Of a stretch of 64,000 nucleotides of DNA, positions 1-64,000 are shown one piece after another. The stretch comes from Desulfosudis oleivorans (lineage in GTDB: Bacteria > Desulfobacterota > Desulfobacteria > Desulfobacterales > SURF-7), in NCBI GenBank assembly GCA_020723305.1, contig DYJC01000004.1, positions 262,261 to 326,260 of the forward strand. The letters are read 5' to 3'. How positions within the stretch are numbered: the first letter of the stretch is position 1; each line of letters begins with the position of its first letter. The notes beneath the pieces were generated by a model. That model made no database searches. It was not told where the DNA came from and saw only the letters and a list, made by a program, of their open reading frames with translations. The translations under genes were made by a program, and so were the position numbers.

Positions 1-101
1 TTTTCTATCAGGACTACCTTGACATCAAACTTTGCCAGTTCAATGGCGGTTGTCAGGCCAGCCACACCACTTCCGATAATCAATACTTTTTTATCAGGCA
101 T
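1..101 (-). CDS. FAD/NAD(P)-binding oxidoreductase, N-terminal fragment (runs off left edge)
   Basis: Only the first about 33 codons are inside the window. They begin MPDKKVLIIGSGVAGLTTA, a Rossmann dinucleotide-binding signature (GxGxxG) followed by an acidic-ended second strand (VKVVLIE), as in HdrA-like or other flavin-dependent oxidoreductases. A GGGGGG stretch lies about 12 bases before the ATG at 101. An in-frame ATG at 140 would add 13 residues but has no visible ribosome site. The exact family cannot be told from so little sequence; HdrA-like is plausible for an anaerobe but is inference. It is divergent from the MerR gene to the right. Confidence 0.7.
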   Translation of the reverse strand, partial: MPDKKVLIIGSGVAGLTTAIELAKFDVKVVLIE

Positions 102-219
102 TCTCGATTCAATTCCCCCCTGATCACGCTTTGCAGACATGATCCATTTTACAATAGTGATGCTTCTAAACAGCAATACACAATGATATCCAAATAATAT
201 AAAAGTGATCACAGGTCAA

Positions 220-247
220 GGTAACAAAGAACAGGTAACAAAGAATT
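220..247. repeat. Short tandem direct repeat upstream of the MerR gene
   Basis: Two adjacent copies of a 14-base unit, GGTAACAAAGAACA and GGTAACAAAGAATT, lie at 220-233 and 234-247, between the divergent oxidoreductase and MerR genes. A TTGACA box at 250-255 with a weak TTATCC at 273-278 (17-base spacer) follows immediately. The repeat could be a regulator-binding site, but nothing in the sequence proves it. Confidence 0.4.
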
Positions 248-386
248 ACTTGACAGAATTCTTACCCCTGTTTTATCCTGCGTTCATTTTAGTTTACGAT
301 TTTTTACAACGGTTCATTATCCGGATAAAGCGATGAAGACACAGTACACTGAAATTCGCTTTGTATATCAACACAGGAGTTTCCAA

Positions 387-1136
387 TTGAAAATCAGCGA
401 ACTTGTTAAACAAACCGGGGTTACAAAAGAAACAATCCATTATTACATTCGGGAGGGCATCCTGCGTAAACCGAAAAAATCAGGGAAAAACACGGCTGAT
501 TATAATCAAAAATATATTGATCAGATCAACCTTATAAAATCTTTGCGTGAAAACTACTTCCTTCCCCTGCCTGTCATTAAGCAACTGATTACCATGCAGA
601 AGAAAAAATCAGATCTGGACCAAACCTCATTTCATTTTTTGAGTAATCATTTCAAACCGCTTGAGCAGCTATTATCCAATGAAATTATCGGCAGAGATAA
701 TTTTAAAAACAAAACCGGCCTCGATGACAATACGCTTTCATTAATGGAAGAATGGAATGTCATCAATGGTGAGGACATAGAGGGTACAACCCGTTATTTG
801 GCGGATGATGTGATCATCGGAAAACTGATTGCAGATATGAAACGGCTCGGCATGATACCAAAATCCGGTTTTGATCCCAAATTATTAAAAGAATTTACGG
901 ATTTTTTTCGTGAACTCGCCAAAAAAAATATCAAATTATTCTGGAATGCGAACTGGGGTGATATATCCATGGAAGAACTGACCATGAAAGGGATTCGGGC
1001 AACTGAGGTTTTAAGTCTGTTTTTTTATCACAGTTACCGGAAGGCGGTTCGTGAAGAATTTAAAGAATACATTAAAACCATAAATCCGGATCCAATTGTA
1101 AATATCCGGTCACGGCAATTCTCGATGAAAGCATAG
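387..1136 (+). CDS. MerR-family transcriptional regulator
   Basis: Begins (from TTG at 387) MKISELVKQTGVTKETIHYYIREGIL, the winged helix-turn-helix of MerR proteins, with the typical second wing segment (YNQKYIDQINLIKSLRE) and a hydrophobic/charged helix after it. The remaining about 150 residues form a large effector or dimer domain without obvious cysteine metal sites, so this is not a classical metal sensor. The TTG start is preferred because AGGAG lies 7 bases upstream and the protein then starts where MerR proteins normally start. An in-frame ATG at 333 would add 18 residues of non-family sequence. It probably regulates itself or the divergent flavin oxidoreductase; the inducer is unknown. 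Confidence 0.85.
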   Translation: MKISELVKQTGVTKETIHYYIREGILRKPKKSGKNTADYNQKYIDQINLIKSLRENYFLPLPVIKQLITMQKKKSDLDQTSFHFLSNHFKPLEQLLSNEIIGRDNFKNKTGLDDNTLSLMEEWNVINGEDIEGTTRYLADDVIIGKLIADMKRLGMIPKSGFDPKLLKEFTDFFRELAKKNIKLFWNANWGDISMEELTMKGIRATEVLSLFFYHSYRKAVREEFKEYIKTINPDPIVNIRSRQFSMKA

Positions 1137-1292
1137 AGAACGAAAGGAACTGAAGGTTCAAATTTCCCAAGATATTTTCCCATCATAAGTTTTGTAAATG
1201 GAGAGAACGCAAGCCGCATTCTTTCCCAACAACAGACTTCGGATCAGGCCTCTGGTTGATCCATCTTCATATAGTTGCTTGGTCATTTTGCC

Positions 1293-1460
1293 TCAATCTT
1301 CATTCAATTTATAGTCGTGACAAAAAACTTCGTCTACCCATCTCCTGGTATAGGCCCTAACAATGTCAGTAGACCGCCATGTAATATCATCATACCTGAT
1401 ACCTGGGCCCAAAATCCAAACCATTAACTCATTTTTCACCGCGAAATAGGATATATCGCC
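1293..1460 (-). pseudogene. Transposase remnant (DDE/IS4-like C-terminal fragment)
   Basis: On the minus strand an open stretch of about 55 codons, closed by stops on both sides, reads in part DDITWRSTDIVRAYTRRW followed by VDEVF. This resembles the end of IS4/IS701-type DDE transposases, where a W-x-[ST]-x-x-IV-x-x-Y-x-x-RW-x-x-E-x-F block carries the last catalytic acid. No start codon, inverted ends or remaining transposase sequence were found, so it is at most a relic. The rest of 1137-1560 holds no convincing gene. The assignment rests on motif recognition by eye only. Confidence 0.4.
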
Positions 1461-1561
1461 TTAATTTCTCCCTTTTCTATCCGGTTTTTCCAAGCCTTTC
1501 AAACAGCACATAACATATTGCCAAAAAAATCCTGTGCTGATTATATATCTGATTATATATC

Positions 1562-1590
1562 TTGACAGCCCCCTTTTTGTCGGCTATAAC
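1562..1590 (+). promoter_or_regulatory. Sigma-70-type promoter for the small membrane protein gene
   Basis: TTGACA at 1562-1567, a 17-base spacer and TATAAC at 1585-1590 give an almost consensus housekeeping promoter on the plus strand. Transcription would start near 1597, leaving a leader of about 180 bases before the ATG at 1779. It is the only obvious promoter before that gene. Confidence 0.6.
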
Positions 1591-1778
1591 CCATAGCCAC
1601 TGAACGAATAATTAACATCATCTATCATAATGTACATTTAAAAAAACAGCAAAAATATTCAAAAACTCATCCAAATGAGATAATAAATCGTAGTCAATTG
1701 TCACACGGATCATACCGGAAAATAATTTCTATTTCCCGGCGAAAGTTTACGACTGAAAATCCTATGGAAGGGACCGTT

Positions 1779-1988
1779 ATGGAAAACAAATCAAATAATG
1801 CTACTGTAGACAAGCTTTTTGATGCTAACGCAAATGATTGCGGCTGCCCGGTTTCGGCGGATGTTGATCTGGATAATATCAAAATTGATACCATCCAGTT
1901 TGATGACCTTAAGAAAACAATTCTGTTGCCCATTGCCGTGACATTAGCTGTTTTGGCCGGTATTGCTGGCTTATTTTTTTACTTTTAG
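1779..1988 (+). CDS. Small single-span membrane protein (69 aa), unknown function
   Basis: Starts at the ATG at 1779, preceded by GGAAGGGACC at ideal spacing. A longer in-frame reading back to 1698 lacks a ribosome site. The product has a polar N-terminal half with a CGCP motif and an acidic stretch (DVDLDNIKIDTIQFDD), then one C-terminal hydrophobic helix (ILLPIAVTLAVLAGIAGLFF) ending two residues before the stop. It would be tail-anchored with its body in the cytoplasm, or a leader-type peptide. I do not recognise the family. It converges with the acyl carrier protein/FAAL cluster and has its own strong promoter. Whether it belongs with that cluster is unknown. Confidence 0.6.
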   Translation: MENKSNNATVDKLFDANANDCGCPVSADVDLDNIKIDTIQFDDLKKTILLPIAVTLAVLAGIAGLFFYF

Positions 1989-2004
1989 CGAACCAGACAA
2001 CTAC

Positions 2005-2134
2005 AAGCCACCTCAAAAAAGATTTTGGTTCAAAATCAAGGTGGATTTAGATTTCGAATCGCAGGCATACATGACGTATGTCGAGGATTTGAAATCTGAA
2101 TCCAACGCAAAATTTGGGTCAAAATACTTTTTTG
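2005..2134. repeat. Dispersed hairpin repeat A, copy 1
   Basis: About 130 bases starting AAGCCACCTCAAAAAA and ending in a T-run. The reverse complement of 26901-27041 matches it nearly base for base, including CGCAGGCATACA and GTCGAGGATTTGAAAT. The whole element is an imperfect inverted repeat centred on CATAC/GTATG. This copy has lost much of the 3' terminal arm seen in copy 2. No gene was recognised between 1989 and 2375; open frames there are by-products of the repeat. Confidence 0.8.
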
Positions 2135-2375
2135 TTTTGATTATGATCCGCAAATCCAATTGAGATACGAATGGCGAACTAATTGATACGGGGGCAGTTC
2201 TACCTAAAATACAAACCCAAACAGCGGATAAAATTTTTGACAGTCATAAACGGCAATGTAATACACTTTTCCCGATATTCGAAAATAGTGGTTAGAAAAA
2301 TCTTAACTCAGGAGTCATTCGCCCTACCAATTCAAAATCTCCTACCTTTAATGATGGCTTCTGGACAAGATGTTT

Positions 2376-2669
2376 TCATACAGCTTTTCGTCCTTCTAAA
2401 AAAATTTCACTCTCAACGAGTGGTAATGCCTGTTCCAAATACTGAATCAAATCACCAATTGTGTTCAAAACCATTATTTCTTCCAGTATTGGTTCAAATC
2501 CATATAGCTCTGCTACCACAGATACCATTTCCATAATTTTTAGGCTGCTGAACCCAAGATCTTCGATAAATTTTAATTCGTAATCAAATTTGATTTTCTT
2601 AGACACCGACAGCTGCAAAATAATTTTGTAAATGTCCTCTTCAATCCGGTTTTTGGCAATGGCCTCCAT
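2376..2669 (-). CDS. Acyl carrier protein-like protein
   Basis: A 97-residue acidic helical protein with the carrier-protein core DLGFSSLKIMEMV. Ser42 sits where ACPs carry the 4'-phosphopantetheine-accepting serine of the D-S-L motif (here F-S-S-L). The length and the helix II/III pattern after it (VVAELYGFEPILEEI) fit a discrete ACP or peptidyl-carrier-like domain. It lies last in a minus-strand cluster directly after a fatty acyl-AMP ligase, the usual partner that loads an acyl chain onto such a carrier. The variant motif means it is probably a dedicated carrier, not the housekeeping AcpP. Confidence 0.85.
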   Translation of the reverse strand: MEAIAKNRIEEDIYKIILQLSVSKKIKFDYELKFIEDLGFSSLKIMEMVSVVAELYGFEPILEEIMVLNTIGDLIQYLEQALPLVESEIFLEGRKAV

Positions 2670-2735
2670 GCGCTCCTTCCTCCTGAGTAACGTTCAAAAA
2701 TTGACTGCTTTCCGGCTATCCATCCCCAATCTTTA

Positions 2736-4508
2736 TCATATTTCTGCTCTTAGCTCTTTGTTAAGATCTATATACATTTTGCGGCACAGCGATCGCTGAA
2801 TTTTTCCACTAGATGTTTTTGGTATAGCACCTTTGGGAATCAAGTTGACATCATCCGGCACTATCCGAAGATTTTCCCAAATTGCAGCTCGAACTTTTCT
2901 GACCAACTCCTCCTTTGTGGTAGAATCGGATAAGGGTGTTTCGCATAGTAGAATCAAATCCTCGGTTCCGCTCATATAATTTTGAACACCAAAGGCCGCC
3001 ACACAACCTTTTCGTATCCCTTCCACGGAAGCTGCAATCCTTTCCATATCATACGGATAAATATTTCTGCCCTGCTTGATGATCATTTCTTTTCGACGAC
3101 CATTCACAAAAAGCATTCTCCCATGAATAAATCCTAAATCACCGGTTCGCAACCAACCGTCCACAAAGGCATTCTCCGTCTCCTCTTGATTACGATAATA
3201 CCCGATAAAAAGGCTTGGGCTTTTGACAAGTATTTCTCCAATTTCTCCTTCACAGCGTATCTTTCCTTTTTCATCTACAATCTGAACGGCTTGGCCGACA
3301 AGCGGATAACCGACTGAAACCAATGAAACGGCGTTATCCTCAGCTGTGTTTGTTGCTGCAACGGCAACATTCCTGCTTTCAATCCCGTCTCGCTTGAAAT
3401 ATTGCACAATTGTAGTTTCTCTCGATATTGGCACAAAGGTTGCGGCCAAGCTGTTCTCAGCCATGCCATAACCAGGGAAAAAAACAGTGTCGTTTTTCAG
3501 CCCGCATGAACTGAACTTTTCGATAAATCGTTGCAGTGTTTTGCTGTCAATCGGCTCAGCGGCATTGAAAGCCAATCGCCAATTGCTTAAATCAATATTT
3601 GTCAGTTTATTATCAGGAATGCGTGACACACAATAATTATATGCAAAATTCGGTGCCGGGCTTATGGTGACCTGGTATTTTGTCATATTTTCAAGCCACA
3701 GAGAAGGATTTAATAGAAATGCCTCCGGCACCATGGCAATCAAAATGAAATCCCAATATAAACTTCCTAGAAGGCTGCCGATAAGCCCCATGTCATGATA
3801 CAAGGGAAGCCAGCTTAAACCTATGTCGTTTTCCGTCACACGCGCAGCCACACCAATCCCGTGAATATTATGGAGGAGGTTTCTATGAGTCAGCATGACT
3901 CCCTTAGGCTTACCTGTAGTTCCGGAAGTGTATTGAATCAAAGCAAGATCCTCGGCCTTGATTTCCGGAAGTACTTGGAATTCGTCTGCAGGTACGGTCT
4001 TTTTCGTCATCTCATTGATAAACAAAATCTCTTGAAGCAACTTCGAAATTTTAATAGAATCGTTGACAAACATCTTAATCTGGTCAAAAGTAATTAAAAA
4101 TCTAGCTTCACAATCAGCAACAATATGCTCCAAATTATTCAAGTAGTTTTCAATGCCCTTTGAACCAAATGGCGGAGCGATTGGAACCGGGACACCACCG
4201 GCCATCAAGACACCGAAAAAAGATCGCACAAAGTCAAAACTGGTTGGAAGCATGATGATGACCTTGTCATTTTTTTCAAGGCCCTGACGCTTCAAATATT
4301 GTGCAATGAACGTCGCTTCTGTTTTAATCTCATTAGCTGTGGCCCTACTTTCATTATTATTGATATCCAAAAAGATAATGGATTGTTTTTGTTTCCCACG
4401 AAGTCGTGTAAGCATGGAAATAAGTGTTTCCGCTTGCAGTGTGTACGTATCTTTGTTTTCGATATATGCAATTGGTTTGGATGTGATATTTTCAGGCCAC
4501 TGCTTCAT
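2736..4508 (-). CDS. Fatty acyl-AMP ligase (FAAL) / acyl-ACP-loading adenylating enzyme
   Basis: A full-length 590-residue ANL-superfamily enzyme. The ATP loop YTSGTTGKPKGVMLTH lies near residues 193-208, GYGMAEN forms the A5 motif, RTGDLGF the hinge-side A7 motif and GRRKEMIIKQGRNIYP the A8 region; the last is the form typical of FAALs (Y-P instead of the acyl-CoA synthetase continuation). C-terminal SSGKIQR carries the catalytic lysine. FAALs activate a fatty acid as acyl-AMP and pass it to an ACP or PKS/NRPS carrier instead of CoA. The start at 4508 is chosen because GGAAAGGAG precedes it. A longer frame to 4616 would overlap the upstream gene and lacks a ribosome site. The ACP gene follows 66 bases downstream. 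Confidence 0.88.
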   Translation of the reverse strand: MKQWPENITSKPIAYIENKDTYTLQAETLISMLTRLRGKQKQSIIFLDINNNESRATANEIKTEATFIAQYLKRQGLEKNDKVIIMLPTSFDFVRSFFGVLMAGGVPVPIAPPFGSKGIENYLNNLEHIVADCEARFLITFDQIKMFVNDSIKISKLLQEILFINEMTKKTVPADEFQVLPEIKAEDLALIQYTSGTTGKPKGVMLTHRNLLHNIHGIGVAARVTENDIGLSWLPLYHDMGLIGSLLGSLYWDFILIAMVPEAFLLNPSLWLENMTKYQVTISPAPNFAYNYCVSRIPDNKLTNIDLSNWRLAFNAAEPIDSKTLQRFIEKFSSCGLKNDTVFFPGYGMAENSLAATFVPISRETTIVQYFKRDGIESRNVAVAATNTAEDNAVSLVSVGYPLVGQAVQIVDEKGKIRCEGEIGEILVKSPSLFIGYYRNQEETENAFVDGWLRTGDLGFIHGRMLFVNGRRKEMIIKQGRNIYPYDMERIAASVEGIRKGCVAAFGVQNYMSGTEDLILLCETPLSDSTTKEELVRKVRAAIWENLRIVPDDVNLIPKGAIPKTSSGKIQRSLCRKMYIDLNKELRAEI

Positions 4509-4549
4509 ATTCTTGGCTCCTTTCCGGTCTGCTATTCCCGAGTTTATTA

Positions 4550-5569
4550 TTAACAACCGGTAAATTTTGGAAAGTAGATCCCGATTTCTTCCTGGTTTAT
4601 GACTGAACCGATGCAATTTGCTTTTTTATTGCGACGCTGCAAGCCCTTGATCAGATATTGAACATAGGTATAATTATTTTGGTATAATCCAATGCCGATG
4701 GCTTGGATGAAAAGTCCTATGAAAGTCGATGGATGCAGATTATTGTGATACAGCGGTACGGATTTATCCATATTGCATTTCGCTTTTAGCAGGTCCAGAC
4801 ATTTTGATGCAAAGACATATAAGGACATATAGCTTTCCAGATGGGAGCCTGTATTCAGACATTCTGAATGAAGCAATTGACCCCAATGAGTAAAAACAAA
4901 TTTTGCATCAATAAATTTTAATAATCTTCCGTCCTTATCAAATTTTATAACATTCTTATAATCAGATAGACGCAACATCCATTCGATCCGGATTCCGGCG
5001 CTATGCTCCTGCACAGATTCGGTTACCAGATCCCGCCCGTCTTCATAAGCCTCAGCAGTTTCATTCTCAAAATAGTGCTGCAATTGAGTTTTTTTGTTCA
5101 TTTCAAGGAAACTTAATGCACTGAGCAGAATTTCAGGCAGATGGAAACAATGCAAACGACTTACCTGTAGCTTACTAAAATTCTCAAGTTGAAAATTTTC
5201 ACCGGTTAATTCTTCTTGAATGCGATTGTTTAAATAATGATAGTTGCATTTTATCCCCTGACTGCCTGCGAATTTTGGATCCAAAAAAATCCATCTTATT
5301 TTACACTTAAAATCCATTTCCAATTCGATGATTGTTTGCAGGATAGCATCCATTTGCTGAATTCCGGCGAATGTTTTCTGCCAACCAGTAATAAAATAAC
5401 CATCCATGCTTTTTTTTATATCGGTTCCTCTGCTGCGACTTGCCAGGTAATTATCGGACATGGCCACATATCCGGCTTGCGCCACAGTTTGCGAGGTTTT
5501 GGTCAAAGGGTTGTTCTTAATAAGCAACGCCGGTACTCGATTCATTTTGTTATCTTCCATTATTTTCAT
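4550..5569 (-). CDS. Conserved-looking protein of unknown function in the FAAL cluster (339 aa)
   Basis: I do not recognise this protein. It is a soluble, His/Tyr/Asn-rich polypeptide with no signal peptide or membrane span. Features that could matter are DPKFAGSQG, a run of conserved-looking HCFHLPE, FTHWGQLLHSEC and a C-terminal YHNNLHPSTFIG followed by a Gly/Ile-rich helix. Possible starts are 5569, 5560 and 5545 (GGAAG before the last). It sits between the degraded adenylating enzyme (10-base gap) and FAAL (42-base gap), so it is almost certainly co-transcribed. Its place in the cluster suggests a tailoring or condensing step on the carrier-bound acyl chain, but this is inference. Confidence 0.75.
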   Translation of the reverse strand: MKIMEDNKMNRVPALLIKNNPLTKTSQTVAQAGYVAMSDNYLASRSRGTDIKKSMDGYFITGWQKTFAGIQQMDAILQTIIELEMDFKCKIRWIFLDPKFAGSQGIKCNYHYLNNRIQEELTGENFQLENFSKLQVSRLHCFHLPEILLSALSFLEMNKKTQLQHYFENETAEAYEDGRDLVTESVQEHSAGIRIEWMLRLSDYKNVIKFDKDGRLLKFIDAKFVFTHWGQLLHSECLNTGSHLESYMSLYVFASKCLDLLKAKCNMDKSVPLYHNNLHPSTFIGLFIQAIGIGLYQNNYTYVQYLIKGLQRRNKKANCIGSVINQEEIGIYFPKFTGC

Positions 5570-5578
5570 TCTTTTAAT

Positions 5579-7180
5579 TTAAGCAAAGAGAGTTCTCTCT
5601 TCGTCCGGTATGGATTGTCTGGACCATTGTCTGAGAATATTTTTATTGAGCTTTCCGGACAGGTCTATCGGCAATTGAGCAAGAATGTAAATCTCATCCG
5701 GCACACTGTCTTGCTGTAACTGCTGGCCGCACAAAGCAAACAACTCGTTCGGTTCCAGTTTTTCACCGGGATTGGGAATGACAAAAGCAAAAATTTTCAA
5801 TTTTTGTTCCCTTACAAATACAACCGCTACTTCTTGAACATGTCTATGCTGCAATAAAGATGTTTCGATTTCCGTTGATAGAATAAAACCAGCAGAATTA
5901 TTTTCCTGTTCCGACTTTTTTCCAAACAGGCAAATATAATTGTCATCATCATAACGGGCCAGTATGCCGGTTCCGAACCATCCGTCATCATGTCCTGAAT
6001 TACCGGTTTGACCGGAAGGATGATATAGGCTGTTCATGAAAGATCCTTTTACCAAAAGCTCACCGGTTTCGCCTTGAGCCACAGATTCGTTTTCATTATC
6101 TACTATTTTAATTTCAATACCCGGAGTCGGTATCCCGACATTGCAAAAACGATAAGCAGCTCCCTGCGTTGGTTCTGAAAGCAACACAATTCCGGTTGCT
6201 TCAATCGAAAAAAAACCGAATTGCAGCCGATAGTCTTGCCGGCCATCTGGGAATTTTTCAACCTTGCCGGCGTTGAATGAATTATACAATACAATCGTGG
6301 AAAGATTGGCCAAATCCGCAAATTGAAATACCGATGTAGCTGTTATAATTCTCCATAACAAGGGCCGGGTGACAACCAACAGAGCATCAACCTCTGTAAT
6401 TTTTTTAATCACCTTGTTTGGATTCAAGGTAGTCAGAAGGTGAACCCCATTGCCCGACAAAAGCTCACTCAACATTACGAAAAAGCCTTCCGGTGTGTAC
6501 AGAGGTTCCGTACAGATGATTCGACAATTGTTATCATCTAAAATGCTTTTAAGCGATTCAGTCATTCTGTAGCAGTTTTCATGGCTAATGCATACACCGT
6601 TTTGCAACCCATCTCCTTCCGGCTGCAACCAAAGCATCGCTGTGTCATTTGGCATTACTGCCGATCTTAAACCTTTTATTCCTACCGGTTTATAAAGCTC
6701 CTGAAAATCCACTACACCTTGTTCTTTTTTAAGCAAATCAATTCCAAACAACCAATTGATATTTCGTAAATTTCTACTTACACACAAGATCTTTTGCTGA
6801 ATACTGGCCACACCGATATGATCAGCAAATATGACGGCATAAACATCAGCGAATTTCAACAATCGCCGAATTTCTGATTCTTCCAGATAGGGGTTGAGGG
6901 GCAAGGCCCATGCACCGATTTTAAAAAGTGCGAAACAGGCGATAACATACTCTTTACGGTTGTTCATCAACAGGGCAACTTTTTTTCCTTTTGAAATACC
7001 GTATGTTTCTAGATTCCGTGCACAAGCCACAACCCGATCATGGAGTTCCTGATAGGAAATGGTTTCATCATCAAGCACTATCGCAACTGTTTCTGCTTGA
7101 TGTTTGGAAATTTTTGCATACTGTTCGAACAAGGCATCAAACAGCATGTCGTTATTTACGATCTGGGCATTTCGTATCAT
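5579..7180 (-). CDS. ANL-superfamily (acyl-CoA synthetase-like) protein with degraded ATP-binding loop
   Basis: The N-terminal half is clearly ANL: TISYQELHDRVVACARNLE, then GKKVALLMNNRKEYVIACFALFKIGA and LPLNPYLEESEI. Where the ATP loop (TSGTTGxPKG) should be, near residues 184-200, it reads WLQPEGDGLQNGVCISH, with no serine/threonine-glycine run and no lysine. The A7/A8 region is also altered (GTGILARYDDD; GKKSEQENNSAG instead of GRxKExIxxxG). The C-terminal SGKLNKN keeps the catalytic-type lysine. It is 533 residues, full-length and uninterrupted, so the change looks like functional divergence and not decay. It may bind the acyl substrate or act as a partner for FAAL rather than adenylate. 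Confidence 0.8.
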   Translation of the reverse strand: MIRNAQIVNNDMLFDALFEQYAKISKHQAETVAIVLDDETISYQELHDRVVACARNLETYGISKGKKVALLMNNRKEYVIACFALFKIGAWALPLNPYLEESEIRRLLKFADVYAVIFADHIGVASIQQKILCVSRNLRNINWLFGIDLLKKEQGVVDFQELYKPVGIKGLRSAVMPNDTAMLWLQPEGDGLQNGVCISHENCYRMTESLKSILDDNNCRIICTEPLYTPEGFFVMLSELLSGNGVHLLTTLNPNKVIKKITEVDALLVVTRPLLWRIITATSVFQFADLANLSTIVLYNSFNAGKVEKFPDGRQDYRLQFGFFSIEATGIVLLSEPTQGAAYRFCNVGIPTPGIEIKIVDNENESVAQGETGELLVKGSFMNSLYHPSGQTGNSGHDDGWFGTGILARYDDDNYICLFGKKSEQENNSAGFILSTEIETSLLQHRHVQEVAVVFVREQKLKIFAFVIPNPGEKLEPNELFALCGQQLQQDSVPDEIYILAQLPIDLSGKLNKNILRQWSRQSIPDEERTLFA

Positions 7181-7264
7181 ATATCTTTCATTCCTTAGGT
7201 GAGCAGCACTTTACATCTTTTTTTTCAAAGCAGCAAGATCTCCCTGGTGTTGCACCATTACGGA

Positions 7265-8176
7265 TCAGACACCGGCAAATTGCTCTTCGATCATAGTAAT
7301 CATCATATCCGTACTTTCATAAAATCTGGTATCATAAATCAAGGTATCTGCTTTCTGCCGGGCTGATTCCAAACTAGTTTCCGAGTTTTTCATATACATG
7401 GAATTACCGAACACTTTCATATCGGGGATCATCTCTCTCACTCTGGGTTGAATCTCAATTATGTCGCTTTTAAAGAAGTCCCATCTATGTGTAAAAGCGA
7501 CATCGATCTTCTTGAGGCAAACTTCCCGGCATGCGCCGGCCATCATTTTAAAATAACGGGCCGTCGGACAGGCTCTTGCAATTGTAATCAACACCCCGTT
7601 TAATAGAATACCGATCCGGTAGCCTTTTTCTTTTAAATTGTCCGAGCTGTTTAAGATATGTGGCAGGACCGGAATCTCAATTTCAAAATTATTGTTGGTA
7701 TGTCTTTCAAAAAAAGAATACATCCATTCATTATCCATATTGCTCCGTAAAAAGCTATCAGCAATCTGGGATGACTCCGGTTCGAAGATGTGTGCGTACC
7801 ACGGAGTAAATTCATAAGAAAATGAGATACCGGTTCCTAACGAAATATTCAGATTCAAATCGGCATGTGTATCTTGAATATGTCGCAATGTTCCATAATC
7901 GTTCACTACAATTGCATTCACCTTCTCTGCAACCTGGTCTACATATCGGCATACCTTGTCAAAATGACTCTCAAAGGCAACCGGGATGATCGCTTTCCGT
8001 TCAAACTCATCGGTTTTCCGCATTATTGTTTCAACCGTATCTATATCCGGTAAGTGTAGATAACAGCCTTCGTTACCGAAGCTGATCACATCCACACCGA
8101 TTTCTTTGATTCTGGTCAAGAATTCATCATCCAGTAATTTGCTATAGTCAGTCACTCTTATTTCCAGCTTCTTCAT
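7265..8176 (-). CDS. U32-family protein resembling UbiV
   Basis: A 303-residue TIM-barrel-type U32 protein (VISFGNEGCYLHLPD, IVVNDYGTLRHI, NISLGTGISFSYEF). Cysteines 38, 203, 216 and 220 have the spacing C...C-x12-C-x3-C reported for the 4Fe-4S ligands of E. coli UbiV (recalled as C39, C180, C193, C197). UbiV with UbiU hydroxylates ubiquinone precursors without oxygen; other U32 enzymes hydroxylate tRNA or rRNA using prephenate. A start at the ATG at 8176 is chosen for GGAG 6 bases upstream; the longer reading starts with GTG inside that site. It follows the U32 partner gene by 30 bases, as ubiV follows ubiU. The substrate here is more likely the cluster's own product than quinone. Confidence 0.85.
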   Translation of the reverse strand: MKKLEIRVTDYSKLLDDEFLTRIKEIGVDVISFGNEGCYLHLPDIDTVETIMRKTDEFERKAIIPVAFESHFDKVCRYVDQVAEKVNAIVVNDYGTLRHIQDTHADLNLNISLGTGISFSYEFTPWYAHIFEPESSQIADSFLRSNMDNEWMYSFFERHTNNNFEIEIPVLPHILNSSDNLKEKGYRIGILLNGVLITIARACPTARYFKMMAGACREVCLKKIDVAFTHRWDFFKSDIIEIQPRVREMIPDMKVFGNSMYMKNSETSLESARQKADTLIYDTRFYESTDMMITMIEEQFAGV

Positions 8177-8206
8177 AAGGTTCTCCACTTTCGTATCAGT
8201 TATTCG

Positions 8207-9181
8207 CTAAATTATATAAGAGTCTGTAATCGGGGTTTTTTTAAAACGGCACCGCTTTCGTTCACAATATCTAGTCACCCAAATTTCGTCCCAGACATCT
8301 TCTTCCCGGGAGAGTTTGTTTCGGATTTCAGGCATCGTCATTCCGGCCAAAGTATAATCCTGCACAATTTCATACATTCTTGTCGTGGCAGCATTAACCG
8401 AGGGTATCGGGCTTTCACGTCCCACAATTTTCAGCACATCGAGTTCGGCTTTCATCAAATCCGGAACACTGCAAAGACAACAATCTGCCGCACCATCTAA
8501 AAAATAAAATTTTTCCGCATCTAATTTTTCATCAATGTAAACATTGAAGCCGGCTCTGCATCCCGGGCCAATATCTTTAATTGTCGGACTGTGTAGAGCC
8601 ATGCACCGTCCGCAATTCGTGCCTCCTCCAAAATGGCCGAAAATCTCAACACTAAAATCCGTTTTTGCCTTAAATTCACAAATCTCCTCAAACGTTATAT
8701 TCTGAGGTAGCACTACCCTATCTACATTCAAATCCTGAAGAAATTTTGTCTGTTCGATGTTAGGAGTAAACAGAAATACGCCTGCAAGAATCGGCAAATC
8801 GATTTTTCGGTCTCTCAGATATCGCATCACTCCGAAATTTGAAAGAATCAGCGCATCAACCCCTACTTCCAGACCGATGTCAATATACCGGTCAAAATCT
8901 TTTTTCAGTATTGCGGACATATAGTGAAGATTAGCAGTATAGTTAATTTTAACATTGTTGGCATGGGCATAATCGACTATCCGACCAAGTTCTTCGACGC
9001 TTTCGACCTGCACTGGAATACCATCCATTCTGTTAAAACGGGCATTAAAAGTGAAATTGTCAAAATCAGAGTTGATGACTCTGCCATTTAGTCCCAGATA
9101 AAGTTCGGAAGCACCGGCTTCGATATGTAGGACTGACATTTCAAGGTTGCGGGTTGGAGCCATAATTGCAATTTTCTTCAT
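8207..9181 (-). CDS. U32-family protein, UbiU-like partner
   Basis: First gene of the minus-strand cluster, with GGAAGG before the ATG. The N-terminus (ASELYLGLNGR; VKINYTANLHYMS; DALILSNFGVMRYL) is the U32 barrel. The family signature E-x-F-x-H then NCGRCMALHS is present, with Cys190, Cys193, Cys208, Cys234, Cys235 and Cys237 giving a cysteine-rich site suited to an Fe-S cluster. The spacing differs from UbiU itself (recalled as C169, C176, C193, C232). A C-terminal extension adds Cys306 and Cys311 in a basic tail (YCERKRCRF). It is expected to form a heterodimer with the UbiV-like protein. Annotation as a peptidase would be misleading. Confidence 0.85.
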   Translation of the reverse strand: MKKIAIMAPTRNLEMSVLHIEAGASELYLGLNGRVINSDFDNFTFNARFNRMDGIPVQVESVEELGRIVDYAHANNVKINYTANLHYMSAILKKDFDRYIDIGLEVGVDALILSNFGVMRYLRDRKIDLPILAGVFLFTPNIEQTKFLQDLNVDRVVLPQNITFEEICEFKAKTDFSVEIFGHFGGGTNCGRCMALHSPTIKDIGPGCRAGFNVYIDEKLDAEKFYFLDGAADCCLCSVPDLMKAELDVLKIVGRESPIPSVNAATTRMYEIVQDYTLAGMTMPEIRNKLSREEDVWDEIWVTRYCERKRCRFKKTPITDSYII

Positions 9182-9840
9182 TGCGATTTCCTTCCATCAT
9201 GTTTCAACAGTGTTTGTTAAATATTAAAAGATATCTTGCTTTCATCTTTCACCGAGCACCCCAACCGATTTCCGCTTTCCAATCGCCTACAATGCCCAAG
9301 AATCTATACTGGAGAGTCTAACTGCAGCCGAATTTCTTAAAATATCTCGGATATTTCTCGAAATTTATTTAATTTTACTAACTGATTTTTAAACGATGAA
9401 TCAAAAATAAAGAAGAAACCATCTGGAAATCCTTTTATAGCGGGAAGTTATAGCCACAAAAAATAATAAATCGGGACATACCAGATAGTAAAATTCAATT
9501 TTAAGATTAATCTATTCGCATTTTTTTTACGATTAATTACGATCATTAGTCGAACTATTTTCCTTTTGTCAAGTAAAAAAGACAGATTTTTTATATTAAT
9601 ATTTTTTTTGACATGGCAGTAAAAGCACTCTAAGCTGTTACAACTTAATGGACGACACCTTTTTCCCAGCCTGATCTCAGAGCTTCCATAGGAAAAATTG
9701 TGTCATCATGCACGCTAATATGTTATGATACCGACCCATGTACTTCCGGACTAATGAAAGCAAAATGGCTCACACGAAAACTTGACCAATAAAGGCTCTT
9801 TCTGCCACTAGCGGATATCCCTTTCCGGAAATTCGTTTCT
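9182..9840. other. AT-rich intergenic stretch upstream of the FAAL/U32 cluster
   Basis: Very AT-rich, with no convincing gene on either strand. It must hold the cluster's promoter, but no near-consensus minus-strand promoter was seen. A plus-strand TTGACA with a 17-base spacer and TAAGCT occurs near 9609-9637 but has no obvious gene behind it. Remaining open frames are short and of random composition. Confidence 0.5.
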
Positions 9841-10062
9841 TCAGATCCGTAATAATTCAAGCCAAAGGTTCTGGATGCCTTTTTGATCGAATGAATTTTC
9901 GACAAATTCTTCCCATTTAATAAATCGCTCATATTGAGCTTCCCAATAATTCGCGGCCCATTTTTGCTTTGCCGGTTCTTTTTGCGTTAAAAAAACTCGT
10001 TTGTCTGACAGGGCTACATGATCTTCATCAACCTGAATGACAACTTGATCGGTTTTTGGCAC
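9841..10062 (-). CDS. Small ORF of unknown function (possible remnant)
   Basis: A GTG-initiated 73-codon frame (VPKTDQVVIQVDEDHVALSD then a Trp/Glu-rich C-terminus with YWEAQYERFIKWEEFVENSF) has protein-like composition. It could extend upstream in frame to 10203 without a good ribosome site. A separate small frame with a good ribosome site ends just upstream at 10094, in a different register, so the pair may be one gene broken by a frameshift. No family recognised. Confidence 0.3.
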   Translation of the reverse strand: MPKTDQVVIQVDEDHVALSDKRVFLTQKEPAKQKWAANYWEAQYERFIKWEEFVENSFDQKGIQNLWLELLRI

Positions 10063-10093
10063 TTGTCTGGCATCATTACAATGCCCTCCCCTT

Positions 10094-10228
10094 TTACACG
10101 CTATTAAACTCGATGCGCCCCGAGCCTTTTTGATTAAATTTTTGGTGGAAAGGGTTGACCGGATCAACTGCAACTCGCTTATCAACATCATAAAACCGGC
10201 CAATTGTAAAAACGATATTATTTTCCAT
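10094..10228 (-). CDS. Small ORF with good ribosome-binding site (44 aa), unknown
   Basis: Starts MENNIVFTIGRFYDVDKR, with AAGGAAAATATT just before the ATG, and stops after 44 codons. It is shorter than usual gene-finder limits but looks translated. The next frame downstream (9841-10062) is offset in register, so this may be the 5' end of a broken gene or a two-gene mini-operon. Function unknown. Confidence 0.35.
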   Translation of the reverse strand: MENNIVFTIGRFYDVDKRVAVDPVNPFHQKFNQKGSGRIEFNSV

Positions 10229-10392
10229 AATATTTTCCTTGCAATTCGATTCCATTATCACTATTATTTACAGTTACAATTTATTTGTTTCGGTGGCAAA
10301 AAAACCGCTCCTTTTATGAATAATGCCGGAGAAAAAACAGACGGTTTGCAAAGCCATCACGTTATGGAATTATTAAGCAAAGGGGATATTGA

Positions 10393-10815
10393 ATGGCAAA
10401 GGTATTTCGGCCAAGCAATCGTGAATCAAAAATCCTGTCTCAGATTGAATCATCAAAGGAAAGAACACGTCGAATCGCGCTGATGGGAATTAAGGATCAC
10501 ATGGAAACACTGAGCAACGCGATTGCAATGAAGCTGGTGGAAAACAATCTGGTAGAAACATCAAATAAAAATGGTCTTGAAGAACAAATTCTAAAATGCC
10601 TTGAACGATTAAGCCATGCTGAAGATTTTGACATCGACTATCAGAATGCAGCTTTCAGAAATGTCGTACCTAATCCTCATGTGGTCAGCCTGTATTTAAC
10701 AGCATTTGTTATCGAACAGGTTGTCAACCACAGAGATACGGTTGATGTTTATGGCTCTGATGAAGAAATCTACCATTGCATCAATCGCCAGGTTTCCAAA
10801 CACCTGCCCGGATAA
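10393..10815 (+). CDS. Conserved-type hypothetical protein coupled to the RNase Z-like gene (140 aa)
   Basis: Starts at the ATG at 10393, preceded by AAAGGGG. The product is soluble and mostly helical (KERTRRIALMGIKDHMETL; NAIAMKLVENNLVETSN; ILKCLERLSHAEDFDIDYQ), with no motif I can assign. Its stop codon TAA overlaps the ATG of the next gene (TAATG at 10813-10817), so the two proteins are translationally coupled and likely act together or need matched amounts. A role in RNA handling is suggested only by the neighbour. Confidence 0.75.
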   Translation: MAKVFRPSNRESKILSQIESSKERTRRIALMGIKDHMETLSNAIAMKLVENNLVETSNKNGLEEQILKCLERLSHAEDFDIDYQNAAFRNVVPNPHVVSLYLTAFVIEQVVNHRDTVDVYGSDEEIYHCINRQVSKHLPG

Positions 10816-11870
10816 TGCCGGCTTCATTTCTCCCCAGACTGATCAGCAAGCCTTTTCAAGATCCAGGTCTCTATATTCCTTTCTCTTTTATCAAAAGGGC
10901 AATTATTTTTGACCTGGGTGATATTTCACACCTCTCTCCTAAAGATATCCTGAAAGCAAGTCATGTATTCATATCTCACACCCATATGGATCATTTTATC
11001 GGATTTGACCACCTTCTCCGTCTGGTGTTGGGCCGGACAAAAAAATTGTGCCTGTATGGACCTGAGGGTTTTATCCAGAACCTGGAAGGGAAACTTTCCG
11101 GATATTCCTGGGATCTGGTTGAAAACTATGAAAATATGTTAATCCTGGAGGCTGCCGAAATCCATCAAACCCATTTACTGGTGCAGACCTATATCTGCCG
11201 GAACCGTTTTCAACCCACCTCACCCCCCCTGAAAAAACCATTTACCGGTTTGATTCTGGACGAACCGGGTTTTTCTGTTTCCACAATCATCCTGGACCAC
11301 AGCATTCCCTGCCTGGGATTTTCAATGAAAGAAAGGTTTCAAGTCAATATTAAAAAAACAGCGCTTCAAGATATTGGCCTCACGCCAGGTCCCTGGCTGA
11401 ATGATTTGAAACAGGCTCTTTTTGATAACAAACCAGCTGATTCTATTTTTAAAATCCCCGCCGGCCAGGCATCACCCATTGCTCAATGTTTCAAATTGGG
11501 TGAACTTTCCAGCCGGATTGCGAAAATCACACCTGGTCAAAAAATCGGTTATATTACAGATGTCCGGTATACACCGGAAAACCTGAAAAAGATCATCCCT
11601 TTTGTCCAGGGGGCGGATCATCTCTTTATTGAAGCTGCTTTTTCAGATGCCCATGCAGATATTGCATCCACAAAAAACCATCTTACCGCCAGGCAGGCCG
11701 GAGAAATCTGCGGCAAAGCAGGAGCAAAGCGCTTCACGATTTTTCATTTTTCCCCCCGATATTCGGAAACAGAAGCACTTCTATACCAGGAGGCAGAGGA
11801 TGCTTACCAAAAAGCCTTTTCAAATGAAACACCGTCTCGCAGCACGGGTGTAATCAAAGCTATTGAATAA
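10815..11870 (+). CDS. Metallo-beta-lactamase-fold hydrolase, ribonuclease Z-like
   Basis: A 351-residue MBL-fold protein with the zinc motif HTHMDHFIGFDHLLR, a further VSTIILDHSIPCLGF block and a C-terminal HLTARQAGEICGKAG...FTIFHFSPRY segment as in RNase Z/ElaC proteins (tRNA 3' endonuclease family). The early text IIFDLGDISHLSPKDIL matches the family's first strand. The start at 10815 overlaps the upstream stop; the longer frame from 10776 lies inside the upstream gene. The N-terminus differs from canonical RNase Z, so it may act on another nucleic acid or ester substrate. Confidence 0.85.
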   Translation: MPASFLPRLISKPFQDPGLYIPFSFIKRAIIFDLGDISHLSPKDILKASHVFISHTHMDHFIGFDHLLRLVLGRTKKLCLYGPEGFIQNLEGKLSGYSWDLVENYENMLILEAAEIHQTHLLVQTYICRNRFQPTSPPLKKPFTGLILDEPGFSVSTIILDHSIPCLGFSMKERFQVNIKKTALQDIGLTPGPWLNDLKQALFDNKPADSIFKIPAGQASPIAQCFKLGELSSRIAKITPGQKIGYITDVRYTPENLKKIIPFVQGADHLFIEAAFSDAHADIASTKNHLTARQAGEICGKAGAKRFTIFHFSPRYSETEALLYQEAEDAYQKAFSNETPSRSTGVIKAIE

Positions 11871-11954
11871 TCGAATTATGTGGCACTTTCATATAAAAAA
11901 ACAGCCCGTACAAACAGGCTATCCGGCTAACAGGAAAACCGGCAAACCGAATAA

Positions 11955-12479
11955 CTAGTTCGGTGACACCATAATTGCGATATTCTCTTCCGGAATCCTG
12001 AACATGGTATGGATCATCTTTTTTAACTGATCCAGTGTCTCCTGCTCGGTTTTACCCCGCATGGCCCAGTTTTCAAACCCGGCGCGTCCCATGATAATCG
12101 AAACCGATACCCGCTGGCTTGCCTGAACCTGGGATTGAAAGTCCGGATCTAAAAAATCGATATCCACATGGGTGACAATGGTGTTTTTCCCAATGGACGA
12201 GGTCAATGGCTGGATCAATTGTTCGATTTTTCGCGTGTAATCCTTTTCAATCGATTGAACCAGAATTCTCTTTTTTTCCAGCAATTCCGGTGAAATGGAT
12301 TTGTCCAGAATCTCCATTCGTTTTAACCCGACCTCTTTTTCCTCCCTTGAAGGCCCAACATCAATACTGATTTTTTTGTGCTCAACAACACCGGCTGAAT
12401 CTTCGGCATTGGTTTGCATCGCAAAAAGCAGAACAAAAACTGCAATACTGAAAATCCATAACCACAATCGATTGTTCAT
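11955..12479 (-). CDS. Exported protein with a FliF-like segment, unknown function
   Basis: 174 residues with a clear signal peptide (LWLWIFSIAVFVLLFAMQTNA then EDS). The body contains EKDYTRKIEQLIQPLTSSIG followed by a VTHVDIDFL strand. This closely recalls the periplasmic ring-building region of FliF (EKKIEDLLEPILGxxxVxVxVxAxLDF). The last third (VSVSIIMGRAGFENWAM, then an amphipathic helix) also fits an oligomerising domain. No transmembrane anchor remains after signal cleavage. It is directly downstream of an ABC exporter pair (16-base gap), so may be a periplasmic partner of it. No flagellar gene lies nearby. Confidence 0.7.
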   Translation of the reverse strand: MNNRLWLWIFSIAVFVLLFAMQTNAEDSAGVVEHKKISIDVGPSREEKEVGLKRMEILDKSISPELLEKKRILVQSIEKDYTRKIEQLIQPLTSSIGKNTIVTHVDIDFLDPDFQSQVQASQRVSVSIIMGRAGFENWAMRGKTEQETLDQLKKMIHTMFRIPEENIAIMVSPN

Positions 12480-12495
12480 ATCCCCTCCTCCTGAT

Positions 12496-14466
12496 TTATC
12501 CTTGAAGCTGATTCAACTGAAAATAAAACCCTTTTTTTGCCATCAATTCATCATGGGATCCAATTTCAATGATCCGTCCCTTTTTCAATACCATAATCCG
12601 GTTTGCTTTTCGAGCGGTTGAAAGCCTGTGGGCGATCACCAGGGTCGTTTGCTTTGCCAGAAGCTTTTCCATAGCGTCCTGAATCCGGAGTTCCGTATCC
12701 GAGTCCACATAGGAGGTTGCTTCATCCAGGATAATCAACTCCGGATCGGAAGCAATCGCCCTTGCGATGGAGATCAACTGACGTTCACCACTTGAAATGG
12801 AACTCCCTCTTTCAGTGAGTATCGTATCCACTCCTTCCGGCAAATTGCGGACAAATGGCAGACAATTTGAAATTTCCAAAATCCTTGTCAATTCTTCATC
12901 CATGATATGGGTATTGGATCCAACAATATTCTCACGGATGCTCCCGGAGAACAGAAACGGATCTTGTGTAACCAGCGCAACGCGGTTCCGGATAACATCT
13001 TCAGGCCAGGACTGGATATCCTTTCCATTCAGCAGGATTCTTCCGGAAATTGGATCATAAAAACGAATGATCAGATTGATCAGGGATGTTTTTCCAGCAC
13101 CCGTAGGACCTACGACAGCCAGGACTTCCCCTTTTTGGATACAAAAAGAAAGGTCTTTCAGCACGGTCTGCCCGACATCATAGGAAAAAGAAACATTTTC
13201 AAAAGCAAGTGTCTGAATTTCATCCGGCTCCGGGATCGAATCCGCAGGAACAGATCGCTTTTCCTCTGTTTCCAGAATCAAAAAAATCCTTTCCGCCGAG
13301 GCCAGTGCATCCTGCATGACATTGACTTTTTCCGCAATATCCCGGACCGGTCTGAAAAACATCCGCATATAGAAAATAAACACAACCAGGGAGCCCAGAC
13401 TGATCCGGCCCTGTATCACACTGCTTCCTCCATAATAAATAATTACAGCCACAACAATTGTACCCATCAGCTCGATCAACGGCATAAACACCGCAAACAC
13501 TTTAATTTGCATCATTCCGGCCAGATAATACTCATGATTTAATTTCTTCAGTCCCAGATAATTATTGACTTCCTGTCTGAATAGCTGAACAACACGTATC
13601 CCTTCTATTGTTTCCGAAACACGGGAATTGATCTCGGCAATTTTGATACGAAGCTCACGAAATGCTTCCCGTGCAACCCCTGCAAATTTTATGGCCGTAT
13701 AAACCAGTACCGGCAGAATCGACAGTGTTACCATGGCCAGCCGGCTGTTGATACTGAACAATACGATTGCAATCCCAACAAGCAGAAAAAGATCCTTGAA
13801 AACAAAGGTGATTACGGAAGTAAACATCTCATGCATGTTCTGTATATCGTTGGTTGTTCTGGTAACCAGCCGGCCCACCGGATTTCTGGTAAAATAAGCC
13901 ATGGAAAGACCCTGAATATGTTTGAAAAGCGTCATTCTCAAATCATGCATGATCTTCTGGCCGGTATACTCCATGATCATCACCTGCATGAAATTCAGCA
14001 CAAAGACGGCAATGACGATCAGAATAAGCCCGAGTGCCAGAACCATTACCCCCTTGAAATCATCTTTCCGCAGCCGGTACATATCTTCCGGCTGTATATC
14101 CGTCATTTTTTCATACGGTATGAATGCAGTATTCTTCTGTATGGTAAAAAGGCTGGAATATTTCTCAACAATTGCAGCAGCAGAGACATCCTGTAAATCA
14201 ACCGGATACATGCCGGACCGGGCATTTTTATCCTTTTTCCCGCTGGATTCCGAAAGTCCGACATTGGGAACAATATACCGGTCAATGGCAATCTTTGTGA
14301 CATACGGGATTGAAATATCCAGCAGGGTAATCAGGATCACCAGAAAAACAGTAGCAAAAAAATACCATTGATATTTTCTGCCAAAGGGAATCAGCCGCTT
14401 TATGAGTTTTACATCATATTGCTGGCCCAGTTTATCTTCATGGAAGTGGCTGTAGTTAGATTGCAT
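12496..14466 (-). CDS. ABC exporter half-transporter (type IV), permease-ATPase, subunit with canonical Walker B
   Basis: 656 residues: six membrane helices, with a large insertion of about 90 residues between helices 1 and 2 (IDRYIVPNVGLSESSGKKD onward), then an ATPase domain. Walker A is GPTGAGKTSL and Walker B LIILDEATSYVD (catalytic Glu present), but the signature motif is altered to SSGERQ instead of LSGGQ. It starts at the ATG at 14466 with GGAGGAGG, overlapping the upstream gene's end by 11 bases. It pairs with the next gene to form a heterodimeric exporter of the MdlAB/TM287-288/TmrAB kind. Substrate unknown (drug, lipid or peptide). Confidence 0.9.
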   Translation of the reverse strand: MQSNYSHFHEDKLGQQYDVKLIKRLIPFGRKYQWYFFATVFLVILITLLDISIPYVTKIAIDRYIVPNVGLSESSGKKDKNARSGMYPVDLQDVSAAAIVEKYSSLFTIQKNTAFIPYEKMTDIQPEDMYRLRKDDFKGVMVLALGLILIVIAVFVLNFMQVMIMEYTGQKIMHDLRMTLFKHIQGLSMAYFTRNPVGRLVTRTTNDIQNMHEMFTSVITFVFKDLFLLVGIAIVLFSINSRLAMVTLSILPVLVYTAIKFAGVAREAFRELRIKIAEINSRVSETIEGIRVVQLFRQEVNNYLGLKKLNHEYYLAGMMQIKVFAVFMPLIELMGTIVVAVIIYYGGSSVIQGRISLGSLVVFIFYMRMFFRPVRDIAEKVNVMQDALASAERIFLILETEEKRSVPADSIPEPDEIQTLAFENVSFSYDVGQTVLKDLSFCIQKGEVLAVVGPTGAGKTSLINLIIRFYDPISGRILLNGKDIQSWPEDVIRNRVALVTQDPFLFSGSIRENIVGSNTHIMDEELTRILEISNCLPFVRNLPEGVDTILTERGSSISSGERQLISIARAIASDPELIILDEATSYVDSDTELRIQDAMEKLLAKQTTLVIAHRLSTARKANRIMVLKKGRIIEIGSHDELMAKKGFYFQLNQLQG

Positions 14467-16201
14467 GATTTGCCTCCTCCATCTCCTGAAGCCGGAAAGT
14501 CCGGGCATAATATTCATCCGTCGCCATCAACTGATCGTGAGTACCGCTTGTTTTGATTGTTCCGGATTCCATTACCAGAATCTGATCTGCATGGCGGAGT
14601 GCGGATAGTCTGTGGGAAACAATGATAACGGTCAACCGGCCCTCAAAAAGACGGATGCTCTCGATGATCCTCTGACCCGTATCCATATCCACCTGACTGA
14701 CCGGATCATCCAGCAGCAAAACCGATGTGTTCCGAATAAAAGCCCGGGCAATCGCAAGCCGCTGCTTCTGCCCGCCGGAAAGAATCACCCCTTTCTCTCC
14801 CACAATGGTATTCAGACCTTCCGGCAAGGCCTTGATTGCATCGTCAAAAGAGGCCATCTTTGCGGCCTCCATGACGCTTGCGTCATCTGCATCCGGGTTT
14901 CCAAACCGGATATTGTCCCTGATGGTTCCGGAAAACAGAAACGGTTCCTGGGCAACAAAGGAAATCTCATCACGAAGTTTTTCCAGATTCCACTCCCGGA
15001 TATCTGTTCCATTGATCCGGATCGTGCCCTCCTCTACATCATACAGACGCGGCAGAAGGTTCAGAAGCGTTGTCTTACCGCTTCCCGGCGGACCGATGAT
15101 GCCTAAGGTTTCACCCGGTTTTACCGTAAAACGGATCCGGGAAAGAACCGGTTTCTCTTTGTTCCCATAAGAATAAAAAACCTCCTGAAACTGAACCTCT
15201 CCTCTGACAGGGCCGCTCAATACCGGGTTCTCAGGCTGATTGATTTCCGGCTGGGTTTGCAGGATGGAATTGATCCGATCCAGCGAAGCAGCTCCCCGCT
15301 GAAGCAGATTCGTGACCCAGCCCAGAGCCATCATCGGCCAGGTCATCAGGTTCAGATAGTTGATGAAGGCAACAAAGTCTCCTGGTGAAATGTCTGCCAG
15401 AATCGTCAACCTGCCGCCAAAGACAATCACCATCGCAAGACTCAGGTTGGTGAATAGCAGCATGAGCGGGAAAAAAGCCCCGGTGATTCTCGCCAAAAGA
15501 AGATTTTCCCGGATACAGCGTCTGGATACCGCTTCCATCCTCTGCTCCGAGTCTTTTTCAAGATTGAAGGATTTAATGATCCGTATTCCGGCATATCGTT
15601 CCCGAACCACCTCGGTCATATCGGCAAATGCCCCCTGAGCCAAGCGATATCGGTTATGCATCCTTTTGCTGAAATATTTTGCAAAAAAAGCGATCAGCGG
15701 CATGGGTATCAAGGCATAAAGAGTCAACCGGATATCGATATAACACATAAAGCCGATGGCAGCGGTTCCCAGAAAAACCGCATCTGTTGCCGCGACTATT
15801 CCCATTCCCGTTGCCATACGCACATTGCCGATATCATTTGTGGCATGGGCCATCAGATCGCCGGTCCTGGTTTTATCAAAATAGGGTGCGGAAAGAGTCT
15901 GTATATGGCTGAACAGCCGATTGCGAAGCCCTTCTTCCACCCGTCTGGAGGTACCAATCAGTAATCTCCGCCAGAAATACCGTAAAACACAGATCAGCAG
16001 TGCCGCCAAAAGAATATAGATCGAAAGCTTTAATAAAGATTGCTGGGTAGCACGGAATGCTGTCATATCATCCACGGCCTGTTTGATAATCCGTGGAATG
16101 AAAAGCTGCACAAGATCCACGATCATGAGGCAAAGAACACCCGCCACCACCATCCAGATCCGCTCGACAAAATATGGTTTTACAAGACGGTAAGACTTCA
16201 T
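14456..16201 (-). CDS. ABC exporter half-transporter (type IV), permease-ATPase, subunit with degenerate catalytic acid
   Basis: 581 residues with six N-terminal membrane helices and an ATPase domain. Walker A is GPPGSGKTTLL and the signature LSGGQKQRL is canonical, but Walker B reads LLLDDPVSQVD, with Asp in place of the catalytic Glu. The Asp Walker B here and the SSGER signature of the partner fall in the same composite ATP site, leaving one active and one degenerate site. This is the hallmark of asymmetric heterodimeric exporters. Overlap with the downstream gene shows tight co-expression. The 74-base gap to the acyl-CoA synthetase upstream suggests a longer operon. Confidence 0.9.
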   Translation of the reverse strand: MKSYRLVKPYFVERIWMVVAGVLCLMIVDLVQLFIPRIIKQAVDDMTAFRATQQSLLKLSIYILLAALLICVLRYFWRRLLIGTSRRVEEGLRNRLFSHIQTLSAPYFDKTRTGDLMAHATNDIGNVRMATGMGIVAATDAVFLGTAAIGFMCYIDIRLTLYALIPMPLIAFFAKYFSKRMHNRYRLAQGAFADMTEVVRERYAGIRIIKSFNLEKDSEQRMEAVSRRCIRENLLLARITGAFFPLMLLFTNLSLAMVIVFGGRLTILADISPGDFVAFINYLNLMTWPMMALGWVTNLLQRGAASLDRINSILQTQPEINQPENPVLSGPVRGEVQFQEVFYSYGNKEKPVLSRIRFTVKPGETLGIIGPPGSGKTTLLNLLPRLYDVEEGTIRINGTDIREWNLEKLRDEISFVAQEPFLFSGTIRDNIRFGNPDADDASVMEAAKMASFDDAIKALPEGLNTIVGEKGVILSGGQKQRLAIARAFIRNTSVLLLDDPVSQVDMDTGQRIIESIRLFEGRLTVIIVSHRLSALRHADQILVMESGTIKTSGTHDQLMATDEYYARTFRLQEMEEANHAI

Positions 16202-16275
16202 GTTTTATAACTTCTCTTTTTGCTTTCGCTCAAAGCTTGGTCTGAAAAAAAACACATCTGCCTGAAAAAAGCCGG

Positions 16276-18363
16276 TTACTCGATCCGCATCCGGGCATCC
16301 AGAGCCATACCTCCTTTTAAGAATATCCTCATGGGATTGATATCCAGTTCCCGTATCTGAGGAAATGTATGAAGAAGATAAGAAACCCTGACAACCATAT
16401 CCACAAACATGTCCACATCTCCTGGTGCATTACCCCTCATGCCTTTCAACCAAGAAAACGTCTTTAAACGCTCCAGCCGTTTTCGAACCTGTTCATGAGT
16501 GGCCGGGCAAATCATATTGCCTGTGTCCTTATACAGCTCCATAAAAATGCCACCCATTCCGAAAAAAACGACCGGGCCAAAAGCATCATCCTGTTTGCCT
16601 CCAATGAACAGGTCATATCCTTCTTTGGCCATGTGCTGAATCCGAATCCCGTCAAACCGAGCACTAGCCTGATACGACTCCAGATTTTTGCGAATCTTCC
16701 GGAATGCCTGTTTTACCGATTCCTGATCCACAACACCCACGATCACCCCTCCGGCATCGGATTTATGAAGGGCATCCGGAGAGACCACCTTCATGACAAC
16801 CGGATACCCCATCTTCTCCGCTATGGCAATAGCCTGATTTTCATCCCCGGCAACAGTGGATGAGGCTGTGGAAATCCCGAATGCATCTAGCAGTTCAAGG
16901 GATTCCTCTCCCAGATCCCCTTTTCTGGTCTTTATCCAGTTTCGGGCGATCTCCATATCCGCCTGAAAAGGTGTTGCAATTTCCTTTCTGGATTCCTTTT
17001 TCTGCTGATGGTACTTCATCTGCATGGACATGGCCCGGATCAACTCCTCGGGGCTGTTAAAAATAGGTACATTGATGGCCTGCTTGAACTCGGACAGGCT
17101 CGGACTGGTCAGGCATGCTGCCAAAGGTTTGCCGGATGACAGAATCGCCCCCCATGCCTCCTTGGACAGATCCGTACGGAACATGGCCCGGAATACATTC
17201 CTTCCTCTCGGCATCTGAGGGGTAAAGCTGATATAAAACGCCCCATCCACAGCGTCGGAGTGCATGACACTGCAGAACACATGTGCAACCAGTTTGGGAT
17301 CGTAAATATCCCCCATATCGAGCGGATTGGAAAAACGGATCACCCCGGCATTGGTAAATTTCTGAAGTCCTTTGTAAAAATCTTCTCCAGGATCAGCAAA
17401 CTCAAATCCGGCTTGTTCACATAAATCCGCCATCATTACCGAAATCCCTCCTGCCGGACTCATGGCCATAACCCGTTTGCCTTTCATCGGCGGAAGTTGA
17501 AACGCCTTTGCCACGGCAAAAAAATCATGAAATGTGCGAATACGGATAATCCCTGCTTTTTCAAATGCAGAATCGATGATTTCATCATTGTTGCTCACTG
17601 CAGCCGTATGGCTCATTGCAGCCTTTTTCCCGGAATCGGTTGTATTGGCTTTATAGATCACAATGGGTTTATCTATCTTCTCTGCCGTTTCAATCAACAA
17701 ACGGCCATTCGGGATGCTCTCCAGATACATGAAAATAATGGATGTTTCCGGATCATTGCCCAGGTATTCCAGAAAATCAACCTCATTGAGATCCAGTTTA
17801 TTGCCGATACTGGCAAATTTGGCCATTCCCAGATTTTCATCCTTGAGATACTGCATGATCATGAGGGCAATCCCGCCGCTCTGGGAGATAATGGATATCC
17901 CTCCTTTTGGGGGTTTCACTACCGGTGCGAAAGGAAGACAAAGCCCGTTAAAAGTATTGGCCACGGTAAGCCCATTGGGACCGATAAAACGGATGCCATA
18001 TTCCCTGGCCTTCTGAACAGTCAGTTCTGCAAAGGAGTTTCCCTCACTTCCAAACTCGTTAAATCCCCCACTGGGAATCGCCATACGCGTAACTCCGAAT
18101 CGGCCGCACTGTTCAACCATATCCGGCACAAATTTGGCTGGAATCAGCGAATACACCAGGTCGGGAACCTCCGGAAGATCTGAGACACTCCGGAACATCT
18201 GAATTCCATCTACAAAAGGATTATCCCCTCTGGGATTGATGCCAAACACTCTGCCACGATATCCCCATCGCAGCATATTCTCCAATGTCAGTCTGGGAAT
18301 ATTGCTTTCCTTGGATGAAAGCCCGACCACTGCAATGGACTCGGGATTGAATATCTTTTTCAT
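16276..18363 (-). CDS. ADP-forming acyl-CoA synthetase (acetate-CoA ligase family), fused alpha-beta
   Basis: 695 residues in the order CoA-binding Rossmann domain (NPESIAVVGLSSKESN; FGINPRGD), succinyl-CoA-synthetase-like domains (ISQSGGIALM; AAMSHTAAVS with the phospho-histidine; NPLDMGD) and a C-terminal ATP-grasp domain (YPVVMKVVSPDALHKSDAGGV). The enzyme interconverts acyl-CoA + ADP + Pi with acid + CoA + ATP, giving substrate-level ATP in anaerobes or activating acids. Both subunits are in one chain, as in the bacterial/archaeal fused form. The acyl specificity cannot be read from the sequence. It is followed by the ABC exporter genes on the same strand. Confidence 0.9.
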   Translation of the reverse strand: MKKIFNPESIAVVGLSSKESNIPRLTLENMLRWGYRGRVFGINPRGDNPFVDGIQMFRSVSDLPEVPDLVYSLIPAKFVPDMVEQCGRFGVTRMAIPSGGFNEFGSEGNSFAELTVQKAREYGIRFIGPNGLTVANTFNGLCLPFAPVVKPPKGGISIISQSGGIALMIMQYLKDENLGMAKFASIGNKLDLNEVDFLEYLGNDPETSIIFMYLESIPNGRLLIETAEKIDKPIVIYKANTTDSGKKAAMSHTAAVSNNDEIIDSAFEKAGIIRIRTFHDFFAVAKAFQLPPMKGKRVMAMSPAGGISVMMADLCEQAGFEFADPGEDFYKGLQKFTNAGVIRFSNPLDMGDIYDPKLVAHVFCSVMHSDAVDGAFYISFTPQMPRGRNVFRAMFRTDLSKEAWGAILSSGKPLAACLTSPSLSEFKQAINVPIFNSPEELIRAMSMQMKYHQQKKESRKEIATPFQADMEIARNWIKTRKGDLGEESLELLDAFGISTASSTVAGDENQAIAIAEKMGYPVVMKVVSPDALHKSDAGGVIVGVVDQESVKQAFRKIRKNLESYQASARFDGIRIQHMAKEGYDLFIGGKQDDAFGPVVFFGMGGIFMELYKDTGNMICPATHEQVRKRLERLKTFSWLKGMRGNAPGDVDMFVDMVVRVSYLLHTFPQIRELDINPMRIFLKGGMALDARMRIE

Positions 18364-18691
18364 ATAACCACCTGTTGTTTATTGTACTACAAAACTGATT
18401 TTTTCATCACGATTATTGGGGCAAACCGATTCACAATCACGATTTGGGAAGAATGATTCTCCCGAGCCTTTTCATTTTGTCACTATTGCATATAAAAAAT
18501 CTTATTCCAGAGGAAGAGTTGAGTGCTGTAAAATGTGCACAAAAAGTTACCAACTTGCCGAGTTCTTTCACATTGATTGCGTAAAAAAAGTTCCATCGAA
18601 AAATTGTTTTTCAAGCATAATGCAACAAAAATCTGAAATTCAACAAAGAAAAAAAGGTGGACAACCATTTTATAGTATTTGCGGCATAGGA
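18364..18691. other. Intergenic stretch, no feature supported
   Basis: About 330 AT-rich bases between the acyl-CoA synthetase start and the end of the methyltransferase. A plus-strand frame at 18416-18709 has low-complexity, non-protein-like composition and no ribosome site; it is not called. No terminator hairpin was seen. Confidence 0.5.
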
Positions 18692-19813
18692 TTAGGCGAC
18701 CGTTTTTAAAAACATATTTGTCCCAGTAAACCCAAACATTGGGTATTTCTCTAAAAACTCAAGCATAGCTATTCTTTGACCTACGCAGAAGCCGCCAATT
18801 GTGTCATAATTAAAGTGATCCATAACAAATACTCCGTTGAATGATAATCGACGGTATGTAGGTTCAAGTGATACTCTGGTTGGTGTATAGTCATCCATAT
18901 CGAACAAAGCAAGAGCAATTGGCTCTTCGCCTAAGTGAAAAATAGTTTCATTAATATCTCCATCGATTAGTGAGATGCGATGCATGAAGTCATTCAGGTT
19001 TTGTTCAGTCTGGTTTTTATTTTGATTTTTTACTGAAGTCGTGTACTTGGGATTGTGTTTCTCATATCGAAGGTAACAAAGGTCATATCGCGAAGCATTC
19101 TGAGGAAATCCAGAAAAACTATCGAAACCCACTATCTGACGATCAGTGTCACCAAGGTGTTCAAGGACTTTTGCAATGAAATACATCGACCAACCTCGGC
19201 TAACGCCAAAATTAATAACTCTGCCGGGCACTTTATTTTTAACAATGTAACGTAATCCGTCATAAAGACTTAGTCGGGATTTTGGAACCAGACCACCGAC
19301 TATGGATTTAGGTACAGATGATACTAGCTTGTTATAGATATCACCTTCAATATAATCTATATATGCCCAAATTCTCCTTGATACAAAAATGTTCATTGGA
19401 TCTATTTCATATTCCCTAAGGAGGATCTCGTAAGCACGGATTGCTTCATGCTGGTTTTGATAAAGAATACAAACCTTATCTGGTTTAAATTCAATCAATT
19501 TTTCTGGAGCCTGATAGACTTGATCAATACTATGATATTCTTGAGTAATCTTACATTTTTCCAAATCCTGAACAGGGTAATGCTCGGAAATAAATATTGT
19601 CTTCAAATCTTTCAATAGATTCTCTCGTTCCAAGGCACTGATGACAGTGGGATTCCAACCCCAAAACGCCACACTCTTACCACTCCACCTGGCAATGGCT
19701 ACATAATCAATCAGTTCTTTAATAACTCGCCCATCCTGAATACCCTCTTTTATAAAGGAGGTGAGTTGTTGTAGTTTTTTATTAATAAAACCTTTAAATG
19801 GTATGCTTCTCAT
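18692..19813 (-). CDS. TylF/MycF-like O-methyltransferase with extra N-terminal domain
   Basis: The C-terminal half is a class I SAM methyltransferase of the macrocin O-methyltransferase type: VINFGVSRGWSMYFIAKVL (SAM loop), IVGFDSFSGFPQ, and LFDMDDYTPTRVSLEPTYRRL followed by FVMDHFNYDT, which supplies the metal-binding acids. The first about 150 residues form a separate domain (VAFWGWNPTVISALE; KVCILYQNQHEAIRAYEIL) similar to nucleotide-sugar-type Rossmann sensors. Start at ATG 19813 (GGAG 9 bases upstream); 19828 and 19819 are alternatives. It stands alone, with AT-rich flanks, between unrelated genes, which suggests acquisition as a surface-glycan or natural-product tailoring gene. Confidence 0.8.
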   Translation of the reverse strand: MRSIPFKGFINKKLQQLTSFIKEGIQDGRVIKELIDYVAIARWSGKSVAFWGWNPTVISALERENLLKDLKTIFISEHYPVQDLEKCKITQEYHSIDQVYQAPEKLIEFKPDKVCILYQNQHEAIRAYEILLREYEIDPMNIFVSRRIWAYIDYIEGDIYNKLVSSVPKSIVGGLVPKSRLSLYDGLRYIVKNKVPGRVINFGVSRGWSMYFIAKVLEHLGDTDRQIVGFDSFSGFPQNASRYDLCYLRYEKHNPKYTTSVKNQNKNQTEQNLNDFMHRISLIDGDINETIFHLGEEPIALALFDMDDYTPTRVSLEPTYRRLSFNGVFVMDHFNYDTIGGFCVGQRIAMLEFLEKYPMFGFTGTNMFLKTVA

Positions 19814-19828
19814 AGTCATATTCTCCAT

Positions 19829-20161
19829 AAGTTAGTACAAATAGATTCTTCAGATTACATAATCAATTGAAATTATATTTTCTGCTTGAGATTTCGTTCA
19901 TCTGTGATCCACAATTTGCAACATTTCAATGTCTATGTAAATCTTTTTTCCGAAATATCACCTGATAAAACGAATACAATCACTACCATCCAAAATCTAA
20001 TTTACTCACGGCAACGGTGCTGGTTGATCACTCAAAGGGTACAGACAAAATTGTTCGATATGCTTCCAAACAGCATCATCGGCAGGCTAATTTATTCGTC
20101 TGATATCACGAAAAGAATAAATTGTCGTTTTACTCCTGCTGCTATTTCCTTGACGTGAATA
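19829..20161. other. Intergenic stretch, no gene supported
   Basis: About 330 bases between the divergent methyltransferase and HAD genes. A 90-codon plus-strand frame (19886-20158) lacks a ribosome site and any family resemblance. The only clear structure is the inverted repeat just after it. Confidence 0.4.
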
Positions 20162-20193
20162 ATTCCTTACATTATTCTATAGTTGTAAGGAAT
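20162..20193. promoter_or_regulatory. Perfect inverted repeat upstream of the HAD gene
   Basis: ATTCCTTACA (20162-20171) and TGTAAGGAAT (20184-20193) are perfect 10-base arms with a 12-base spacer, 22 bases before the HAD start codon. It could be an operator, or a hairpin in the messenger that affects translation. There is no T-run after it, so it is not an intrinsic terminator. Confidence 0.45.
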
Positions 20194-20215
20194 AATTTGA
20201 GAAGAAAACGCTGAT

Positions 20216-20875
20216 ATGAAAACAACCGGTGCATTTTTCGATTTTGACAAAACACTGCTCATGGTGGAAAGCGCCAAACCTGGATTGAGGTATCTCTATG
20301 AAAGAAAGGAGATCTCCTCAGGATATTTGCTGCGTGTATTTATTGCCAATATCTTTTATAAATTCCATCTGTATTCTGATGAAAACATGGCGAACCTGCT
20401 GCTCAGATTGTATCAGGGAAAGCGTCTTTCGGATTTTCAAGCAGGTGCAGCCCAGTTTTATATGGATTATATCCAGCCGCTCCTGTCCCCGAACATTCTG
20501 TCAAAACTGAATGAACATAAGAAAAAAGGTCACTGCTTGATTCTTGTTTCCGCATCCGTGAGGTATTATCTTGAAGCGGTTGTTGCAGATCTTGGTTTTG
20601 ATCATCTTTTATGCACGGATCTTGAAGAATCGCAGGAGGGTTTGTTAACCGGCAGGTCAAAAGGGCCTGTCTGCATTGATCAACAGAAAAGGATTCAGGC
20701 GCAGCAGCTTGCAACAGAGCATGGCATTGATCTAAAAAAATCCTATGCCTATGGAAACCATCAATCCGATATTCCGCTTTTGGAGATTGTTGGGCACCCT
20801 CATGCGGTCGAACCGACCTGGCCGCTCAAAAAAATCGCGATCAAAAACAACTGGCCGATTCTGAGTTTTGTTTAG
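20216..20875 (+). CDS. HAD-IB family phosphatase (SerB-like subfamily)
   Basis: 219 residues with all HAD motifs: FDFDKTLL (nucleophile Asp9 and acid/base Asp11), LILVSASVRYYLE (motif II Ser/Thr), Lys in the QQKRIQA region and YGNHQSDIPLLEIVG (motif III/IV). The four-helix cap between motifs I and II and the ending (GHPHAVEPTWPLKKIA) match the HAD-IB hydrolases that act on phosphoserine, phosphocholine or lysophosphatidate-type substrates. The substrate cannot be told. Translation begins at ATG 20216 after a modest GAGAAG site. It stands alone. Confidence 0.85.
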   Translation: MKTTGAFFDFDKTLLMVESAKPGLRYLYERKEISSGYLLRVFIANIFYKFHLYSDENMANLLLRLYQGKRLSDFQAGAAQFYMDYIQPLLSPNILSKLNEHKKKGHCLILVSASVRYYLEAVVADLGFDHLLCTDLEESQEGLLTGRSKGPVCIDQQKRIQAQQLATEHGIDLKKSYAYGNHQSDIPLLEIVGHPHAVEPTWPLKKIAIKNNWPILSFV

Positions 20876-20931
20876 GCTGCCATTGGCACACAAACAGATT
20901 TTAAATTGTCTTTTTCAAAAAATGCAAAGCC

Positions 20932-21822
20932 TTATCCCTTATCCCTATCTCTATCTCTTAATGACATACCAATCCAGTCTCCATACCATGCGCTGGATCC
21001 GCAATCCGGTTCAGGAATTGATTCATTGGTTTCTTTTGGCTGGTCTGCCTGCTCTTCCGTTGAACGCCCTTCTTCGGACAACTGAGCAGCAGGGGAGTTT
21101 CTTTCGCCAAGCAGCAACTGGTTGTTTCCCTCCATTTGTAAAAATTTGAATTTGGCCATTTCCATTTCCATATTCATGGCACGCAGTCTCAATTTGTACT
21201 GCAGGTAGATCCAGAAAAGAACAACGGAAACAACAACGCCGAAAACAATGGCCGGTATCCACCAGTAACGGGTCAGCCAGGTTATGGCCATTCCGCCTGT
21301 ATATTTTACAACTTCGGGAATGTACCAGAAAAAAAACAAGACGATGATGGAGAGGAGCATAAACCAGATGATATTGATCTGACTCAAACGATTCAAGGCA
21401 GCCACGAATTTCCCTGTGCTTTCGGACGGTTCTCTTTCACCAGGATCGACAGTCTGAAAATAGGCCCTGGTGAGCAGCATCACCAGGAACGCAATCCCGA
21501 TAGGGGCTCCAACGGAGATGAGAATCCAGGCTTTCCAGGGAAACGGGATGACATCCTCAGCTTCTCTTACCAGAAGATAGGGTTGTTGATTGACCAAGCT
21601 GCCGTATGAGTTAAGGGCCACCCGCTCATTCGGTTTCAATTTTTCCGGATGATGGATGAAGGTCTGGGCCATTTCTTGGGTGATGGGTGTTTCGGTGCGT
21701 TTTACCACATCCTGCTGATAAGCCAGGGTAAAAATGACAATCAGCAGTTCCAGTATGCAGACCGCGATAGCAACGATTTTTAAAATGCCGTCTCGATCTT
21801 TATAGTTGATGATTCTTTCCAT
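20932..21822 (-). CDS. Multi-pass membrane protein with cytoplasmic coiled-coil tail, unknown
   Basis: 296 residues. Four hydrophobic segments can be seen, at about residues 14-37, 95-118, 146-168 and 180-207, with a periplasmic loop of about 55 residues after the first. The C-terminal about 85 residues are polar and helical (YKLRLRAMNMEMEMAKFKFLQ), then disordered and Glu/Gln-rich, ending in SLRDRDRDKG, encoded by a short imperfect repeat of ATCCCT/ATCTCT. No enzyme motif is visible and I do not recognise the family. It converges with the HAD gene and is not clearly in an operon. Confidence 0.7.
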   Translation of the reverse strand: MERIINYKDRDGILKIVAIAVCILELLIVIFTLAYQQDVVKRTETPITQEMAQTFIHHPEKLKPNERVALNSYGSLVNQQPYLLVREAEDVIPFPWKAWILISVGAPIGIAFLVMLLTRAYFQTVDPGEREPSESTGKFVAALNRLSQINIIWFMLLSIIVLFFFWYIPEVVKYTGGMAITWLTRYWWIPAIVFGVVVSVVLFWIYLQYKLRLRAMNMEMEMAKFKFLQMEGNNQLLLGERNSPAAQLSEEGRSTEEQADQPKETNESIPEPDCGSSAWYGDWIGMSLRDRDRDKG

Positions 21823-22113
21823 TTCGTTCCTTTACATCCTATCCTTTCTGTGCATCAGTTTCCTGATTCTGTTCCTGATAAGGTTATACTTCGGACTTGA
21901 GGCATTTTACCGGGGAATTTGCCCATGTCAACTGATATTCACTATCATGGCTATTACCATGTTTATATTGATGGGTAAATTTTATTTTGACCTTCGGAAC
22001 GGACATTAAAATTGAAAGACCATTCTTCCGGAACACTGACCTCTGGATGGCATGACACATCTGTCAAGATCCGGGTCGATTGCACATTTTATTCCCATGT
22101 ATGATTGATTGAT

Positions 22114-22770
22114 TCATGATTTGCAATCCTTGATGTAATCCCCGTAAACATTCTCCACCAGCTCAAATAAATACTGAACCTGCGAAAGTATTTTTTCCAG
22201 AGGAGGTTGAAAATGATTCAGGGTCCATTGACTTGCCACTTGAATGATCGCACCGGCGATTGCTGAAGGAAGAATCGTATCTTTTACTTTATTGTGATCC
22301 ATTGTCGGAAATGCCATCTGCAATATCCTTATTGCATTTCTTGACAGTTTTTGAATCGCTTTCTGGTATTCCTCATCGATTCTCGGACTGACACCCAATA
22401 TCTCAAAAAAAAGAACTCTTGCTTTCCGGGGATCATCTTGCAGTGTTTGAAAATAAAGCCTCAATGCTTCATACGCAATGGATCGAACCGATGATTGATC
22501 GATAATTTCATCTGTTTTTATGATTAATTCCTCTGTAATGCTTTGATATACGGAACGTAATAAATCCTCTTTACAATGAAAAGACTCATAGAAATAACGT
22601 TCGGTCAATCCTGCCAGGGCGCAGATCTTCTTGATGCTTGTTTTTGCATATCCAATGGTTCCGAATGATTCCAGTCCTGCAGAGATGATCTTCTGCTTTC
22701 TCTCTTCTGTTCTCAAATCCGCCTGAACACCGCCATATTTTCGGTTCTGCAATTGTTGTTTTGTTTTCAT
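22114..22770 (-). CDS. TetR-family transcriptional regulator
   Basis: 218 residues. The N-terminal helix-turn-helix reads RKQKIISAGLESFGTIGYAKTS, then IKKICALAGLTERYFYESF with the usual KEDLL after it, the TetR/AcrR signature. The C-terminal ligand domain is all helical. The ATG at 22770 is chosen; the longer frame starts with TTG at 22806 and would cover an operator. The gene diverges from a three-gene operon for acyl-chain metabolism (decarboxylase-like, acyl-CoA dehydrogenase, SDR). Two matching palindromic sites between them indicate that it represses both itself and that operon, probably responding to an acyl-CoA or hydrophobic ligand. Confidence 0.88.
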   Translation of the reverse strand: MKTKQQLQNRKYGGVQADLRTEERKQKIISAGLESFGTIGYAKTSIKKICALAGLTERYFYESFHCKEDLLRSVYQSITEELIIKTDEIIDQSSVRSIAYEALRLYFQTLQDDPRKARVLFFEILGVSPRIDEEYQKAIQKLSRNAIRILQMAFPTMDHNKVKDTILPSAIAGAIIQVASQWTLNHFQPPLEKILSQVQYLFELVENVYGDYIKDCKS

Positions 22771-22781
22771 AAAATAAATTT

Positions 22782-22843
22782 TGACATTAACTCTTGTCAA
22801 AGTCAAATCTTTCTGCTATTAATTCTGACAAGACTTAATGTCA
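22782..22843. promoter_or_regulatory. Pair of TetR-type operators
   Basis: TGACATTAACTCTTGTCA at 22782-22799 and TGACAAGACTTAATGTCA at 22826-22843. The second is the reverse complement of the first except for one base, and each is itself an imperfect palindrome (TGAC...GTCA). Centre-to-centre distance is 44 bases. They lie just upstream of the TetR gene and about 140-200 bases before the divergent decarboxylase start, the ideal position for control in both directions. Confidence 0.75.
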
Positions 22844-22985
22844 GAATTTTTCTGGTTTTGATTCAAAGAAATAAATTTTTTAAAAGCGTATCTGTAAAGC
22901 GCTGAGATAGGGCTAAAAACCCTATCCGGAAAAAGAGAGTCGGCGAAAACTTTTAATGCCGGAAATTCCGGCCAGGGAGGATGCC

Positions 22986-23777
22986 ATGGGATTTGTAAAA
23001 TCATTTGAAGAAATTATGGCCAATACCAAAGTAACCGCAGATTTTTATGATGCAGAAATGTTGATGGTATTCTGGGAAACCAAACCGGAGATCATCGCAA
23101 AGCTGATCCCTCCGCCTTTGAAACCCGCAGATGCCCCCATTGCCATGGCCTTTGTTGCCAATTATCCGGCTACCAATTTTGATGTAACCTATAAAGAGAG
23201 TGCGCTGTTTATCCGAGCTGAATATGAAGGGGAAGAGGGGAATTATTGTCTGGCCATGCCGGTAACCAATGACATTGCCATGGCCGGAGGCCGCGAGATG
23301 TTCGGATTTCCAAAAAAAATGGCCAATATCCATTTTGAAAAAAAAGGAACCGCCGTAAACGGCTGGACAGAGCGTCGGGGTGTCCGGTTTATGGAAGTCA
23401 ATGCGACGTTAAACGGCAAGCCCAATGATCCCAGCGCTCTTACCCTGCTTGAAAATGAATCAGGCGAAGACGGGGTCATCAAAGGGGTCTCCTATAACTT
23501 CAAACATTTTCCCGGACCGGAACCCGGCACGCTCGATTATGACCCCCGGCTGGTGAAACAGGAAACACTGCTGAAACCCAAAGTCATAGAGATTGGTGAA
23601 GCAGAAATCATCTTCAAGCATTCCGACTATGATCCCTGGACTGAAGTTACGGTCGTGAAAATGCTGGGAGGCATTTATACGGTCGGAGATAATTCCATGC
23701 TCGGCGGCAAGGTAGTAGCAGAAACCGGTTTCCTGGAATTCTCGCCATATGCCTTCCTGAAATGGGATATGGTATAA
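22986..23777 (+). CDS. Acetoacetate decarboxylase-family protein
   Basis: 263 residues of the ADC fold. The segment GGREMFGFPKKMANIHFE holds the lysine pair that in acetoacetate decarboxylase forms the Schiff base. APIAMAFVANYPAT and the closing GFLEFSPYAFLKWDM also fit. The family includes decarboxylases and enol-forming or aldolase-like relatives, so the exact reaction is open. The start at 22986 follows GGGAGG by 5 bases; the frame could extend to 22956. It is first in the TetR-controlled operon with an acyl-CoA dehydrogenase (45 bases on) and an SDR. Confidence 0.85.
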   Translation: MGFVKSFEEIMANTKVTADFYDAEMLMVFWETKPEIIAKLIPPPLKPADAPIAMAFVANYPATNFDVTYKESALFIRAEYEGEEGNYCLAMPVTNDIAMAGGREMFGFPKKMANIHFEKKGTAVNGWTERRGVRFMEVNATLNGKPNDPSALTLLENESGEDGVIKGVSYNFKHFPGPEPGTLDYDPRLVKQETLLKPKVIEIGEAEIIFKHSDYDPWTEVTVVKMLGGIYTVGDNSMLGGKVVAETGFLEFSPYAFLKWDMV

Positions 23778-23822
23778 AATGTAAACGAATACAACCCTAA
23801 TAAAACAACGGAGGGCATTTAC

Positions 23823-25043
23823 ATGGGATACCTGAATATCGATATCAATATCAGCAAGGACACCAAGTCCATGCTGAAAGAGGTTGAAAAATTCAGCATG
23901 GATATAATGCGGCCGGCAGGAATTGAACTGGACCGGCTGAGTGATCCGGAAGATGTGATAAAAAAAGATTCTGTGCTGTGGGATGTGTTCAAGCGATTCC
24001 GGGAGATGGATCTTCACCTGCTACAGATCCCCAAGAATCTCGGCGGAATGGCCGGTGACCTGGACCCCATGGCTGCGATTCTGATGACCGAACAACTCGG
24101 ATATGCAGATGCAGGTCTCACCATCAGTATGGGAGTTTCCAGTCTGCCGTTTAATATGGCTGCCTTGTTCCCATCCCCGGTCATGCAGCAGATGGCCAGG
24201 GATTTTTGTGAAGACAAAACCGGATCGCTCATCGGATGCTGGGCCATTACAGAGCCGGATCATGGGTCAGACTGGAGTCTGGGAGGCAATAAACCCAAAT
24301 GCGGGCCATCCGTGACTGCGGTGTTAAAGGGAGATGAATATATCGTTAATGGCGAGAAGTCCGAATGGGTATCCAACGGGACCATTGCTACCCACGCCAT
24401 GCTGCATGTCGGGCTTTATCCGGAAAAAGGCATGGATGGTCAGGGGCTCGCCATCATTCCCCTGGATCTTCCGGGGATTACCCGCGGAAAACCACTGGAC
24501 AAGATGGGCCAGAGACCGTTGAATCAGGGGTCGATTATTTTCCAGGATTCAAAAATTCCCAAAAAATATATGGCTGTGTCGAACCCGGATTTTCTGAAAA
24601 CCACGGCGGGAAGAGGCCTTGCCAATGTCAACGGCGGGATGGCGATTGTGTTTGCGGGTCTGGCAAAGGCGGCCTATGATGAGGCATACCGGTATGCCAA
24701 AAAACGCGTCCAGGGCGGGATGCGGATTTTTGAACACAAGAATATCAAACTAAAACTCATGCAGATGTTTACCCAGGTGGAAGCTGCACGGGCAAACGCC
24801 CGGCGAATGGCCATGTATAACCTGGCCAATCCTATGAGCCCTTCCGTGGCTCATGCCGTAGCCGCCAAGTGTTTGTCCACGGAAACGGCTACAAATGTGG
24901 CCAGCGATGCCATGCAGATATTCGGCGGATATGGTCTAACCAGGGAATATCCCATTGAAAAAATATTCCGGGATGCACGGGCCGGCATGATCGAAGATGG
25001 GGTCAATGAAGTGCTGCTGATCAAAGCGACAGAATTTATGTAG
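23823..25043 (+). CDS. Acyl-CoA dehydrogenase
   Basis: 406 residues with the family layout: helical N-domain, LIGCWAITEPDHGSD in the beta-domain (FAD/substrate loop), YIVNGEKSEWVSNG, then the C-domain with QMFTQVEAARANARRMA, MQIFGGYGLTREYPIEKIFRDARAGMIEDG. The last glutamate region is close to the usual catalytic base neighbourhood. It oxidises an acyl-CoA to the 2-enoyl form with FAD, passing electrons to ETF. AACGGAGG lies 10 bases upstream of its start. Its companions suggest oxidation of a particular acid, not general beta-oxidation. Confidence 0.92.
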   Translation: MGYLNIDINISKDTKSMLKEVEKFSMDIMRPAGIELDRLSDPEDVIKKDSVLWDVFKRFREMDLHLLQIPKNLGGMAGDLDPMAAILMTEQLGYADAGLTISMGVSSLPFNMAALFPSPVMQQMARDFCEDKTGSLIGCWAITEPDHGSDWSLGGNKPKCGPSVTAVLKGDEYIVNGEKSEWVSNGTIATHAMLHVGLYPEKGMDGQGLAIIPLDLPGITRGKPLDKMGQRPLNQGSIIFQDSKIPKKYMAVSNPDFLKTTAGRGLANVNGGMAIVFAGLAKAAYDEAYRYAKKRVQGGMRIFEHKNIKLKLMQMFTQVEAARANARRMAMYNLANPMSPSVAHAVAAKCLSTETATNVASDAMQIFGGYGLTREYPIEKIFRDARAGMIEDGVNEVLLIKATEFM

Positions 25044-25163
25044 TGCCGGCAATGCCAGTTGGTAACAGACGGAAATTGTTTTTGATATGCCAGTGTCGAA
25101 AGCGATTTCCGTCCTTCTTCTATTTTTATTGAGCATCTATGAATTATCGAAAAGGAACCGTGC

Positions 25164-25982
25164 ATGAAGACATTCACTAACAAGGTTGCTGCAATCACAG
25201 GGGCCGCATCCGGTATCGGGCAAATGCTGGCGGTCAATCTGTCTGCCAGAGGGTGTGAAGTTGCCATATCGGATATTGATGCAAACGGTCTGCAACAAAC
25301 CGCAGAGATGGCGAAAAAACAGAATGGAGAAGTCACGATTCATGAAGTGGATGTCGCCCGGCAGGATAGTGTTGAGCATTATGCAGCAGACGTTGTAAAA
25401 CAGCATGGCCGGGTGGACATGCTCATCAACAATGCCGGTGTATCACTGGCCCAGAGCATTGAAGATGTAACCTATTCCGATTTCAACTGGCTGATGGGAA
25501 TCAACTTCTGGGGTGTAGTATATGGCGTAAAGGCTTTTCTTCCCTATCTGAAACAACAGCCGGAAAGCCATATTGTCAATATTTCCAGCATAAACGGATT
25601 TATCACCTGGCCCAATCATGCTCCCTATTGCGCTTCCAAATTTGCAGTAAAGGGTTTTACGGAAACCCTGTGGCAGGAGCTTCGGCACACAAACGTCCAG
25701 GTATCCTGTGTTCATCCGGGAGGAATCAAGACAAACATCGCCCGCAATACCCGGTTTTACAGATCTCCGGGCAATAAGTTAAATCATGAACAGTCGATTG
25801 AAGCATTTGACAAGATCGCCGGAACTTCTTCGGATAAGGCAGCCCGGCTGATCATCGAAGGTATTCTGAAAAACAAACAGCGTATCCTGGTCGGTCCGGA
25901 TGCCTATGTGCTGGACATATTGACGCGCCTGTTCCCGGTGAAGTTCGTAAAATGGATAGCAGCAATCGCCGGACGAAAATAA
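25164..25982 (+). CDS. Short-chain dehydrogenase/reductase (SDR)
   Basis: 272 residues of a classical SDR. AAITGAASGIGQMLAVNLS is the NAD(P) loop, MLINNAGVS the NNAG motif, and VNISSINGF with YCASKFAVKGF the catalytic Ser-Tyr-Lys set. SDIDANG after strand 2 (acidic) hints at NAD preference. Predicted to interconvert a hydroxy and keto group of the operon's substrate. It is the last gene of the TetR-controlled unit, 120 bases after the dehydrogenase, and ends just before a convergent hemerythrin gene. Confidence 0.9.
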   Translation: MKTFTNKVAAITGAASGIGQMLAVNLSARGCEVAISDIDANGLQQTAEMAKKQNGEVTIHEVDVARQDSVEHYAADVVKQHGRVDMLINNAGVSLAQSIEDVTYSDFNWLMGINFWGVVYGVKAFLPYLKQQPESHIVNISSINGFITWPNHAPYCASKFAVKGFTETLWQELRHTNVQVSCVHPGGIKTNIARNTRFYRSPGNKLNHEQSIEAFDKIAGTSSDKAARLIIEGILKNKQRILVGPDAYVLDILTRLFPVKFVKWIAAIAGRK

Positions 25983-26003
25983 GTAACGCGGGTCTCCGTC
26001 AAT

Positions 26004-26699
26004 TTATTGAATAAGAAGATATCGGATCCATCCTTTGTCGGGATCTCTATCCAGACATTTTACGGATTGGAATTTTTCTTCATTATTTTTATCCACTCCG
26101 AGATTTTTTTTGTCTTCGACCAGGATATGCTCCTTGATCCATTTTTTCAGCAGCTTTTCCATATTCCCCTTGAGTTCATTCAAGGATTTAATTCCTTTCA
26201 GCAGATCGTTGATCTCTTCGACAATGGCATGATGTTTTTGAATATGATCATCAAAATCCAGATATTGAATATCCTGCATATATTGTTTTTCGCTTTTAAA
26301 ATGTTCGTCAACGTATTGCCGCAAATGGTTCAGCAGAAATTTGAATTCCGGAGCTTCTTCCATGGGATCTTCAAAATCGATCAGCTCATTTGCAATCGCA
26401 AACAGCAACCGATGCTGGGAATCGATATGATCGACACCCAGACGACACTCTTTTGTCCATTTCATCCGTTCACCCATCACTTTCCTCCAATAACAAAGTG
26501 TTACTTCCCCGTCACGCGGAAATGAATAAAATAGGAGCCTGGCATCCGTATTTCCAACTTTCCCTTTGTGGTGTAATATCTCTCCAGGAGATACATTTTC
26601 CATCAACACAAACCCAAGCTGTGAAACCTGCTGGGGGAAAATTTCCGGATCAAACGTGGACAAAATGGGTTCACCACGACGTTTTGTGTAACGCTTCAA
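26004..26699 (-). CDS. Bacteriohemerythrin-domain protein with N-terminal extension
   Basis: 231 residues. From about residue 78 the hemerythrin ligand pattern is complete: LGVDHIDSQHRLLF, YVDEHFKSEKQYM, HIQKHHAIVEEI and WIKEHILVEDK, giving the His/Glu/Asp ligands for a diiron O2-binding site. The first about 75 residues form an additional region (FPQQVSQLGFVLMENVSPGE) that I cannot assign, and the tail after residue 200 is also extra. In anaerobes such proteins sense or scavenge oxygen. Not in an operon; it converges with the SDR gene. Confidence 0.85.
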   Translation of the reverse strand: MKRYTKRRGEPILSTFDPEIFPQQVSQLGFVLMENVSPGEILHHKGKVGNTDARLLFYSFPRDGEVTLCYWRKVMGERMKWTKECRLGVDHIDSQHRLLFAIANELIDFEDPMEEAPEFKFLLNHLRQYVDEHFKSEKQYMQDIQYLDFDDHIQKHHAIVEEINDLLKGIKSLNELKGNMEKLLKKWIKEHILVEDKKNLGVDKNNEEKFQSVKCLDRDPDKGWIRYLLIQ

Positions 26700-26900
26700 A
26701 TCATTAACTGTTTTATGATCCTGATGAGAGTAATGTTTTTCCGAAATCGCATAATCAAAAACAAGTTCCGATTCCAGACCGGCACATGACTGGATGGATG
26801 TCAGGGTTTTAAAAACAGCTGCGATTCATACGCAAAGTGGAGAGCTTGAATGACAGCCGCCATTTGTGCAGTCCGGCCTCTCTTTTTGGATTTCATCTTC

Positions 26901-27041
26901 AAGCTATCTCAAAAAAGTCTTTTGGCCCAAACTCTGCGTTGGATTCATATTTCAAATCCTCGACATACTCCGTGTATGCCTGCGGTTCGAAATCTGAATC
27001 CGCCTTGATTTTGAACCAAAATCTTTTTTTTGAGATAGCTT
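26901..27041. repeat. Dispersed hairpin repeat A, copy 2 (complete)
   Basis: A 141-base element with perfect terminal arms AAGCTATCTCAAAAAA and TTTTTTGAGATAGCTT, and imperfect complementarity over its whole length, folding about CATAC/GTATG. Its reverse complement matches 2005-2134. It looks like a small non-coding mobile element or an RNA hairpin. The flanking parts of 26700-27341 hold no supported gene; the plus-strand frame at 26837-27157 is an artefact of the repeat. Confidence 0.85.
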
Positions 27042-27341
27042 GTTGTTATTTCCCTGAATTTTTTCCAGATGAATTGTATAGTCTGATGATCCATTTTGTA
27101 TGGGTTGTACAGCTAAAAATCCCATATTCCAATCCCAAAAGCAACCATGAAAAATAGAACCATGATACCGTTAAGGAATGTAGGTCGAGTTGAGGAATTG
27201 AAACCCGATCTACGAAACCTTATTTTTATTTGACACACAAGTCTTGGATTGGTATTGATTCGAATCTGAAAAGCGAATAATGATCCTCTGAAAATTCACT
27301 GGCAATAAGCCAACTTCAAGCATATTCTGATAGGTTCGGCA

Positions 27342-28679
27342 ATGAATAAAACGACGATAACTCCAGTTTTAGATCCCGCTGCATATTACAGATTTGCACC
27401 TGCGGATGTCGCTGCCCGTCTCAAAAGTGACCCCTCGCGAGGCCTTGATACCCAAGAGGCGGTCTTCCGGAGCGAACATATTGGAAAAAATTTGTTGATT
27501 GAGCGGGGAGTCCGCCCATTATGGCTGTTGTTATGGGATCAGTTTGCAAGCACACTTGTGTTCATTCTCTTGATCGCGGCTGCGATATCCGCTATCGTGG
27601 GCAGCCTAAAAGACGCCATTGCCATTCTGGCCATTATTCTTCTCAATGCAGCCTTGGGATTTGTTCAGGAATTCCGTGCTGAGCGGGCCATGGCTGCCCT
27701 TCGCCGGCTTGCAGTTCCAAAGGTTCGCGTCCGCCGTGATGGCATGGTTGTCGAGCTTTCTTCCTCAGATCTGGTGCCCGGTGATCTGGTCCTTCTAGAA
27801 GCCGGGAATCTGGTACCCGCGGATGGCCGGATTTTTGAATCCGCCAGCCTTCGGATACAGGAAGCTGTGTTGACCGGAGAATCAGTGGCTGTTGAGAAAC
27901 AGACTGCGCCACTTACCGGAGATGACCATCTATCAATTGGCGATCAGAGCAATATGATCTTTATGGGTACCAGTGTGGCTCATGGACGAGGTTTGATGAT
28001 GGTCACCGCCACCGGTATGAACACTGAGCTGGGACGAGTGGCGGATCTTCTTCAGGGTGTTGGCAGTATGACAACGCCCTTGCAGCAACGCCTTAACCGG
28101 CTGGGCCACTCCCTGGCTTTCGCGGCGCTATTTGTTGTCTTAGCCATCTTTGGCTTGGGCATCCTAATGGATGAAGATTGGAAGCTTATGTTCATGACCT
28201 CGGTTAGCATGGCGGTAGCCGTAATTCCTGAGGGGCTTCCCGCAGTCGTCACCATTGCGCTTGCCCTTGGCGCCCAAAGGATGCTGCGCCGAAACGCACT
28301 TATCCGCCGGTTACCCGCCGTGGAAACCCTTGGATCAGTGACCGTCATCTGTTCAGACAAGACCGGAACGCTCACTGAAAACCGGATGACCGTCACTGTG
28401 CTGGATTTGGCCGGACACCGGATCGACATCTCGGAGGAACTCATCCATCGGATGCCCGTCACGGCAATCGAACATGAGGGAACGACGCTTATCAAGGAAA
28501 AGCCATCACTGGCTTTGCTCCTCATGGGGGGAGCGCTCTGTAGCGACGCGGTGTTGAAACCCGATTCCGCGCGCCCTGGTAATTTCCATGCGGTTGGCGA
28601 TCCGACCGAGGGGGCATTAGTGATTGCTGCTGCACGCTATGGGCTTCTGAAAGATCGGCTTGATGTAAACCCCGAATAA
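27342..28679 (+). pseudogene. P-type (Ca2+/cation) ATPase, C-terminally truncated
   Basis: The first 445 residues of a type II cation ATPase: actuator motif LTGESVAVEK, membrane motif VAVIPEGLPAVVTIALALGA, phosphorylation site CSDKTGTLTENRMT and the nucleotide-domain GDPTEGALVIAAA. Family members have about 850-950 residues. Here the frame ends at TAA soon after the start of the N-domain, and the following DNA is the next gene, so the hinge motif (GDGxNDxPAL) and the last six membrane helices are absent. No continuation is seen in other frames. It cannot be a working pump; it is the left side of a deletion that brought it next to cardiolipin synthase. Confidence 0.85.
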
Positions 28680-28711
28680 ATGTACTTTTTTACTGACAGC
28701 TGTTGTATATT

Positions 28712-30124
28712 ATGAAACTCACTTTGGATACCGGAATTATTTTACTGGCGCTGGATGTTTACGCTGTTTACCGGGCCATCTCCCGTAGTCACGGTGTCAA
28801 CAGTACGTTGGCCTGGATCTTTGCAATTCTTGCATTTCCCGGAATAGGCGCCATAGCATATCTGCTTGTTGCCAATCCGGGCATCAAAAACACAACCCGC
28901 CGTAAACGCCTTGGGAACGAAACCATCCGTAAGTCCATTTCGGAGAACGTCCGCGATACCCACTTAAAGGAACAAGGATCCATTCTCCATCTTTCATCCG
29001 TTCTGACTGGGCTGCTTCCCACCGGAGGCAACACGGTGGAACTGCTCACTGAAAATGAATACGTATTTGAGAAAATCGAACAGGAAGTCCTTGCAGCCAA
29101 ACTTTTCATATGGGTTGAGTATTACATCATCAGCAATGATGAAACCGGGAGGCGCTTTCTGGATTTACTTGCCGGGAAGGCCCGCGAGGGAGTGCATGTT
29201 TTGCTGCTTTATGATGCGGTGGGGTCCCTTCGGATCGATGGAAAGCGAATCGCCGCTATCAGAGCCGCAGGGGGAAAAGCCGAGGCGTTTCTTCCCGTCA
29301 ATCCGTTAAGACGCCGGTGGGCGGTTCATTTGCGGAACCACCGCAAGATGATTGTCATCGATGGAATTCTGGGGTTCACCGGTGGAATGAACATGGGCAA
29401 CGAATATTCCGGAGTTATGAGAAAAAAAAAGAAAACGCTTCATTTCCGGGATACTCATTTGATGTTATGCGGGCCTGCGGTGTCCAGCCTATCCCAAACC
29501 TTTGCGGAGGACTGGGCATTTGCTACCGGTGAAACTCTTTCCTTTCCCACACGTCTTCATAGTGCCATTGGCGGAGAGGCCATAGTTGCGATAGTGCCGA
29601 GCGGACCGGACCAGGAAAATAACGCCAGCAGCTTTGTTTACTTTTCCGGGATCGCCACCGCAAGCAAGCGTTGCTATCTCTCCACGCCCTACCTTATTCC
29701 GGATGAACCTACCATCCGGGCGCTGATCAGTGCTGCTTCTCGGGGCGTGGATGTCAGAATTCTGGTTCCGGCCAGAAGCGATGTAGCGATTATTTCGCCG
29801 GCTGCCCGTTCGTATTACCCCAAGTTCGTAAATGCAGGTATCCGGATTTATGAATACACGCCACGCATGCTTCACGCAAAATCCATAGTTGTGGACGAAA
29901 ATTGGGGGGTCGTCGGCTCTGCAAACACGGATATCCGGAGCTTTAAATTAAATTTTGAGCTGGGTGCTCTAGTAGTCGATACAACCTTCGCCAAACTTTT
30001 GGAAGATAAATTCTTTAAAGACCTTGAACAGAGTAAAGAAATACGGTCTGAAGATCTCAATCAAAAAACAATCTTTGCCCGCCTCTTTGAAGGCGCTTGC
30101 CGGCTGTTGTCTCCTCTGCTTTGA
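28712..30124 (+). CDS. cls: Cardiolipin synthase (phospholipase D superfamily)
   Basis: 470 residues. Two N-terminal membrane helices (LTLDTGIILLALDVYAVY; TLAWIFAILAFPGIGAIAYLLV) precede two HKD catalytic motifs, NHRKMIVIDG with GFTGGMN after it, and HAKSIVVDENWGVVGSAN. This is the bacterial cardiolipin synthase arrangement, condensing two phosphatidylglycerols at the inner membrane. The ATG at 28712 is used; an in-frame TTG at 28703 is unlikely. There is only a 32-base gap to the truncated ATPase, and no good ribosome site or promoter of its own, so expression may depend on readthrough from the ATPase remnant. Confidence 0.9.
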   Translation: MKLTLDTGIILLALDVYAVYRAISRSHGVNSTLAWIFAILAFPGIGAIAYLLVANPGIKNTTRRKRLGNETIRKSISENVRDTHLKEQGSILHLSSVLTGLLPTGGNTVELLTENEYVFEKIEQEVLAAKLFIWVEYYIISNDETGRRFLDLLAGKAREGVHVLLLYDAVGSLRIDGKRIAAIRAAGGKAEAFLPVNPLRRRWAVHLRNHRKMIVIDGILGFTGGMNMGNEYSGVMRKKKKTLHFRDTHLMLCGPAVSSLSQTFAEDWAFATGETLSFPTRLHSAIGGEAIVAIVPSGPDQENNASSFVYFSGIATASKRCYLSTPYLIPDEPTIRALISAASRGVDVRILVPARSDVAIISPAARSYYPKFVNAGIRIYEYTPRMLHAKSIVVDENWGVVGSANTDIRSFKLNFELGALVVDTTFAKLLEDKFFKDLEQSKEIRSEDLNQKTIFARLFEGACRLLSPLL

Positions 30125-30360
30125 TTTCATTGGATACAACGATATCAAATGGAAGTAACTCCACCAAACAGGCAAGGAGGCATAATGATATCTCAAAAAT
30201 CCCAACATCCCCAATTGCCAAGGCCCCATTGATCCGGATATTTTTATCCCATGCCCGAAAAATCCGACCATCTGCAAGTTCATGATTCAGCTGGGCTGGT
30301 TTGATGAACTGAGCTCCTGGGTCATGAATGTCAACCGATATCTGTCGCCAGACCGGGGAC

Positions 30361-30458
30361 TAGGGACGGAGGACTATGGTACATGAAAGTATGAAAATAA
30401 AAAACTACTATAAGGGTCTCGATTCATACTTTCATGTACGTCCCTTAGTCCGTCCCTA
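30361..30458. repeat. Hairpin repeat C (long inverted repeat)
   Basis: Left arm at 30361-30395 starts TAGGGACGGA and ends ACATGAAAGTATGAA. Right arm at 30423-30458 is its near-perfect reverse complement, with a 27-base loop. It lies between the convergent cls and nrdJ genes. It resembles REP/BIME-type elements or a miniature element mobilised by REP-associated transposases. No gene is supported in 30125-30521. Confidence 0.7.
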
Positions 30459-30521
30459 TTTATATATAAAAAATTCCAACCAACAAGATAGTATCATGAT
30501 CGTACCAATACCGAAATTTAC

Positions 30522-33011
30522 TTATCCGCACTTGGTATACCCACAGGCATGGCAAGTCACACATCCCTCTTCAAAGCTGATATGCCGGCCGCACTCCGGG
30601 CATTCGTCACCTTTAAAGGTATTGCCGAACCGTTTGGTTTTGCCGTTTTTGTTTTTGATATATCGCTGCTCCAGAATCTGGCCGATTGCATCCGGGATGG
30701 AAAGAACCAGCTCCCCGTTATAAAAAACCGTATGTTCCCCCCGGATTCCCTTGACCTGTTCAATAATATTATCCACGGTTACGCCGGAGCGGAGCGCCAG
30801 AGAGATCAGACGGCCGATTGCCTCTGTCTTGGCCATGGTGGATTTCCCGGATTTGCCGATTGTTGCGAACACCTCAAACGGCCGTCCTTCATATTCGGTA
30901 ACGGTAACATAAAGATGCCCCATTCCAGTCCGGATCTTGGTTGTAAAACCCTCCAAGGTTTCCGGCCTGTCCTGCACCATGGACATAAAACTGTCCTCTG
31001 TCATCTTCTTTGCAGGAAAGGAGAGAACCTGATTCTCCTTGCTGCCGTCACGATAGATGGTAACGCCTTTGCATCCCAGTTCATATGCCATATCATAAAT
31101 CTTACGCACATCCTCTTCTGTAGCGTCCTTGGGAAGATTAACGGTTTTGGATACCGCATTATCCGTATGCTGCTGAAAAGCTGCCTGCATACGAACATGC
31201 CAGGTGGCTGAAATATCATGGGCCGTAACAAACACCCTTCTGACATCTGCCGGGATCTCTTCCATATCCCGTATACTTCCTTTTTCCGCAATCTTTGTCA
31301 TCAATTCTTTGCTGTAAAAACCTCTTTGTCTCGCAACCTGTTCAAAGTATGAGTTTACTTCCACCAGCTTATCGTTATCCATTACATTCCGGACAAAACT
31401 GAGGGCAAACAGCGGCTCAACCCCGCTTGAACAGCCGGCAATGATACTTAATGTGCCTGTCGGCGCAATGGTCGTGGTTGTTGCATTCCGATACCGGCAA
31501 TCTTTCTGATCCTTGAAAATGCTTTTATCGAAATTGAGGAACACACCTCGTTCTTCGGCAAGCTGCTTTGAAGCAGCATGGGATTCCTCCTGCACGAATT
31601 TCATTACTTCTTCCGCAATGGCAAGCGCCTGGTCCGAATCATAGGGAATGCCCAGTTGAAAAAGAAGATCTGCAAAACCCATGACGCCCAGACCGATTTT
31701 CCGGTTTCCCTTTACCATCTTTTCAATTTCCGAAAGAGGATACTTTGACTGATCAATGGTATTGTCCAAAAACCGGACTGCATTCCATATCAGTTTTTTC
31801 AACCCCTCATAATCAATTTCCGAGACCGCCCCTCTTTGGTAGACAAACTTAGCCAGGTTGATGGACCCCAGGTTGCAGGCCTCCATGGGGAGAAGCGGCT
31901 GCTCTCCGCAAGGATTGGTACTTTCAATCTCTCCCAACTCAGGCGTTGGATTATCCCGGTTGATGCGATCCAGAAAAATAATGCCCGGGTCTCCGTTTTT
32001 CCAGGCATGTTTAACCAGATTCTGATAGGTTTCATCTGCATTCAATTGCCCGGTTTTTTCCCGGTTGGATGGATTGATCAAATCATAGTTTTCCTTGTTC
32101 TGAACCGCTTTCATGAATGAATCCGTGATACCGACCGATATGTTAAAATTATTCAGCGCCTTGTCATCCTGTTTGCAGGTAATGAACTCCAATATATCCG
32201 GATGATCAATCCGGAGGATAGCCATATTGGCACCACGGCGTGTGCCTCCCTGCTTGACCTGCTCGGTTGCGGTATTGAACACCTTCATAAAGGAAACCGG
32301 CCCGGAAGCAATGCCCCCTGTGGTTCCGACACGGCTGTTGGCCGGCCGGAGCCGGGAAAATGAGAAACCGGTTCCTCCGCCTGATTTATGAATCAGGGCT
32401 GCATGTTTAATGGAATTAAAGATATCATCCATGCTGTCTTCTACGGGCAGAACAAAACAGGCCGCAAGCTGCCCAAGCCGACGTCCCGCATTCATTAGCG
32501 TTGGTGAATTGGGGAGAAATTCAAACCGCGTCATCATCTGATAAAAAACCTTTTCCATCTCCTTTACGCGAGTATCGTCATCACAGTATTTTTTTTCCGC
32601 CTTGGCAATAAATCCGGCAACGCGGCCAAACATCTGTTCCGCTTTTTCAATAACCTTGCCCTGAAGATTCTTTTTCAGATATCTTCTTTCCAGAACCAAT
32701 CTTGCATTATCGGACAGCGTAAGATCATTTTTGATAAAAACCGTTTTATCCAGGTGGATGGGTGATGGCTTTTTCAATCCATATTCAAGCAGTTTGGATT
32801 CAATCATTTTTTCAATAACAGGCATGGTAATGGTATAGGTCTCCATCTTGGCGATCTCTTCCCGGACAAACCGGCTGATCGCCATGGCCTGTTCCGGGTT
32901 GATTGGATTTTCTTTTGCGATAATATCTGAAAAGCGACGATCATCCCATCGATATGCGGATAAATCAAACCGCCCGTCATCCATGATTAAAACCTTGCCC
33001 CTATGACCCAT
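30522..33011 (-). CDS. nrdJ: Adenosylcobalamin-dependent (class II) ribonucleotide reductase
   Basis: 829 residues. The barrel motifs are present: LAACFVLPVEDSMDD, FSRLRPANSRVG, NPCGEQPLLPMEACNLGSINL (active-site Cys region), GLGVMGFADLLFQLG and TTTIAPTGTLSIIAG. The C-terminus ends in a zinc-ribbon with CPECGRH, then CHACGYTKCG, typical of bacterial NrdJ. It makes deoxynucleotides in a B12- and not oxygen-dependent way, fitting an anaerobe and the cobalt transporter further on. GAGGAGG precedes the ATG. Two NrdR-like boxes stand about 85-130 bases upstream. The pyruvate kinase gene lies upstream on the same strand, 139 bases away. Confidence 0.95.
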   Translation of the reverse strand: MGHRGKVLIMDDGRFDLSAYRWDDRRFSDIIAKENPINPEQAMAISRFVREEIAKMETYTITMPVIEKMIESKLLEYGLKKPSPIHLDKTVFIKNDLTLSDNARLVLERRYLKKNLQGKVIEKAEQMFGRVAGFIAKAEKKYCDDDTRVKEMEKVFYQMMTRFEFLPNSPTLMNAGRRLGQLAACFVLPVEDSMDDIFNSIKHAALIHKSGGGTGFSFSRLRPANSRVGTTGGIASGPVSFMKVFNTATEQVKQGGTRRGANMAILRIDHPDILEFITCKQDDKALNNFNISVGITDSFMKAVQNKENYDLINPSNREKTGQLNADETYQNLVKHAWKNGDPGIIFLDRINRDNPTPELGEIESTNPCGEQPLLPMEACNLGSINLAKFVYQRGAVSEIDYEGLKKLIWNAVRFLDNTIDQSKYPLSEIEKMVKGNRKIGLGVMGFADLLFQLGIPYDSDQALAIAEEVMKFVQEESHAASKQLAEERGVFLNFDKSIFKDQKDCRYRNATTTTIAPTGTLSIIAGCSSGVEPLFALSFVRNVMDNDKLVEVNSYFEQVARQRGFYSKELMTKIAEKGSIRDMEEIPADVRRVFVTAHDISATWHVRMQAAFQQHTDNAVSKTVNLPKDATEEDVRKIYDMAYELGCKGVTIYRDGSKENQVLSFPAKKMTEDSFMSMVQDRPETLEGFTTKIRTGMGHLYVTVTEYEGRPFEVFATIGKSGKSTMAKTEAIGRLISLALRSGVTVDNIIEQVKGIRGEHTVFYNGELVLSIPDAIGQILEQRYIKNKNGKTKRFGNTFKGDECPECGRHISFEEGCVTCHACGYTKCG

Positions 33012-33093
33012 TGCGCCTCCTCAACCGTATGATGGTAAATATGGTCCGTAGTAAAAAATTTTTTATTTATTCCTGTAAAGTTTTTCTGCTCAT

Positions 33094-33138
33094 ACTATAT
33101 GTTGTATGTCAAGAAAAAATCATCACAACATATGACAC
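33094..33138 (-). promoter_or_regulatory. Tandem NrdR-type boxes upstream of nrdJ
   Basis: ACTATATGTTGT at 33094-33105 fits the NrdR consensus core CwATATaTwG at nine of ten positions. A second, weaker copy, CACAACATATGACAC, lies at 33124-33138. Their centres are 31 bases apart, the three-helical-turn spacing known for paired NrdR boxes. No nrdR gene is in this window, so the repressor would act from elsewhere in the genome. Confidence 0.6.
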
Positions 33139-33150
33139 ATTTTACCAGGA

Positions 33151-34575
33151 TCAATCTTCGTGGCCGATCCGATGAATTTTAATGGAATTTGTAGATCCTT
33201 TTTTTAATCCAAAGCCCACCACAATAACAATCAGATCATCCTTTTTAACCTTACCTTTTTCAATCAAAATATTTTCGCTGGCCTGTACAAGCCGGTTTGT
33301 ATCACTGATATTTGAGATATGCATGGGGGTCACTCCCCAGTACAGCGCCAGACGGTTATATACGGTAACATTGGGTGTGAACGCAAAAATAGGCATGGAG
33401 GGCCGCTGTTTTGATATCAGCTTTGAGGTGTGCCCGGATACGGAAAAAGAAACAATCCCTTTTCCGCTCACCTCATGAAGAATATTCACAGCTGATTGTG
33501 CTACTGCATGAGGAACAAGATCCTCTGTGTCTTTTTCATACTGTAAATGATATTTCATGAAAGGCGATTTCTCCATCTGGGAAGCAATCTTTGCCATCAT
33601 CTGAACGGCCTTTACCGGATATTTCCCGGAAGCGGTTTCACCGGAAAGCATTACCGCATCGGTTCCATCCAGAATTGCATTGGCCACATCCGAAGCTTCC
33701 GCCCGGGTCGGAATAGGGTTCACGCTCATGGTTTCCAGCATCTGCGTTGCCGTGATCACCGGCTTGTTTTTTTTCATGGCGGAATGGATAATATGTTTTT
33801 GGATCGCAGGAACCTGTTCCGGATGCATCTCCACACCCAGATCGCCCCTTGCAACCATAATGGCATCCGTCACCTCCAATATGTCGTCCAGATTTTTCAC
33901 AGCCTCTGGCTTTTCAATTTTAGCAATCACCGGGATATCTTTCCCCTGATTTTTAATAATCGATTGTATCTGCTTTACATCATCTGCAGTTCTAACAAAG
34001 GACAAGGCAAAAAAATCAATTCCCACTTTGATCCCGAAATTCAAATCCCTTTTATCCTTTTCCGTAAGAGACGGAGCGGAAACCTTCACACCCGGAAGAT
34101 TTATCCCTTTGTTTTCTTTTAGTACCCCTCCGTTCATGATTTTACATTTTACCGTATCCTTGGTTTTGGAAAGCACCTTCAGTTCAATCAGGCCATCATC
34201 CACCAGAATCACATCATTTTTTTTCACATCCCCGGGAAGCTCCTTGTATGTTGTCGAGACAATCTCGGCAGATCCCGGTACGTTTTGAGAGGTGATCGAA
34301 AACTCGTTATTCTTTTTCAGGATAACCGGTTCTCCGTTTGATAGTTTACCTGTCCGGATTTTTGGCCCCTGGAGATCCAGAATAATTCCGACCGGCGTAT
34401 TCAACTCCCGGGAAAGAGACCGGATGGTCTTGATAACTTCACCATGCTCTTCATAACTTCCATGGGAGAAATTCAACCGCGCGACATTCATCCCTTCGGA
34501 AATCAATTCTTTCAGAACAGCTCGCGTATTGGATGACGGACCGATTGTGGCGACTATTTTTGTTTTTTTCAGCAT
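33151..34575 (-). CDS. pyk: Pyruvate kinase
   Basis: 474 residues with MKRTKIVATIGP-type opening (MLKKTKIVATIGPSS), MNVARLNFSHGSYEEH, GPKIRTG, the Mg/PEP-binding IAKIEKPEAV and VARGDLGVE, and ATQMLETM followed by PTRAEASDVANAILDGTDAVMLS. The C-terminal allosteric-like domain is present. It converts PEP and ADP to pyruvate and ATP in the cytoplasm. Together with the PPi-phosphofructokinase downstream in the window it indicates a complete lower and upper glycolytic route. No strong terminator separates it from nrdJ. Confidence 0.95.
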   Translation of the reverse strand: MLKKTKIVATIGPSSNTRAVLKELISEGMNVARLNFSHGSYEEHGEVIKTIRSLSRELNTPVGIILDLQGPKIRTGKLSNGEPVILKKNNEFSITSQNVPGSAEIVSTTYKELPGDVKKNDVILVDDGLIELKVLSKTKDTVKCKIMNGGVLKENKGINLPGVKVSAPSLTEKDKRDLNFGIKVGIDFFALSFVRTADDVKQIQSIIKNQGKDIPVIAKIEKPEAVKNLDDILEVTDAIMVARGDLGVEMHPEQVPAIQKHIIHSAMKKNKPVITATQMLETMSVNPIPTRAEASDVANAILDGTDAVMLSGETASGKYPVKAVQMMAKIASQMEKSPFMKYHLQYEKDTEDLVPHAVAQSAVNILHEVSGKGIVSFSVSGHTSKLISKQRPSMPIFAFTPNVTVYNRLALYWGVTPMHISNISDTNRLVQASENILIEKGKVKKDDLIVIVVGFGLKKGSTNSIKIHRIGHED

Positions 34576-34775
34576 ACCGTAAACCTCCGTATCTAAAAGT
34601 CAAAATATATGAAAAAAGGCGTGAAAACCCAAGTCCATAATCAGATGAGTTTCATGTTGATTGGATCTATTATTCTATAATAATTTAGGATTTTTATCTT
34701 TCAAGACCGGTAAAGTATGCCAGCCTGCTTCCTTTTTGTCAATCCGGTTTATGCAAAAGGAAACAAGATATCTCC

Positions 34776-34825
34776 AAAAAAAAATCACCCCGGAAATCTC
34801 TCCATATCGAGATCTGCCGGGGTGA
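34776..34825 (-). terminator. Intrinsic terminator downstream of the degQ-like gene
   Basis: A 9-base GC-rich stem TCACCCCGG/CCGGGGTGA (34785-34793 with 34817-34825), extended by an inner ATCTC/GAGAT pair. On the minus strand it is followed by a run of nine T (complement of A at 34776-34784). It stands about 170 bases after the protease stop. The rest of 34576-34994 holds no gene. Confidence 0.8.
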
Positions 34826-34994
34826 CTGGGTCGGGTTGTTTTACTCAAACCAGGAGAGAGCAATTTTTCTCATTTTCTTATTCAGGCTTGATTTCATGTT
34901 GACACTGTATATTGTCACACAAAGAACAGGTACAGGGGCCTGCCCTTACAAGTCATATCCTCTTGATTGAAAATTGAATCCGATCCCCTCCCTT

Positions 34995-36464
34995 TTATCC
35001 CTTTTTCAGTTTGACAACCATAAAGCCGCTTCCCTGTCGTTTAATGAAGAGCTGAATCATCTCGCCTTTTTTCACTTTCCCGATTTCCCGGGTATACTCG
35101 TTGACACTATCCACTGAACTCCGGTTTACTTCCATGATGATATCCCCGGCAGCGATTCCAGCTTGTTCTCCAATGCTGTTCGGTTCCACCTCTATCACAA
35201 TAACACCCTTGGATGACTCCACATTAAACTGCCTGGATATTTCAGGAGTAATTTTTGAAACACGAAGTCCCAGTTCATTTCCGGATTGACCACCCCTGCC
35301 GGCAACCATAGGAGTATCATCCCGTTTTGCAACCATCACGGTGAACACTTTCTCCTCTCCTTTACGGAGTACCTTGATATCTACCTTTTCACCCACACCG
35401 ATATTGGCGATAACGCCCGTGAGATCGTGGCTTGAGTTTACGGGCTTGCCATTCACTTCGATAATGATATCTTTCACCTGAATGCCGGCCTTCTCTGCAG
35501 GGTCACCTGGAAACACCTCCATTACCAGTGCCCCTGTCTGTTTCTCAACCCCGTAATATGCAGCAATCTCCTCGGTCAGATTCTGGATTCCAACCCCGAG
35601 CCATCCCCGGGTGACACTCCCCTTTCCTTTAAGCTGTTCAATGACCCCCTTGGCCAGATCAATGGGGATGGCAAAACCGATTCCCTGTCCACCGGCTACA
35701 ATGGCCGTGTTGATACCAATAACCATTCCATCCATATCCAGCAGAGGTCCACCGCTGTTTCCCGGATTAATGGATGCATCGGTCTGAATGAAATCATCAT
35801 ATGGACCGGAGCCGATAACGCGTCCTTTTGCGCTCACGATTCCGGCTGTCACGGTGTGAGCCAACCCGAACGGGCTCCCGATGGCAACAACCCACTCCCC
35901 GACCTTCAGTTTTTCAGATGATCCAAACTCCAGAACCGGTAATTCCTTTTCCGGTTTTATTTTAATCAATGCCAGATCGGTTGAAGGATCGCGGCCGATA
36001 ATCGTTGCATCGTACTCTTTCCCGTCTTTCAGAATGACTTTAATCTGATCGGCATTTTCAATCACATGGTTGTTGGTGACAACATATCCGTCCTTACCAA
36101 TAATAAAGCCGGACCCGAGACTCCGCTGTTTAAAATCCCTGTTGGGGATTCCTCCAAAAAATCTTTCAAAAAGATCATCTTGCGGTTGATTCGGTTGATT
36201 GTTTCCAAATGGATTCCTGGAAAAATGACGGAAAACCAGTCCTCCGCCCTTTATATTTTTTTCCGTTCTCACATTAATCACCGCGGAACTCTTCCCCTCT
36301 GCAAGGGCGCTGAAACTTTCCGGGACCATCCGGACTTTTTCAGATTCACTTTCTGCCATGGCATAGGAAGAAAAAAACACTATGCCCAGAATCACAGTTA
36401 CGCCAATCATAATAGACAGAATCGCTTTTTTCCCGATTACACGGGTCAATGGTAATGAATTCAT
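34995..36464 (-). CDS. degQ: Periplasmic serine protease of the HtrA/DegQ family
   Basis: 489 residues: N-terminal signal segment (AILSIMIGVTVILGIVFFSSYAMA), trypsin-like domain with His133 (TNNHVI), Asp163 (STDLALIKI) and Ser237 (GNSGGPL), then two PDZ domains (RGWLGVGIQNLTEEIAAYYG and a second near residue 400). Two PDZ domains and a full triad mark a DegP/DegQ-type quality-control protease/chaperone rather than DegS. GAGG precedes the ATG. The next gene to the right is a divergent ZraSR-like sensor kinase, a system that in other bacteria answers envelope stress, so a functional link is plausible. Confidence 0.93.
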   Translation of the reverse strand: MNSLPLTRVIGKKAILSIMIGVTVILGIVFFSSYAMAESESEKVRMVPESFSALAEGKSSAVINVRTEKNIKGGGLVFRHFSRNPFGNNQPNQPQDDLFERFFGGIPNRDFKQRSLGSGFIIGKDGYVVTNNHVIENADQIKVILKDGKEYDATIIGRDPSTDLALIKIKPEKELPVLEFGSSEKLKVGEWVVAIGSPFGLAHTVTAGIVSAKGRVIGSGPYDDFIQTDASINPGNSGGPLLDMDGMVIGINTAIVAGGQGIGFAIPIDLAKGVIEQLKGKGSVTRGWLGVGIQNLTEEIAAYYGVEKQTGALVMEVFPGDPAEKAGIQVKDIIIEVNGKPVNSSHDLTGVIANIGVGEKVDIKVLRKGEEKVFTVMVAKRDDTPMVAGRGGQSGNELGLRVSKITPEISRQFNVESSKGVIVIEVEPNSIGEQAGIAAGDIIMEVNRSSVDSVNEYTREIGKVKKGEMIQLFIKRQGSGFMVVKLKKG

Positions 36465-36735
36465 GACACATCCTCTTTATTGGTTATTTTTTTCTGATTA
36501 TTTAAAATTTCCTGTAATCCCGACTCTCATTTTTCATATCCCTGATCAGCAATCTTGGTGCCAAAAACCATAATAAAATTCATCCTATATATGATAAGAT
36601 GAAAATCTTGGAAATCAACTTCTTATTTGATCATTACGTAACTGCATTTCGAAAATCATATGCCTTGTTAAAGTTGCTTCCGAGTCCAATCCCACCGGTA
36701 GTTGTGATATATTGCATTCGCATCCGGGGCATATC

Positions 36736-36829
36736 GATTCCCCCCTTGAGGGATTAAGGGGGGTGTAATTCTCATAACTAATTTTTATTATTTATAAAAC
36801 ACCCCCCTACCCCCCTCAAGGGGGGAATC
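36736..36829. repeat. Hairpin repeat D (C/G-rich inverted repeat)
   Basis: GATTCCCCCCTTGAGG at the left and CCTCAAGGGGGGAATC at the right are perfect inverted arms. Inside them lie a second pair, AAGGGGGGTGT and ACACCCCCCT, and an AT-rich loop. It is a stable cruciform-type element in the 660-base gap between the divergent protease and sensor kinase genes. Similar G-run palindromes occur widely in bacterial genomes as dispersed repeats. No other feature was seen in 36465-37125. Confidence 0.75.
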
Positions 36830-37125
36830 AGTTAGGCGATTATCCGAATTTGGTTACAAATTGTTTGGTTCTTTCATTCCAGATATGATAGTTCAAAAAA
36901 ATGGATAAAAAATATCCATAATGCGATTCTGTCTGGATAAAAAATATCCATATTCAGCTTATTTTATAGAGGCGACATTAAAACAGCAATATCAAATTTC
37001 CGGCCTTCATTCCAGTCCGGTTTGATTCTGGTTATGGGCAGGAATAAAATTCAGAACCAGAAAAAGCCATGAAGCAGCATGGCATATTACTTGCTGAACC
37101 GCTCGATTTGACAGGAATAAAAAAT

Positions 37126-38895
37126 ATGGACACCATCCAACACACAAACCGGTTTCAAACAACCGTTCCGCCCTGGATTCTGATCGGGGCTGCAATCATC
37201 CTTTTTCCGCTGTTCACCCTGATGACCGTTGCCAACATTCACCGTCACCGGGAAGCCGGCATCCAGCTTCTTGTGGAAAAAGGCGCTGCCCTGATCCGAT
37301 CATTTGAGGCCGGAACCCGAACCGGTCTGATGGGAGAACATTTCAGCGGGAAACACCTTCAGCAGCTCCTCACAGAAACCGCCACTCAGGAAGATATTAT
37401 TTATCTGACGGTTGTGAATAAAAACGGAATCACGCTGGCACACAACAACCAGTCGAAAATAGGCTTCCCATATGGATCTGAACTGAATCTTTTCAAAATC
37501 TCGCAAACTTCGGATATCCACTGGCGCATCATCGAAAAGCCGGGAGAACCGAATGTTTTTGAAGTGTTTCGCCGATTTGCCCCTTCCGGAACACAGTGGC
37601 AGGAGCCCAATGTACTCCGGCTTTTTCGACAATTAGGCCTGCCCTACATGACCGACTGGAAAAAAAACAATCCATCCGACCTGGTCATTTTTATCGGACT
37701 GGATATGAGTTCCCTTGAAGAAGCCGGCCGGAATGATATGAGGCAGGCCATTATCATTGCCGGTGTCATGCTTCTGATCGGCCTGACCGGAATCATCCTC
37801 CTGTTCATCACGCACAACTACCGCCAGGCCCGTGTATCCCTGTCCAGAATCAAAGCTTTTTCCGACAACCTTGTTGAGAATATCCCCATTGGTCTGATCG
37901 TGGTGGATAACCATAAACAGCTCGCTTCCTTTAATCAGATTGCTGAATCCTTTTTCGGCCGCCTCACCGAAAGCAGCATAGGAAAGGATGTCGCGGATAT
38001 TCTCCCAAGGGAACTTTGGGAACTGATCGATCATCCGGACATACGTAACGGCATCGTGGAAAAGGAAATCAACTGCCCGGTAAAAGACGGAAAAATTATT
38101 CCATTCGAAGTAAGCGCAACACTCCTGCATGACCGGAAGGATACTTTTCACGGTTATATCCTGCTCTTCAAGGATCTGACGGAAATTCAGTCCCTGAAAA
38201 AACATCTGGCCCGAAGTCAGCGGCTGGCATCTGTCGGAAGACTGGCAGCAGGCGTTGCCCATGAAATCCGGAATCCGCTAAGCTCCATCAAAGGCTTCGC
38301 CACCTATTTTAAAGAGCGTTTTGAAAAACAGCCGGAAGATAAAGAGACTGCGGAGATTATGATTCAAGAGGTGGACAGGCTGAACCGGGTTGTCAGCCAG
38401 CTTCTTGAGTTTGCCAGACCGGTTTCCGTGACCGGGAAACCGGTTAATCTCAAAAAACTGATCTATGACTCCGTAAAATTGATCGAGAAGCAGGTTCAGG
38501 AAAAAAACATACAGGTCATCATCAACCCGCTTCATGAGCTGTGTGATCTGTTTCTGGATTCGGATAAAATCAGCCAGATTTTGCTGAATCTTTATCTGAA
38601 TGCATTGGATGCAATGGAAGACGGAGGTTCTCTTGTAATTGCTTTTGGCAAACATCCATGGAAGCCGGGAATTGAAATATCGGTTGCCGATACCGGAACC
38701 GGAATTGATGAAAAGGATCAGCCCAATATTTTCGATCCCTACTTTACCAGGAAACCCAATGGAACCGGAATCGGACTGGCCATTGTCCATAATATTGTTG
38801 AAGCGCATAACGGAGAGATCCGGGTTGAAAGCGAGGTCAGCAAGGGGACAATCTTTACAATTTTCCTGTCCGAACTTCCCCAAAGCGGAGGATAG
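37126..38895 (+). CDS. Sensor histidine kinase, ZraS-like
   Basis: 589 residues. One membrane helix near the N-terminus (WILIGAAIILFPLFTLMTVA) and a second at about 225-245 (AIIIAGVMLLIGLTGIILLFI) enclose a periplasmic sensor of about 170 residues. A PAS domain follows (LVENIPIGLIVVDNHKQ), then HisKA with GVAHEIRNPLSSI (phospho-His) and HATPase_c (N-box LYLNALDAMEDGG; ADTGTGID; GTGIGLAI). The start at 37126 has AGGAAT upstream; a frame to 37069 lacks one. Its stop is 6 bases before the response regulator. No Zn-binding motif was noted, so the signal is unknown. Confidence 0.9.
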   Translation: MDTIQHTNRFQTTVPPWILIGAAIILFPLFTLMTVANIHRHREAGIQLLVEKGAALIRSFEAGTRTGLMGEHFSGKHLQQLLTETATQEDIIYLTVVNKNGITLAHNNQSKIGFPYGSELNLFKISQTSDIHWRIIEKPGEPNVFEVFRRFAPSGTQWQEPNVLRLFRQLGLPYMTDWKKNNPSDLVIFIGLDMSSLEEAGRNDMRQAIIIAGVMLLIGLTGIILLFITHNYRQARVSLSRIKAFSDNLVENIPIGLIVVDNHKQLASFNQIAESFFGRLTESSIGKDVADILPRELWELIDHPDIRNGIVEKEINCPVKDGKIIPFEVSATLLHDRKDTFHGYILLFKDLTEIQSLKKHLARSQRLASVGRLAAGVAHEIRNPLSSIKGFATYFKERFEKQPEDKETAEIMIQEVDRLNRVVSQLLEFARPVSVTGKPVNLKKLIYDSVKLIEKQVQEKNIQVIINPLHELCDLFLDSDKISQILLNLYLNALDAMEDGGSLVIAFGKHPWKPGIEISVADTGTGIDEKDQPNIFDPYFTRKPNGTGIGLAIVHNIVEAHNGEIRVESEVSKGTIFTIFLSELPQSGG

Positions 38896-38901
38896 ACAAA
38901 T

Positions 38902-40284
38902 ATGGCTCTGAAAAACAACCTGCTCGTAGTAGATGATGACAAAGCCCATCGTACCATGCTTTATACACTGTTGCGGGGATGGGGATATGATGTTACGCAG
39001 GCAGATGACGGCGCAACCGCCATTGATCGCGTGCATGAATCCTCATTTGATGTGATCCTCATGGACATCCGAATGCTTCGTGTATCCGGCATTGAAGCCC
39101 TGGAAATAATCCGTTCCTACAATCCCGCCATCCCGGTGATCATCATGACCGCATATTCTTCTGTTGAAACCGCCGTGGAAACCCTGAAAAAAGGCGCCTA
39201 TGACTATCTCACCAAACCCCTTGATTTTGACAAGCTCCGCATCACCCTGGAAAAAGCCATGGAGCATCGTCGGCTGAAGGAGGAGAACAGAATCCTGAAG
39301 GAAAATGCCGGACAACATTTCAGCAGGCAGAATATCATCGGCAGCAGTCCGGCCATGACAAAACTTTTTGAAATTGTCGAACAGGTTGCTCCAAGCGAGG
39401 CAACGGTTCTGATCCATGGAGAATCCGGAACCGGAAAGGAGCTGATCGCAGGTCTGGTTCATTACAACAGTTTCCGGAAAAACCATCCTTTTATCAAAAT
39501 CAATTGCGCAGCCATCACCGAAACCCTTCTGGAATCCGAACTCTTTGGACATGAAAAAGGAGCGTTTACCGGAGCGGATAAAAGAAAGGAAGGAAAGTTT
39601 CTTCAAGCGGATAAGGGCAGCCTTCTGCTGGATGAAGTCAGCGAAATGCCTCTTTCCATGCAGGTGAAACTGCTGCGGGTTCTTCAGGAAAGAGAAATCA
39701 CCAGGGTCGGCGGCGATACGGTTGTGCCGGTGGATGTCCGGGTGATTGCCGCAACCAATAAGAATCTGATCGAGATGATTGAAAAGGGAAGATTCCGGGA
39801 AGATCTTTTCTATCGTCTCAACGTTGTCCTGCTTGAAGTCCCTGCACTGAGAAACAGAGAAGATGATGTCCCGCTTCTTGCAGCCCATTTCCTGACTCTT
39901 TTTTCAGAAAAAAACCGGAAAAAAATAAAAGGGTTTACTCCTGTGGCAATGGATTGTCTGATCAAATACAACTGGCCCGGCAATGTGCGGGAACTCATGA
40001 ATACGGTTGAAAGAACGGTTGTACTGGCCAGATCGGATTATATTGACGTTGTAGAGCTTCCCGTGATACAGAGACAGCCTTTACCGGAAAATGCTTTCGC
40101 CATCCGGAATCTCGATCAGGGATCTGTTCTGGCTGAAGGTGCCACTCTTGAAACAATTGAAAAAACAGCCATTATCAACACGCTTCAAGCTGTAAACAGC
40201 AACAAAAGTGAAGCGGCAAGGAGATTGGGCATTACCCGGAAAACATTGCACAAAAAACTGAAACAATATGGCTTGATGCCGTAA
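38902..40284 (+). CDS. Sigma-54-dependent response regulator, ZraR/NtrC-like
   Basis: 460 residues: receiver domain with acidic pocket DDDK and phospho-acceptor Asp55 (VILMDIRM) and Lys in LTKPLDF. The AAA+ domain has GESGTGKELIAG (Walker A), the GAFTGA loop that contacts sigma-54 and LLLDEVSEMP (Walker B). The C-terminal Fis-type helix-turn-helix is NKSEAARRLGITRKTLHKKLK. It activates RpoN promoters when phosphorylated by the kinase just upstream (GGAGG and 6-base spacing). Target genes cannot be read from here; the divergent protease and the following ydcF-like gene are candidates. Confidence 0.93.
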   Translation: MALKNNLLVVDDDKAHRTMLYTLLRGWGYDVTQADDGATAIDRVHESSFDVILMDIRMLRVSGIEALEIIRSYNPAIPVIIMTAYSSVETAVETLKKGAYDYLTKPLDFDKLRITLEKAMEHRRLKEENRILKENAGQHFSRQNIIGSSPAMTKLFEIVEQVAPSEATVLIHGESGTGKELIAGLVHYNSFRKNHPFIKINCAAITETLLESELFGHEKGAFTGADKRKEGKFLQADKGSLLLDEVSEMPLSMQVKLLRVLQEREITRVGGDTVVPVDVRVIAATNKNLIEMIEKGRFREDLFYRLNVVLLEVPALRNREDDVPLLAAHFLTLFSEKNRKKIKGFTPVAMDCLIKYNWPGNVRELMNTVERTVVLARSDYIDVVELPVIQRQPLPENAFAIRNLDQGSVLAEGATLETIEKTAIINTLQAVNSNKSEAARRLGITRKTLHKKLKQYGLMP

Positions 40285-40308
40285 GAAAAGTACAGGGTAG
40301 AATAAAAC

Positions 40309-41064
40309 ATGTTTGCTTTTTTTAAAATATTGGAAACACTTGTGCTGCCGCCGGGAATTTTTGTTCTCCTTCTTGCGGCTTTTGGATGGATGCAGTTCCG
40401 GAAAAAAAATTACGAAACCGGGATAGACACTCTTTTTGTCGGATTCTGTATCTGGGCTCTCTCCATCTCTCCGGTTTCCAATTCTCTGATGAAAGGACTG
40501 GAGTCATCCTTTCCCATTCCAAAAAAAATCAATGGAGATGTCATTATTCTCCTTGGCGCAGGGCTGAATGAAAATGCTGCGGATCTTTCCGGTATTGGAT
40601 TTCCGGACGGAGACATGCTTGGCCGGATCACAACTGCAATCCGTCTCCACAAGAAGCTCAACATCCCGATTATTATCGCAAGCGGCAATGTGTATCCGGA
40701 AGGGAAAGCCGGGGCGCCGGTGTATCAGCGGATCATGACGGATCTGGGAATTGACCCCGCCGGCATCATTGTTGAAAAAAAAAGTCGGAACACCTTTGAA
40801 AACGCCCAGTATGCATCCATGATCTGTCAGGATCTGGGATACAAAAACCCCATACTACTGACCGCGGCCTATCATCTGAAACGTGCCCGTATGGCATTTC
40901 AAACAACCGGCCTGACAACCATTCCCTTTCCAGCCTACCGGTACTCTTCAGACAACCCTGTATTTTTCTGGAGAAGCTTTCTCCCCTGCCACAACTCCTT
41001 TGAAATATCGTGCGTGGCTATCCGTGAGTATCTGGGGATTTTGTATTACATGGTCCGATATTAA
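40309..41064 (+). CDS. YdcF/ElyC family protein (DUF218)
   Basis: 251 residues with two N-terminal membrane helices (LVLPPGIFVLLLAAFGWMQ; TLFVGFCIWALSISPV) and a DUF218 domain: DVIILLGAGLNENA, IIIASGNVYPEGKAGA, IIVEKKSRNTFENAQYA, and LLTAAYHLKRARMAF. ElyC-type proteins act in envelope/lipid-carrier (undecaprenyl-phosphate) homeostasis. It follows the response regulator by 24 bases and is probably in its operon. A second, decayed copy of its last about 67 codons occurs at 42720-42927. Confidence 0.88.
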   Translation: MFAFFKILETLVLPPGIFVLLLAAFGWMQFRKKNYETGIDTLFVGFCIWALSISPVSNSLMKGLESSFPIPKKINGDVIILLGAGLNENAADLSGIGFPDGDMLGRITTAIRLHKKLNIPIIIASGNVYPEGKAGAPVYQRIMTDLGIDPAGIIVEKKSRNTFENAQYASMICQDLGYKNPILLTAAYHLKRARMAFQTTGLTTIPFPAYRYSSDNPVFFWRSFLPCHNSFEISCVAIREYLGILYYMVRY

Positions 41065-41165
41065 AATTCCCCAGCACCAACATACCCAGACCATTCAGAA
41101 GTATTATCTTATGGATCACATCATATCCGGCGGCCAAAACGTCATTGTCTTTTTTTAGAAGTCGT

Positions 41166-41948
41166 TTAAAGCTTTCCAACAGGTTCAAATTTAAACATCG
41201 GGCATCCCTTGCACACATCAAGGCCCGGCCAGGGTTCAGATCCTTCGCCCAGAAGGGACGCGCCTTCTCCTGATGCGCAACGTTTCTGCTGCTGCAGGGC
41301 CATGTCAATGATATGCTCTCCGGGAATAAACAGATTCACATATCCCATTTCTGTTTTTCCGGAGGTTTTTGAGCCTGCGCAGATGGTGGTCAGGTTGGCC
41401 GTATGATGGGTGTATGCCCATACGCTTCCGGCGCAGACAGCAGAATTGGGTGTATGGCAAAAGGTCAAATTCGGCTTTCCCATTGCCCCCATGTAATCAT
41501 TTAACAGATGGTACGCCTGATAGGGAGTGCAGACCATAAAAACAATATCCGGTTGAGAAGAGATCTTATCAAAAAAATCAATGGGTGCCATGTAAATACC
41601 CTTGCACCCCTTTTTCAGCTTCACTTTTTCCCTGGCTGCGGCAAGGGCCAGGGACTCATCCATCAAGTATTTGAGATGCTGTTTGGTATCAATCTTTTCA
41701 TCTATATCCCTGAATCCAAATACCAGTGCAGCATTCCGGCATAACAACTTTTCAGGTTTCAGGATCAAGGCCAACCGTTTCTGTCGGGCAGCGGCCAGAT
41801 ACTGGCAATAGGTGAGTCTGGCTTTTGATGCATGAGTCACCGGCGCTTGTTCAAGTTCTTCGTCCGTATAAACAAACCGGATGCCCACAGGATCGAAATC
41901 TAACCGTATATTCCAGATAAATTGTTCGCGAATGTCATGATATTTCAT
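41166..41948 (-). CDS. DUF169-family protein
   Basis: 260 residues, soluble. The family pattern is visible: LDFDPVGIRFVYTDEE, LTYCQYLAAARQKR, IVFMVCTPYQAYHLLNDYM, and the cysteine-bearing NSAVCAGSVWAYTHHTAN, ending DVCKGCPMFKFEPV. DUF169 proteins are common in anaerobes and methanogens; no biochemical function is established to my knowledge. Several cysteines (C-x2-C near the end) may bind metal or a cluster. GGAG precedes the ATG. It is convergent with the ydcF-like gene. Confidence 0.85.
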   Translation of the reverse strand: MKYHDIREQFIWNIRLDFDPVGIRFVYTDEELEQAPVTHASKARLTYCQYLAAARQKRLALILKPEKLLCRNAALVFGFRDIDEKIDTKQHLKYLMDESLALAAAREKVKLKKGCKGIYMAPIDFFDKISSQPDIVFMVCTPYQAYHLLNDYMGAMGKPNLTFCHTPNSAVCAGSVWAYTHHTANLTTICAGSKTSGKTEMGYVNLFIPGEHIIDMALQQQKRCASGEGASLLGEGSEPWPGLDVCKGCPMFKFEPVGKL

Positions 41949-42094
41949 AAACGCTCCAAATTATTATTTCCTGATATTTATATTTGACAAGGGCTATATG
42001 AAAAACATGAGATATAAACTCTACTATTTTATATAAATATCGAAATGAATGCTCATGTTTATCAGCTCGGAAGGCAAGATACAAGGTATATGCC

Positions 42095-42143
42095 TTATTA
42101 TATCTATCTTGAAATTTTCCAGCCGGATGATGTATATATCTTT
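42095..42143. repeat. Shared 48-base upstream element, copy 1
   Basis: TTATTATATCTATCTTG, then AAATTTTCCAGCCGGATG and ATGTATATATCTTT. The same sequence with about ten changes recurs at 43087-43134 ahead of vapB. Here it stands about 40 bases before the 42181 start codon. Its right end GTATATATCTTT matches the right arm of the vapBC palindrome. It may be a common operator for the two toxin-antitoxin-like modules. Confidence 0.6.
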
Positions 42144-42180
42144 ACGATAAACCAATAAACAAAGATCCAATAGTTCATTT

Positions 42181-42366
42181 ATGGCTGACGAATTAAAAAA
42201 CAAAAAAAGCTCAGGCGTTGACAAAGGGCTGGTCGCCATGTTCCTGAAAATGTCACCGGAGATGCGTCTGGAGGCAAATGATAATGCAGTGTGTGTTATT
42301 TTGGAGTTGAGAAATGCCTGCCAACAGCAACAAAACAAAGAGTGCAAACCTAAGCGAAATCATTGA
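42181..42366 (+). CDS. Small protein of a nucleotidyltransferase-linked two-gene module
   Basis: 61 residues: VDKGLVAMFLKMSPEMRLEANDN, then VILELRNAC. Small proteins of this form (LxMxPxxRLEANDxxxxxILELRNA) commonly precede, with a short overlap, a gene for a nucleotidyltransferase-fold protein in Desulfobacterota; this is from memory. The downstream gene overlaps by 53 bases in another frame and carries only the end of such a protein. Probable antitoxin-like or regulatory partner of a stress/defence module, now orphaned. Confidence 0.55.
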   Translation: MADELKNKKSSGVDKGLVAMFLKMSPEMRLEANDNAVCVILELRNACQQQQNKECKPKRNH

Positions 42367-42547
42367 AGGTCTTCTCGAACACACAGTAGAAATTGAGTTT
42401 CGAGGCCATATGATTCATGTCCTCGGTATCAAGAAGCTGATCGAACTCAAAAAAAATTCCAAAGACTCCAAAGACAAACAACGGCTCCCTGTTCTTGAAG
42501 AAACATTACGGCAGTTAGAAAAAAAGTCAGGAAGCAATCATGAGTAA
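42314..42547 (+). pseudogene. Nucleotidyltransferase-type protein with the catalytic core deleted in frame
   Basis: 77 residues. The N-terminus (NLSEIIEGLL) and C-terminus (HTVEIEFRGHMIHVLGIKKLIELKK then RLPVLEETLRQLEKK) match the two ends of a nucleotidyltransferase-like family that is normally about 170-200 residues. The missing middle would hold the GG-x-A and D-x-D catalytic motifs. The reading frame is intact across the joint near LLEHTVE. A deletion between short repeats is the simplest explanation. It can hardly have enzymatic activity, but could still bind its small partner. Confidence 0.55.
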
Positions 42548-42718
42548 GATAGAGATCAACAGCATGAAGCCCAGAATGGAAAGAAGCTGTTTCAGAACCC
42601 TCTTCAGGTGCAATCCAGCCATACAAGCCAGCAGGACGGAAACCGTAAAGGCAATTCCCGGCACCGGAATTTCGCCGGAGAGAGCAACCTCCACGGAAAG
42701 CAAAAATGCGTTGACAAT
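42527..42718 (-). pseudogene. C-terminal fragment of an unidentified membrane protein
   Basis: On the minus strand about 63 codons read as strongly membrane-like sequence (AFLLSVEVALSGEIPVPG, then AFTVSVLLACMAGLHL and LLSILGFMLLISILLMIAS to the stop). The upstream part of the same frame lies antisense to the ydcF-like fragment and is not family sequence. Thus only the last two or three helices of a transporter-like protein remain. The family was not identified. Confidence 0.4.
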
Positions 42719-42719
42719 C

Positions 42720-42927
42720 CTGAACCGTGGCCTATCACCTGAAACGCGCCCAAATGGCATTTCAAACAACCGGTCTTGCAACCACACCGTTTCCGGCCTA
42801 CCGCTACTCCTCAGACAACCCTGTCTTTTACTGGAGAAGTTTTCTCCCCGGTCACAACTCTTTTGAAATATCCTGCGTGGCCATCCGTGAGTATCTGGGG
42901 ATTTTGTATTACATGATACGGTATTAA
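42720..42927 (+). pseudogene. 3' fragment of a second ydcF/elyC-like gene
   Basis: From YHLKRAQMAFQTTGL to the final GILYYM the sequence repeats the last about 67 codons of the gene at 40309-41064, with mostly silent differences at the DNA level. An extra A near 42726 breaks the frame at the left edge. The silent-site divergence implies an old duplicate or a foreign homologue, not a recent copy. It abuts the membrane-protein fragment on the left and a cas2 fragment on the right. Confidence 0.75.
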
Positions 42928-42955
42928 AATGCCGCAACATCTAAAAATTTCCAGC

Positions 42956-43072
42956 ATGAGAAATCTCTACATGATCTGTTTTGATGTCAGTGACGAACGC
43001 CGACTCCGAAAAATCTCCAAATAGCTGTGAAGTTTCGGCGTGCGCGTGCAGCACAACGTCTTTGAATGTTAT
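42956..43072 (+). pseudogene. cas2: cas2 5' fragment with two in-frame stops
   Basis: The frame from ATG 42956 reads MRNLYMICFDVSDERRLRKISK, stop, L, stop, SFGVRVQHNVFECY. This is the N-terminal half of a CRISPR-associated Cas2 nuclease (first strand with the conserved Asp in FDVSD; R-x-Q-x-SVFEC motif). TAG and TGA codons at codons 23 and 25 and loss of everything after FECY show it is dead. No other cas gene and no CRISPR array is seen nearby, so it is the last trace of a lost CRISPR-Cas locus. The homology ends exactly where the vapBC upstream palindrome starts (43073). Confidence 0.75.
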
Positions 43073-43134
43073 AAAGATATATACCGTATAATATATATCT
43101 TGAAATTTTTGAGCAAGATGATGTATATATCTTT
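43073..43134. promoter_or_regulatory. vapBC operator-like inverted repeat
   Basis: AAAGATATATAC (43073-43084) and GTATATATCTTT (43123-43134) are perfect 12-base inverted arms, 38 bases apart, ending 29 bases before the vapB start. TATATAC-type palindromes are usual binding sites of VapBC complexes, which autoregulate their promoter. The inner part (43087 onward) is the second copy of the shared 48-base element found at 42095-42143. Confidence 0.6.
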
Positions 43135-43163
43135 TATAGGTAATCAACAAAAGGAGGCCTTGG

Positions 43164-43400
43164 ATGGAAAAAGCCAAACTATTTATCAATGGGAGAAGTC
43201 AGGCTGTTCGCTTGCCCAAAGCCTATCGGTTTAAGGGAGATGAGGTCTATATCAAAAAAGTAGCCGGAGGGGTTCTGTTACTTGAAAGAAATCAATCTAT
43301 CTGGGATCTTTGGGAAAAAAATCTGATGAAATATGAAGACTCATTTATGACAGATAGAAATCAGCCGGAACTGCACCAGGAGAGAGAGAACCTTGACTAA
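43164..43400 (+). CDS. vapB: VapB-type antitoxin (AbrB/MazE-like DNA-binding)
   Basis: 78 residues starting [21 protein letters not shown], the swapped-hairpin AbrB DNA-binding fold with the R-S-Q-A-V-R-L-P motif of VapB antitoxins. The flexible C-terminal half ([15 protein letters not shown]) would wrap the toxin. AAAGGAGG lies 6 bases before the ATG. It overlaps vapC by 8 bases. The protein should repress its own promoter through the palindrome just upstream. Confidence 0.9.
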
Positions 43401-43797
43401 ATATCTGATGGATACCAATATCTGTATTTACATAATGAACAAACGGCCGATAGAGATTATTCATAAATTCAAAAAGTTTGATGCAGGTGAGATCGGTGTG
43501 TCCACAATCACGGTTTCAGAATTGCAATATGGAGTTGCAAAAAGCAAAAATCGCGGGTTAAATCAACAGCGTGTCGAAGAGTTTCTCTCTCCGCTTGAAA
43601 TCATCCCTTACGATGAAGCCGCTGCCAATATTTATGGGGATATCCGGCATAAAGTAGAGAAATATGGAAAGACTATCGGTCCGCTTGACATGCTGATTGC
43701 AGCTCACGCCATAAGCAGAAATCTGACCCTGATTACGAACAATGAAAAGGAATTCAAACGAGTTACAAATCTGAAAGTTGAAAATTGGATTAAGTAG
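43393..43797 (+). CDS. vapC: VapC-type PIN-domain toxin ribonuclease
   Basis: 134 residues of a PIN domain: Asp7 ([11 protein letters not shown]), Glu43 (VSELQYGV), Asp99 ([11 protein letters not shown]) and the TNN motif near residue 116 form the Mg-binding acidic centre of VapC toxins, which cut tRNA or rRNA. Full length and no frameshift, so likely active and held by the upstream antitoxin. The pair sits among decayed genes, as mobile toxin-antitoxin modules often do. Confidence 0.92.
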
Positions 43798-44022
43798 AAC
43801 TGGATCGCTGAAAGGCTGAAAGAGGTTTCCCAAGGTGTTATCCTTTCATCTTGAAATATCTGTTGACACAATAACGGAGTTGATCAATAATCTGATTAAT
43901 TTCCGGCATGAAGTCGGCGTCATAACAAAGCTCGTAATCATTCATTAAAATATACAACGTATCCACGAAGGTATGCACTAAATTACAAAGCTATATCTTC
44001 GTGGTTTTTTATTTTGATGATA
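43798..44022. other. Intergenic stretch with a possible gene fragment on the minus strand
   Basis: A minus-strand frame of about 45 codons starting with GTG near 43979 (HTFVDTLYILMNDYELCY, then INQIIDQLRYCVNRYFKMKG) has convincing protein composition but no ribosome site and no recognised family. It may be a short gene or the end of a lost one. The rest of the stretch up to repeat B holds nothing. Confidence 0.3.
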
Positions 44023-44142
44023 GAGTTAATTTCAAAACGTTCAAAAGCGTCACACCGGCGAAAGCCGGTGTCCAGAAGCATACTGAAAATACTGGGTTCC
44101 GGCTTTCGCCGGAATGACAAAACAGACTTTTGAAACTGGCTC
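44023..44142. repeat. Dispersed hairpin repeat B, copy 1
   Basis: 120 bases bounded by GAGTTAATTTCAAAACG and CTTTTGAAACTGGCTC, with inner hairpins CACCGGCGAAAGCCGGTG and GGTTCCGGCTTTCGCCGGAA. Its reverse complement matches 47217-47338 over its length. The two copies lie in opposite orientation on either side of the cbiMQO-acyP block. Confidence 0.8.
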
Positions 44143-44197
44143 GATAGAATGAAAAAGCCATTGAGAAATAGCCGACTCATGGAAAGGAATTCTTTTT

Positions 44198-45253
44198 ATG
44201 CATATGGCAGACGCTTTGATTTCACCTGTAACCGGTGGGGCTATGTGGGCTGCGACAGCCGGTCTGATCTCTTATTGCTCCAAAAAGGTCAAAGACGACC
44301 TTGATGACACCAAAATCCCTTTGATGGGTGTTATGGGCGCATTTATCTTTGCAGCCCAGATGATCAATTTCACCATACCTGCCACAGGCTCCAGCGGCCA
44401 CCTGGGAGGCGGCTTGATCCTGTCCATCATCCTTGGTCCGTATGCTGCATTTCTGACCATTGCCTCGGTACTGACAGTTCAGGCTCTTTTCTTTGCAGAC
44501 GGTGGTATCCTCGCTTTAGGCTGCAACATATTCAATCTTGGTTTTTTCCCCTGCTTCATCGCCTTTCCCCTGATCTATAAGAAGATTGCCGGGGACAACC
44601 CCACCCAGGGAAAAATTATCGCAGGTTCCCTTATCTCTGGAATTGCAGGGTTGCAGTTAGGAGCCCTCAGTGTGGTTCTGCAGACTCTTTTTTCCGGAAT
44701 TTCCGAACTGCCTTTTACCACATTTATTCTGATGATGCTCCCCATACATCTTGCCATCGGTATTGTGGAAGGTCTTGCAACAGCAGCGGTAGTTGTTTTT
44801 GTTTTTAAAGCCCGCCCCGAGATACTCCGTTCGGCGAGTGAGGCGACTCCGATTGGAAATATATCCGTCAAAACGGTCATCATTGGATTTCTTGGCCTTG
44901 CGGTGATTACAGGCGGGGCTCTAAGCTGGTTTGCATCTTCCCGCCCGGACGGACTTGAATGGTCCATGGCGAAAACAAGCGGTTCCGAAGAACTCAAAGA
45001 ACCGTCAAACCATATCCATGAAGCCCTTTCGGGTGTCCAGAAAAAAACAGCTTTCCTGCCGGATTATGGATTCAAAGAACCGGCACTTGAAAATACAAAA
45101 GAAAAAATCGGAGAAGAAACGCCGGCAGTTGAGGGTCAGGAATCCTGGCCGGCTGTCAATGCAGGGACATCTGTTTCCGGTATTGTCGGTGGCACCTTGA
45201 CTCTGGCGCTGGCTGTGATGATTGGATTTGTGCTAAAAAGAAAAAAATATTGA
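44198..45253 (+). CDS. cbiM: Cobalt/nickel ECF transporter substrate-binding component, CbiM-PDGLE fusion
   Basis: 351 residues. The N-terminus MHMADALISPVTGG is the CbiM/NikM metal-binding start (His2). About six membrane helices follow. After residue 210 a linker and a PDGLE segment (ASSRPDGLEWSM) form the accessory domain that in other systems is a separate CbiN/NikN protein, closed by a last helix (GGTLTLALAVMIGFVL). The protein captures Co2+ or Ni2+ in the membrane; the metal cannot be decided by eye. It is the first gene of cbiM-cbiQ-cbiO and would feed the B12 needed by the class II ribonucleotide reductase. Confidence 0.9.
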   Translation: MHMADALISPVTGGAMWAATAGLISYCSKKVKDDLDDTKIPLMGVMGAFIFAAQMINFTIPATGSSGHLGGGLILSIILGPYAAFLTIASVLTVQALFFADGGILALGCNIFNLGFFPCFIAFPLIYKKIAGDNPTQGKIIAGSLISGIAGLQLGALSVVLQTLFSGISELPFTTFILMMLPIHLAIGIVEGLATAAVVVFVFKARPEILRSASEATPIGNISVKTVIIGFLGLAVITGGALSWFASSRPDGLEWSMAKTSGSEELKEPSNHIHEALSGVQKKTAFLPDYGFKEPALENTKEKIGEETPAVEGQESWPAVNAGTSVSGIVGGTLTLALAVMIGFVLKRKKY

Positions 45254-45259
45254 TCTTTC

Positions 45260-46072
45260 ATGGCAAAATTAGACTCACAACTATTCCATATCGACGCTTT
45301 GGATGAACTCGCATCCGGAAACAGCGTATTCCACAATCTCGATCCCAGGGCCAAGCTTGTCACTACCCTGGTGTTCATCGGAACAGTGGTATCTTTCGGG
45401 AAATACGAAGTTTCGGCCCTTATCCCCTTTGCCATATACCCCCTGGTGCTGATATCCGTCGGCGGTCTCCCTTTTTTTTATCTTGCCGAAAGGGTTCTCC
45501 TTGTCGCTCCCTTTGCTTTTTTCATCGGGATACTCAACCCCTTCTTCGATCAGACGATCATGGTTCATCTGGGTTCTGTTTCTCTTTCCGGCGGATGGAT
45601 TTCGTTTTTCTCTATCATGCTACGGTTTTTGTTGACCGTGGGTTCAGCGTTGGTTTTGATCGCCCTCACCGGATTCCATGCTGTATGCATGGGACTTGAA
45701 AAACTTGGGGTACCACGCCCGTTTGTTGTCCAGCTTCTTTTTCTGTACCGCTATCTCTTTGTTCTCATCGATGAAGCCTCCCGGATGATCCGGGCCAAAT
45801 CCCTGAGGACATTCCATTCGCGAGGCACGAAAATCAGAACCTTCGGTTCCATGCTGGGACATCTTCTTCTAAGAACCTTGGACAGAGCCCAACGGATTCA
45901 TCTGGCCATGTGTTGCCGGGGTTTTGACGGGCATGTGCGGTTGATCTGCCCTTTGAAAATCGGCTGGAAGGAAACAATTTTTGTCCTGGGTTGGGTTCTG
46001 CTGTTTTTCAGTATGAGATTTTACCATATTTCCGAGCATCTGGGACTCATGATCATGAGGAATATTGTATGA
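45260..46072 (+). CDS. cbiQ: ECF transporter transmembrane (T) component CbiQ
   Basis: 270 residues with five or six hydrophobic helices. The conserved EcfT arginine motifs appear as ARG-type coupling sequences: ASRMIRAKSLRTFHSRG and DRAQRIHLAMCCRGFDG, which join to the ATPase. The N-terminal HNLDPRAKLVTTLVF is also family-typical. It lies 6 bases after cbiM and its stop overlaps the cbiO start (ATGA at 46069-46072), so the genes form a tight operon. Confidence 0.92.
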   Translation: MAKLDSQLFHIDALDELASGNSVFHNLDPRAKLVTTLVFIGTVVSFGKYEVSALIPFAIYPLVLISVGGLPFFYLAERVLLVAPFAFFIGILNPFFDQTIMVHLGSVSLSGGWISFFSIMLRFLLTVGSALVLIALTGFHAVCMGLEKLGVPRPFVVQLLFLYRYLFVLIDEASRMIRAKSLRTFHSRGTKIRTFGSMLGHLLLRTLDRAQRIHLAMCCRGFDGHVRLICPLKIGWKETIFVLGWVLLFFSMRFYHISEHLGLMIMRNIV

Positions 46073-46860
46073 GCCATCATATTGTGGAAGCTAAAGATCT
46101 TTTCTTCCGTTATCCGGATGGGACGGAAGCGGTCAAAGGAATCTCCTTTAAGATCACCCATGGAGAATCCGTGGCCGTGGTCGGGGCCAATGGGGCAGGC
46201 AAGTCCACCCTGCTCCAACACTTGAACGGGTATCTCATTCCGACAAAAGGCGAACTCCGTATAGGGGAAGTCATGCTGACGCGGAAAAACGTTCATGCAA
46301 TAAGGCGCTCCGTGGGCATGGTATTTCAGGACCCGGACGATCAGCTTTTCATGCCCACAGTCTTCGATGACGTGGCCTTTGGCCCCCTGAACCTGGGACT
46401 GTCCGAAGAAAATGTAAAGGCCAAGGTAAATCAGGCCCTGGAAACAGTGGGAATGCTCCATGTGATCAAACGCCCGCCCTACAAGCTTTCCGGCGGTGAA
46501 AAACGGTCCGTGGCCATTGCCACGGTTCTTGCCATGTCACCGGATATCCTGGTCATGGATGAGCCATCGTCCAACCTGGACCCCTTGGCCCGGCAGCGTC
46601 TCATCGGCCTTTTGAAGGGTTTCCATCACACGAAAATCATCGCCACCCACGATCTTGACATGGCCCTGGAACTTTGCGAACGGACCATCGTGATACATGA
46701 CGGACGGCTCACCGCCGACAGCAGAACATTGGACCTGTTTCAAAATGAATCTCTTCTTGCAGAAAGCGGTCTTGCAAAACCTCTCAGTATGCAAGGCTGC
46801 CATGTTTGTTCCGGTACGGCAAAGCAATTTCAGCCCCGTACCGTCAACCATACACACTGA
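46069..46860 (+). CDS. cbiO: ECF transporter ATPase CbiO
   Basis: 263 residues. VGANGAGKSTLLQHLNGYL is Walker A, MVFQDPDDQLFMPTVFDDVAFGP carries the Q-loop, KLSGGEKRSVAIATVLAM the signature, and ILVMDEPSSNLDP Walker B. DPDDQ and the strand order are typical of Cbi/Nik ATPases. The start at 46069 overlaps the cbiQ stop. A longer frame from 45991 runs antisense to nothing but lies within cbiQ and is not used. It powers uptake by the CbiM-CbiQ pair. Confidence 0.95.
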   Translation: MSHHIVEAKDLFFRYPDGTEAVKGISFKITHGESVAVVGANGAGKSTLLQHLNGYLIPTKGELRIGEVMLTRKNVHAIRRSVGMVFQDPDDQLFMPTVFDDVAFGPLNLGLSEENVKAKVNQALETVGMLHVIKRPPYKLSGGEKRSVAIATVLAMSPDILVMDEPSSNLDPLARQRLIGLLKGFHHTKIIATHDLDMALELCERTIVIHDGRLTADSRTLDLFQNESLLAESGLAKPLSMQGCHVCSGTAKQFQPRTVNHTH

Positions 46861-46877
46861 TAATGGAAAGGTGGAAC

Positions 46878-47159
46878 ATGGAAGAAAAAATTCGTATCCG
46901 GGCCACAATCATAGGCCGGGTTCAGGGTGTGTTCTTCAGAATGGAAACCCGGAAAGCAGCAATCCAGTACGGAGTGACAGGGTGGGTAAGAAACAATAGG
47001 GATGGAACGGTTGAAGCCCTGTTTGAAGGGAACAAGGAAAATGTAAATCAAGTCCTCAACTGGTGCAGGAAAGGGCCGGCCTTATCCCATGTAGAAAAAG
47101 TGATTGAAATCCGTGAGGATTACTCCGGCGAGTTCAGGAACTTTGATATCCGGTACTAA
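46878..47159 (+). CDS. acyP: Acylphosphatase
   Basis: 93 residues with the whole active-site pattern GRVQGVFFRMETRKAA (catalytic Arg) and GWVRNNRDGTVEALFEG (catalytic Asn). It hydrolyses acyl phosphates such as acetyl- or 1,3-bisphosphoglycerate-type compounds in the cytoplasm. ATG 46878 is taken with GGTGGAA just upstream; 46863 is an alternative. It follows cbiO by 17 bases and is closed by a strong terminator, so is probably the last gene of the cbi operon without clear functional link. Confidence 0.92.
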   Translation: MEEKIRIRATIIGRVQGVFFRMETRKAAIQYGVTGWVRNNRDGTVEALFEGNKENVNQVLNWCRKGPALSHVEKVIEIREDYSGEFRNFDIRY

Positions 47160-47165
47160 AAAAAA

Positions 47166-47210
47166 GGCGGCCTGTTCTTCTTTTCCGTCAACAGGCCGCC
47201 ATATTTTTTA
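47166..47210 (+). terminator. Intrinsic terminator after acyP, probably bidirectional
   Basis: A perfect 11-base stem GGCGGCCTGTT/AACAGGCCGCC (47166-47176, 47190-47200) with a 13-base loop, followed by ATATTTTTTA. A run of A before the stem would give a T-run on the other strand, so it may also stop transcription from the HU gene. Confidence 0.85.
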
Positions 47211-47216
47211 GTAAAA

Positions 47217-47338
47217 GAGCCAATTTCAAAAGTCTGTGGTTGTAGTTCCGGCGAAAACTAAAATCCAGTATTTTCGGCTCTTTTCTGGGCACCGACTTTC
47301 GCCGGTGTGACGCTTTTTAATAGTTTTGAAATTAGCTC
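47217..47338. repeat. Dispersed hairpin repeat B, copy 2
   Basis: 122 bases from GAGCCAATTTCAAAAGTCTG to TTTTGAAATTAGCTC, whose ends are inverted repeats of each other. It contains CCGGCGAAAACT and CACCGACTTTCGCCGGTG, the same hairpins as copy 1 but in reverse orientation. It lies between the acyP terminator and the end of the HU gene. Confidence 0.8.
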
Positions 47339-47344
47339 AAAAAA

Positions 47345-47617
47345 CTAAACTGTTTCTCGTAAGCTTTTTCCGGGCTTGAACTTCACAACGTTTGCTGCTT
47401 TGATTTTGATCGCTTCGCCTGTCTGAGGATTACGACCCTTGCGTGCATTTCTCCGCACTTTTGAAAATGTTCCAAACCCAACCAATGTTACCTTGCCATC
47501 TTTTTTCTTAAGTGTTTTGGTTACACCATCAATAAATGATGCCAATGCTGCTCCAGCTGCGACTTTGGAAATTCCTGCATCTTTCGCCATCTGATCAACC
47601 AATTCTGCTTTTGTCAT
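47345..47617 (-). CDS. hup: HU-family histone-like DNA-binding protein
   Basis: 90 residues, MTKAELVDQMAKDAGISK opening, the dimer core GKVTLVGFGTFSKVRRNARK and the DNA-binding arm GRNPQTGEAIKIKAANVVKF PGKSL. This is a homodimeric HU that bends DNA. The start at 47617 has GGGAGGGAAGG upstream; a frame back to 47653 is not needed. It stands alone between repeat B and ftsY. Confidence 0.96.
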   Translation of the reverse strand: MTKAELVDQMAKDAGISKVAAGAALASFIDGVTKTLKKKDGKVTLVGFGTFSKVRRNARKGRNPQTGEAIKIKAANVVKFKPGKSLRETV

Positions 47618-47820
47618 AATACCTTCCCTCCCTTTAAAGTTTGATATCAACAAAAACTATTATTTACAGGTCATTAATAGAGGGAAAGCCCAATGTCAAC
47701 TGATTTTACAATGTTTTATCATTTTTATGTTAAAAAAAATCATGAAAAACCCTGTATCAGGTGGATGTGAGGCTATTCAATTCATCCTTTGCATGACTAC
47801 TGCCAATGAATCAAGGATGG

Positions 47821-49089
47821 CTAAAAAAGTGCTTCCACAAACTGCTCAGGCTGAAACTCCTGTAAATCATCTATCTTCTCACCTACCCCGATGTAATCCA
47901 GCGGTACCTTCAGGGCATCACAGATGCCGATCACAATGCCGCCCTTTGCCGTCCCATCCAGTTTTGTCAGAGCGATGCTGGTGAGCCCGATTGCATCATG
48001 AAACAGTTTTGCCTGCGCAAGAGCATTCTGTCCTGTTGTGGCATCCAATACCATGAGGATTTCATGGGGTGCATCCGGGAGTTTCTTGGCAATTGTCCGT
48101 CTGATTTTTTTCAGCTCTTCCATTAAATTGACTTTTGTATGAAGCCTTCCGGCCGTGTCGACCAGAACGACGTCAATCCCCCGTGCGATTGCTGCTTCAA
48201 CGCCATCATAGGCCACCGATGCCGGGTCTGCTCCATCCCTGTGCCTGACAATTTGAGCGCCCGATCTCTCTGCCCAGATGGCAAGCTGCTCACCGGCTGC
48301 TGCACGAAAGGTGTCGGCGGCAACAATCAAAACCTTTTTCCCCTGTTCTTTAAACCGGGCAGACAGTTTCCCAATGGTTGTGGTCTTTCCAACGCCGTTC
48401 ACACCAACCACCATAATCACTTCCGGTCTGGTCAATGTCTTTTTCCCCTTTCGGGTCTGCCCCTTCCGGATCACCGAAAGAATCTCTGCCCGAAGCTTCT
48501 GTTTCAAAGAATCTGCATCTGAAATATCCGACGTGTTTTCACCGATCTTCTCCATCAGGCTCATTGTGGTTTGAACACCCACATCAGAAGTAATCAGAAG
48601 TTCTTCAATCTCTTCCAGAAGGTCATCATCAATTTTTTTTGACCCGGAAAAAATCCGATCCAGGCCGGTGGAGAACGTGTTTCGCGTCTTGGACAACCCG
48701 CTTTTCAGGCGGGAAAAAAAACCTTCCGGTTCAGGTTCTTCAACAATCTTTTGATCCGGCTCCTGAAACGACTTTCTTTCCAGCTCAGGAATTTTTGTCT
48801 CTTTTACCGAAACAGACTCCTGGTCCGCAACCTCCTCCGGTTCAATGTATCTCTCTTCAAATGCGATGCCTGAATCTTCTTCCGAATCTATCGGTCGAAA
48901 CTCCAGCTCTTTTTCCCCTGCCTTTTTTCTTTTTTGAACAAAACGAATGATCTGTACCAGGATCAGGACGATTGTTAACAACCCCGCCGCACCCAGTGCG
49001 ATTTCCAATGGAATTGTTTTGCGATAACAATTAAGATCATTCAGTAAGGGCTTACAATATTGGATCACCTTCTCGATTATCTGTGTCAT
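47821..49089 (-). CDS. ftsY: Signal recognition particle receptor FtsY with membrane anchor
   Basis: 422 residues. The NG domain is complete: GVNGVGKTTTIGKLS (G1), DTFRAAAGEQL (G2), LVDTAGRLHTKVNLMEELKKI (G3) and TKLDGTAKGG (G4/G5). The N-terminal A region is acidic, as usual. Unlike E. coli FtsY it begins with a clear membrane helix (IPLEIALGAAGLLTIVLILVQIIRFV), so it is membrane-inserted. It receives ribosome-SRP complexes at the inner membrane. The smc gene lies upstream on the same strand. Confidence 0.95.
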   Translation of the reverse strand: MTQIIEKVIQYCKPLLNDLNCYRKTIPLEIALGAAGLLTIVLILVQIIRFVQKRKKAGEKELEFRPIDSEEDSGIAFEERYIEPEEVADQESVSVKETKIPELERKSFQEPDQKIVEEPEPEGFFSRLKSGLSKTRNTFSTGLDRIFSGSKKIDDDLLEEIEELLITSDVGVQTTMSLMEKIGENTSDISDADSLKQKLRAEILSVIRKGQTRKGKKTLTRPEVIMVVGVNGVGKTTTIGKLSARFKEQGKKVLIVAADTFRAAAGEQLAIWAERSGAQIVRHRDGADPASVAYDGVEAAIARGIDVVLVDTAGRLHTKVNLMEELKKIRRTIAKKLPDAPHEILMVLDATTGQNALAQAKLFHDAIGLTSIALTKLDGTAKGGIVIGICDALKVPLDYIGVGEKIDDLQEFQPEQFVEALF

Positions 49090-49226
49090 TACATGCTTTC
49101 CTTATCAACCGGAATCAGACGCATAAAAAAAGCGCCAGAGATGCTATGAATAAAATAATTCATATCTGAACGCTTTATTATCAATCTATCTGAATTTGTA
49201 AATAGCTTCCATCTAAAAAAGCTGTT

Positions 49227-52200
49227 TTATTGCAATTGAGCCCGATCAAAATTAACGGAAACGATCTTGGAAATCCCTTTTGTTTCCATGGTGACCCCAA
49301 ACAGGGTATCTGCATACTCCATAGACCTCTTATTATGCGTGATCATCACAATCTGGGACTGATCGCCGATAATCTTTACCAGTTCATTGAATCTTTCCAC
49401 GTTGGCTTCATCCAGCGGAGCATCAATCTCATCCATTAAACAAAAAGATGCGGGTTTGATTAAAAAAATGGAAAAAATAAATGCAATCGCCGAAAGCGCT
49501 TTTTCACCACCCGAGAGCAGACTGAGCCTCGTCAGCTTTTTTCCGGGAGGATGGATTAAAAATTCAACGCCGGTTTCAAGCGGTTTATCCGGTTCCGTTA
49601 ACACAAGCTTAGCTGTTCCTCCATTGAACAGTTTTGGGAAAACCTCGGCCAGCTTTTCATTCACTAGTTCAAAGGTTTTCATAAACCGATCCTGGGTAAT
49701 CTGGTTAATCTTCCGTATTACCTTTTGAAGATCATCCAATGCTTTTAGCAGATCTTCCTGCTGGCTGGTCAAAAATTCAAACCGGTTTTTTAATTCCTCA
49801 TACTCACGAATGGCTCCCAGATTCACATCGCCGATCCGTTCGATCTTTTTTCTGAGCCCTTCAAGCGAATCTTCCTTTTCCCGGATGTTTACCGGATCCC
49901 TTTCCTTTTCCGATGCTCTGATTTCCGATTGATACTCTTCCATGGTACGGTGATATCGTTCCTGCAAACGTGCCGCAATATTTTCCTGTTTGATCTTTCG
50001 CTGGGACTGTTCGATTTCAAGGTATCTGCGTTTTTCAAGAATCTGTTCACGCTCACTTTTAATACTGGAAACAGTCTTATCGTTTTCCTGAAGTTTCTCA
50101 TCAATAGTCCGATATTCGGTTTCGTTGGTCTCGAGCTCTTTTTCCAGTTTTCGATATGTTTCATACATATTCGGCAGCATCTGATCATACTGTCCGATTT
50201 TTTCAAGATTTTCTGCTTTCCGGTCATTTTTCAGCAAAATCTCCTGAGATAGTTGTTCAAGCCTCCTGATTCCATCCTCCTGAAACTCTTTCAGCCGTTT
50301 CAATGTGTGATTGCTGTTATCATATTTTGCTCCCAGTGAAGTCAGCCGGAGCTTTATATCCATAACCCGCTGATTGAACGTTTCCATTCTCTGTGAAATT
50401 GAATTTATTTTTTCAGATGTTTTTGCGACCTCATCCTGGGATGCCCGTACCTCGGCCTCTATTTTGGCAATAGCCTGATTGTAATTTTTCATTTCATCAT
50501 CAATGTCGCTTTCTTCTCCCAGAAGCTGTTCCTGTTCGAGCCGAACAATCTCAAGATGACGTTTTGCATGCCTCAACTCTTCTGTTGCTTTGAACAACAA
50601 TTTCTCCGCTTCTGTTTCATTCCGGACAGTGATGTTTTTTTCCTCAATCCGTTTCTGCAGATCGGTCTCAAGCAACCGGACAGCGGATTCCAGTTGCTTC
50701 TGTTCAATATGGGCTTTTTCAATTGCCTCAACAAACACTGCCAGCTCTTTTTCAAGATTCTTGATCTCCTGTTTTTTCGCCAGAATCCCCGAAAGCTTAT
50801 CCTGGCTGCCACCGACCATAACCCCCTGACAGGAGATCATGTCTCCATTCTTACTGACAATGGTTTTGGGGCCGGAGCCGTTGCTGTTGTTCCATGCGGT
50901 TACCGCTTCTGCAAAATTGTCCGCAACGATGGTATTCCCAAGCAGCATCCGGGCGATATCTTCATACCCTTCTTTCACCTCGACATATTGCAACAGGAGA
51001 TTGTGTTTTTCAGATTCATGTCCGGAATTCCCATTCAGATTCTTCATCGCAGAAACCGGAATAAAACCACCTCTGCCGGCACTGCTTTCCTGAAGATAAT
51101 CAATAGACTGAATTCCTGCCTGCTGGTCTTCCACCAGGATATACTGGAGGGATTCGCCGAGAACCGCTTCCACAGCAGTTTCATAACCGGATTTCGGAGA
51201 AATGATATCGGCTGCCAGACCAATCACACCATTTGCCTCCCTCTTCATGATCGCACGAACACCATCCCGGTACCACTCAAAATTCTTATCCATTTTTACT
51301 AGAGCTGCGTGTCGGGATTTGACTTTACTGTGATCAAACTCGAGCGTCTGTACTTTTTTAACCTGACTTCCCAGCCTCTGACTTTTTTCTGTAAGTTGCG
51401 CCTTGATATCCTGTATGCGATCAGAAATTTCCTGTATCTCTACCCGAAATGCCGCAAGTTCATCTGCAGCAGACTTTTCTTTTTTCTCAATCTCCGTAAC
51501 AACCTGAGATGCCTTCAATTCTTCTTCGTCAATCCGCTTCAACCGCCTTTTCAGGTTCTCTTTGCTATTCGAAGCATTCTGATAGATGTTTTTATACCGG
51601 GCCTCATCCGCAACCAGTTCCATCAGACGCTTTTTCTCTTTTTCCAGATGCTGGTTCATGGATGCAAGCTCTTCCTGAATGGCACTTACAGATTGATTCT
51701 CGCTTGCCAGAGATCTCTTGTCTTCTTCTATTTTATTACTGAGGTTCCTGATTTCATCCTGAACCTGAATCACCTCAACCCCGATCTGCTGATTCTTGTT
51801 TTCAAGATCAACCCGGGCTGTTTCCAGAGACCGTATCTCATTGGTAAAAACTTCAAGATTTGTCTTTAAATGAGCAAGGTCATTTTCAATTTTATCGGTT
51901 TTCCGTTGTACATCGAATTTCTGCGCTTTCTGACCTGCAATCAATTGATCCTTCTGCATCCGCTCAAGTTTAATTTTTTCAACTTCAGCATCCAGCCGAT
52001 TCAGTTGGGAACTATGGGCAATATCCTTGTCTTTCAGACCCTGAATGACAAGATCCGTTTCCTGAATCTGGGCAGCGTAATCATCAAAATAATAAATGGC
52101 GATGAGCACCTCCAGTTCCTGGATCTGTGTCTGAATCTCCTTATACTGCTCCGCCTTTTTGGCCTGTAGCTTAAGGCCGTTCATCTGTCGGTTCACTTCG

Positions 52201-52805
52201 GAAATAATATCTTTCACACGCAGTAGATTCTGATGGGTGGCACTTACCTTTCGTAGTGCTTCATTCTTACGATTCTTATATCGGGTAACTCCGGCTGCCT
52301 CATCAATAAATTCCCGCCTTTCTTCCGGACCTGCATCTGTTATTGCACCAATATTGCCCTGCTGAATAACCGCATATGACCTCGCTCCCATTCCGCTTCC
52401 CCAAAAAATATTATGGATGTCTTTTAACCGGCATGGTTGTTTGTTTAAAAAATAGGCCCTCTCACCGGAACGGTATTGTCGACGGGTAATCATGATTTCC
52501 GAAAAATCCTTCAACTCCTCCGGTACGGAACCGTTGTCATTCACCAGGGTCAATGTCACTTCCGCCATATTCAATGGCGCCTTGCCCCGTGCTCCGGAAA
52601 AAATAACATCCTCCATGGCTTTTCCCCTGAGCTGCTTAACACTCTGTTCTCCCATCACCCATTTCAGCGCATCCATGATATTGCTTTTTCCGCATCCGTT
52701 GGGCCCGACGACAGCGGATATCCCTTTAGGAAAATCTATGCTCGATCGATCAAAAAAAGATTTGAATCCTGTGATTTCAAGTTTTTTTAGTTTCACTTCA
52801 AACAA
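49227..52805 (-). CDS. smc: Chromosome segregation protein SMC
   Basis: 1192 residues. N-terminal Walker A GPNGCGKSNIMDALKWVMG, then long coiled coils (about 170-500 and 690-1010) around a hinge (about 520-680, with EAVLGESLQYILVED). The C-terminal head has the signature RLSLLSGGEKALSAIAFIF and Walker B FCLMDEIDAPLDEANVERF. Full family length. It forms condensin with ScpA/ScpB, which are not in this window. Its downstream neighbour on the same strand is ftsY, 137 bases away. Confidence 0.96.
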   Translation of the reverse strand: MFEVKLKKLEITGFKSFFDRSSIDFPKGISAVVGPNGCGKSNIMDALKWVMGEQSVKQLRGKAMEDVIFSGARGKAPLNMAEVTLTLVNDNGSVPEELKDFSEIMITRRQYRSGERAYFLNKQPCRLKDIHNIFWGSGMGARSYAVIQQGNIGAITDAGPEERREFIDEAAGVTRYKNRKNEALRKVSATHQNLLRVKDIISEVNRQMNGLKLQAKKAEQYKEIQTQIQELEVLIAIYYFDDYAAQIQETDLVIQGLKDKDIAHSSQLNRLDAEVEKIKLERMQKDQLIAGQKAQKFDVQRKTDKIENDLAHLKTNLEVFTNEIRSLETARVDLENKNQQIGVEVIQVQDEIRNLSNKIEEDKRSLASENQSVSAIQEELASMNQHLEKEKKRLMELVADEARYKNIYQNASNSKENLKRRLKRIDEEELKASQVVTEIEKKEKSAADELAAFRVEIQEISDRIQDIKAQLTEKSQRLGSQVKKVQTLEFDHSKVKSRHAALVKMDKNFEWYRDGVRAIMKREANGVIGLAADIISPKSGYETAVEAVLGESLQYILVEDQQAGIQSIDYLQESSAGRGGFIPVSAMKNLNGNSGHESEKHNLLLQYVEVKEGYEDIARMLLGNTIVADNFAEAVTAWNNSNGSGPKTIVSKNGDMISCQGVMVGGSQDKLSGILAKKQEIKNLEKELAVFVEAIEKAHIEQKQLESAVRLLETDLQKRIEEKNITVRNETEAEKLLFKATEELRHAKRHLEIVRLEQEQLLGEESDIDDEMKNYNQAIAKIEAEVRASQDEVAKTSEKINSISQRMETFNQRVMDIKLRLTSLGAKYDNSNHTLKRLKEFQEDGIRRLEQLSQEILLKNDRKAENLEKIGQYDQMLPNMYETYRKLEKELETNETEYRTIDEKLQENDKTVSSIKSEREQILEKRRYLEIEQSQRKIKQENIAARLQERYHRTMEEYQSEIRASEKERDPVNIREKEDSLEGLRKKIERIGDVNLGAIREYEELKNRFEFLTSQQEDLLKALDDLQKVIRKINQITQDRFMKTFELVNEKLAEVFPKLFNGGTAKLVLTEPDKPLETGVEFLIHPPGKKLTRLSLLSGGEKALSAIAFIFSIFLIKPASFCLMDEIDAPLDEANVERFNELVKIIGDQSQIVMITHNKRSMEYADTLFGVTMETKGISKIVSVNFDRAQLQ

Positions 52806-53140
52806 CTCCTTGCTATAATGTTTTCATGAATATCAATTCTTGAGCATAATGACTAACCAATTAAATTTATTTTCTTATTTGAAAATAAAAACGTATACTG
52901 TTTTTCATGATTTTGTATTGGTTTCATACCAAAAGCCATGCGATTTGTAAAGAAAAAACACAAGCTAAGGGGGTTAATACTCAAATCAGATACAATATAT
53001 GGTATATATTCTGCCCACTTGATGCAACTGCACGCCAGGCCCCCCCTTTACACTTTTCAAATGAATAAAAAATCAGTCCGAACGGAAATATAGAGCCTTC
53101 CCTTGACACAGATATCCGCTCACATGTATTGTAATCAGCT
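52806..53140. other. Intergenic stretch between divergent smc and diguanylate cyclase genes
   Basis: About 335 AT-rich bases that must hold both promoters. No hairpin, repeat or recognisable operator was seen; the minus-strand frame that overlaps it is not protein-like. Confidence 0.4.
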
Positions 53141-54763
53141 ATGAATAAAGAATCTACCAGCAAAGCGATTAGGTTATTTGCCGAAATCTCCATTGAGTCG
53201 ATGAAGAAGCTTGCTGCAGAAGGACGTGATCTATCGGTAGAAACACTTATTGAGGCAATACAGCTAAAAAAGGAGATCAAAGCCTTTTTTTCCGACAAAG
53301 ACGTCCAGGTGGAACAAGCAAGTCAACTGGAGAAAAAAAACAAGCAGGCTGTTTCTCAAAAAGACAAACTGCTGAAACAGATGCAAGAGACTGAAGATAA
53401 GTCCATAAAAACATCAAAATTTTACAGACAAGCCATTTCCACATTGATTCATCTGCTGCTTGATTCCAAAGAAAAAAATAAATTTCAGACCTCCCTGAGT
53501 CAATTCAAAAACCTGATTCAGGAGGAAACAGATATTGACCTGCTTTCAGATGCCTTGCATAATCTGAAAGATATAGCCTTTCGAGGCAGTATTCAAGAAG
53601 AAGCACCGGATGAAAAACAGAAACCTTCTTCTTTTTTCAAAAAACTATTAAAATCCTCAGGAGAAGAAAAACCTGAAGAAACCCTCCCTTTCCAGACCAT
53701 TTTCATAAAGCACCTGAAAACCGCCTATCAAGATATTCTGGATCAATTAAGCCTGCATCTGGGAGAAAATTATCTAGAAAAGATTTCTTTGCTTGGAAAA
53801 CAAATCCGCGAGGGTAATATTCTGGATGATTTTTTAAAAATCCGACAGGATATCATTGCCCTGGTTTCAGAATACATCAACAATATAAGCGTTGAGCGGG
53901 AACTTACGGCAGAATTTATCAAAGAAATCGGGAAAAGACTGATTGAACTGGAAAGCTATCTTCTTGAATCTCTATCTTTTTCCATCAATCATGATCAGGC
54001 AAATCAGGAATTCAATACATTGCTCGAAAAACAGTTGGGCGACTTGCGAAGTCATGTTGATTTCAGCAAAACCTTAACAGAATTGAAAGAAACCGTTGTT
54101 TCCAGATTGGAAATTATTAACCAGGCACTGGAAGACAAACGCCGGAAAGATAAGCTTCATCAAAATGATGCGGATCAAAAAATAACGGTTCTCCAGCAGC
54201 ATCTGGCAGAAATGAAGAATAAAATTTCAACTGTAAATGAACAGTCCAGGATGCTTGAGCAGGAATTGCTTAACGATCCCTTGACCGGGGCCTATAACCG
54301 AAGAGCTTATGACCGGAATATTGAAAACGAAATGAGCCGGTACCTTCGATATAAGAGGCCCTTTTCCATGCTTCTGCTGGATGTGGATCACTTTAAAAAA
54401 ATAAATGACACTTATGGGCATACAATCGGAGACAAGTGCCTGAAAGAAATTATCAAGCGCATCAAACCAGCGTTGCGGGATACAGATTTTCTTGCGCGTT
54501 ACGGAGGAGAAGAGTTTATCGTGATTCTTCCGGAAACCAATGGTGAGATTGCAAAAGAAGCCGCAGAAAGAATACGGAGTATTGTTGAAAATATTGAATT
54601 TCTCCATAAGAAAGACCTGGTTAAAATTACCATCAGTATTGGCGTGACGCAGGTAATGCCCTCGGATGAAACCCACGAAGAGATTTTTCATCGCACGGAC
54701 CAAGCCTTGTATAAAGCAAAAAATTCAGGCCGAAACCAGGTTGTCTTAAATATAAAAAAATAA
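53141..54763 (+). CDS. Diguanylate cyclase (GGDEF domain) with long helical N-terminal region
   Basis: 540 residues. The C-terminal GGDEF domain starts at LLNDPLTGAYNRRAYDRNIE, with LLLDVDHFKKINDTYGH and RYGGEEFIVILPETN (active GGEEF). RDTD, five residues before GGEEF, is the inhibitory I-site. The preceding about 370 residues are soluble, charged and strongly helical (coiled coil at 40-85 and 330-370), without a membrane span or known sensor domain. It should make c-di-GMP and be product-inhibited. The pfp gene follows after 45 bases. Confidence 0.9.
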   Translation: MNKESTSKAIRLFAEISIESMKKLAAEGRDLSVETLIEAIQLKKEIKAFFSDKDVQVEQASQLEKKNKQAVSQKDKLLKQMQETEDKSIKTSKFYRQAISTLIHLLLDSKEKNKFQTSLSQFKNLIQEETDIDLLSDALHNLKDIAFRGSIQEEAPDEKQKPSSFFKKLLKSSGEEKPEETLPFQTIFIKHLKTAYQDILDQLSLHLGENYLEKISLLGKQIREGNILDDFLKIRQDIIALVSEYINNISVERELTAEFIKEIGKRLIELESYLLESLSFSINHDQANQEFNTLLEKQLGDLRSHVDFSKTLTELKETVVSRLEIINQALEDKRRKDKLHQNDADQKITVLQQHLAEMKNKISTVNEQSRMLEQELLNDPLTGAYNRRAYDRNIENEMSRYLRYKRPFSMLLLDVDHFKKINDTYGHTIGDKCLKEIIKRIKPALRDTDFLARYGGEEFIVILPETNGEIAKEAAERIRSIVENIEFLHKKDLVKITISIGVTQVMPSDETHEEIFHRTDQALYKAKNSGRNQVVLNIKK

Positions 54764-54808
54764 AACAGAATTTTTCGTTCAGATACATTTATTAGCACGG
54801 AGGAAAAA

Positions 54809-56917
54809 ATGCCAGAAAAAGAACCGATCAGTCTTAAAAAACTGATGAGCCACCCTGAGGTTTTAAAAGCAACCAGCAATGAAAACCAGGAACTTCTTGA
54901 ACGAAGGGAATACAAACCTCCCATCTGCGACGTGTTTAAAAGCAGATACAGTTCCCTTGAGACCCTTGAAGAATATTGCTTTGAACTGGATCGGGAAACG
55001 AAAAAACAATTACCGGACATAATCAACAACAAGGTACAGGCTGTTCGGCCAGCAGATTCACCAGATCCATCATTGCAGAAATCGTATGATAAAAAAAGAA
55101 GAATCGGAGTTGTCTTTTCCGGAGGCCCGGCTCCTGGCGGTCACAATGTAATTGCCGGTCTTTATGATGCAGCTAAAAAAGCCAATCCGGATAACAAAAT
55201 TTTTGGTTTTATCCTGGGGCCAGACGGAATTATTGAAAATGAGGCCAAAGAACTGACCAAAGAACTAGTGGACCAATATAGAAACCTAGGTGGTTTTTCC
55301 ATGATTAAAACCGGTCGGACCAAGATCGACACTCCGGAAAAAATGATCCTCTCCAAACAGACCTGTAAAAATCTGAATCTGGACGCGATCGTAATTGTCG
55401 GAGGGGATGACTCCAATACCAATGCAGCATTCCTAGCGCAAGAAATGAAAAAAGACGGTGTCCAGGTAATCGGTGTCCCAAAAACAATTGATGGTGATAT
55501 CCAGGTCCGGGATTCAAAGGGAAAGGTTTTATGTGCCATGTCTTTTGGATTTCATACAGCCGCTCGATCATTTGCAAATGAAATCAGTAATTTATGCAAC
55601 GACTGTAGTTCTGATGTGAAATACTGGCATATCTGTAAAGTTATGGGAAGAGTTGCCAGTCACCTGGCTTTGGAAGTTGCCCTGCAGACTCACGCAAACA
55701 TGACCCTGATAGGTGAAGATCTAGCAAATTATATTGATATGAGAAGGATTGCACTAGCAGAAAAACAAGGCATTGTGGATTATACCGCCTACGGCATGAC
55801 ACTTCGCCATCTTTCCAGGCTGATCTGTGACGGAATTGTCAAAAGAGCAGCTGTAGGAAAAAATTATGGGGTGCTTGTCATTCCAGAGGGCGTTCTGGAA
55901 TTTATCAATGAAATTCAGATTTTCATCACCAAACTGAATGTGATCATTGCCGAATACAATGCTACCCATGACAAACATTTTCATAAAGAGTTCCCATTGC
56001 TGGAGGATAAACTGGATTATCTTCGCAGACTCGCCAGACAGTCCAGAGAAGAGGAGATCATATCTGTTTGGAATACGCGGGATGACGATCTGTTCAATGA
56101 TATACCGGCATTCTTCCAGGAAGGACTTTTAATGGAAAGGGATAGTCATGGCAACTTCCAGTTTTCGCTGGTGGAAACTGATAAAATTATCATGGGTCTG
56201 GTAAAGGATTATCTGAATATTCTGAAAGAAAAAGGTAGATATAAACTTGGAATTCATAAAGACTTTTTCCAAAAAACCCTGAAGAAAGAAGGGCTTGATC
56301 CGGACTTTTTCGGACCGGTTCTGTTCCGGAATTATAACGACGGCCCGTATCTGCTTGTAAAAGAATCCATCATGTCCAATAAGACACTCAAACAGGAACT
56401 CATAAGGGGAAAAGTCATCAAGAATGAAGATAAAATACCAAAAGCAATTGAAAAAATATATAAAAAGTCTGTCCCTAATTTTAAAACACAGTTGCACTTT
56501 TATGGATATGACGGCAGAGGGAGTGATCCAAGCCGTTTTGATTGTAACTACACCTATAACCTTGGTTTGACGGTTTTTGCCTTGATCGCAAACAATGCTA
56601 CCGGGCAGATGGCTGCTATTAAAAACCTTGAATTTGATTTTTCAGCCTGGCAACCGATCGGAATTCCCATTGCACCTCTCATGAGGCTTGAAGAAAGAAA
56701 CGGAAAATTGACCCTAGTTATTGAAAAAAGCGTTGTGAGCACTCATTCCACTGCATTCAAAGTTGTTGAATCGCTGAGGGAAAAATGGCTGGCCGCAAAC
56801 CCGGAAGAGGACAATTATCGAAGACCCGGTCCGATCCGGTTTACCGGAAAGAGTGAGGAGGACCGTCCGCTGACTCTGGTGCTGAATGCCATTCCCAATG
56901 GTCATGATCAAACGTAG
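54809..56917 (+). CDS. pfp: Diphosphate-fructose-6-phosphate 1-phosphotransferase (PPi-PFK, long type)
   Basis: 702 residues. FSGGPAPGGHNVIAGL is the phosphate loop; VGGDDSNTNAAFLA carries Asp in place of the Gly of ATP-dependent enzymes, and VPKTIDGDIQ has the Lys that also favours PPi over ATP. The long N- and C-terminal extensions match the plant/spirochaete long-type PFP. It phosphorylates fructose 6-phosphate reversibly with pyrophosphate, so works in glycolysis and gluconeogenesis. GGAGG precedes the start. The proton-pumping pyrophosphatase lies 2 kb away. Residues for substrate binding look intact. Confidence 0.94.
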   Translation: MPEKEPISLKKLMSHPEVLKATSNENQELLERREYKPPICDVFKSRYSSLETLEEYCFELDRETKKQLPDIINNKVQAVRPADSPDPSLQKSYDKKRRIGVVFSGGPAPGGHNVIAGLYDAAKKANPDNKIFGFILGPDGIIENEAKELTKELVDQYRNLGGFSMIKTGRTKIDTPEKMILSKQTCKNLNLDAIVIVGGDDSNTNAAFLAQEMKKDGVQVIGVPKTIDGDIQVRDSKGKVLCAMSFGFHTAARSFANEISNLCNDCSSDVKYWHICKVMGRVASHLALEVALQTHANMTLIGEDLANYIDMRRIALAEKQGIVDYTAYGMTLRHLSRLICDGIVKRAAVGKNYGVLVIPEGVLEFINEIQIFITKLNVIIAEYNATHDKHFHKEFPLLEDKLDYLRRLARQSREEEIISVWNTRDDDLFNDIPAFFQEGLLMERDSHGNFQFSLVETDKIIMGLVKDYLNILKEKGRYKLGIHKDFFQKTLKKEGLDPDFFGPVLFRNYNDGPYLLVKESIMSNKTLKQELIRGKVIKNEDKIPKAIEKIYKKSVPNFKTQLHFYGYDGRGSDPSRFDCNYTYNLGLTVFALIANNATGQMAAIKNLEFDFSAWQPIGIPIAPLMRLEERNGKLTLVIEKSVVSTHSTAFKVVESLREKWLAANPEEDNYRRPGPIRFTGKSEEDRPLTLVLNAIPNGHDQT

Positions 56918-56934
56918 AAAGGAACCGTCTTGTT

Positions 56935-57132
56935 ATGACAACAGATGAGCATATAAATGATATTTTAAAAAAAGTGCGGAAAAATATTAAACCATCCACA
57001 GGCCCACTTACCTCGATAGACCCAAAAAAATTAGCCAAGGCCTCAAAGGATGTGCAAATTGCAAAAGAAGTAGCTGAACTGGTGGAAAAAAATATCAAGG
57101 ATAAAAACAATCCTGAAAAAAAAGAACCTTAA
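56935..57132 (+). CDS. Small charged protein downstream of pfp, unknown
   Basis: 65 residues (TTDEHINDILKKVRKNIKPS then DPKKLAKASKDVQIAKEVAELVEKNI), lysine-rich and helical, with no cysteine or membrane segment. GAAAGGAACC lies 12-16 bases before the ATG, and the gene follows pfp by 17 bases, so it is probably co-expressed. Not recognised; the amphipathic helices suggest a binding partner or simple structural peptide. Confidence 0.6.
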   Translation: MTTDEHINDILKKVRKNIKPSTGPLTSIDPKKLAKASKDVQIAKEVAELVEKNIKDKNNPEKKEP

Positions 57133-57155
57133 TAAATCGCATACTGGTTTTTGGT

Positions 57156-58118
57156 CTACTTTTCTCTGAGGGCTGCAATCAATTTTTGCATATCTTCTGG
57201 AAGCGATGCCTCAAAGGTCATTTTTTCTTTTGAATAAGGATGATTAAATGTTAGGCGCCAGCTATGCAGCATTTGCCGGCAGACTGCCTGGATAATACAT
57301 CCGTATTCCTGTAGCTGCTTGATCTTATGATTCGCATTCCGAATCCCGTAAACCGGATCTCCAACAATCGGGTGATGGATTGCATGGCAGTGTACCCTGA
57401 TCTGATGGGTCCTGCCTGTTAATATTGAAATTTCTAAAAGCGATAACCCGTCATATCTTTCTTTTACCTGCCACACTGTTTTGGCTTCTTTTGGTTTCCG
57501 GCTATTGGTTGACATCTGTTTGCGAAACAGGGGGTGGCGTCCGACTGGAAGGATTATCATACCCTTTTGCTCTTTAAAATTCCCATACACCAACGCAAGA
57601 TATTTTTTTTCAACAGTTCTTTCTTTAAATTGATTTGAAAGTTCGGTATGCGAAGCATGATTTTTTGCGACAAGCATAACGCCGGAAGTGTCCTTGTCAA
57701 GGCGATGAACAATCCCGGGACGTATTTCTCCTCCAATGCCTTCGATCCCCGGGCAATGATATAGAAGTCCGTTGACAAGCGTTCCGGTGTAATTGCCCGG
57801 GGCAGGATGGACGACAACCCCTGGAGCTTTATTGAGGACAATCAGATGGGAATCCTCGAAAAGGATGTCGATATCAACCGGTTCAGGCTGAAATGAAACC
57901 GGTTCAGGTTCAGGGATAATCCCTTGAATAACATCACCCGGCCGTATTCTGTAGCCGGGCTTTTTGATGGATCCGGACACCCGGATCACACCCTTGCGAA
58001 TTAAAGATGAAGTCTGCTTTCTGGAGCAATGGGGCAGTTTCTGGGCAATTAAAAAATCGAGACGCTTGTCGGTATCAGTTTCAGCGGCAGTAATGGTAAA
58101 ACCGGCATCACCAGACAT
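57156..58118 (-). CDS. RluA/RluD-family ribosomal large-subunit pseudouridine synthase
   Basis: 320 residues: S4 RNA-binding domain (KRLDFLIAQKLPHCSRKQ to RIRPGDVIQG), then the synthase domain with VVHPAPGNYTGTLVNGLL, the catalytic IVHRLDKDTSGVMLVAKN (Asp), and SILTGRTHQIRVHCHAI near the end. RluD modifies U1911, U1915 and U1917 of 23S rRNA; which uridines apply here is inferred from family. It follows carD on the same strand by 18 bases. Confidence 0.92.
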   Translation of the reverse strand: MSGDAGFTITAAETDTDKRLDFLIAQKLPHCSRKQTSSLIRKGVIRVSGSIKKPGYRIRPGDVIQGIIPEPEPVSFQPEPVDIDILFEDSHLIVLNKAPGVVVHPAPGNYTGTLVNGLLYHCPGIEGIGGEIRPGIVHRLDKDTSGVMLVAKNHASHTELSNQFKERTVEKKYLALVYGNFKEQKGMIILPVGRHPLFRKQMSTNSRKPKEAKTVWQVKERYDGLSLLEISILTGRTHQIRVHCHAIHHPIVGDPVYGIRNANHKIKQLQEYGCIIQAVCRQMLHSWRLTFNHPYSKEKMTFEASLPEDMQKLIAALREK

Positions 58119-58136
58119 GAGCGGGATTACCGAATA

Positions 58137-58664
58137 TTAGTTGGACGTAAATAAAGACTCGATCTCTGCCATAACAGCTTTCTCATCTTTGTTCTTGGCA
58201 GTACAAAGTTCCTTGAGCAAAAGTCCCTGAGCAGTGTCAAGAAGTTTACGCTCTCCAAAAGAAAGATCTTTTGTAAATTTCAGCATAAAAAGATCTCTGA
58301 ATACCTCGGCAACATCATACAAAGAACCTGTTTTGATTTTATCCATATACTCACGGTATCTTCGGTTCCAGGTCTGATTGTCGATCGTACCCTCTTTTTT
58401 GGATGTAATGATCTCATAGACTTTATTGACGTCATTCTTATGGATGACGCTTCGCAAGCCTACGGATGTTACATTTTTTGTCGGAATCATGATCACCATA
58501 CCATTCTCTAAAATCTTCATGATATAGAAATCCTGTCTGTTGCCGCCTATCTCCCGACTTTCAATCGCTTCGATGCGACCAACGCCATGGGCCGGATAAA
58601 CAGCTAGATCACCTGGGCTGAATTCCTGACAAGCTTGCTCTCGCTTAACCGCATTTTCCGCCAT
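58137..58664 (-). CDS. carD: CarD-family transcription factor
   Basis: 175 residues. The N-terminal RNA-polymerase-interacting domain reads FSPGDLAVYPAHGVGRIEAIESREIGG and DFYIMKILENGMVIMIPTKN; the C-terminal helical domain (YREYMDKIKTGSLYDVAEVFRDL, then GERKLLDTAQGLLLKEL) contacts promoter DNA. CarD stabilises open complexes at rRNA and other promoters. The ATG at 58664 follows GGGG; a 40-residue longer frame lacks a ribosome site. It is separated from hppA by a terminator and so has its own promoter. Confidence 0.93.
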   Translation of the reverse strand: MAENAVKREQACQEFSPGDLAVYPAHGVGRIEAIESREIGGNRQDFYIMKILENGMVIMIPTKNVTSVGLRSVIHKNDVNKVYEIITSKKEGTIDNQTWNRRYREYMDKIKTGSLYDVAEVFRDLFMLKFTKDLSFGERKLLDTAQGLLLKELCTAKNKDEKAVMAEIESLFTSN

Positions 58665-58782
58665 TTTTTCCCCACATTTTGTTAAAAAATACATTATATT
58701 GTAACTGATTTTGCCAATTATATCTATATATCGTATGTAAAATTGACATAATATACCATATTTATTACCATGAATCAACAAC

Positions 58783-58820
58783 AAAAAAAAAGGGGATCAG
58801 CAATCACTGCTGATCCCCTT
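58783..58820 (-). terminator. Intrinsic terminator after hppA
   Basis: A perfect 12-base stem AGGGGATCAGCA/TGCTGATCCCCT (58791-58802, 58808-58819) with a 5-base loop. On the minus strand it is followed by eight T. It lies 26 bases after the hppA stop codon and separates hppA from carD. Confidence 0.9.
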
Positions 58821-58845
58821 TATATTGTTACGTAAAATCCAAGAA

Positions 58846-60855
58846 TTACATAAGGAAAGGAACCATCAACAGTGCAACAACATTCAGGATTTTAATCATC
58901 GGGTTAACGGCCGGTCCCGCTGTGTCTTTGTAAGGATCGCCAACCGTATCACCGGTAACGGCAGCTTTATGGGCATCGCTGCCCTTTCCGCCCAGATTAC
59001 CGTCTTCAATGTATTTTTTCGCATTATCCCATGCAGCACCGCCGGTTGTCATGGAGATCGCAACGAACAGACCGGTTACAATACTACCGATCAGAAGTCC
59101 GCCAAGAGCTACCTTTCCAAGAATAAGACCAACCAGAAGAGGAGCAACAACCGGGAGAAGCGCCGGCACTACCATTTCACGAAGAGCAAAACTGGTCACA
59201 ATATCAACACAGGCTGCATAGTCCGGTTTTCCGGTGCCTTCCATAATTCCCGGAATTTCACGGAACTGACGACGAACTTCATCAACAACCGCGCCACCTG
59301 CATTACCAACCGCTTTCATAGCAATGGAGGCAAACAGGTAAGGCAGAAGACCGCCGATAAAGAGGCCGATAATAACATCAACGTCAGCCAAATCAAACTT
59401 GATAGCTCCGCTTTTTCCCTGAACCTGGAACTCAATACAGTAGCAAGCGAACAGAACCAGCGCAGCAAGACCGGCAGAACCGATCGCATATCCCTTGGTT
59501 ACGGCTTTGGTTGTATTTCCAACCGCATCCAGAGGATCGGTCACCGCACGTACGCTTTCTTCCATTTCACTCATTTCAGCAATTCCGCCGGCATTGTCCG
59601 TGATCGGACCATAAGCGTCAATCGCAATAACCATACCGGTCATGGAAAGCATGGACATCGCTGCCATTGCAATACCATAAAGACCTGCAAAGTGATGAGC
59701 AAGACCGATGGAGAGACAGATTACCAGAACCGGAGCAGCGGTTGCCTGCATGCTGACGGCAAGACCGGCAATGATGTTGGTTCCGTGACCGGTGGTGGAT
59801 GCAAGAGCAATATCTTTCACCGGTTTATATTTCCCAGTGTAAAATTCTGTGATGATAACGATTACAACAGTCAGGACAAGGCCGATCACGGTGCAGTAAT
59901 AAATCTTCATTGCATCGATTCCGGGAATGTCTACCAGGAATTTCTGGGCTGCATAAAAGAAAGCGACACCAGCAATAATGGCCGCACCAAACATTCCTTT
60001 ATACAGAGCGCCCATGATATACTCGCTTCTTCCAAGACGTACAAAAAAGATCGCGATAATGGAAGCAACAATTGAAATCGCGCCAAGAATCAGCGGGAAA
60101 AGAGTCGCCATTTCATTTTTCGGGAACAGGAGATGTCCAAGCAGCATTGCAGCAACAGCGGTTACCGCATAAGTTTCAAAAAGATCCGCTGCCATACCGG
60201 CACAGTCACCAACATTATCACCAACGTTATCAGCGATGGTTGCCGGGTTACGGGGATCATCTTCGGGAATTCCTGCTTCCACTTTTCCAACCAGGTCAGC
60301 ACCGACGTCTGCGCCTTTGGTGAAGATACCACCGCCAAGACGGGCGAAAATAGAAATCAAGCTGCCGCCAAAGCCCAGAGCAACCAGTGACATAACATCA
60401 TGAGTGTAAGTATAGTAACCCGCAACAGCTGTCAGTGCAAGACCGGCAACGATCATACCGGTAACAGATCCGCCTCTGAATGCCATACCAAGACCGGCAG
60501 CCAGACCATTTCTAGCAGCCTCAGCCGTTCGGACATTGGCAATTACGGAAACTCTCATACCGATATAACCAGCACAAAAAGACGCCAGGGCACCCAATGC
60601 AAAACCAATAGCCGTAACGCTGCCCATTGTCCAGAAGATGACAATAAAAATCACGATACCTGCGGCAGCCATACTTTTGGCCTGACGATTCAAGTATGCA
60701 ATTGCACCTTCCTGAATTGCACCGGCAATTTTCTGCATTTTTTCATTTCCTGCAGGAGCACTTTTTACAATGCCCGCAAGAATCAGGGAAAAAAGAATAC
60801 CAACGACACCGACGAGTGTGCACACCAATGGAATGTTTTCCATTATCAAATCCAT
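58846..60855 (-). CDS. hppA: Membrane-bound proton-pumping inorganic pyrophosphatase
   Basis: 669 residues and about 16 membrane helices. [21 protein letters not shown] and [19 protein letters not shown] are the PPi/Mg-binding loops; [16 protein letters not shown] is the second acidic group, and [21 protein letters not shown] the third. The sequence [14 protein letters not shown] has Lys where K+-dependent enzymes have Ala, which marks the K+-independent H+-pumping class. It links PPi hydrolysis to proton export, or makes PPi from the gradient. The start at 60855 has GGAGG; a GAG codon start at 60867 lies inside that site. Confidence 0.95.
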
Positions 60856-60874
60856 ATTTTCCTCCATTCATTGT

Positions 60875-61465
60875 TCATTGAAAATCATTATGTTTATTAA
60901 AAATATTCATCCCTTCCTGTATGCCGTCACGTAGTATTGTGATGGCAGCGTCTCTGGCCCTAATAATTACACGGTCCAATTCTTCTTTTTCTTCATCTGA
61001 GAACCGGCCGAGAACATGATCGGTAACTTCTTTAGGGCCATCTGGACGACCGATTCCAACACGGATACGGATAAAATCTCCATGTCCAAATGCACCGATC
61101 ATTGATCTAATACCATTGTGTCCGCCATGTCCTCCTTTCATTTTTATTTTTAATCTTTTAAAGGTAAGATCGATGTCGTCATGTATTACCAGCATCTCCT
61201 CACCAGATATCCCAAAATATTCTGCAAGCCTTTGTATCGGATAACCACTCCGGTTCATGAATGCAACAGGTTTGGCAAGTATGATATCCGTTCCTTCAGC
61301 ATTTCCGCGGCCAAACAACACATCAGGCTTTTTTTTCTCAACTGGAATGGAAAACACCTCTGAAAGTGCTTCAAGTACCATAAAACCGACATTATGCCGC
61401 GTCATTGAATAGCTTTTGCCTGGATTGCCGAGTCCGACAAGCATCCGAATCTGTTTCCGGCTCAT
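60875..61465 (-). CDS. pth: Peptidyl-tRNA hydrolase
   Basis: 196 residues. MLVGLGNPGKSYSMTRHNVGFM carries the catalytic His (R-H-N), VAFMNRSGYP and VIHDDIDLTFKRLKIKMKGGHGGHNGI the substrate-binding and catalytic Asp region, and DFIRIRVGIGRPDGPKEVTDHVLG the C-terminal core. It releases peptides from stalled tRNAs. The ATG at 61465 has AGGG upstream; the internal Met at 61444 is possible. It lies 19 bases upstream of the hppA start on the same strand, in the typical pth-rplY-prs block. Confidence 0.95.
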   Translation of the reverse strand: MSRKQIRMLVGLGNPGKSYSMTRHNVGFMVLEALSEVFSIPVEKKKPDVLFGRGNAEGTDIILAKPVAFMNRSGYPIQRLAEYFGISGEEMLVIHDDIDLTFKRLKIKMKGGHGGHNGIRSMIGAFGHGDFIRIRVGIGRPDGPKEVTDHVLGRFSDEEKEELDRVIIRARDAAITILRDGIQEGMNIFNKHNDFQ

Positions 61466-61580
61466 CCTTTTTCCCTATCCGTAAAGATAAGAATCTGTTT
61501 GTGAGCTTATCCTTTGTAAAGGAATAACGCTTCGTATGAGGAAACAAGATCGCAAGAGAATACCACCCAATTTACGCCAA

Positions 61581-62207
61581 TTATTCAGCAGCTGCTTCTC
61601 CTGCAACCGCTTCTGCTTCAGCCCCTTCTTCTTCAGTTGCAACAGATTCCTTCTTTGGCGCAAGCATAGTGACAACGGTAAAATTGACTTCTGCAGGGAT
61701 TTCCATATCACCTTCTAAATGTATATCATTTACATGAACAGAATTACCGATATTTAGATCCGTTACATCAATTTCAATAGCCTCTGGAATTTCACCCGGA
61801 TAGCACAGGACTTCCAATTCACGTCTGATAATCTGCAGAAGGCCTCCATTTTCAACACCAATGCTCTTTCCTTTTAAAACAACCGGGACACGCACCCTGA
61901 TTTTCCGACCCATATTCACTTCATAGAAATCGATATGCAGGAAATCGCCCTTTACCGGTCTTAATTGAATCTCCTTGATCATGGTAGGTTTCATAACCCC
62001 ACTCCCCATGTCAATATTGATAAGCTGCTGATTAAATTTAGCATTTTTCAATAAAACTTCGATTTCTTTTGCCTGGATAGAAAGGGAAACCGGCTCAATA
62101 TCCGATCCGTATAGCACGGCTGGAATTTTGCCGTCCCGCCGAAGGGATCGTGCGGGCCCTTTGCCGATTGTGCTTCTTTTTTCTGCCTTCAATTCAAGTA
62201 TTTCCAA
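61581..62207 (-). CDS. rplY: 50S ribosomal protein L25/general stress protein Ctc
   Basis: 208 residues. The N-terminal L25 domain (RSTIGKGPARSLRRDGKIPAVLYG) binds 5S rRNA; the TL5/CTC C-terminal beta domain follows (RKIRVRVPVVLKGKSIGVENGG, LEVLCYPGEIPEAIEIDVTDL). The last 25 residues are Ala/Glu-rich and low complexity (AEAEAVAGEAAAE), a common feature of this family. It sits between prs and pth as in many Deltaproteobacteria and Firmicutes. Confidence 0.94.
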   Translation of the reverse strand: MEILELKAEKRSTIGKGPARSLRRDGKIPAVLYGSDIEPVSLSIQAKEIEVLLKNAKFNQQLINIDMGSGVMKPTMIKEIQLRPVKGDFLHIDFYEVNMGRKIRVRVPVVLKGKSIGVENGGLLQIIRRELEVLCYPGEIPEAIEIDVTDLNIGNSVHVNDIHLEGDMEIPAEVNFTVVTMLAPKKESVATEEEGAEAEAVAGEAAAE

Positions 62208-62238
62208 AAGTATTCCTCCTTAAAAAAATCATTTAAAA

Positions 62239-63189
62239 TTATACAAAAAGTGACGTAACGGAATCTCCCCGGTGGCTGCGTATGATCGCTTCTCCGACAA
62301 GCTGTGCGATTGACAACACCTTGATTTTATCACACGCAGACGCTTTACTGCTGAGAGGAATGGTATCTGTTGTCACAAGACTTTTCAGTTCGGAATCAAT
62401 TATCCGGTCGACCGCAGGACCGGAAAGCACAGGATGTGAGCAACATGCATGAACTTCGAGGGCGCCCCCATTCTTTATTGCAGCAGCAGCTTCAGTCAGC
62501 GTACCGGCAGTGTCCACCATATCATCCAGAATAATCGCAACTTTATTCTTTACATCACCAATTACAGCCATAGCTCTTGCTTGATTCGGAGCATCCCTTC
62601 GCTTATCAACAATTGCCAGGCCGGCACCGAGTCTCTTGGCAAACGCCCTTGCCCTTTCAACGCCTCCTGCATCCGGTGAAACAATCACCGATTTCTCACC
62701 AAATCGATTTGTAATATAATCGAGCAGAACCGGAGCAGCAAACAGATTATCCACAGGCATATTAAAAAATCCCTGAATTTGCCCGGCATGAAGATCCATG
62801 GTAATCACCCTGTTTGCACCAGCAACATCCAAAAGATCAGCCACCATTTTTGCACTTATAGGAACTCGCGGAGCGACCTTCTTATCCTGTCTTGCATAGC
62901 CATAATAAGGGATAACAGCCGTTATTCTCTGCGCAGATGAACGTTTCAAAGCATCCAGCATCAACAGCAACTCAACCAAACTATCATTTACAGGCCTGCA
63001 GGTTGATTGAATGACAAAAACATCGGAACAGCGAACATTTTCATCAATTTCTATCTGAATTTCACCATCGCTAAAAGTCTTGACCTTGGAACTGCCTAGA
63101 GGTACCCCAAGATACTCACAGATCTTTTTTGCAAGAACCGGATTCGAGTTTCCGGTAAATATATAAATACCTTTTTTTATACTATCCAT
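62239..63189 (-). CDS. prs: Ribose-phosphate pyrophosphokinase (PRPP synthetase)
   Basis: 316 residues: [22 protein letters not shown] opening, [24 protein letters not shown] with the catalytic loop, [25 protein letters not shown], the [17 protein letters not shown] and the PRPP-binding [13 protein letters not shown]. It makes PRPP from ribose 5-phosphate and ATP for nucleotide, His and Trp synthesis. The ATG at 63189 follows GGGGAAG; the GTG-type longer frame is not used. tRNA-Gln and ispE lie upstream on the same strand. Confidence 0.96.
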
Positions 63190-63233
63190 CACTTCCCCAG
63201 AACAAATCATAAATAGCCAATTTTATAAAAAAA

Positions 63234-63309
63234 TGGCTGGGGCGGGAGGATTCGAACCTCCGAATGCAGGAATCAAAATCCTGTGTCTTTGCCGCTTGAC
63301 GACGCCCCA
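63234..63309 (-). tRNA. tRNA-Gln (anticodon TTG)
   Basis: 76 bases including an encoded CCA end (63234-63236). Acceptor strands TGGGGCG/CGCCCCA pair in seven positions, the anticodon stem CAGGA/TCCTG closes a TTTTGAT loop giving anticodon TTG, and GGAGG-TTCGAAT-CCTCC is the T arm. It reads CAA (and CAG by wobble). It lies between ispE and prs, a conserved order in this group. Confidence 0.97.
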
Positions 63310-63350
63310 TTAAAAAACAGAACAGGCAATCAACGTAGAATTTTTTCAAC

Positions 63351-63383
63351 GAGTTGCCGGTAATATCTTAAAACCGGCAACTC
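63351..63383. other. Hairpin between ispE and tRNA-Gln
   Basis: GAGTTGCCGGT and ACCGGCAACTC are perfect 11-base arms with an 11-base loop, 42 bases after the ispE stop. No T-run follows on the minus strand, so it is not a standard terminator. It may be an RNA-processing or pausing structure ahead of the tRNA. Confidence 0.5.
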
Positions 63384-63424
63384 ATGATAAGGCCGGTTTC
63401 AAAATAATAATGATAAATTTTTGA

Positions 63425-64000
63425 TCACACGATCATTTCTGCCAAAAATTTATTCTTTTCAGGGAACTGTTTAAGTTCCCTGTATGCAAACTTGGCTTGG
63501 TTACTATCAGCAAAAAGGCCGAAAACTGTCGGCCCGCTGCCGGACATCAGCGCTCCCTGAGAACCCAATTTTATCAGCGACGCTTTAATCCGTTCTATAT
63601 CCGGAATCATTTTGGTTGTAACGGTTTCAAGGTCATTACACAAATAATTACAGATATCAACTGATACACCACTAAAAGGAAATCTTGTAATTATTTTTTC
63701 ACATTTTGTCAATCCCAAATTCAGGTTTTTATAAACCTCTGCTGTAGACACGTTGATTCCGGGATTGACCAGCAACACATGAAATTTCTGCAACAAATCA
63801 TATTCGAAGAGCTTTTCACCAATTCCTTTTGCCACTGCCGGCCTCCCCCGAATGAAAAAAGGCACATCTGCTCCGATTTCAAGACCAATCTCTCTCAGTT
63901 TTTCATCTGACAAGGGAAAACCAAAGAAGCTGTTGAGCGATTTTAATACAGATGCTGCATTGCTGCTCCCTCCGCCGAGCCCTGCGCCAACCGGTATCTT
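63425..64000 (-). CDS. ispE: 4-diphosphocytidyl-2-C-methyl-D-erythritol kinase, C-terminal part (runs off right edge)
   Basis: The visible 191 residues begin inside the GHMP-kinase ATP loop (KIPVGAGLGGGSSNAASVL) and include IGADVPFFIRGRPAVAKGIGE and the C-terminal QGALMSGSGPTVFGLF. This is IspE of the non-mevalonate isoprenoid route. The N-terminal about 95 residues lie beyond 64000. It is followed by tRNA-Gln and prs, the usual neighbours. Confidence 0.94.
   Translation of the reverse strand, partial: KIPVGAGLGGGSSNAASVLKSLNSFFGFPLSDEKLREIGLEIGADVPFFIRGRPAVAKGIGEKLFEYDLLQKFHVLLVNPGINVSTAEVYKNLNLGLTKCEKIITRFPFSGVSVDICNYLCNDLETVTTKMIPDIERIKASLIKLGSQGALMSGSGPTVFGLFADSNQAKFAYRELKQFPEKNKFLAEMIV

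Follow-up and report, generated by a model that had tools for sequence, protein, structure and literature searches.

A six-gene cluster with a divergent U32 protein pair, a fatty acyl-AMP ligase and an acyl carrier protein: a candidate oxygen-independent acyl-modification pathway

Six adjacent genes in a 64,000-nucleotide stretch of DNA (the window) encode a divergent U32 protein and its partner, a homologue of adenylate-forming (ANL) enzymes, an orphan protein, a fatty acyl-AMP ligase (FAAL) and an acyl carrier protein (ACP). We propose, with a confidence somewhat short of even, that they make up a single biosynthetic operon in which the FAAL loads the ACP, the U32 pair oxidizes without oxygen, and the ANL homologue and the orphan assist. 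The six-gene operon was probably acquired horizontally. No paper bringing together 'fatty acyl-AMP ligase' and 'U32' was found in the literature searched, in keeping with an earlier sequence-only reading that knew of no described pathway of such composition.

Results

As the sequence-only reading had reported, positions 2376-9181 hold six intact open reading frames, all on the minus strand (Table 1). Counted from the nominal starts, with the FAAL beginning at ATG 4508, the gaps between them are 18, 84, 9, 41 and 66 bases; the upper value of the 10 to 84 bases first given stands, and the lower value becomes 9. A Shine-Dalgarno-like sequence lies upstream of all six genes when the partner is started at ATG 8176 and the orphan at 5545, the alternative nominal starts being GTG 8188 and 5569, respectively. 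Five of the six frames span at least 300 codons. Because the frames are intact, lie on one strand and are preceded by ribosome-binding-site-like sequences, we judge by inspection that they are real genes. The G+C content of the cluster is 0.407 versus 0.445, and its compositional atypicality ranks fifth among 35 stretches of the window.

An Rfam search returned a tRNA as its sole match, and the repeats flanking the cluster are short, two-copy matches only. Promoter-like sites are about as numerous as in shuffled sequence (37 versus 33.4, sd 5.9), and terminator-like sites are commoner than expected (21 versus 10.2, sd 3.3).

Table 1. Genes of the cluster and the evidence for each.
Feature	Position	Strand	Evidence
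U32 protein, 324 aa, divergent shortC relative	8207..9181	-	PF01136, shortC profile, tree, Shine-Dalgarno-like site
U32-partner protein, 303 aa from ATG 8176	7265..8176 (nominal ORF 7265-8188)	-	partner profile, four Cys
ANL (adenylate-forming) homologue, 533 aa, degenerate ATP-binding motifs	5579..7180	-	PF00501, PF13193, alignment
Orphan, 331 aa (nominal 339 aa, 4550-5569)	4550..5545	-	ribosome-binding-site-like start; no database match
FAAL, 590 aa, motifs intact	2736..4508	-	Pfam, NCBIfam, PDB, motif alignment
ACP, 97 aa, LGFSSL attachment motif	2376..2669	-	PF00550; motif read from sequence

The product of 8207-9181 belongs to the U32 family by its match to PF01136 (E 1.2e-26; 93.9 bits against a cut-off of 22.4). 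Among profiles built without it, that of a group named here shortC matched best (E 7.3e-33), ahead of TrhP (1.7e-26) and UbiU (8.7e-24). The sequence-only reading had named a position inside the UbiU or TrhP clades as grounds against it; in our U32 tree, whose group labels were assigned from length and motif and in which RlhA is one row, the protein lies outside the UbiU, TrhP and RlhA groups and beside shortC, with support of 98/94 and with UbiU as the neighbouring clade. Support is 98/97 after removal of the longest shortC row and five shortG rows. The placement is not certain, because it depends on a single long branch: the end branch of the window protein measures 2.97, one shortC row being nearly as long at 2.32, and AU p values lie near 0.03 (0.028 for membership of the UbiU clade, 0.034 for TrhP). 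The 20 regions fetched comprise ten with a total of eleven shortC genes, five shortG regions, and five (L146, L147, L148, L152 and L153) that tblastn at 0.01 did not match to the first U32 protein of the window; these last five were left out of the tree, and L134, which gave no row, is absent as well. UbiU identity was also rejected by score, 64.8 bits against a model cut-off of 440, and by cysteine spacing, which departs from the C-X6-C-X16-C-X38-C of UbiU. The description of the pair as 'UbiU/UbiV-type' thus had to be abandoned in favor of a different, uncharacterised U32 group.

The cysteines of the first U32 protein run C190-X2-C193-X14-C208, followed by 234, 235, 237, 306 and 311, so that the first two motif cysteines are spaced C-X2-C versus C-X6-C in shortC sequences including L163 and L164. 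Alignment A4 puts C190 in the place of the first motif cysteine, and alignment A17 does not. E179 and C193 are invariant in alignments A4 and A6; by motif, E. coli TrhP being absent from both alignments, we judge that they appear to match E162 and C177 of TrhP, which are given as essential in the passages of PMC6599085 used here. The shortC group itself may be one of the PepU32#1-6 families of Kimura et al. (as cited in a passage of PMC6747719).

The partner protein has no PF01136 match listed at E values up to 10 and matches the shortC profile weakly (E 0.00016). A nine-sequence profile of shortC partners, built without the window protein and with rows L175 and L171 omitted as duplicate or near-copy, finds it at E 9.5e-15, the next of the 217 window ORFs following at E 1.1. 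A narrower three-row partner model, A18, gave no match in the window genome at 0.01; tblastn with the window partner missed the first three shortC partners at 0.01 and, of the loci collected around partner genes, matched two (E 3.4e-5 and 7.2e-5). The broader nine-sequence profile settled the assignment. The earlier claim of two U32 proteins is borne out by PF01136 for the first; for the second, since that match is absent, the call comes from profiles built here only. Cysteines 42, 207, 220 and 224 of the partner (nominal numbering) have the UbiV spacing C-Xn-C-X12-C-X3-C, and C-X12-C-X3-C arises in 58 of 100,000 shuffles of its sequence. UbiV identity was rejected on a profile basis only, by a three-sequence UbiV HMM (E 1.6) so thin that it is weak evidence; hhalign of the partner against UbiV gave a probability of 1.9%. 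A structure predicted from the single sequence is a poor model (pLDDT 40).

That the two proteins form a pair, as first read, agrees with their match to shortC and its partner, a two-protein U32 group of several families of the phylum. The partner family is present in nine of nine other shortC genomes searched, a count that covers shortC genomes only; three of the nine supplied the model, and the independent findings are therefore six of six. No function was found for the shortC/partner family. Its neighbors include lipA and, by eye, moeA- and mobB-like genes, with no hint of acyl-ACP chemistry, and the pair follows lipoyl synthase in two loci, L150 (by NCBIfam) and L158 (by eye).

The FAAL matches PF00501 at E 8.7e-69, and alignment shows its ATP loop, TGD and late lysine to be intact. 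Of the NCBIfam models, one for fatty acyl-AMP ligases scores highest (411 bits, under that model's cut-off of 600), and the best PDB match is 7r7g, a polyketide-synthase entry (E 1.4e-96). The ACP that it adjoins matches PF00550 at 24.2 bits (cut-off 20.8) and carries, as read from the sequence, the serine in LGFSSL; both members of this adjacent pair, correctly recognised from the outset, have intact motifs. By Pfam, none of the six genes encodes a ketosynthase, thioesterase or condensation domain. Genome-wide, phosphopantetheinyl transferase and chorismate mutase have two matches each.

The ANL homologue has the adenylating fold (PF00501, E 2.9e-37; PF13193, E 8.7e-9), its P-loop reads LQPEGDGLQNGV where YTSGTTGKPKGV is expected, and TGI replaces TGD; the lysine of the late GK is retained. 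It had been described as an adenylating homologue with a lost ATP loop, and the replaced loop is indeed there; judging from these motifs, it is probably incapable of adenylation. The orphan, noted before as an unrecognised 339-residue protein, went unmatched in Pfam, NCBIfam, PHROGs and the PDB, and its better-supported start gives it 331 residues. Its predicted structure (single sequence) is a poor model (pLDDT 33).

Searches of 290 other same-order genomes and 384-394 other same-phylum genomes turned up no further copy of the cluster. Searched individually, the partner (390 phylum genomes, E 1e-5), the first U32 protein (385 phylum genomes at 1e-18; 291 same-order genomes at 1e-16) and the orphan (59 relatives and 395 phylum genomes) each occurred in the window's own genome only, which is included in each count; the samples overlap, being subsets of larger groups. 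Neither the orphan nor the partner has a match in plasmid records. The best 20 of 154 plasmid records matching the first U32 protein are generic U32 proteins, at most 31% identical, and the best 20 of 233 matching the FAAL are FAALs, at most 39% identical. A scan of a genome collection with one U32 motif gave 15 stretches and no relatives; with two FAAL motifs, it gave 289 stretches and 274 relatives, of which the best 80, at most 44% identical, were kept. These best 80 of 274 FAAL loci (3.2 to 19.8 kb) hold no U32 pair, orphan or ACP (tblastn, E 1e-3) and no ANL-homologue match of at least 80 bits (tblastn); they are not the nearest in nature, because the scan covers FAALs with the motifs only. 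The closest FAAL relatives found are 42% and 44% identical. In the 20 fetched loci, of which 19 surround shortC or partner genes, tblastn at E 1e-3 detected none of the FAAL, ACP, ANL homologue and orphan. With no second copy, this one genome is the whole basis for linkage; the co-occurrence across genomes that was earlier put forward as a check has brought neither supporting linkage nor refuting scattering.

Discussion

In the pathway that we propose, the FAAL would turn a carboxylic acid into an acyl-AMP and load it onto the phosphopantetheinyl arm of the ACP. The two U32-type proteins would pair up as a heterodimer that carries two Fe-S clusters, like UbiU and UbiV, and would oxidize the carrier-bound acid, or a group attached to it, without oxygen; hydroxylation would be the simplest such reaction, and prephenate may be the donor. 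Such an O2-independent modification of a carrier-bound acid by the U32 pair is plausible. The ligase homologue, probably inactive, and the orphan could act as scaffold, gatekeeper or transferase, and would hand on an end product that may be a modified lipid or small molecule. That this would be the first carrier-protein-dependent pathway with oxidation by a U32-type Fe-S heterodimer, of a previously unnamed pair family, strikes us as possible, if doubtful.

It is also conceivable that the U32 pair keeps its own family role, in a cofactor, RNA or maturation, and is a mere transcriptional neighbor of a separate FAAL-ACP acyl-transfer unit. We take this to be a serious if unlikely alternative: it would fit the absence of the other four genes from the 20 fetched loci and the position of the shortC/partner pair after lipoyl synthase in two of them, but it sits poorly with genes on one strand at gaps of 9 to 84 bases and with the great divergence of the window U32 protein, which is expected after a change of substrate, even if one shortC row comes near it. 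Moreover, at a threshold of 1e-16 the U32 protein occurs in no other of the 291 same-order genomes, and the pair is therefore not a resident housekeeping pair.

The cysteines bear on whether the pair would hydroxylate at all. The departure from the UbiU spacing, the additional residues 234, 235, 237, 306 and 311, which point to another kind of metal site or an additional one, and the putative peptidases that passages of a review include in the U32 family (PMC11574389) are what could be expected of a non-hydroxylating reaction, such as dehydration, isomerization, sulfur or radical chemistry, or proteolysis, on the carrier-bound acid or its protein. We consider this rather improbable, in that the U32 oxidases described in those passages hydroxylate and that E179 and C193 sit, by motif only, at the places of TrhP E162 and C177. 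The altered cysteine pattern could instead, together with the lost ATP site of the ANL homologue, the failure to find orphan relatives, and the low G+C and atypicality of the cluster, mark a decaying foreign island of functionless, drifting gene remnants, but six full-length, stop-free frames with ribosome-binding-site-like sequences, intact FAAL and ACP motifs, and four exactly spaced partner cysteines make decay very unlikely.

If the operon that we favor does modify a carrier-bound acid in this way, it would be an anaerobic equivalent of oxygenases that modify ACP-bound acyl intermediates. In anaerobes, which cannot rely on oxygenases, a carrier-tied U32 pair would open acyl or natural-product intermediates to U32 chemistry, and acyl-ACP would offer a soluble, mass-spectrometry-readable substrate for learning how U32 enzymes insert oxygen.

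According to the passages used here, characterised U32 oxidases are O2-independent hydroxylases that require prephenate (PMC11574389, PMC6599085); their substrates are quinone precursors and RNA, and direct evidence of catalysis is still lacking according to the review (PMC11574389). With TrhP and RlhA, which serve prephenate-dependent RNA hydroxylation, the first U32 protein shares the U32 domain and a Glu and a Cys in the motif region, but it falls in a separate tree group (RlhA being one row) and its first motif cysteine is displaced. UbiU-UbiV, the anaerobic ubiquinone hydroxylase pair, likewise consists of two adjacent U32-type proteins, with C-Xn-C-X12-C-X3-C in the partner, whereas the genes beside it are quinone genes and those beside the window pair are a FAAL and an ACP. 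The likeness to shortC and its ~265-aa partner extends to the U32 profile, the tree placement and the partner profile; the window U32 protein differs in its long branch and in the change from C-X6-C to C-X2-C, and its pair is joined by the FAAL, ACP, ANL homologue and orphan, which occur in 0 of 19 shortC/partner neighborhoods. FAAL-ACP loading modules are part of polyketide and lipopeptide clusters, and the window cluster resembles them in its FAAL next to a free-standing ACP and in its polyketide-synthase PDB match; unlike them, it is, by Pfam, without a ketosynthase or condensation domain and comes with a U32 pair.

Gene content and setting of the cluster

All six minus-strand ORFs that the sequence-only reading had described as a cluster are confirmed (see table), and ribosome-binding-site-like sequences precede each of them, given starts at 8176 for the partner protein (second gene product) and 5545 for the orphan. 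The intergenic gaps, in order from the U32 gene, are 18, 84, 9, 41 and 66 bases. The U32 gene is probably the first of the operon, because the 1.2 kb upstream of 9181 holds just one same-strand ORF of at least 70 residues. The source genome comprises 5.4 Mb in 47 contigs. G+C content is lower in the cluster (0.407) than in the window beyond 9.2 kb (0.445), and tetranucleotide make-up is moderately atypical (rank 5 of 35 windows, with three of the four higher-ranked windows overlapping the first 10 kb). Horizontal acquisition appears the likeliest origin. A MerR-type gene beside the cluster may encode its regulator. Terminator-like sites are about twice as common in window positions 1-12000 as in shuffles (21 versus 10.2, sd 3.3).

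The ACP (acyl carrier protein) scores 24.2 bits, above its Pfam cut-off. Alignment shows the motifs of the FAAL (fatty acyl-AMP ligase) to be intact, namely the ATP loop YTSGTTGKPKGV, TGDLG and the late GK lysine. In NCBIfam it is matched best by a fatty acyl-AMP ligase model, at 411 bits, short of the 600 set as cut-off. The ANL (adenylate-forming family) homologue belongs to the same family (PF00501, E 2.9e-37) and keeps the late lysine, and it probably lacks adenylating activity because the ATP loop is replaced by LQPEGDGLQNGV and TGD by TGI. Structure prediction for the orphan from its single sequence was too poor to use.

Cluster genes, neighbouring ORFs and loci in other genomes (L numbers)
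Feature	Position	Strand	Basis or remark
U32 protein	8207-9181	-	ORF; Pfam U32
Partner protein	7265-8188 (nominal)	-	ORF; profile of shortC partners
ANL homologue	5579-7180	-	ORF; PF00501
Orphan	4550-5569 (nominal)	-	ORF; no match in Pfam, NCBIfam, PHROGs or PDB
FAAL	2736-4508	-	ORF; intact motifs, best NCBIfam model
ACP	2376-2669	-	ORF; above Pfam cut-off
120-aa ORF	9841-10203	-	upstream of cluster
MerR-type regulator, 267 aa	333-1136	+	beside cluster
69-aa ORF	1779-1988	+	convergent with cluster; hydrophobic segment at its end; no match in Pfam or PHROGs
shortC, ~265-aa partner adjacent	L150 10245-12072		after lipoyl synthase gene (NCBIfam)
shortC, ~265-aa partner adjacent	L158 7568-9398		after lipoyl synthase gene (by eye)
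shortC, ~265-aa partner adjacent	L154 7527-9508
shortC, ~265-aa partner adjacent	L157 287-2585
shortC, ~265-aa partner adjacent	L185 7030-9728
moeA-like gene next to or near partner gene	L184 8103-10171		by eye
moeA-like gene next to or near partner gene	L188 6362-8884		mobB-like gene between; by eye
shortC adjoining TP_methylase gene	L161 7934-9691		Pfam
shortC adjoining TP_methylase gene	L159 8034-9788		similar by eye
shortG	L149 8460-9488

Placement of the U32 protein and its partner

A scan of 148 phylum genomes with the UbiU model listed short U32 proteins, and 20 regions were fetched. We named two groups by length and motif: shortC (eleven proteins of 312-368 aa, in ten regions) and shortG (five regions). 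In a 53-row tree the U32 protein adjoins shortC with support 98/94 (98/97 once the longest shortC row and the five shortG rows are removed) and lies outside UbiU (100/98), TrhP (93/92) and RlhA, the last represented by one row only. AU tests modestly reject forcing it into UbiU (p 0.028) or TrhP (p 0.034). Its exact position is unsure because its end branch is long (2.97). Profile searches of the 217 window ORFs agree with the tree, finding the U32 protein at 7.3e-33 with shortC, 1.7e-26 with TrhP and 8.7e-24 with UbiU, and alignment A17 shows cysteines at its positions 193, 208, 234, 237 and 311 to be common to shortC proteins. The shortG proteins (L149, L151, L155, L156, L162), on a very long branch (4.48) near RlhA, lack the G-R-C motif. 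A U32 protein exceeds the UbiU model cut-off in nine of the 148 genomes (L114-L122), one with an internal stop; UbiTUV is reported, in the accessible text of PMC6747719, from alpha-, beta- and gammaproteobacteria. The PepU32#1-6 families, to which that paper also refers, may include shortC.

A gene of ~265 codons precedes shortC in three fetched loci; a Pfam scan of two of these three partners gave a single match, below threshold and to a family of another kind. A model of the three (A18) finds the partner family in all nine other shortC genomes searched, three of which are its own sources, leaving six of six independent of it. In the window's own genome A18 has no match at 0.01. The partner protein has no Pfam U32 match. 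With it as query, tblastn matched none of the first three shortC partners at 0.01 and gave hits in two of the loci surrounding further partner genes (3.4e-5 and 7.2e-5). A profile of nine partners, made without the window protein, finds it at E 9.5e-15; the next best of the 217 window ORFs reaches 1.1 and the best reversed ORF 1.7. The moeA-like, mobB-like and TP_methylase neighbours hint at cofactor biosynthesis as the ordinary context of the shortC/partner family.

Search for the assembled cluster elsewhere

Co-occurrence across genomes, which the sequence-only reading had suggested looking for, yielded no second cluster in sampled genomes or fetched loci. Own genome aside, and in overlapping samples, the orphan was found in 0/58 relatives and 0/394 phylum genomes, the partner protein in 0/389 phylum genomes (E 1e-5), and the U32 protein in 0/384 phylum genomes (1e-18) and 0/290 same-order genomes (1e-16). 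The best FAAL relatives share 42% identity among 297 phylum genomes and 44% among motif-matched FAALs of the genome collection. The U32 pair, orphan and ACP are absent from all 80 kept motif-matched FAAL loci, a comparison that lists ANL-homologue matches of 80 bits or more. Of 20 fetched loci, 3.1 to 19.5 kb in length and in 19 cases surrounding a shortC or partner gene, none matches the orphan, ANL homologue, FAAL or ACP at E 1e-3.

Proposed mechanism and comparison with known systems

We propose that the FAAL would load an acid onto the ACP, that the U32 pair would carry two Fe-S clusters and oxidise the ACP-bound acid or an attached group without oxygen, and that the inactive ligase homologue and orphan may assist. 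Of these steps, FAAL-to-ACP loading alone follows directly from family knowledge; the oxidation step is inferred from U32 oxidases. The accessible text on these describes quinone precursors and RNA as substrates and a requirement for prephenate, whose chemical role, like direct catalysis by these oxidases, is still undemonstrated (PMC11574389, PMC6599085). With two matches to phosphopantetheinyl transferase and two to chorismate mutase, the genome does not obviously lack either the carrier arm or prephenate. The operon is real, unusual and known from one genome; the biochemical proposal is testable and unproven.

The building blocks are of known kinds. In a search that most subscription journals lie outside, we found no literature joining fatty acyl-AMP ligase with U32, nor any joining peptidase U32 with both natural products and anaerobes. 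No source combined three or more of the subjects peptidase U32, fatty acyl-AMP ligase, acyl carrier protein and Desulfobacter, and none of the UbiU/UbiV homologue or gene-cluster matches listed, as far as their accessible text goes, concerned a biosynthetic gene cluster. We could find neither the FAAL/ACP/U32 combination nor the shortC/partner pair as a unit described in the searched literature.

The earlier interpretation, an oxygen-independent acyl modification by a UbiU/UbiV-type pair, stands in part: a FAAL with intact motifs, an ACP and a U32-type pair support it, but the UbiU/UbiV identity does not hold. Pfam recognises the U32 protein as U32, but the UbiU model gives it only 64.8 bits against a cut-off of 440, and its place in the tree is likewise against UbiU. 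Its cysteines (C190-X2-C193-X14-C208, plus C234, C235 and C237) differ from the UbiU pattern C-X6-C-X16-C-X38-C; C190 falls on the first motif cysteine in alignment A4, though not in A17. A UbiV profile built from just three sequences misses the partner protein (E 1.6). The partner's cysteines 42, 207, 220 and 224 nevertheless form C-Xn-C-X12-C-X3-C, of which C-X12-C-X3-C arises in 58 of 100,000 shuffles, and this is the same pattern that holds the [4Fe-4S] cluster of UbiV, as shown by mutation (PMC6747719, accessible text).
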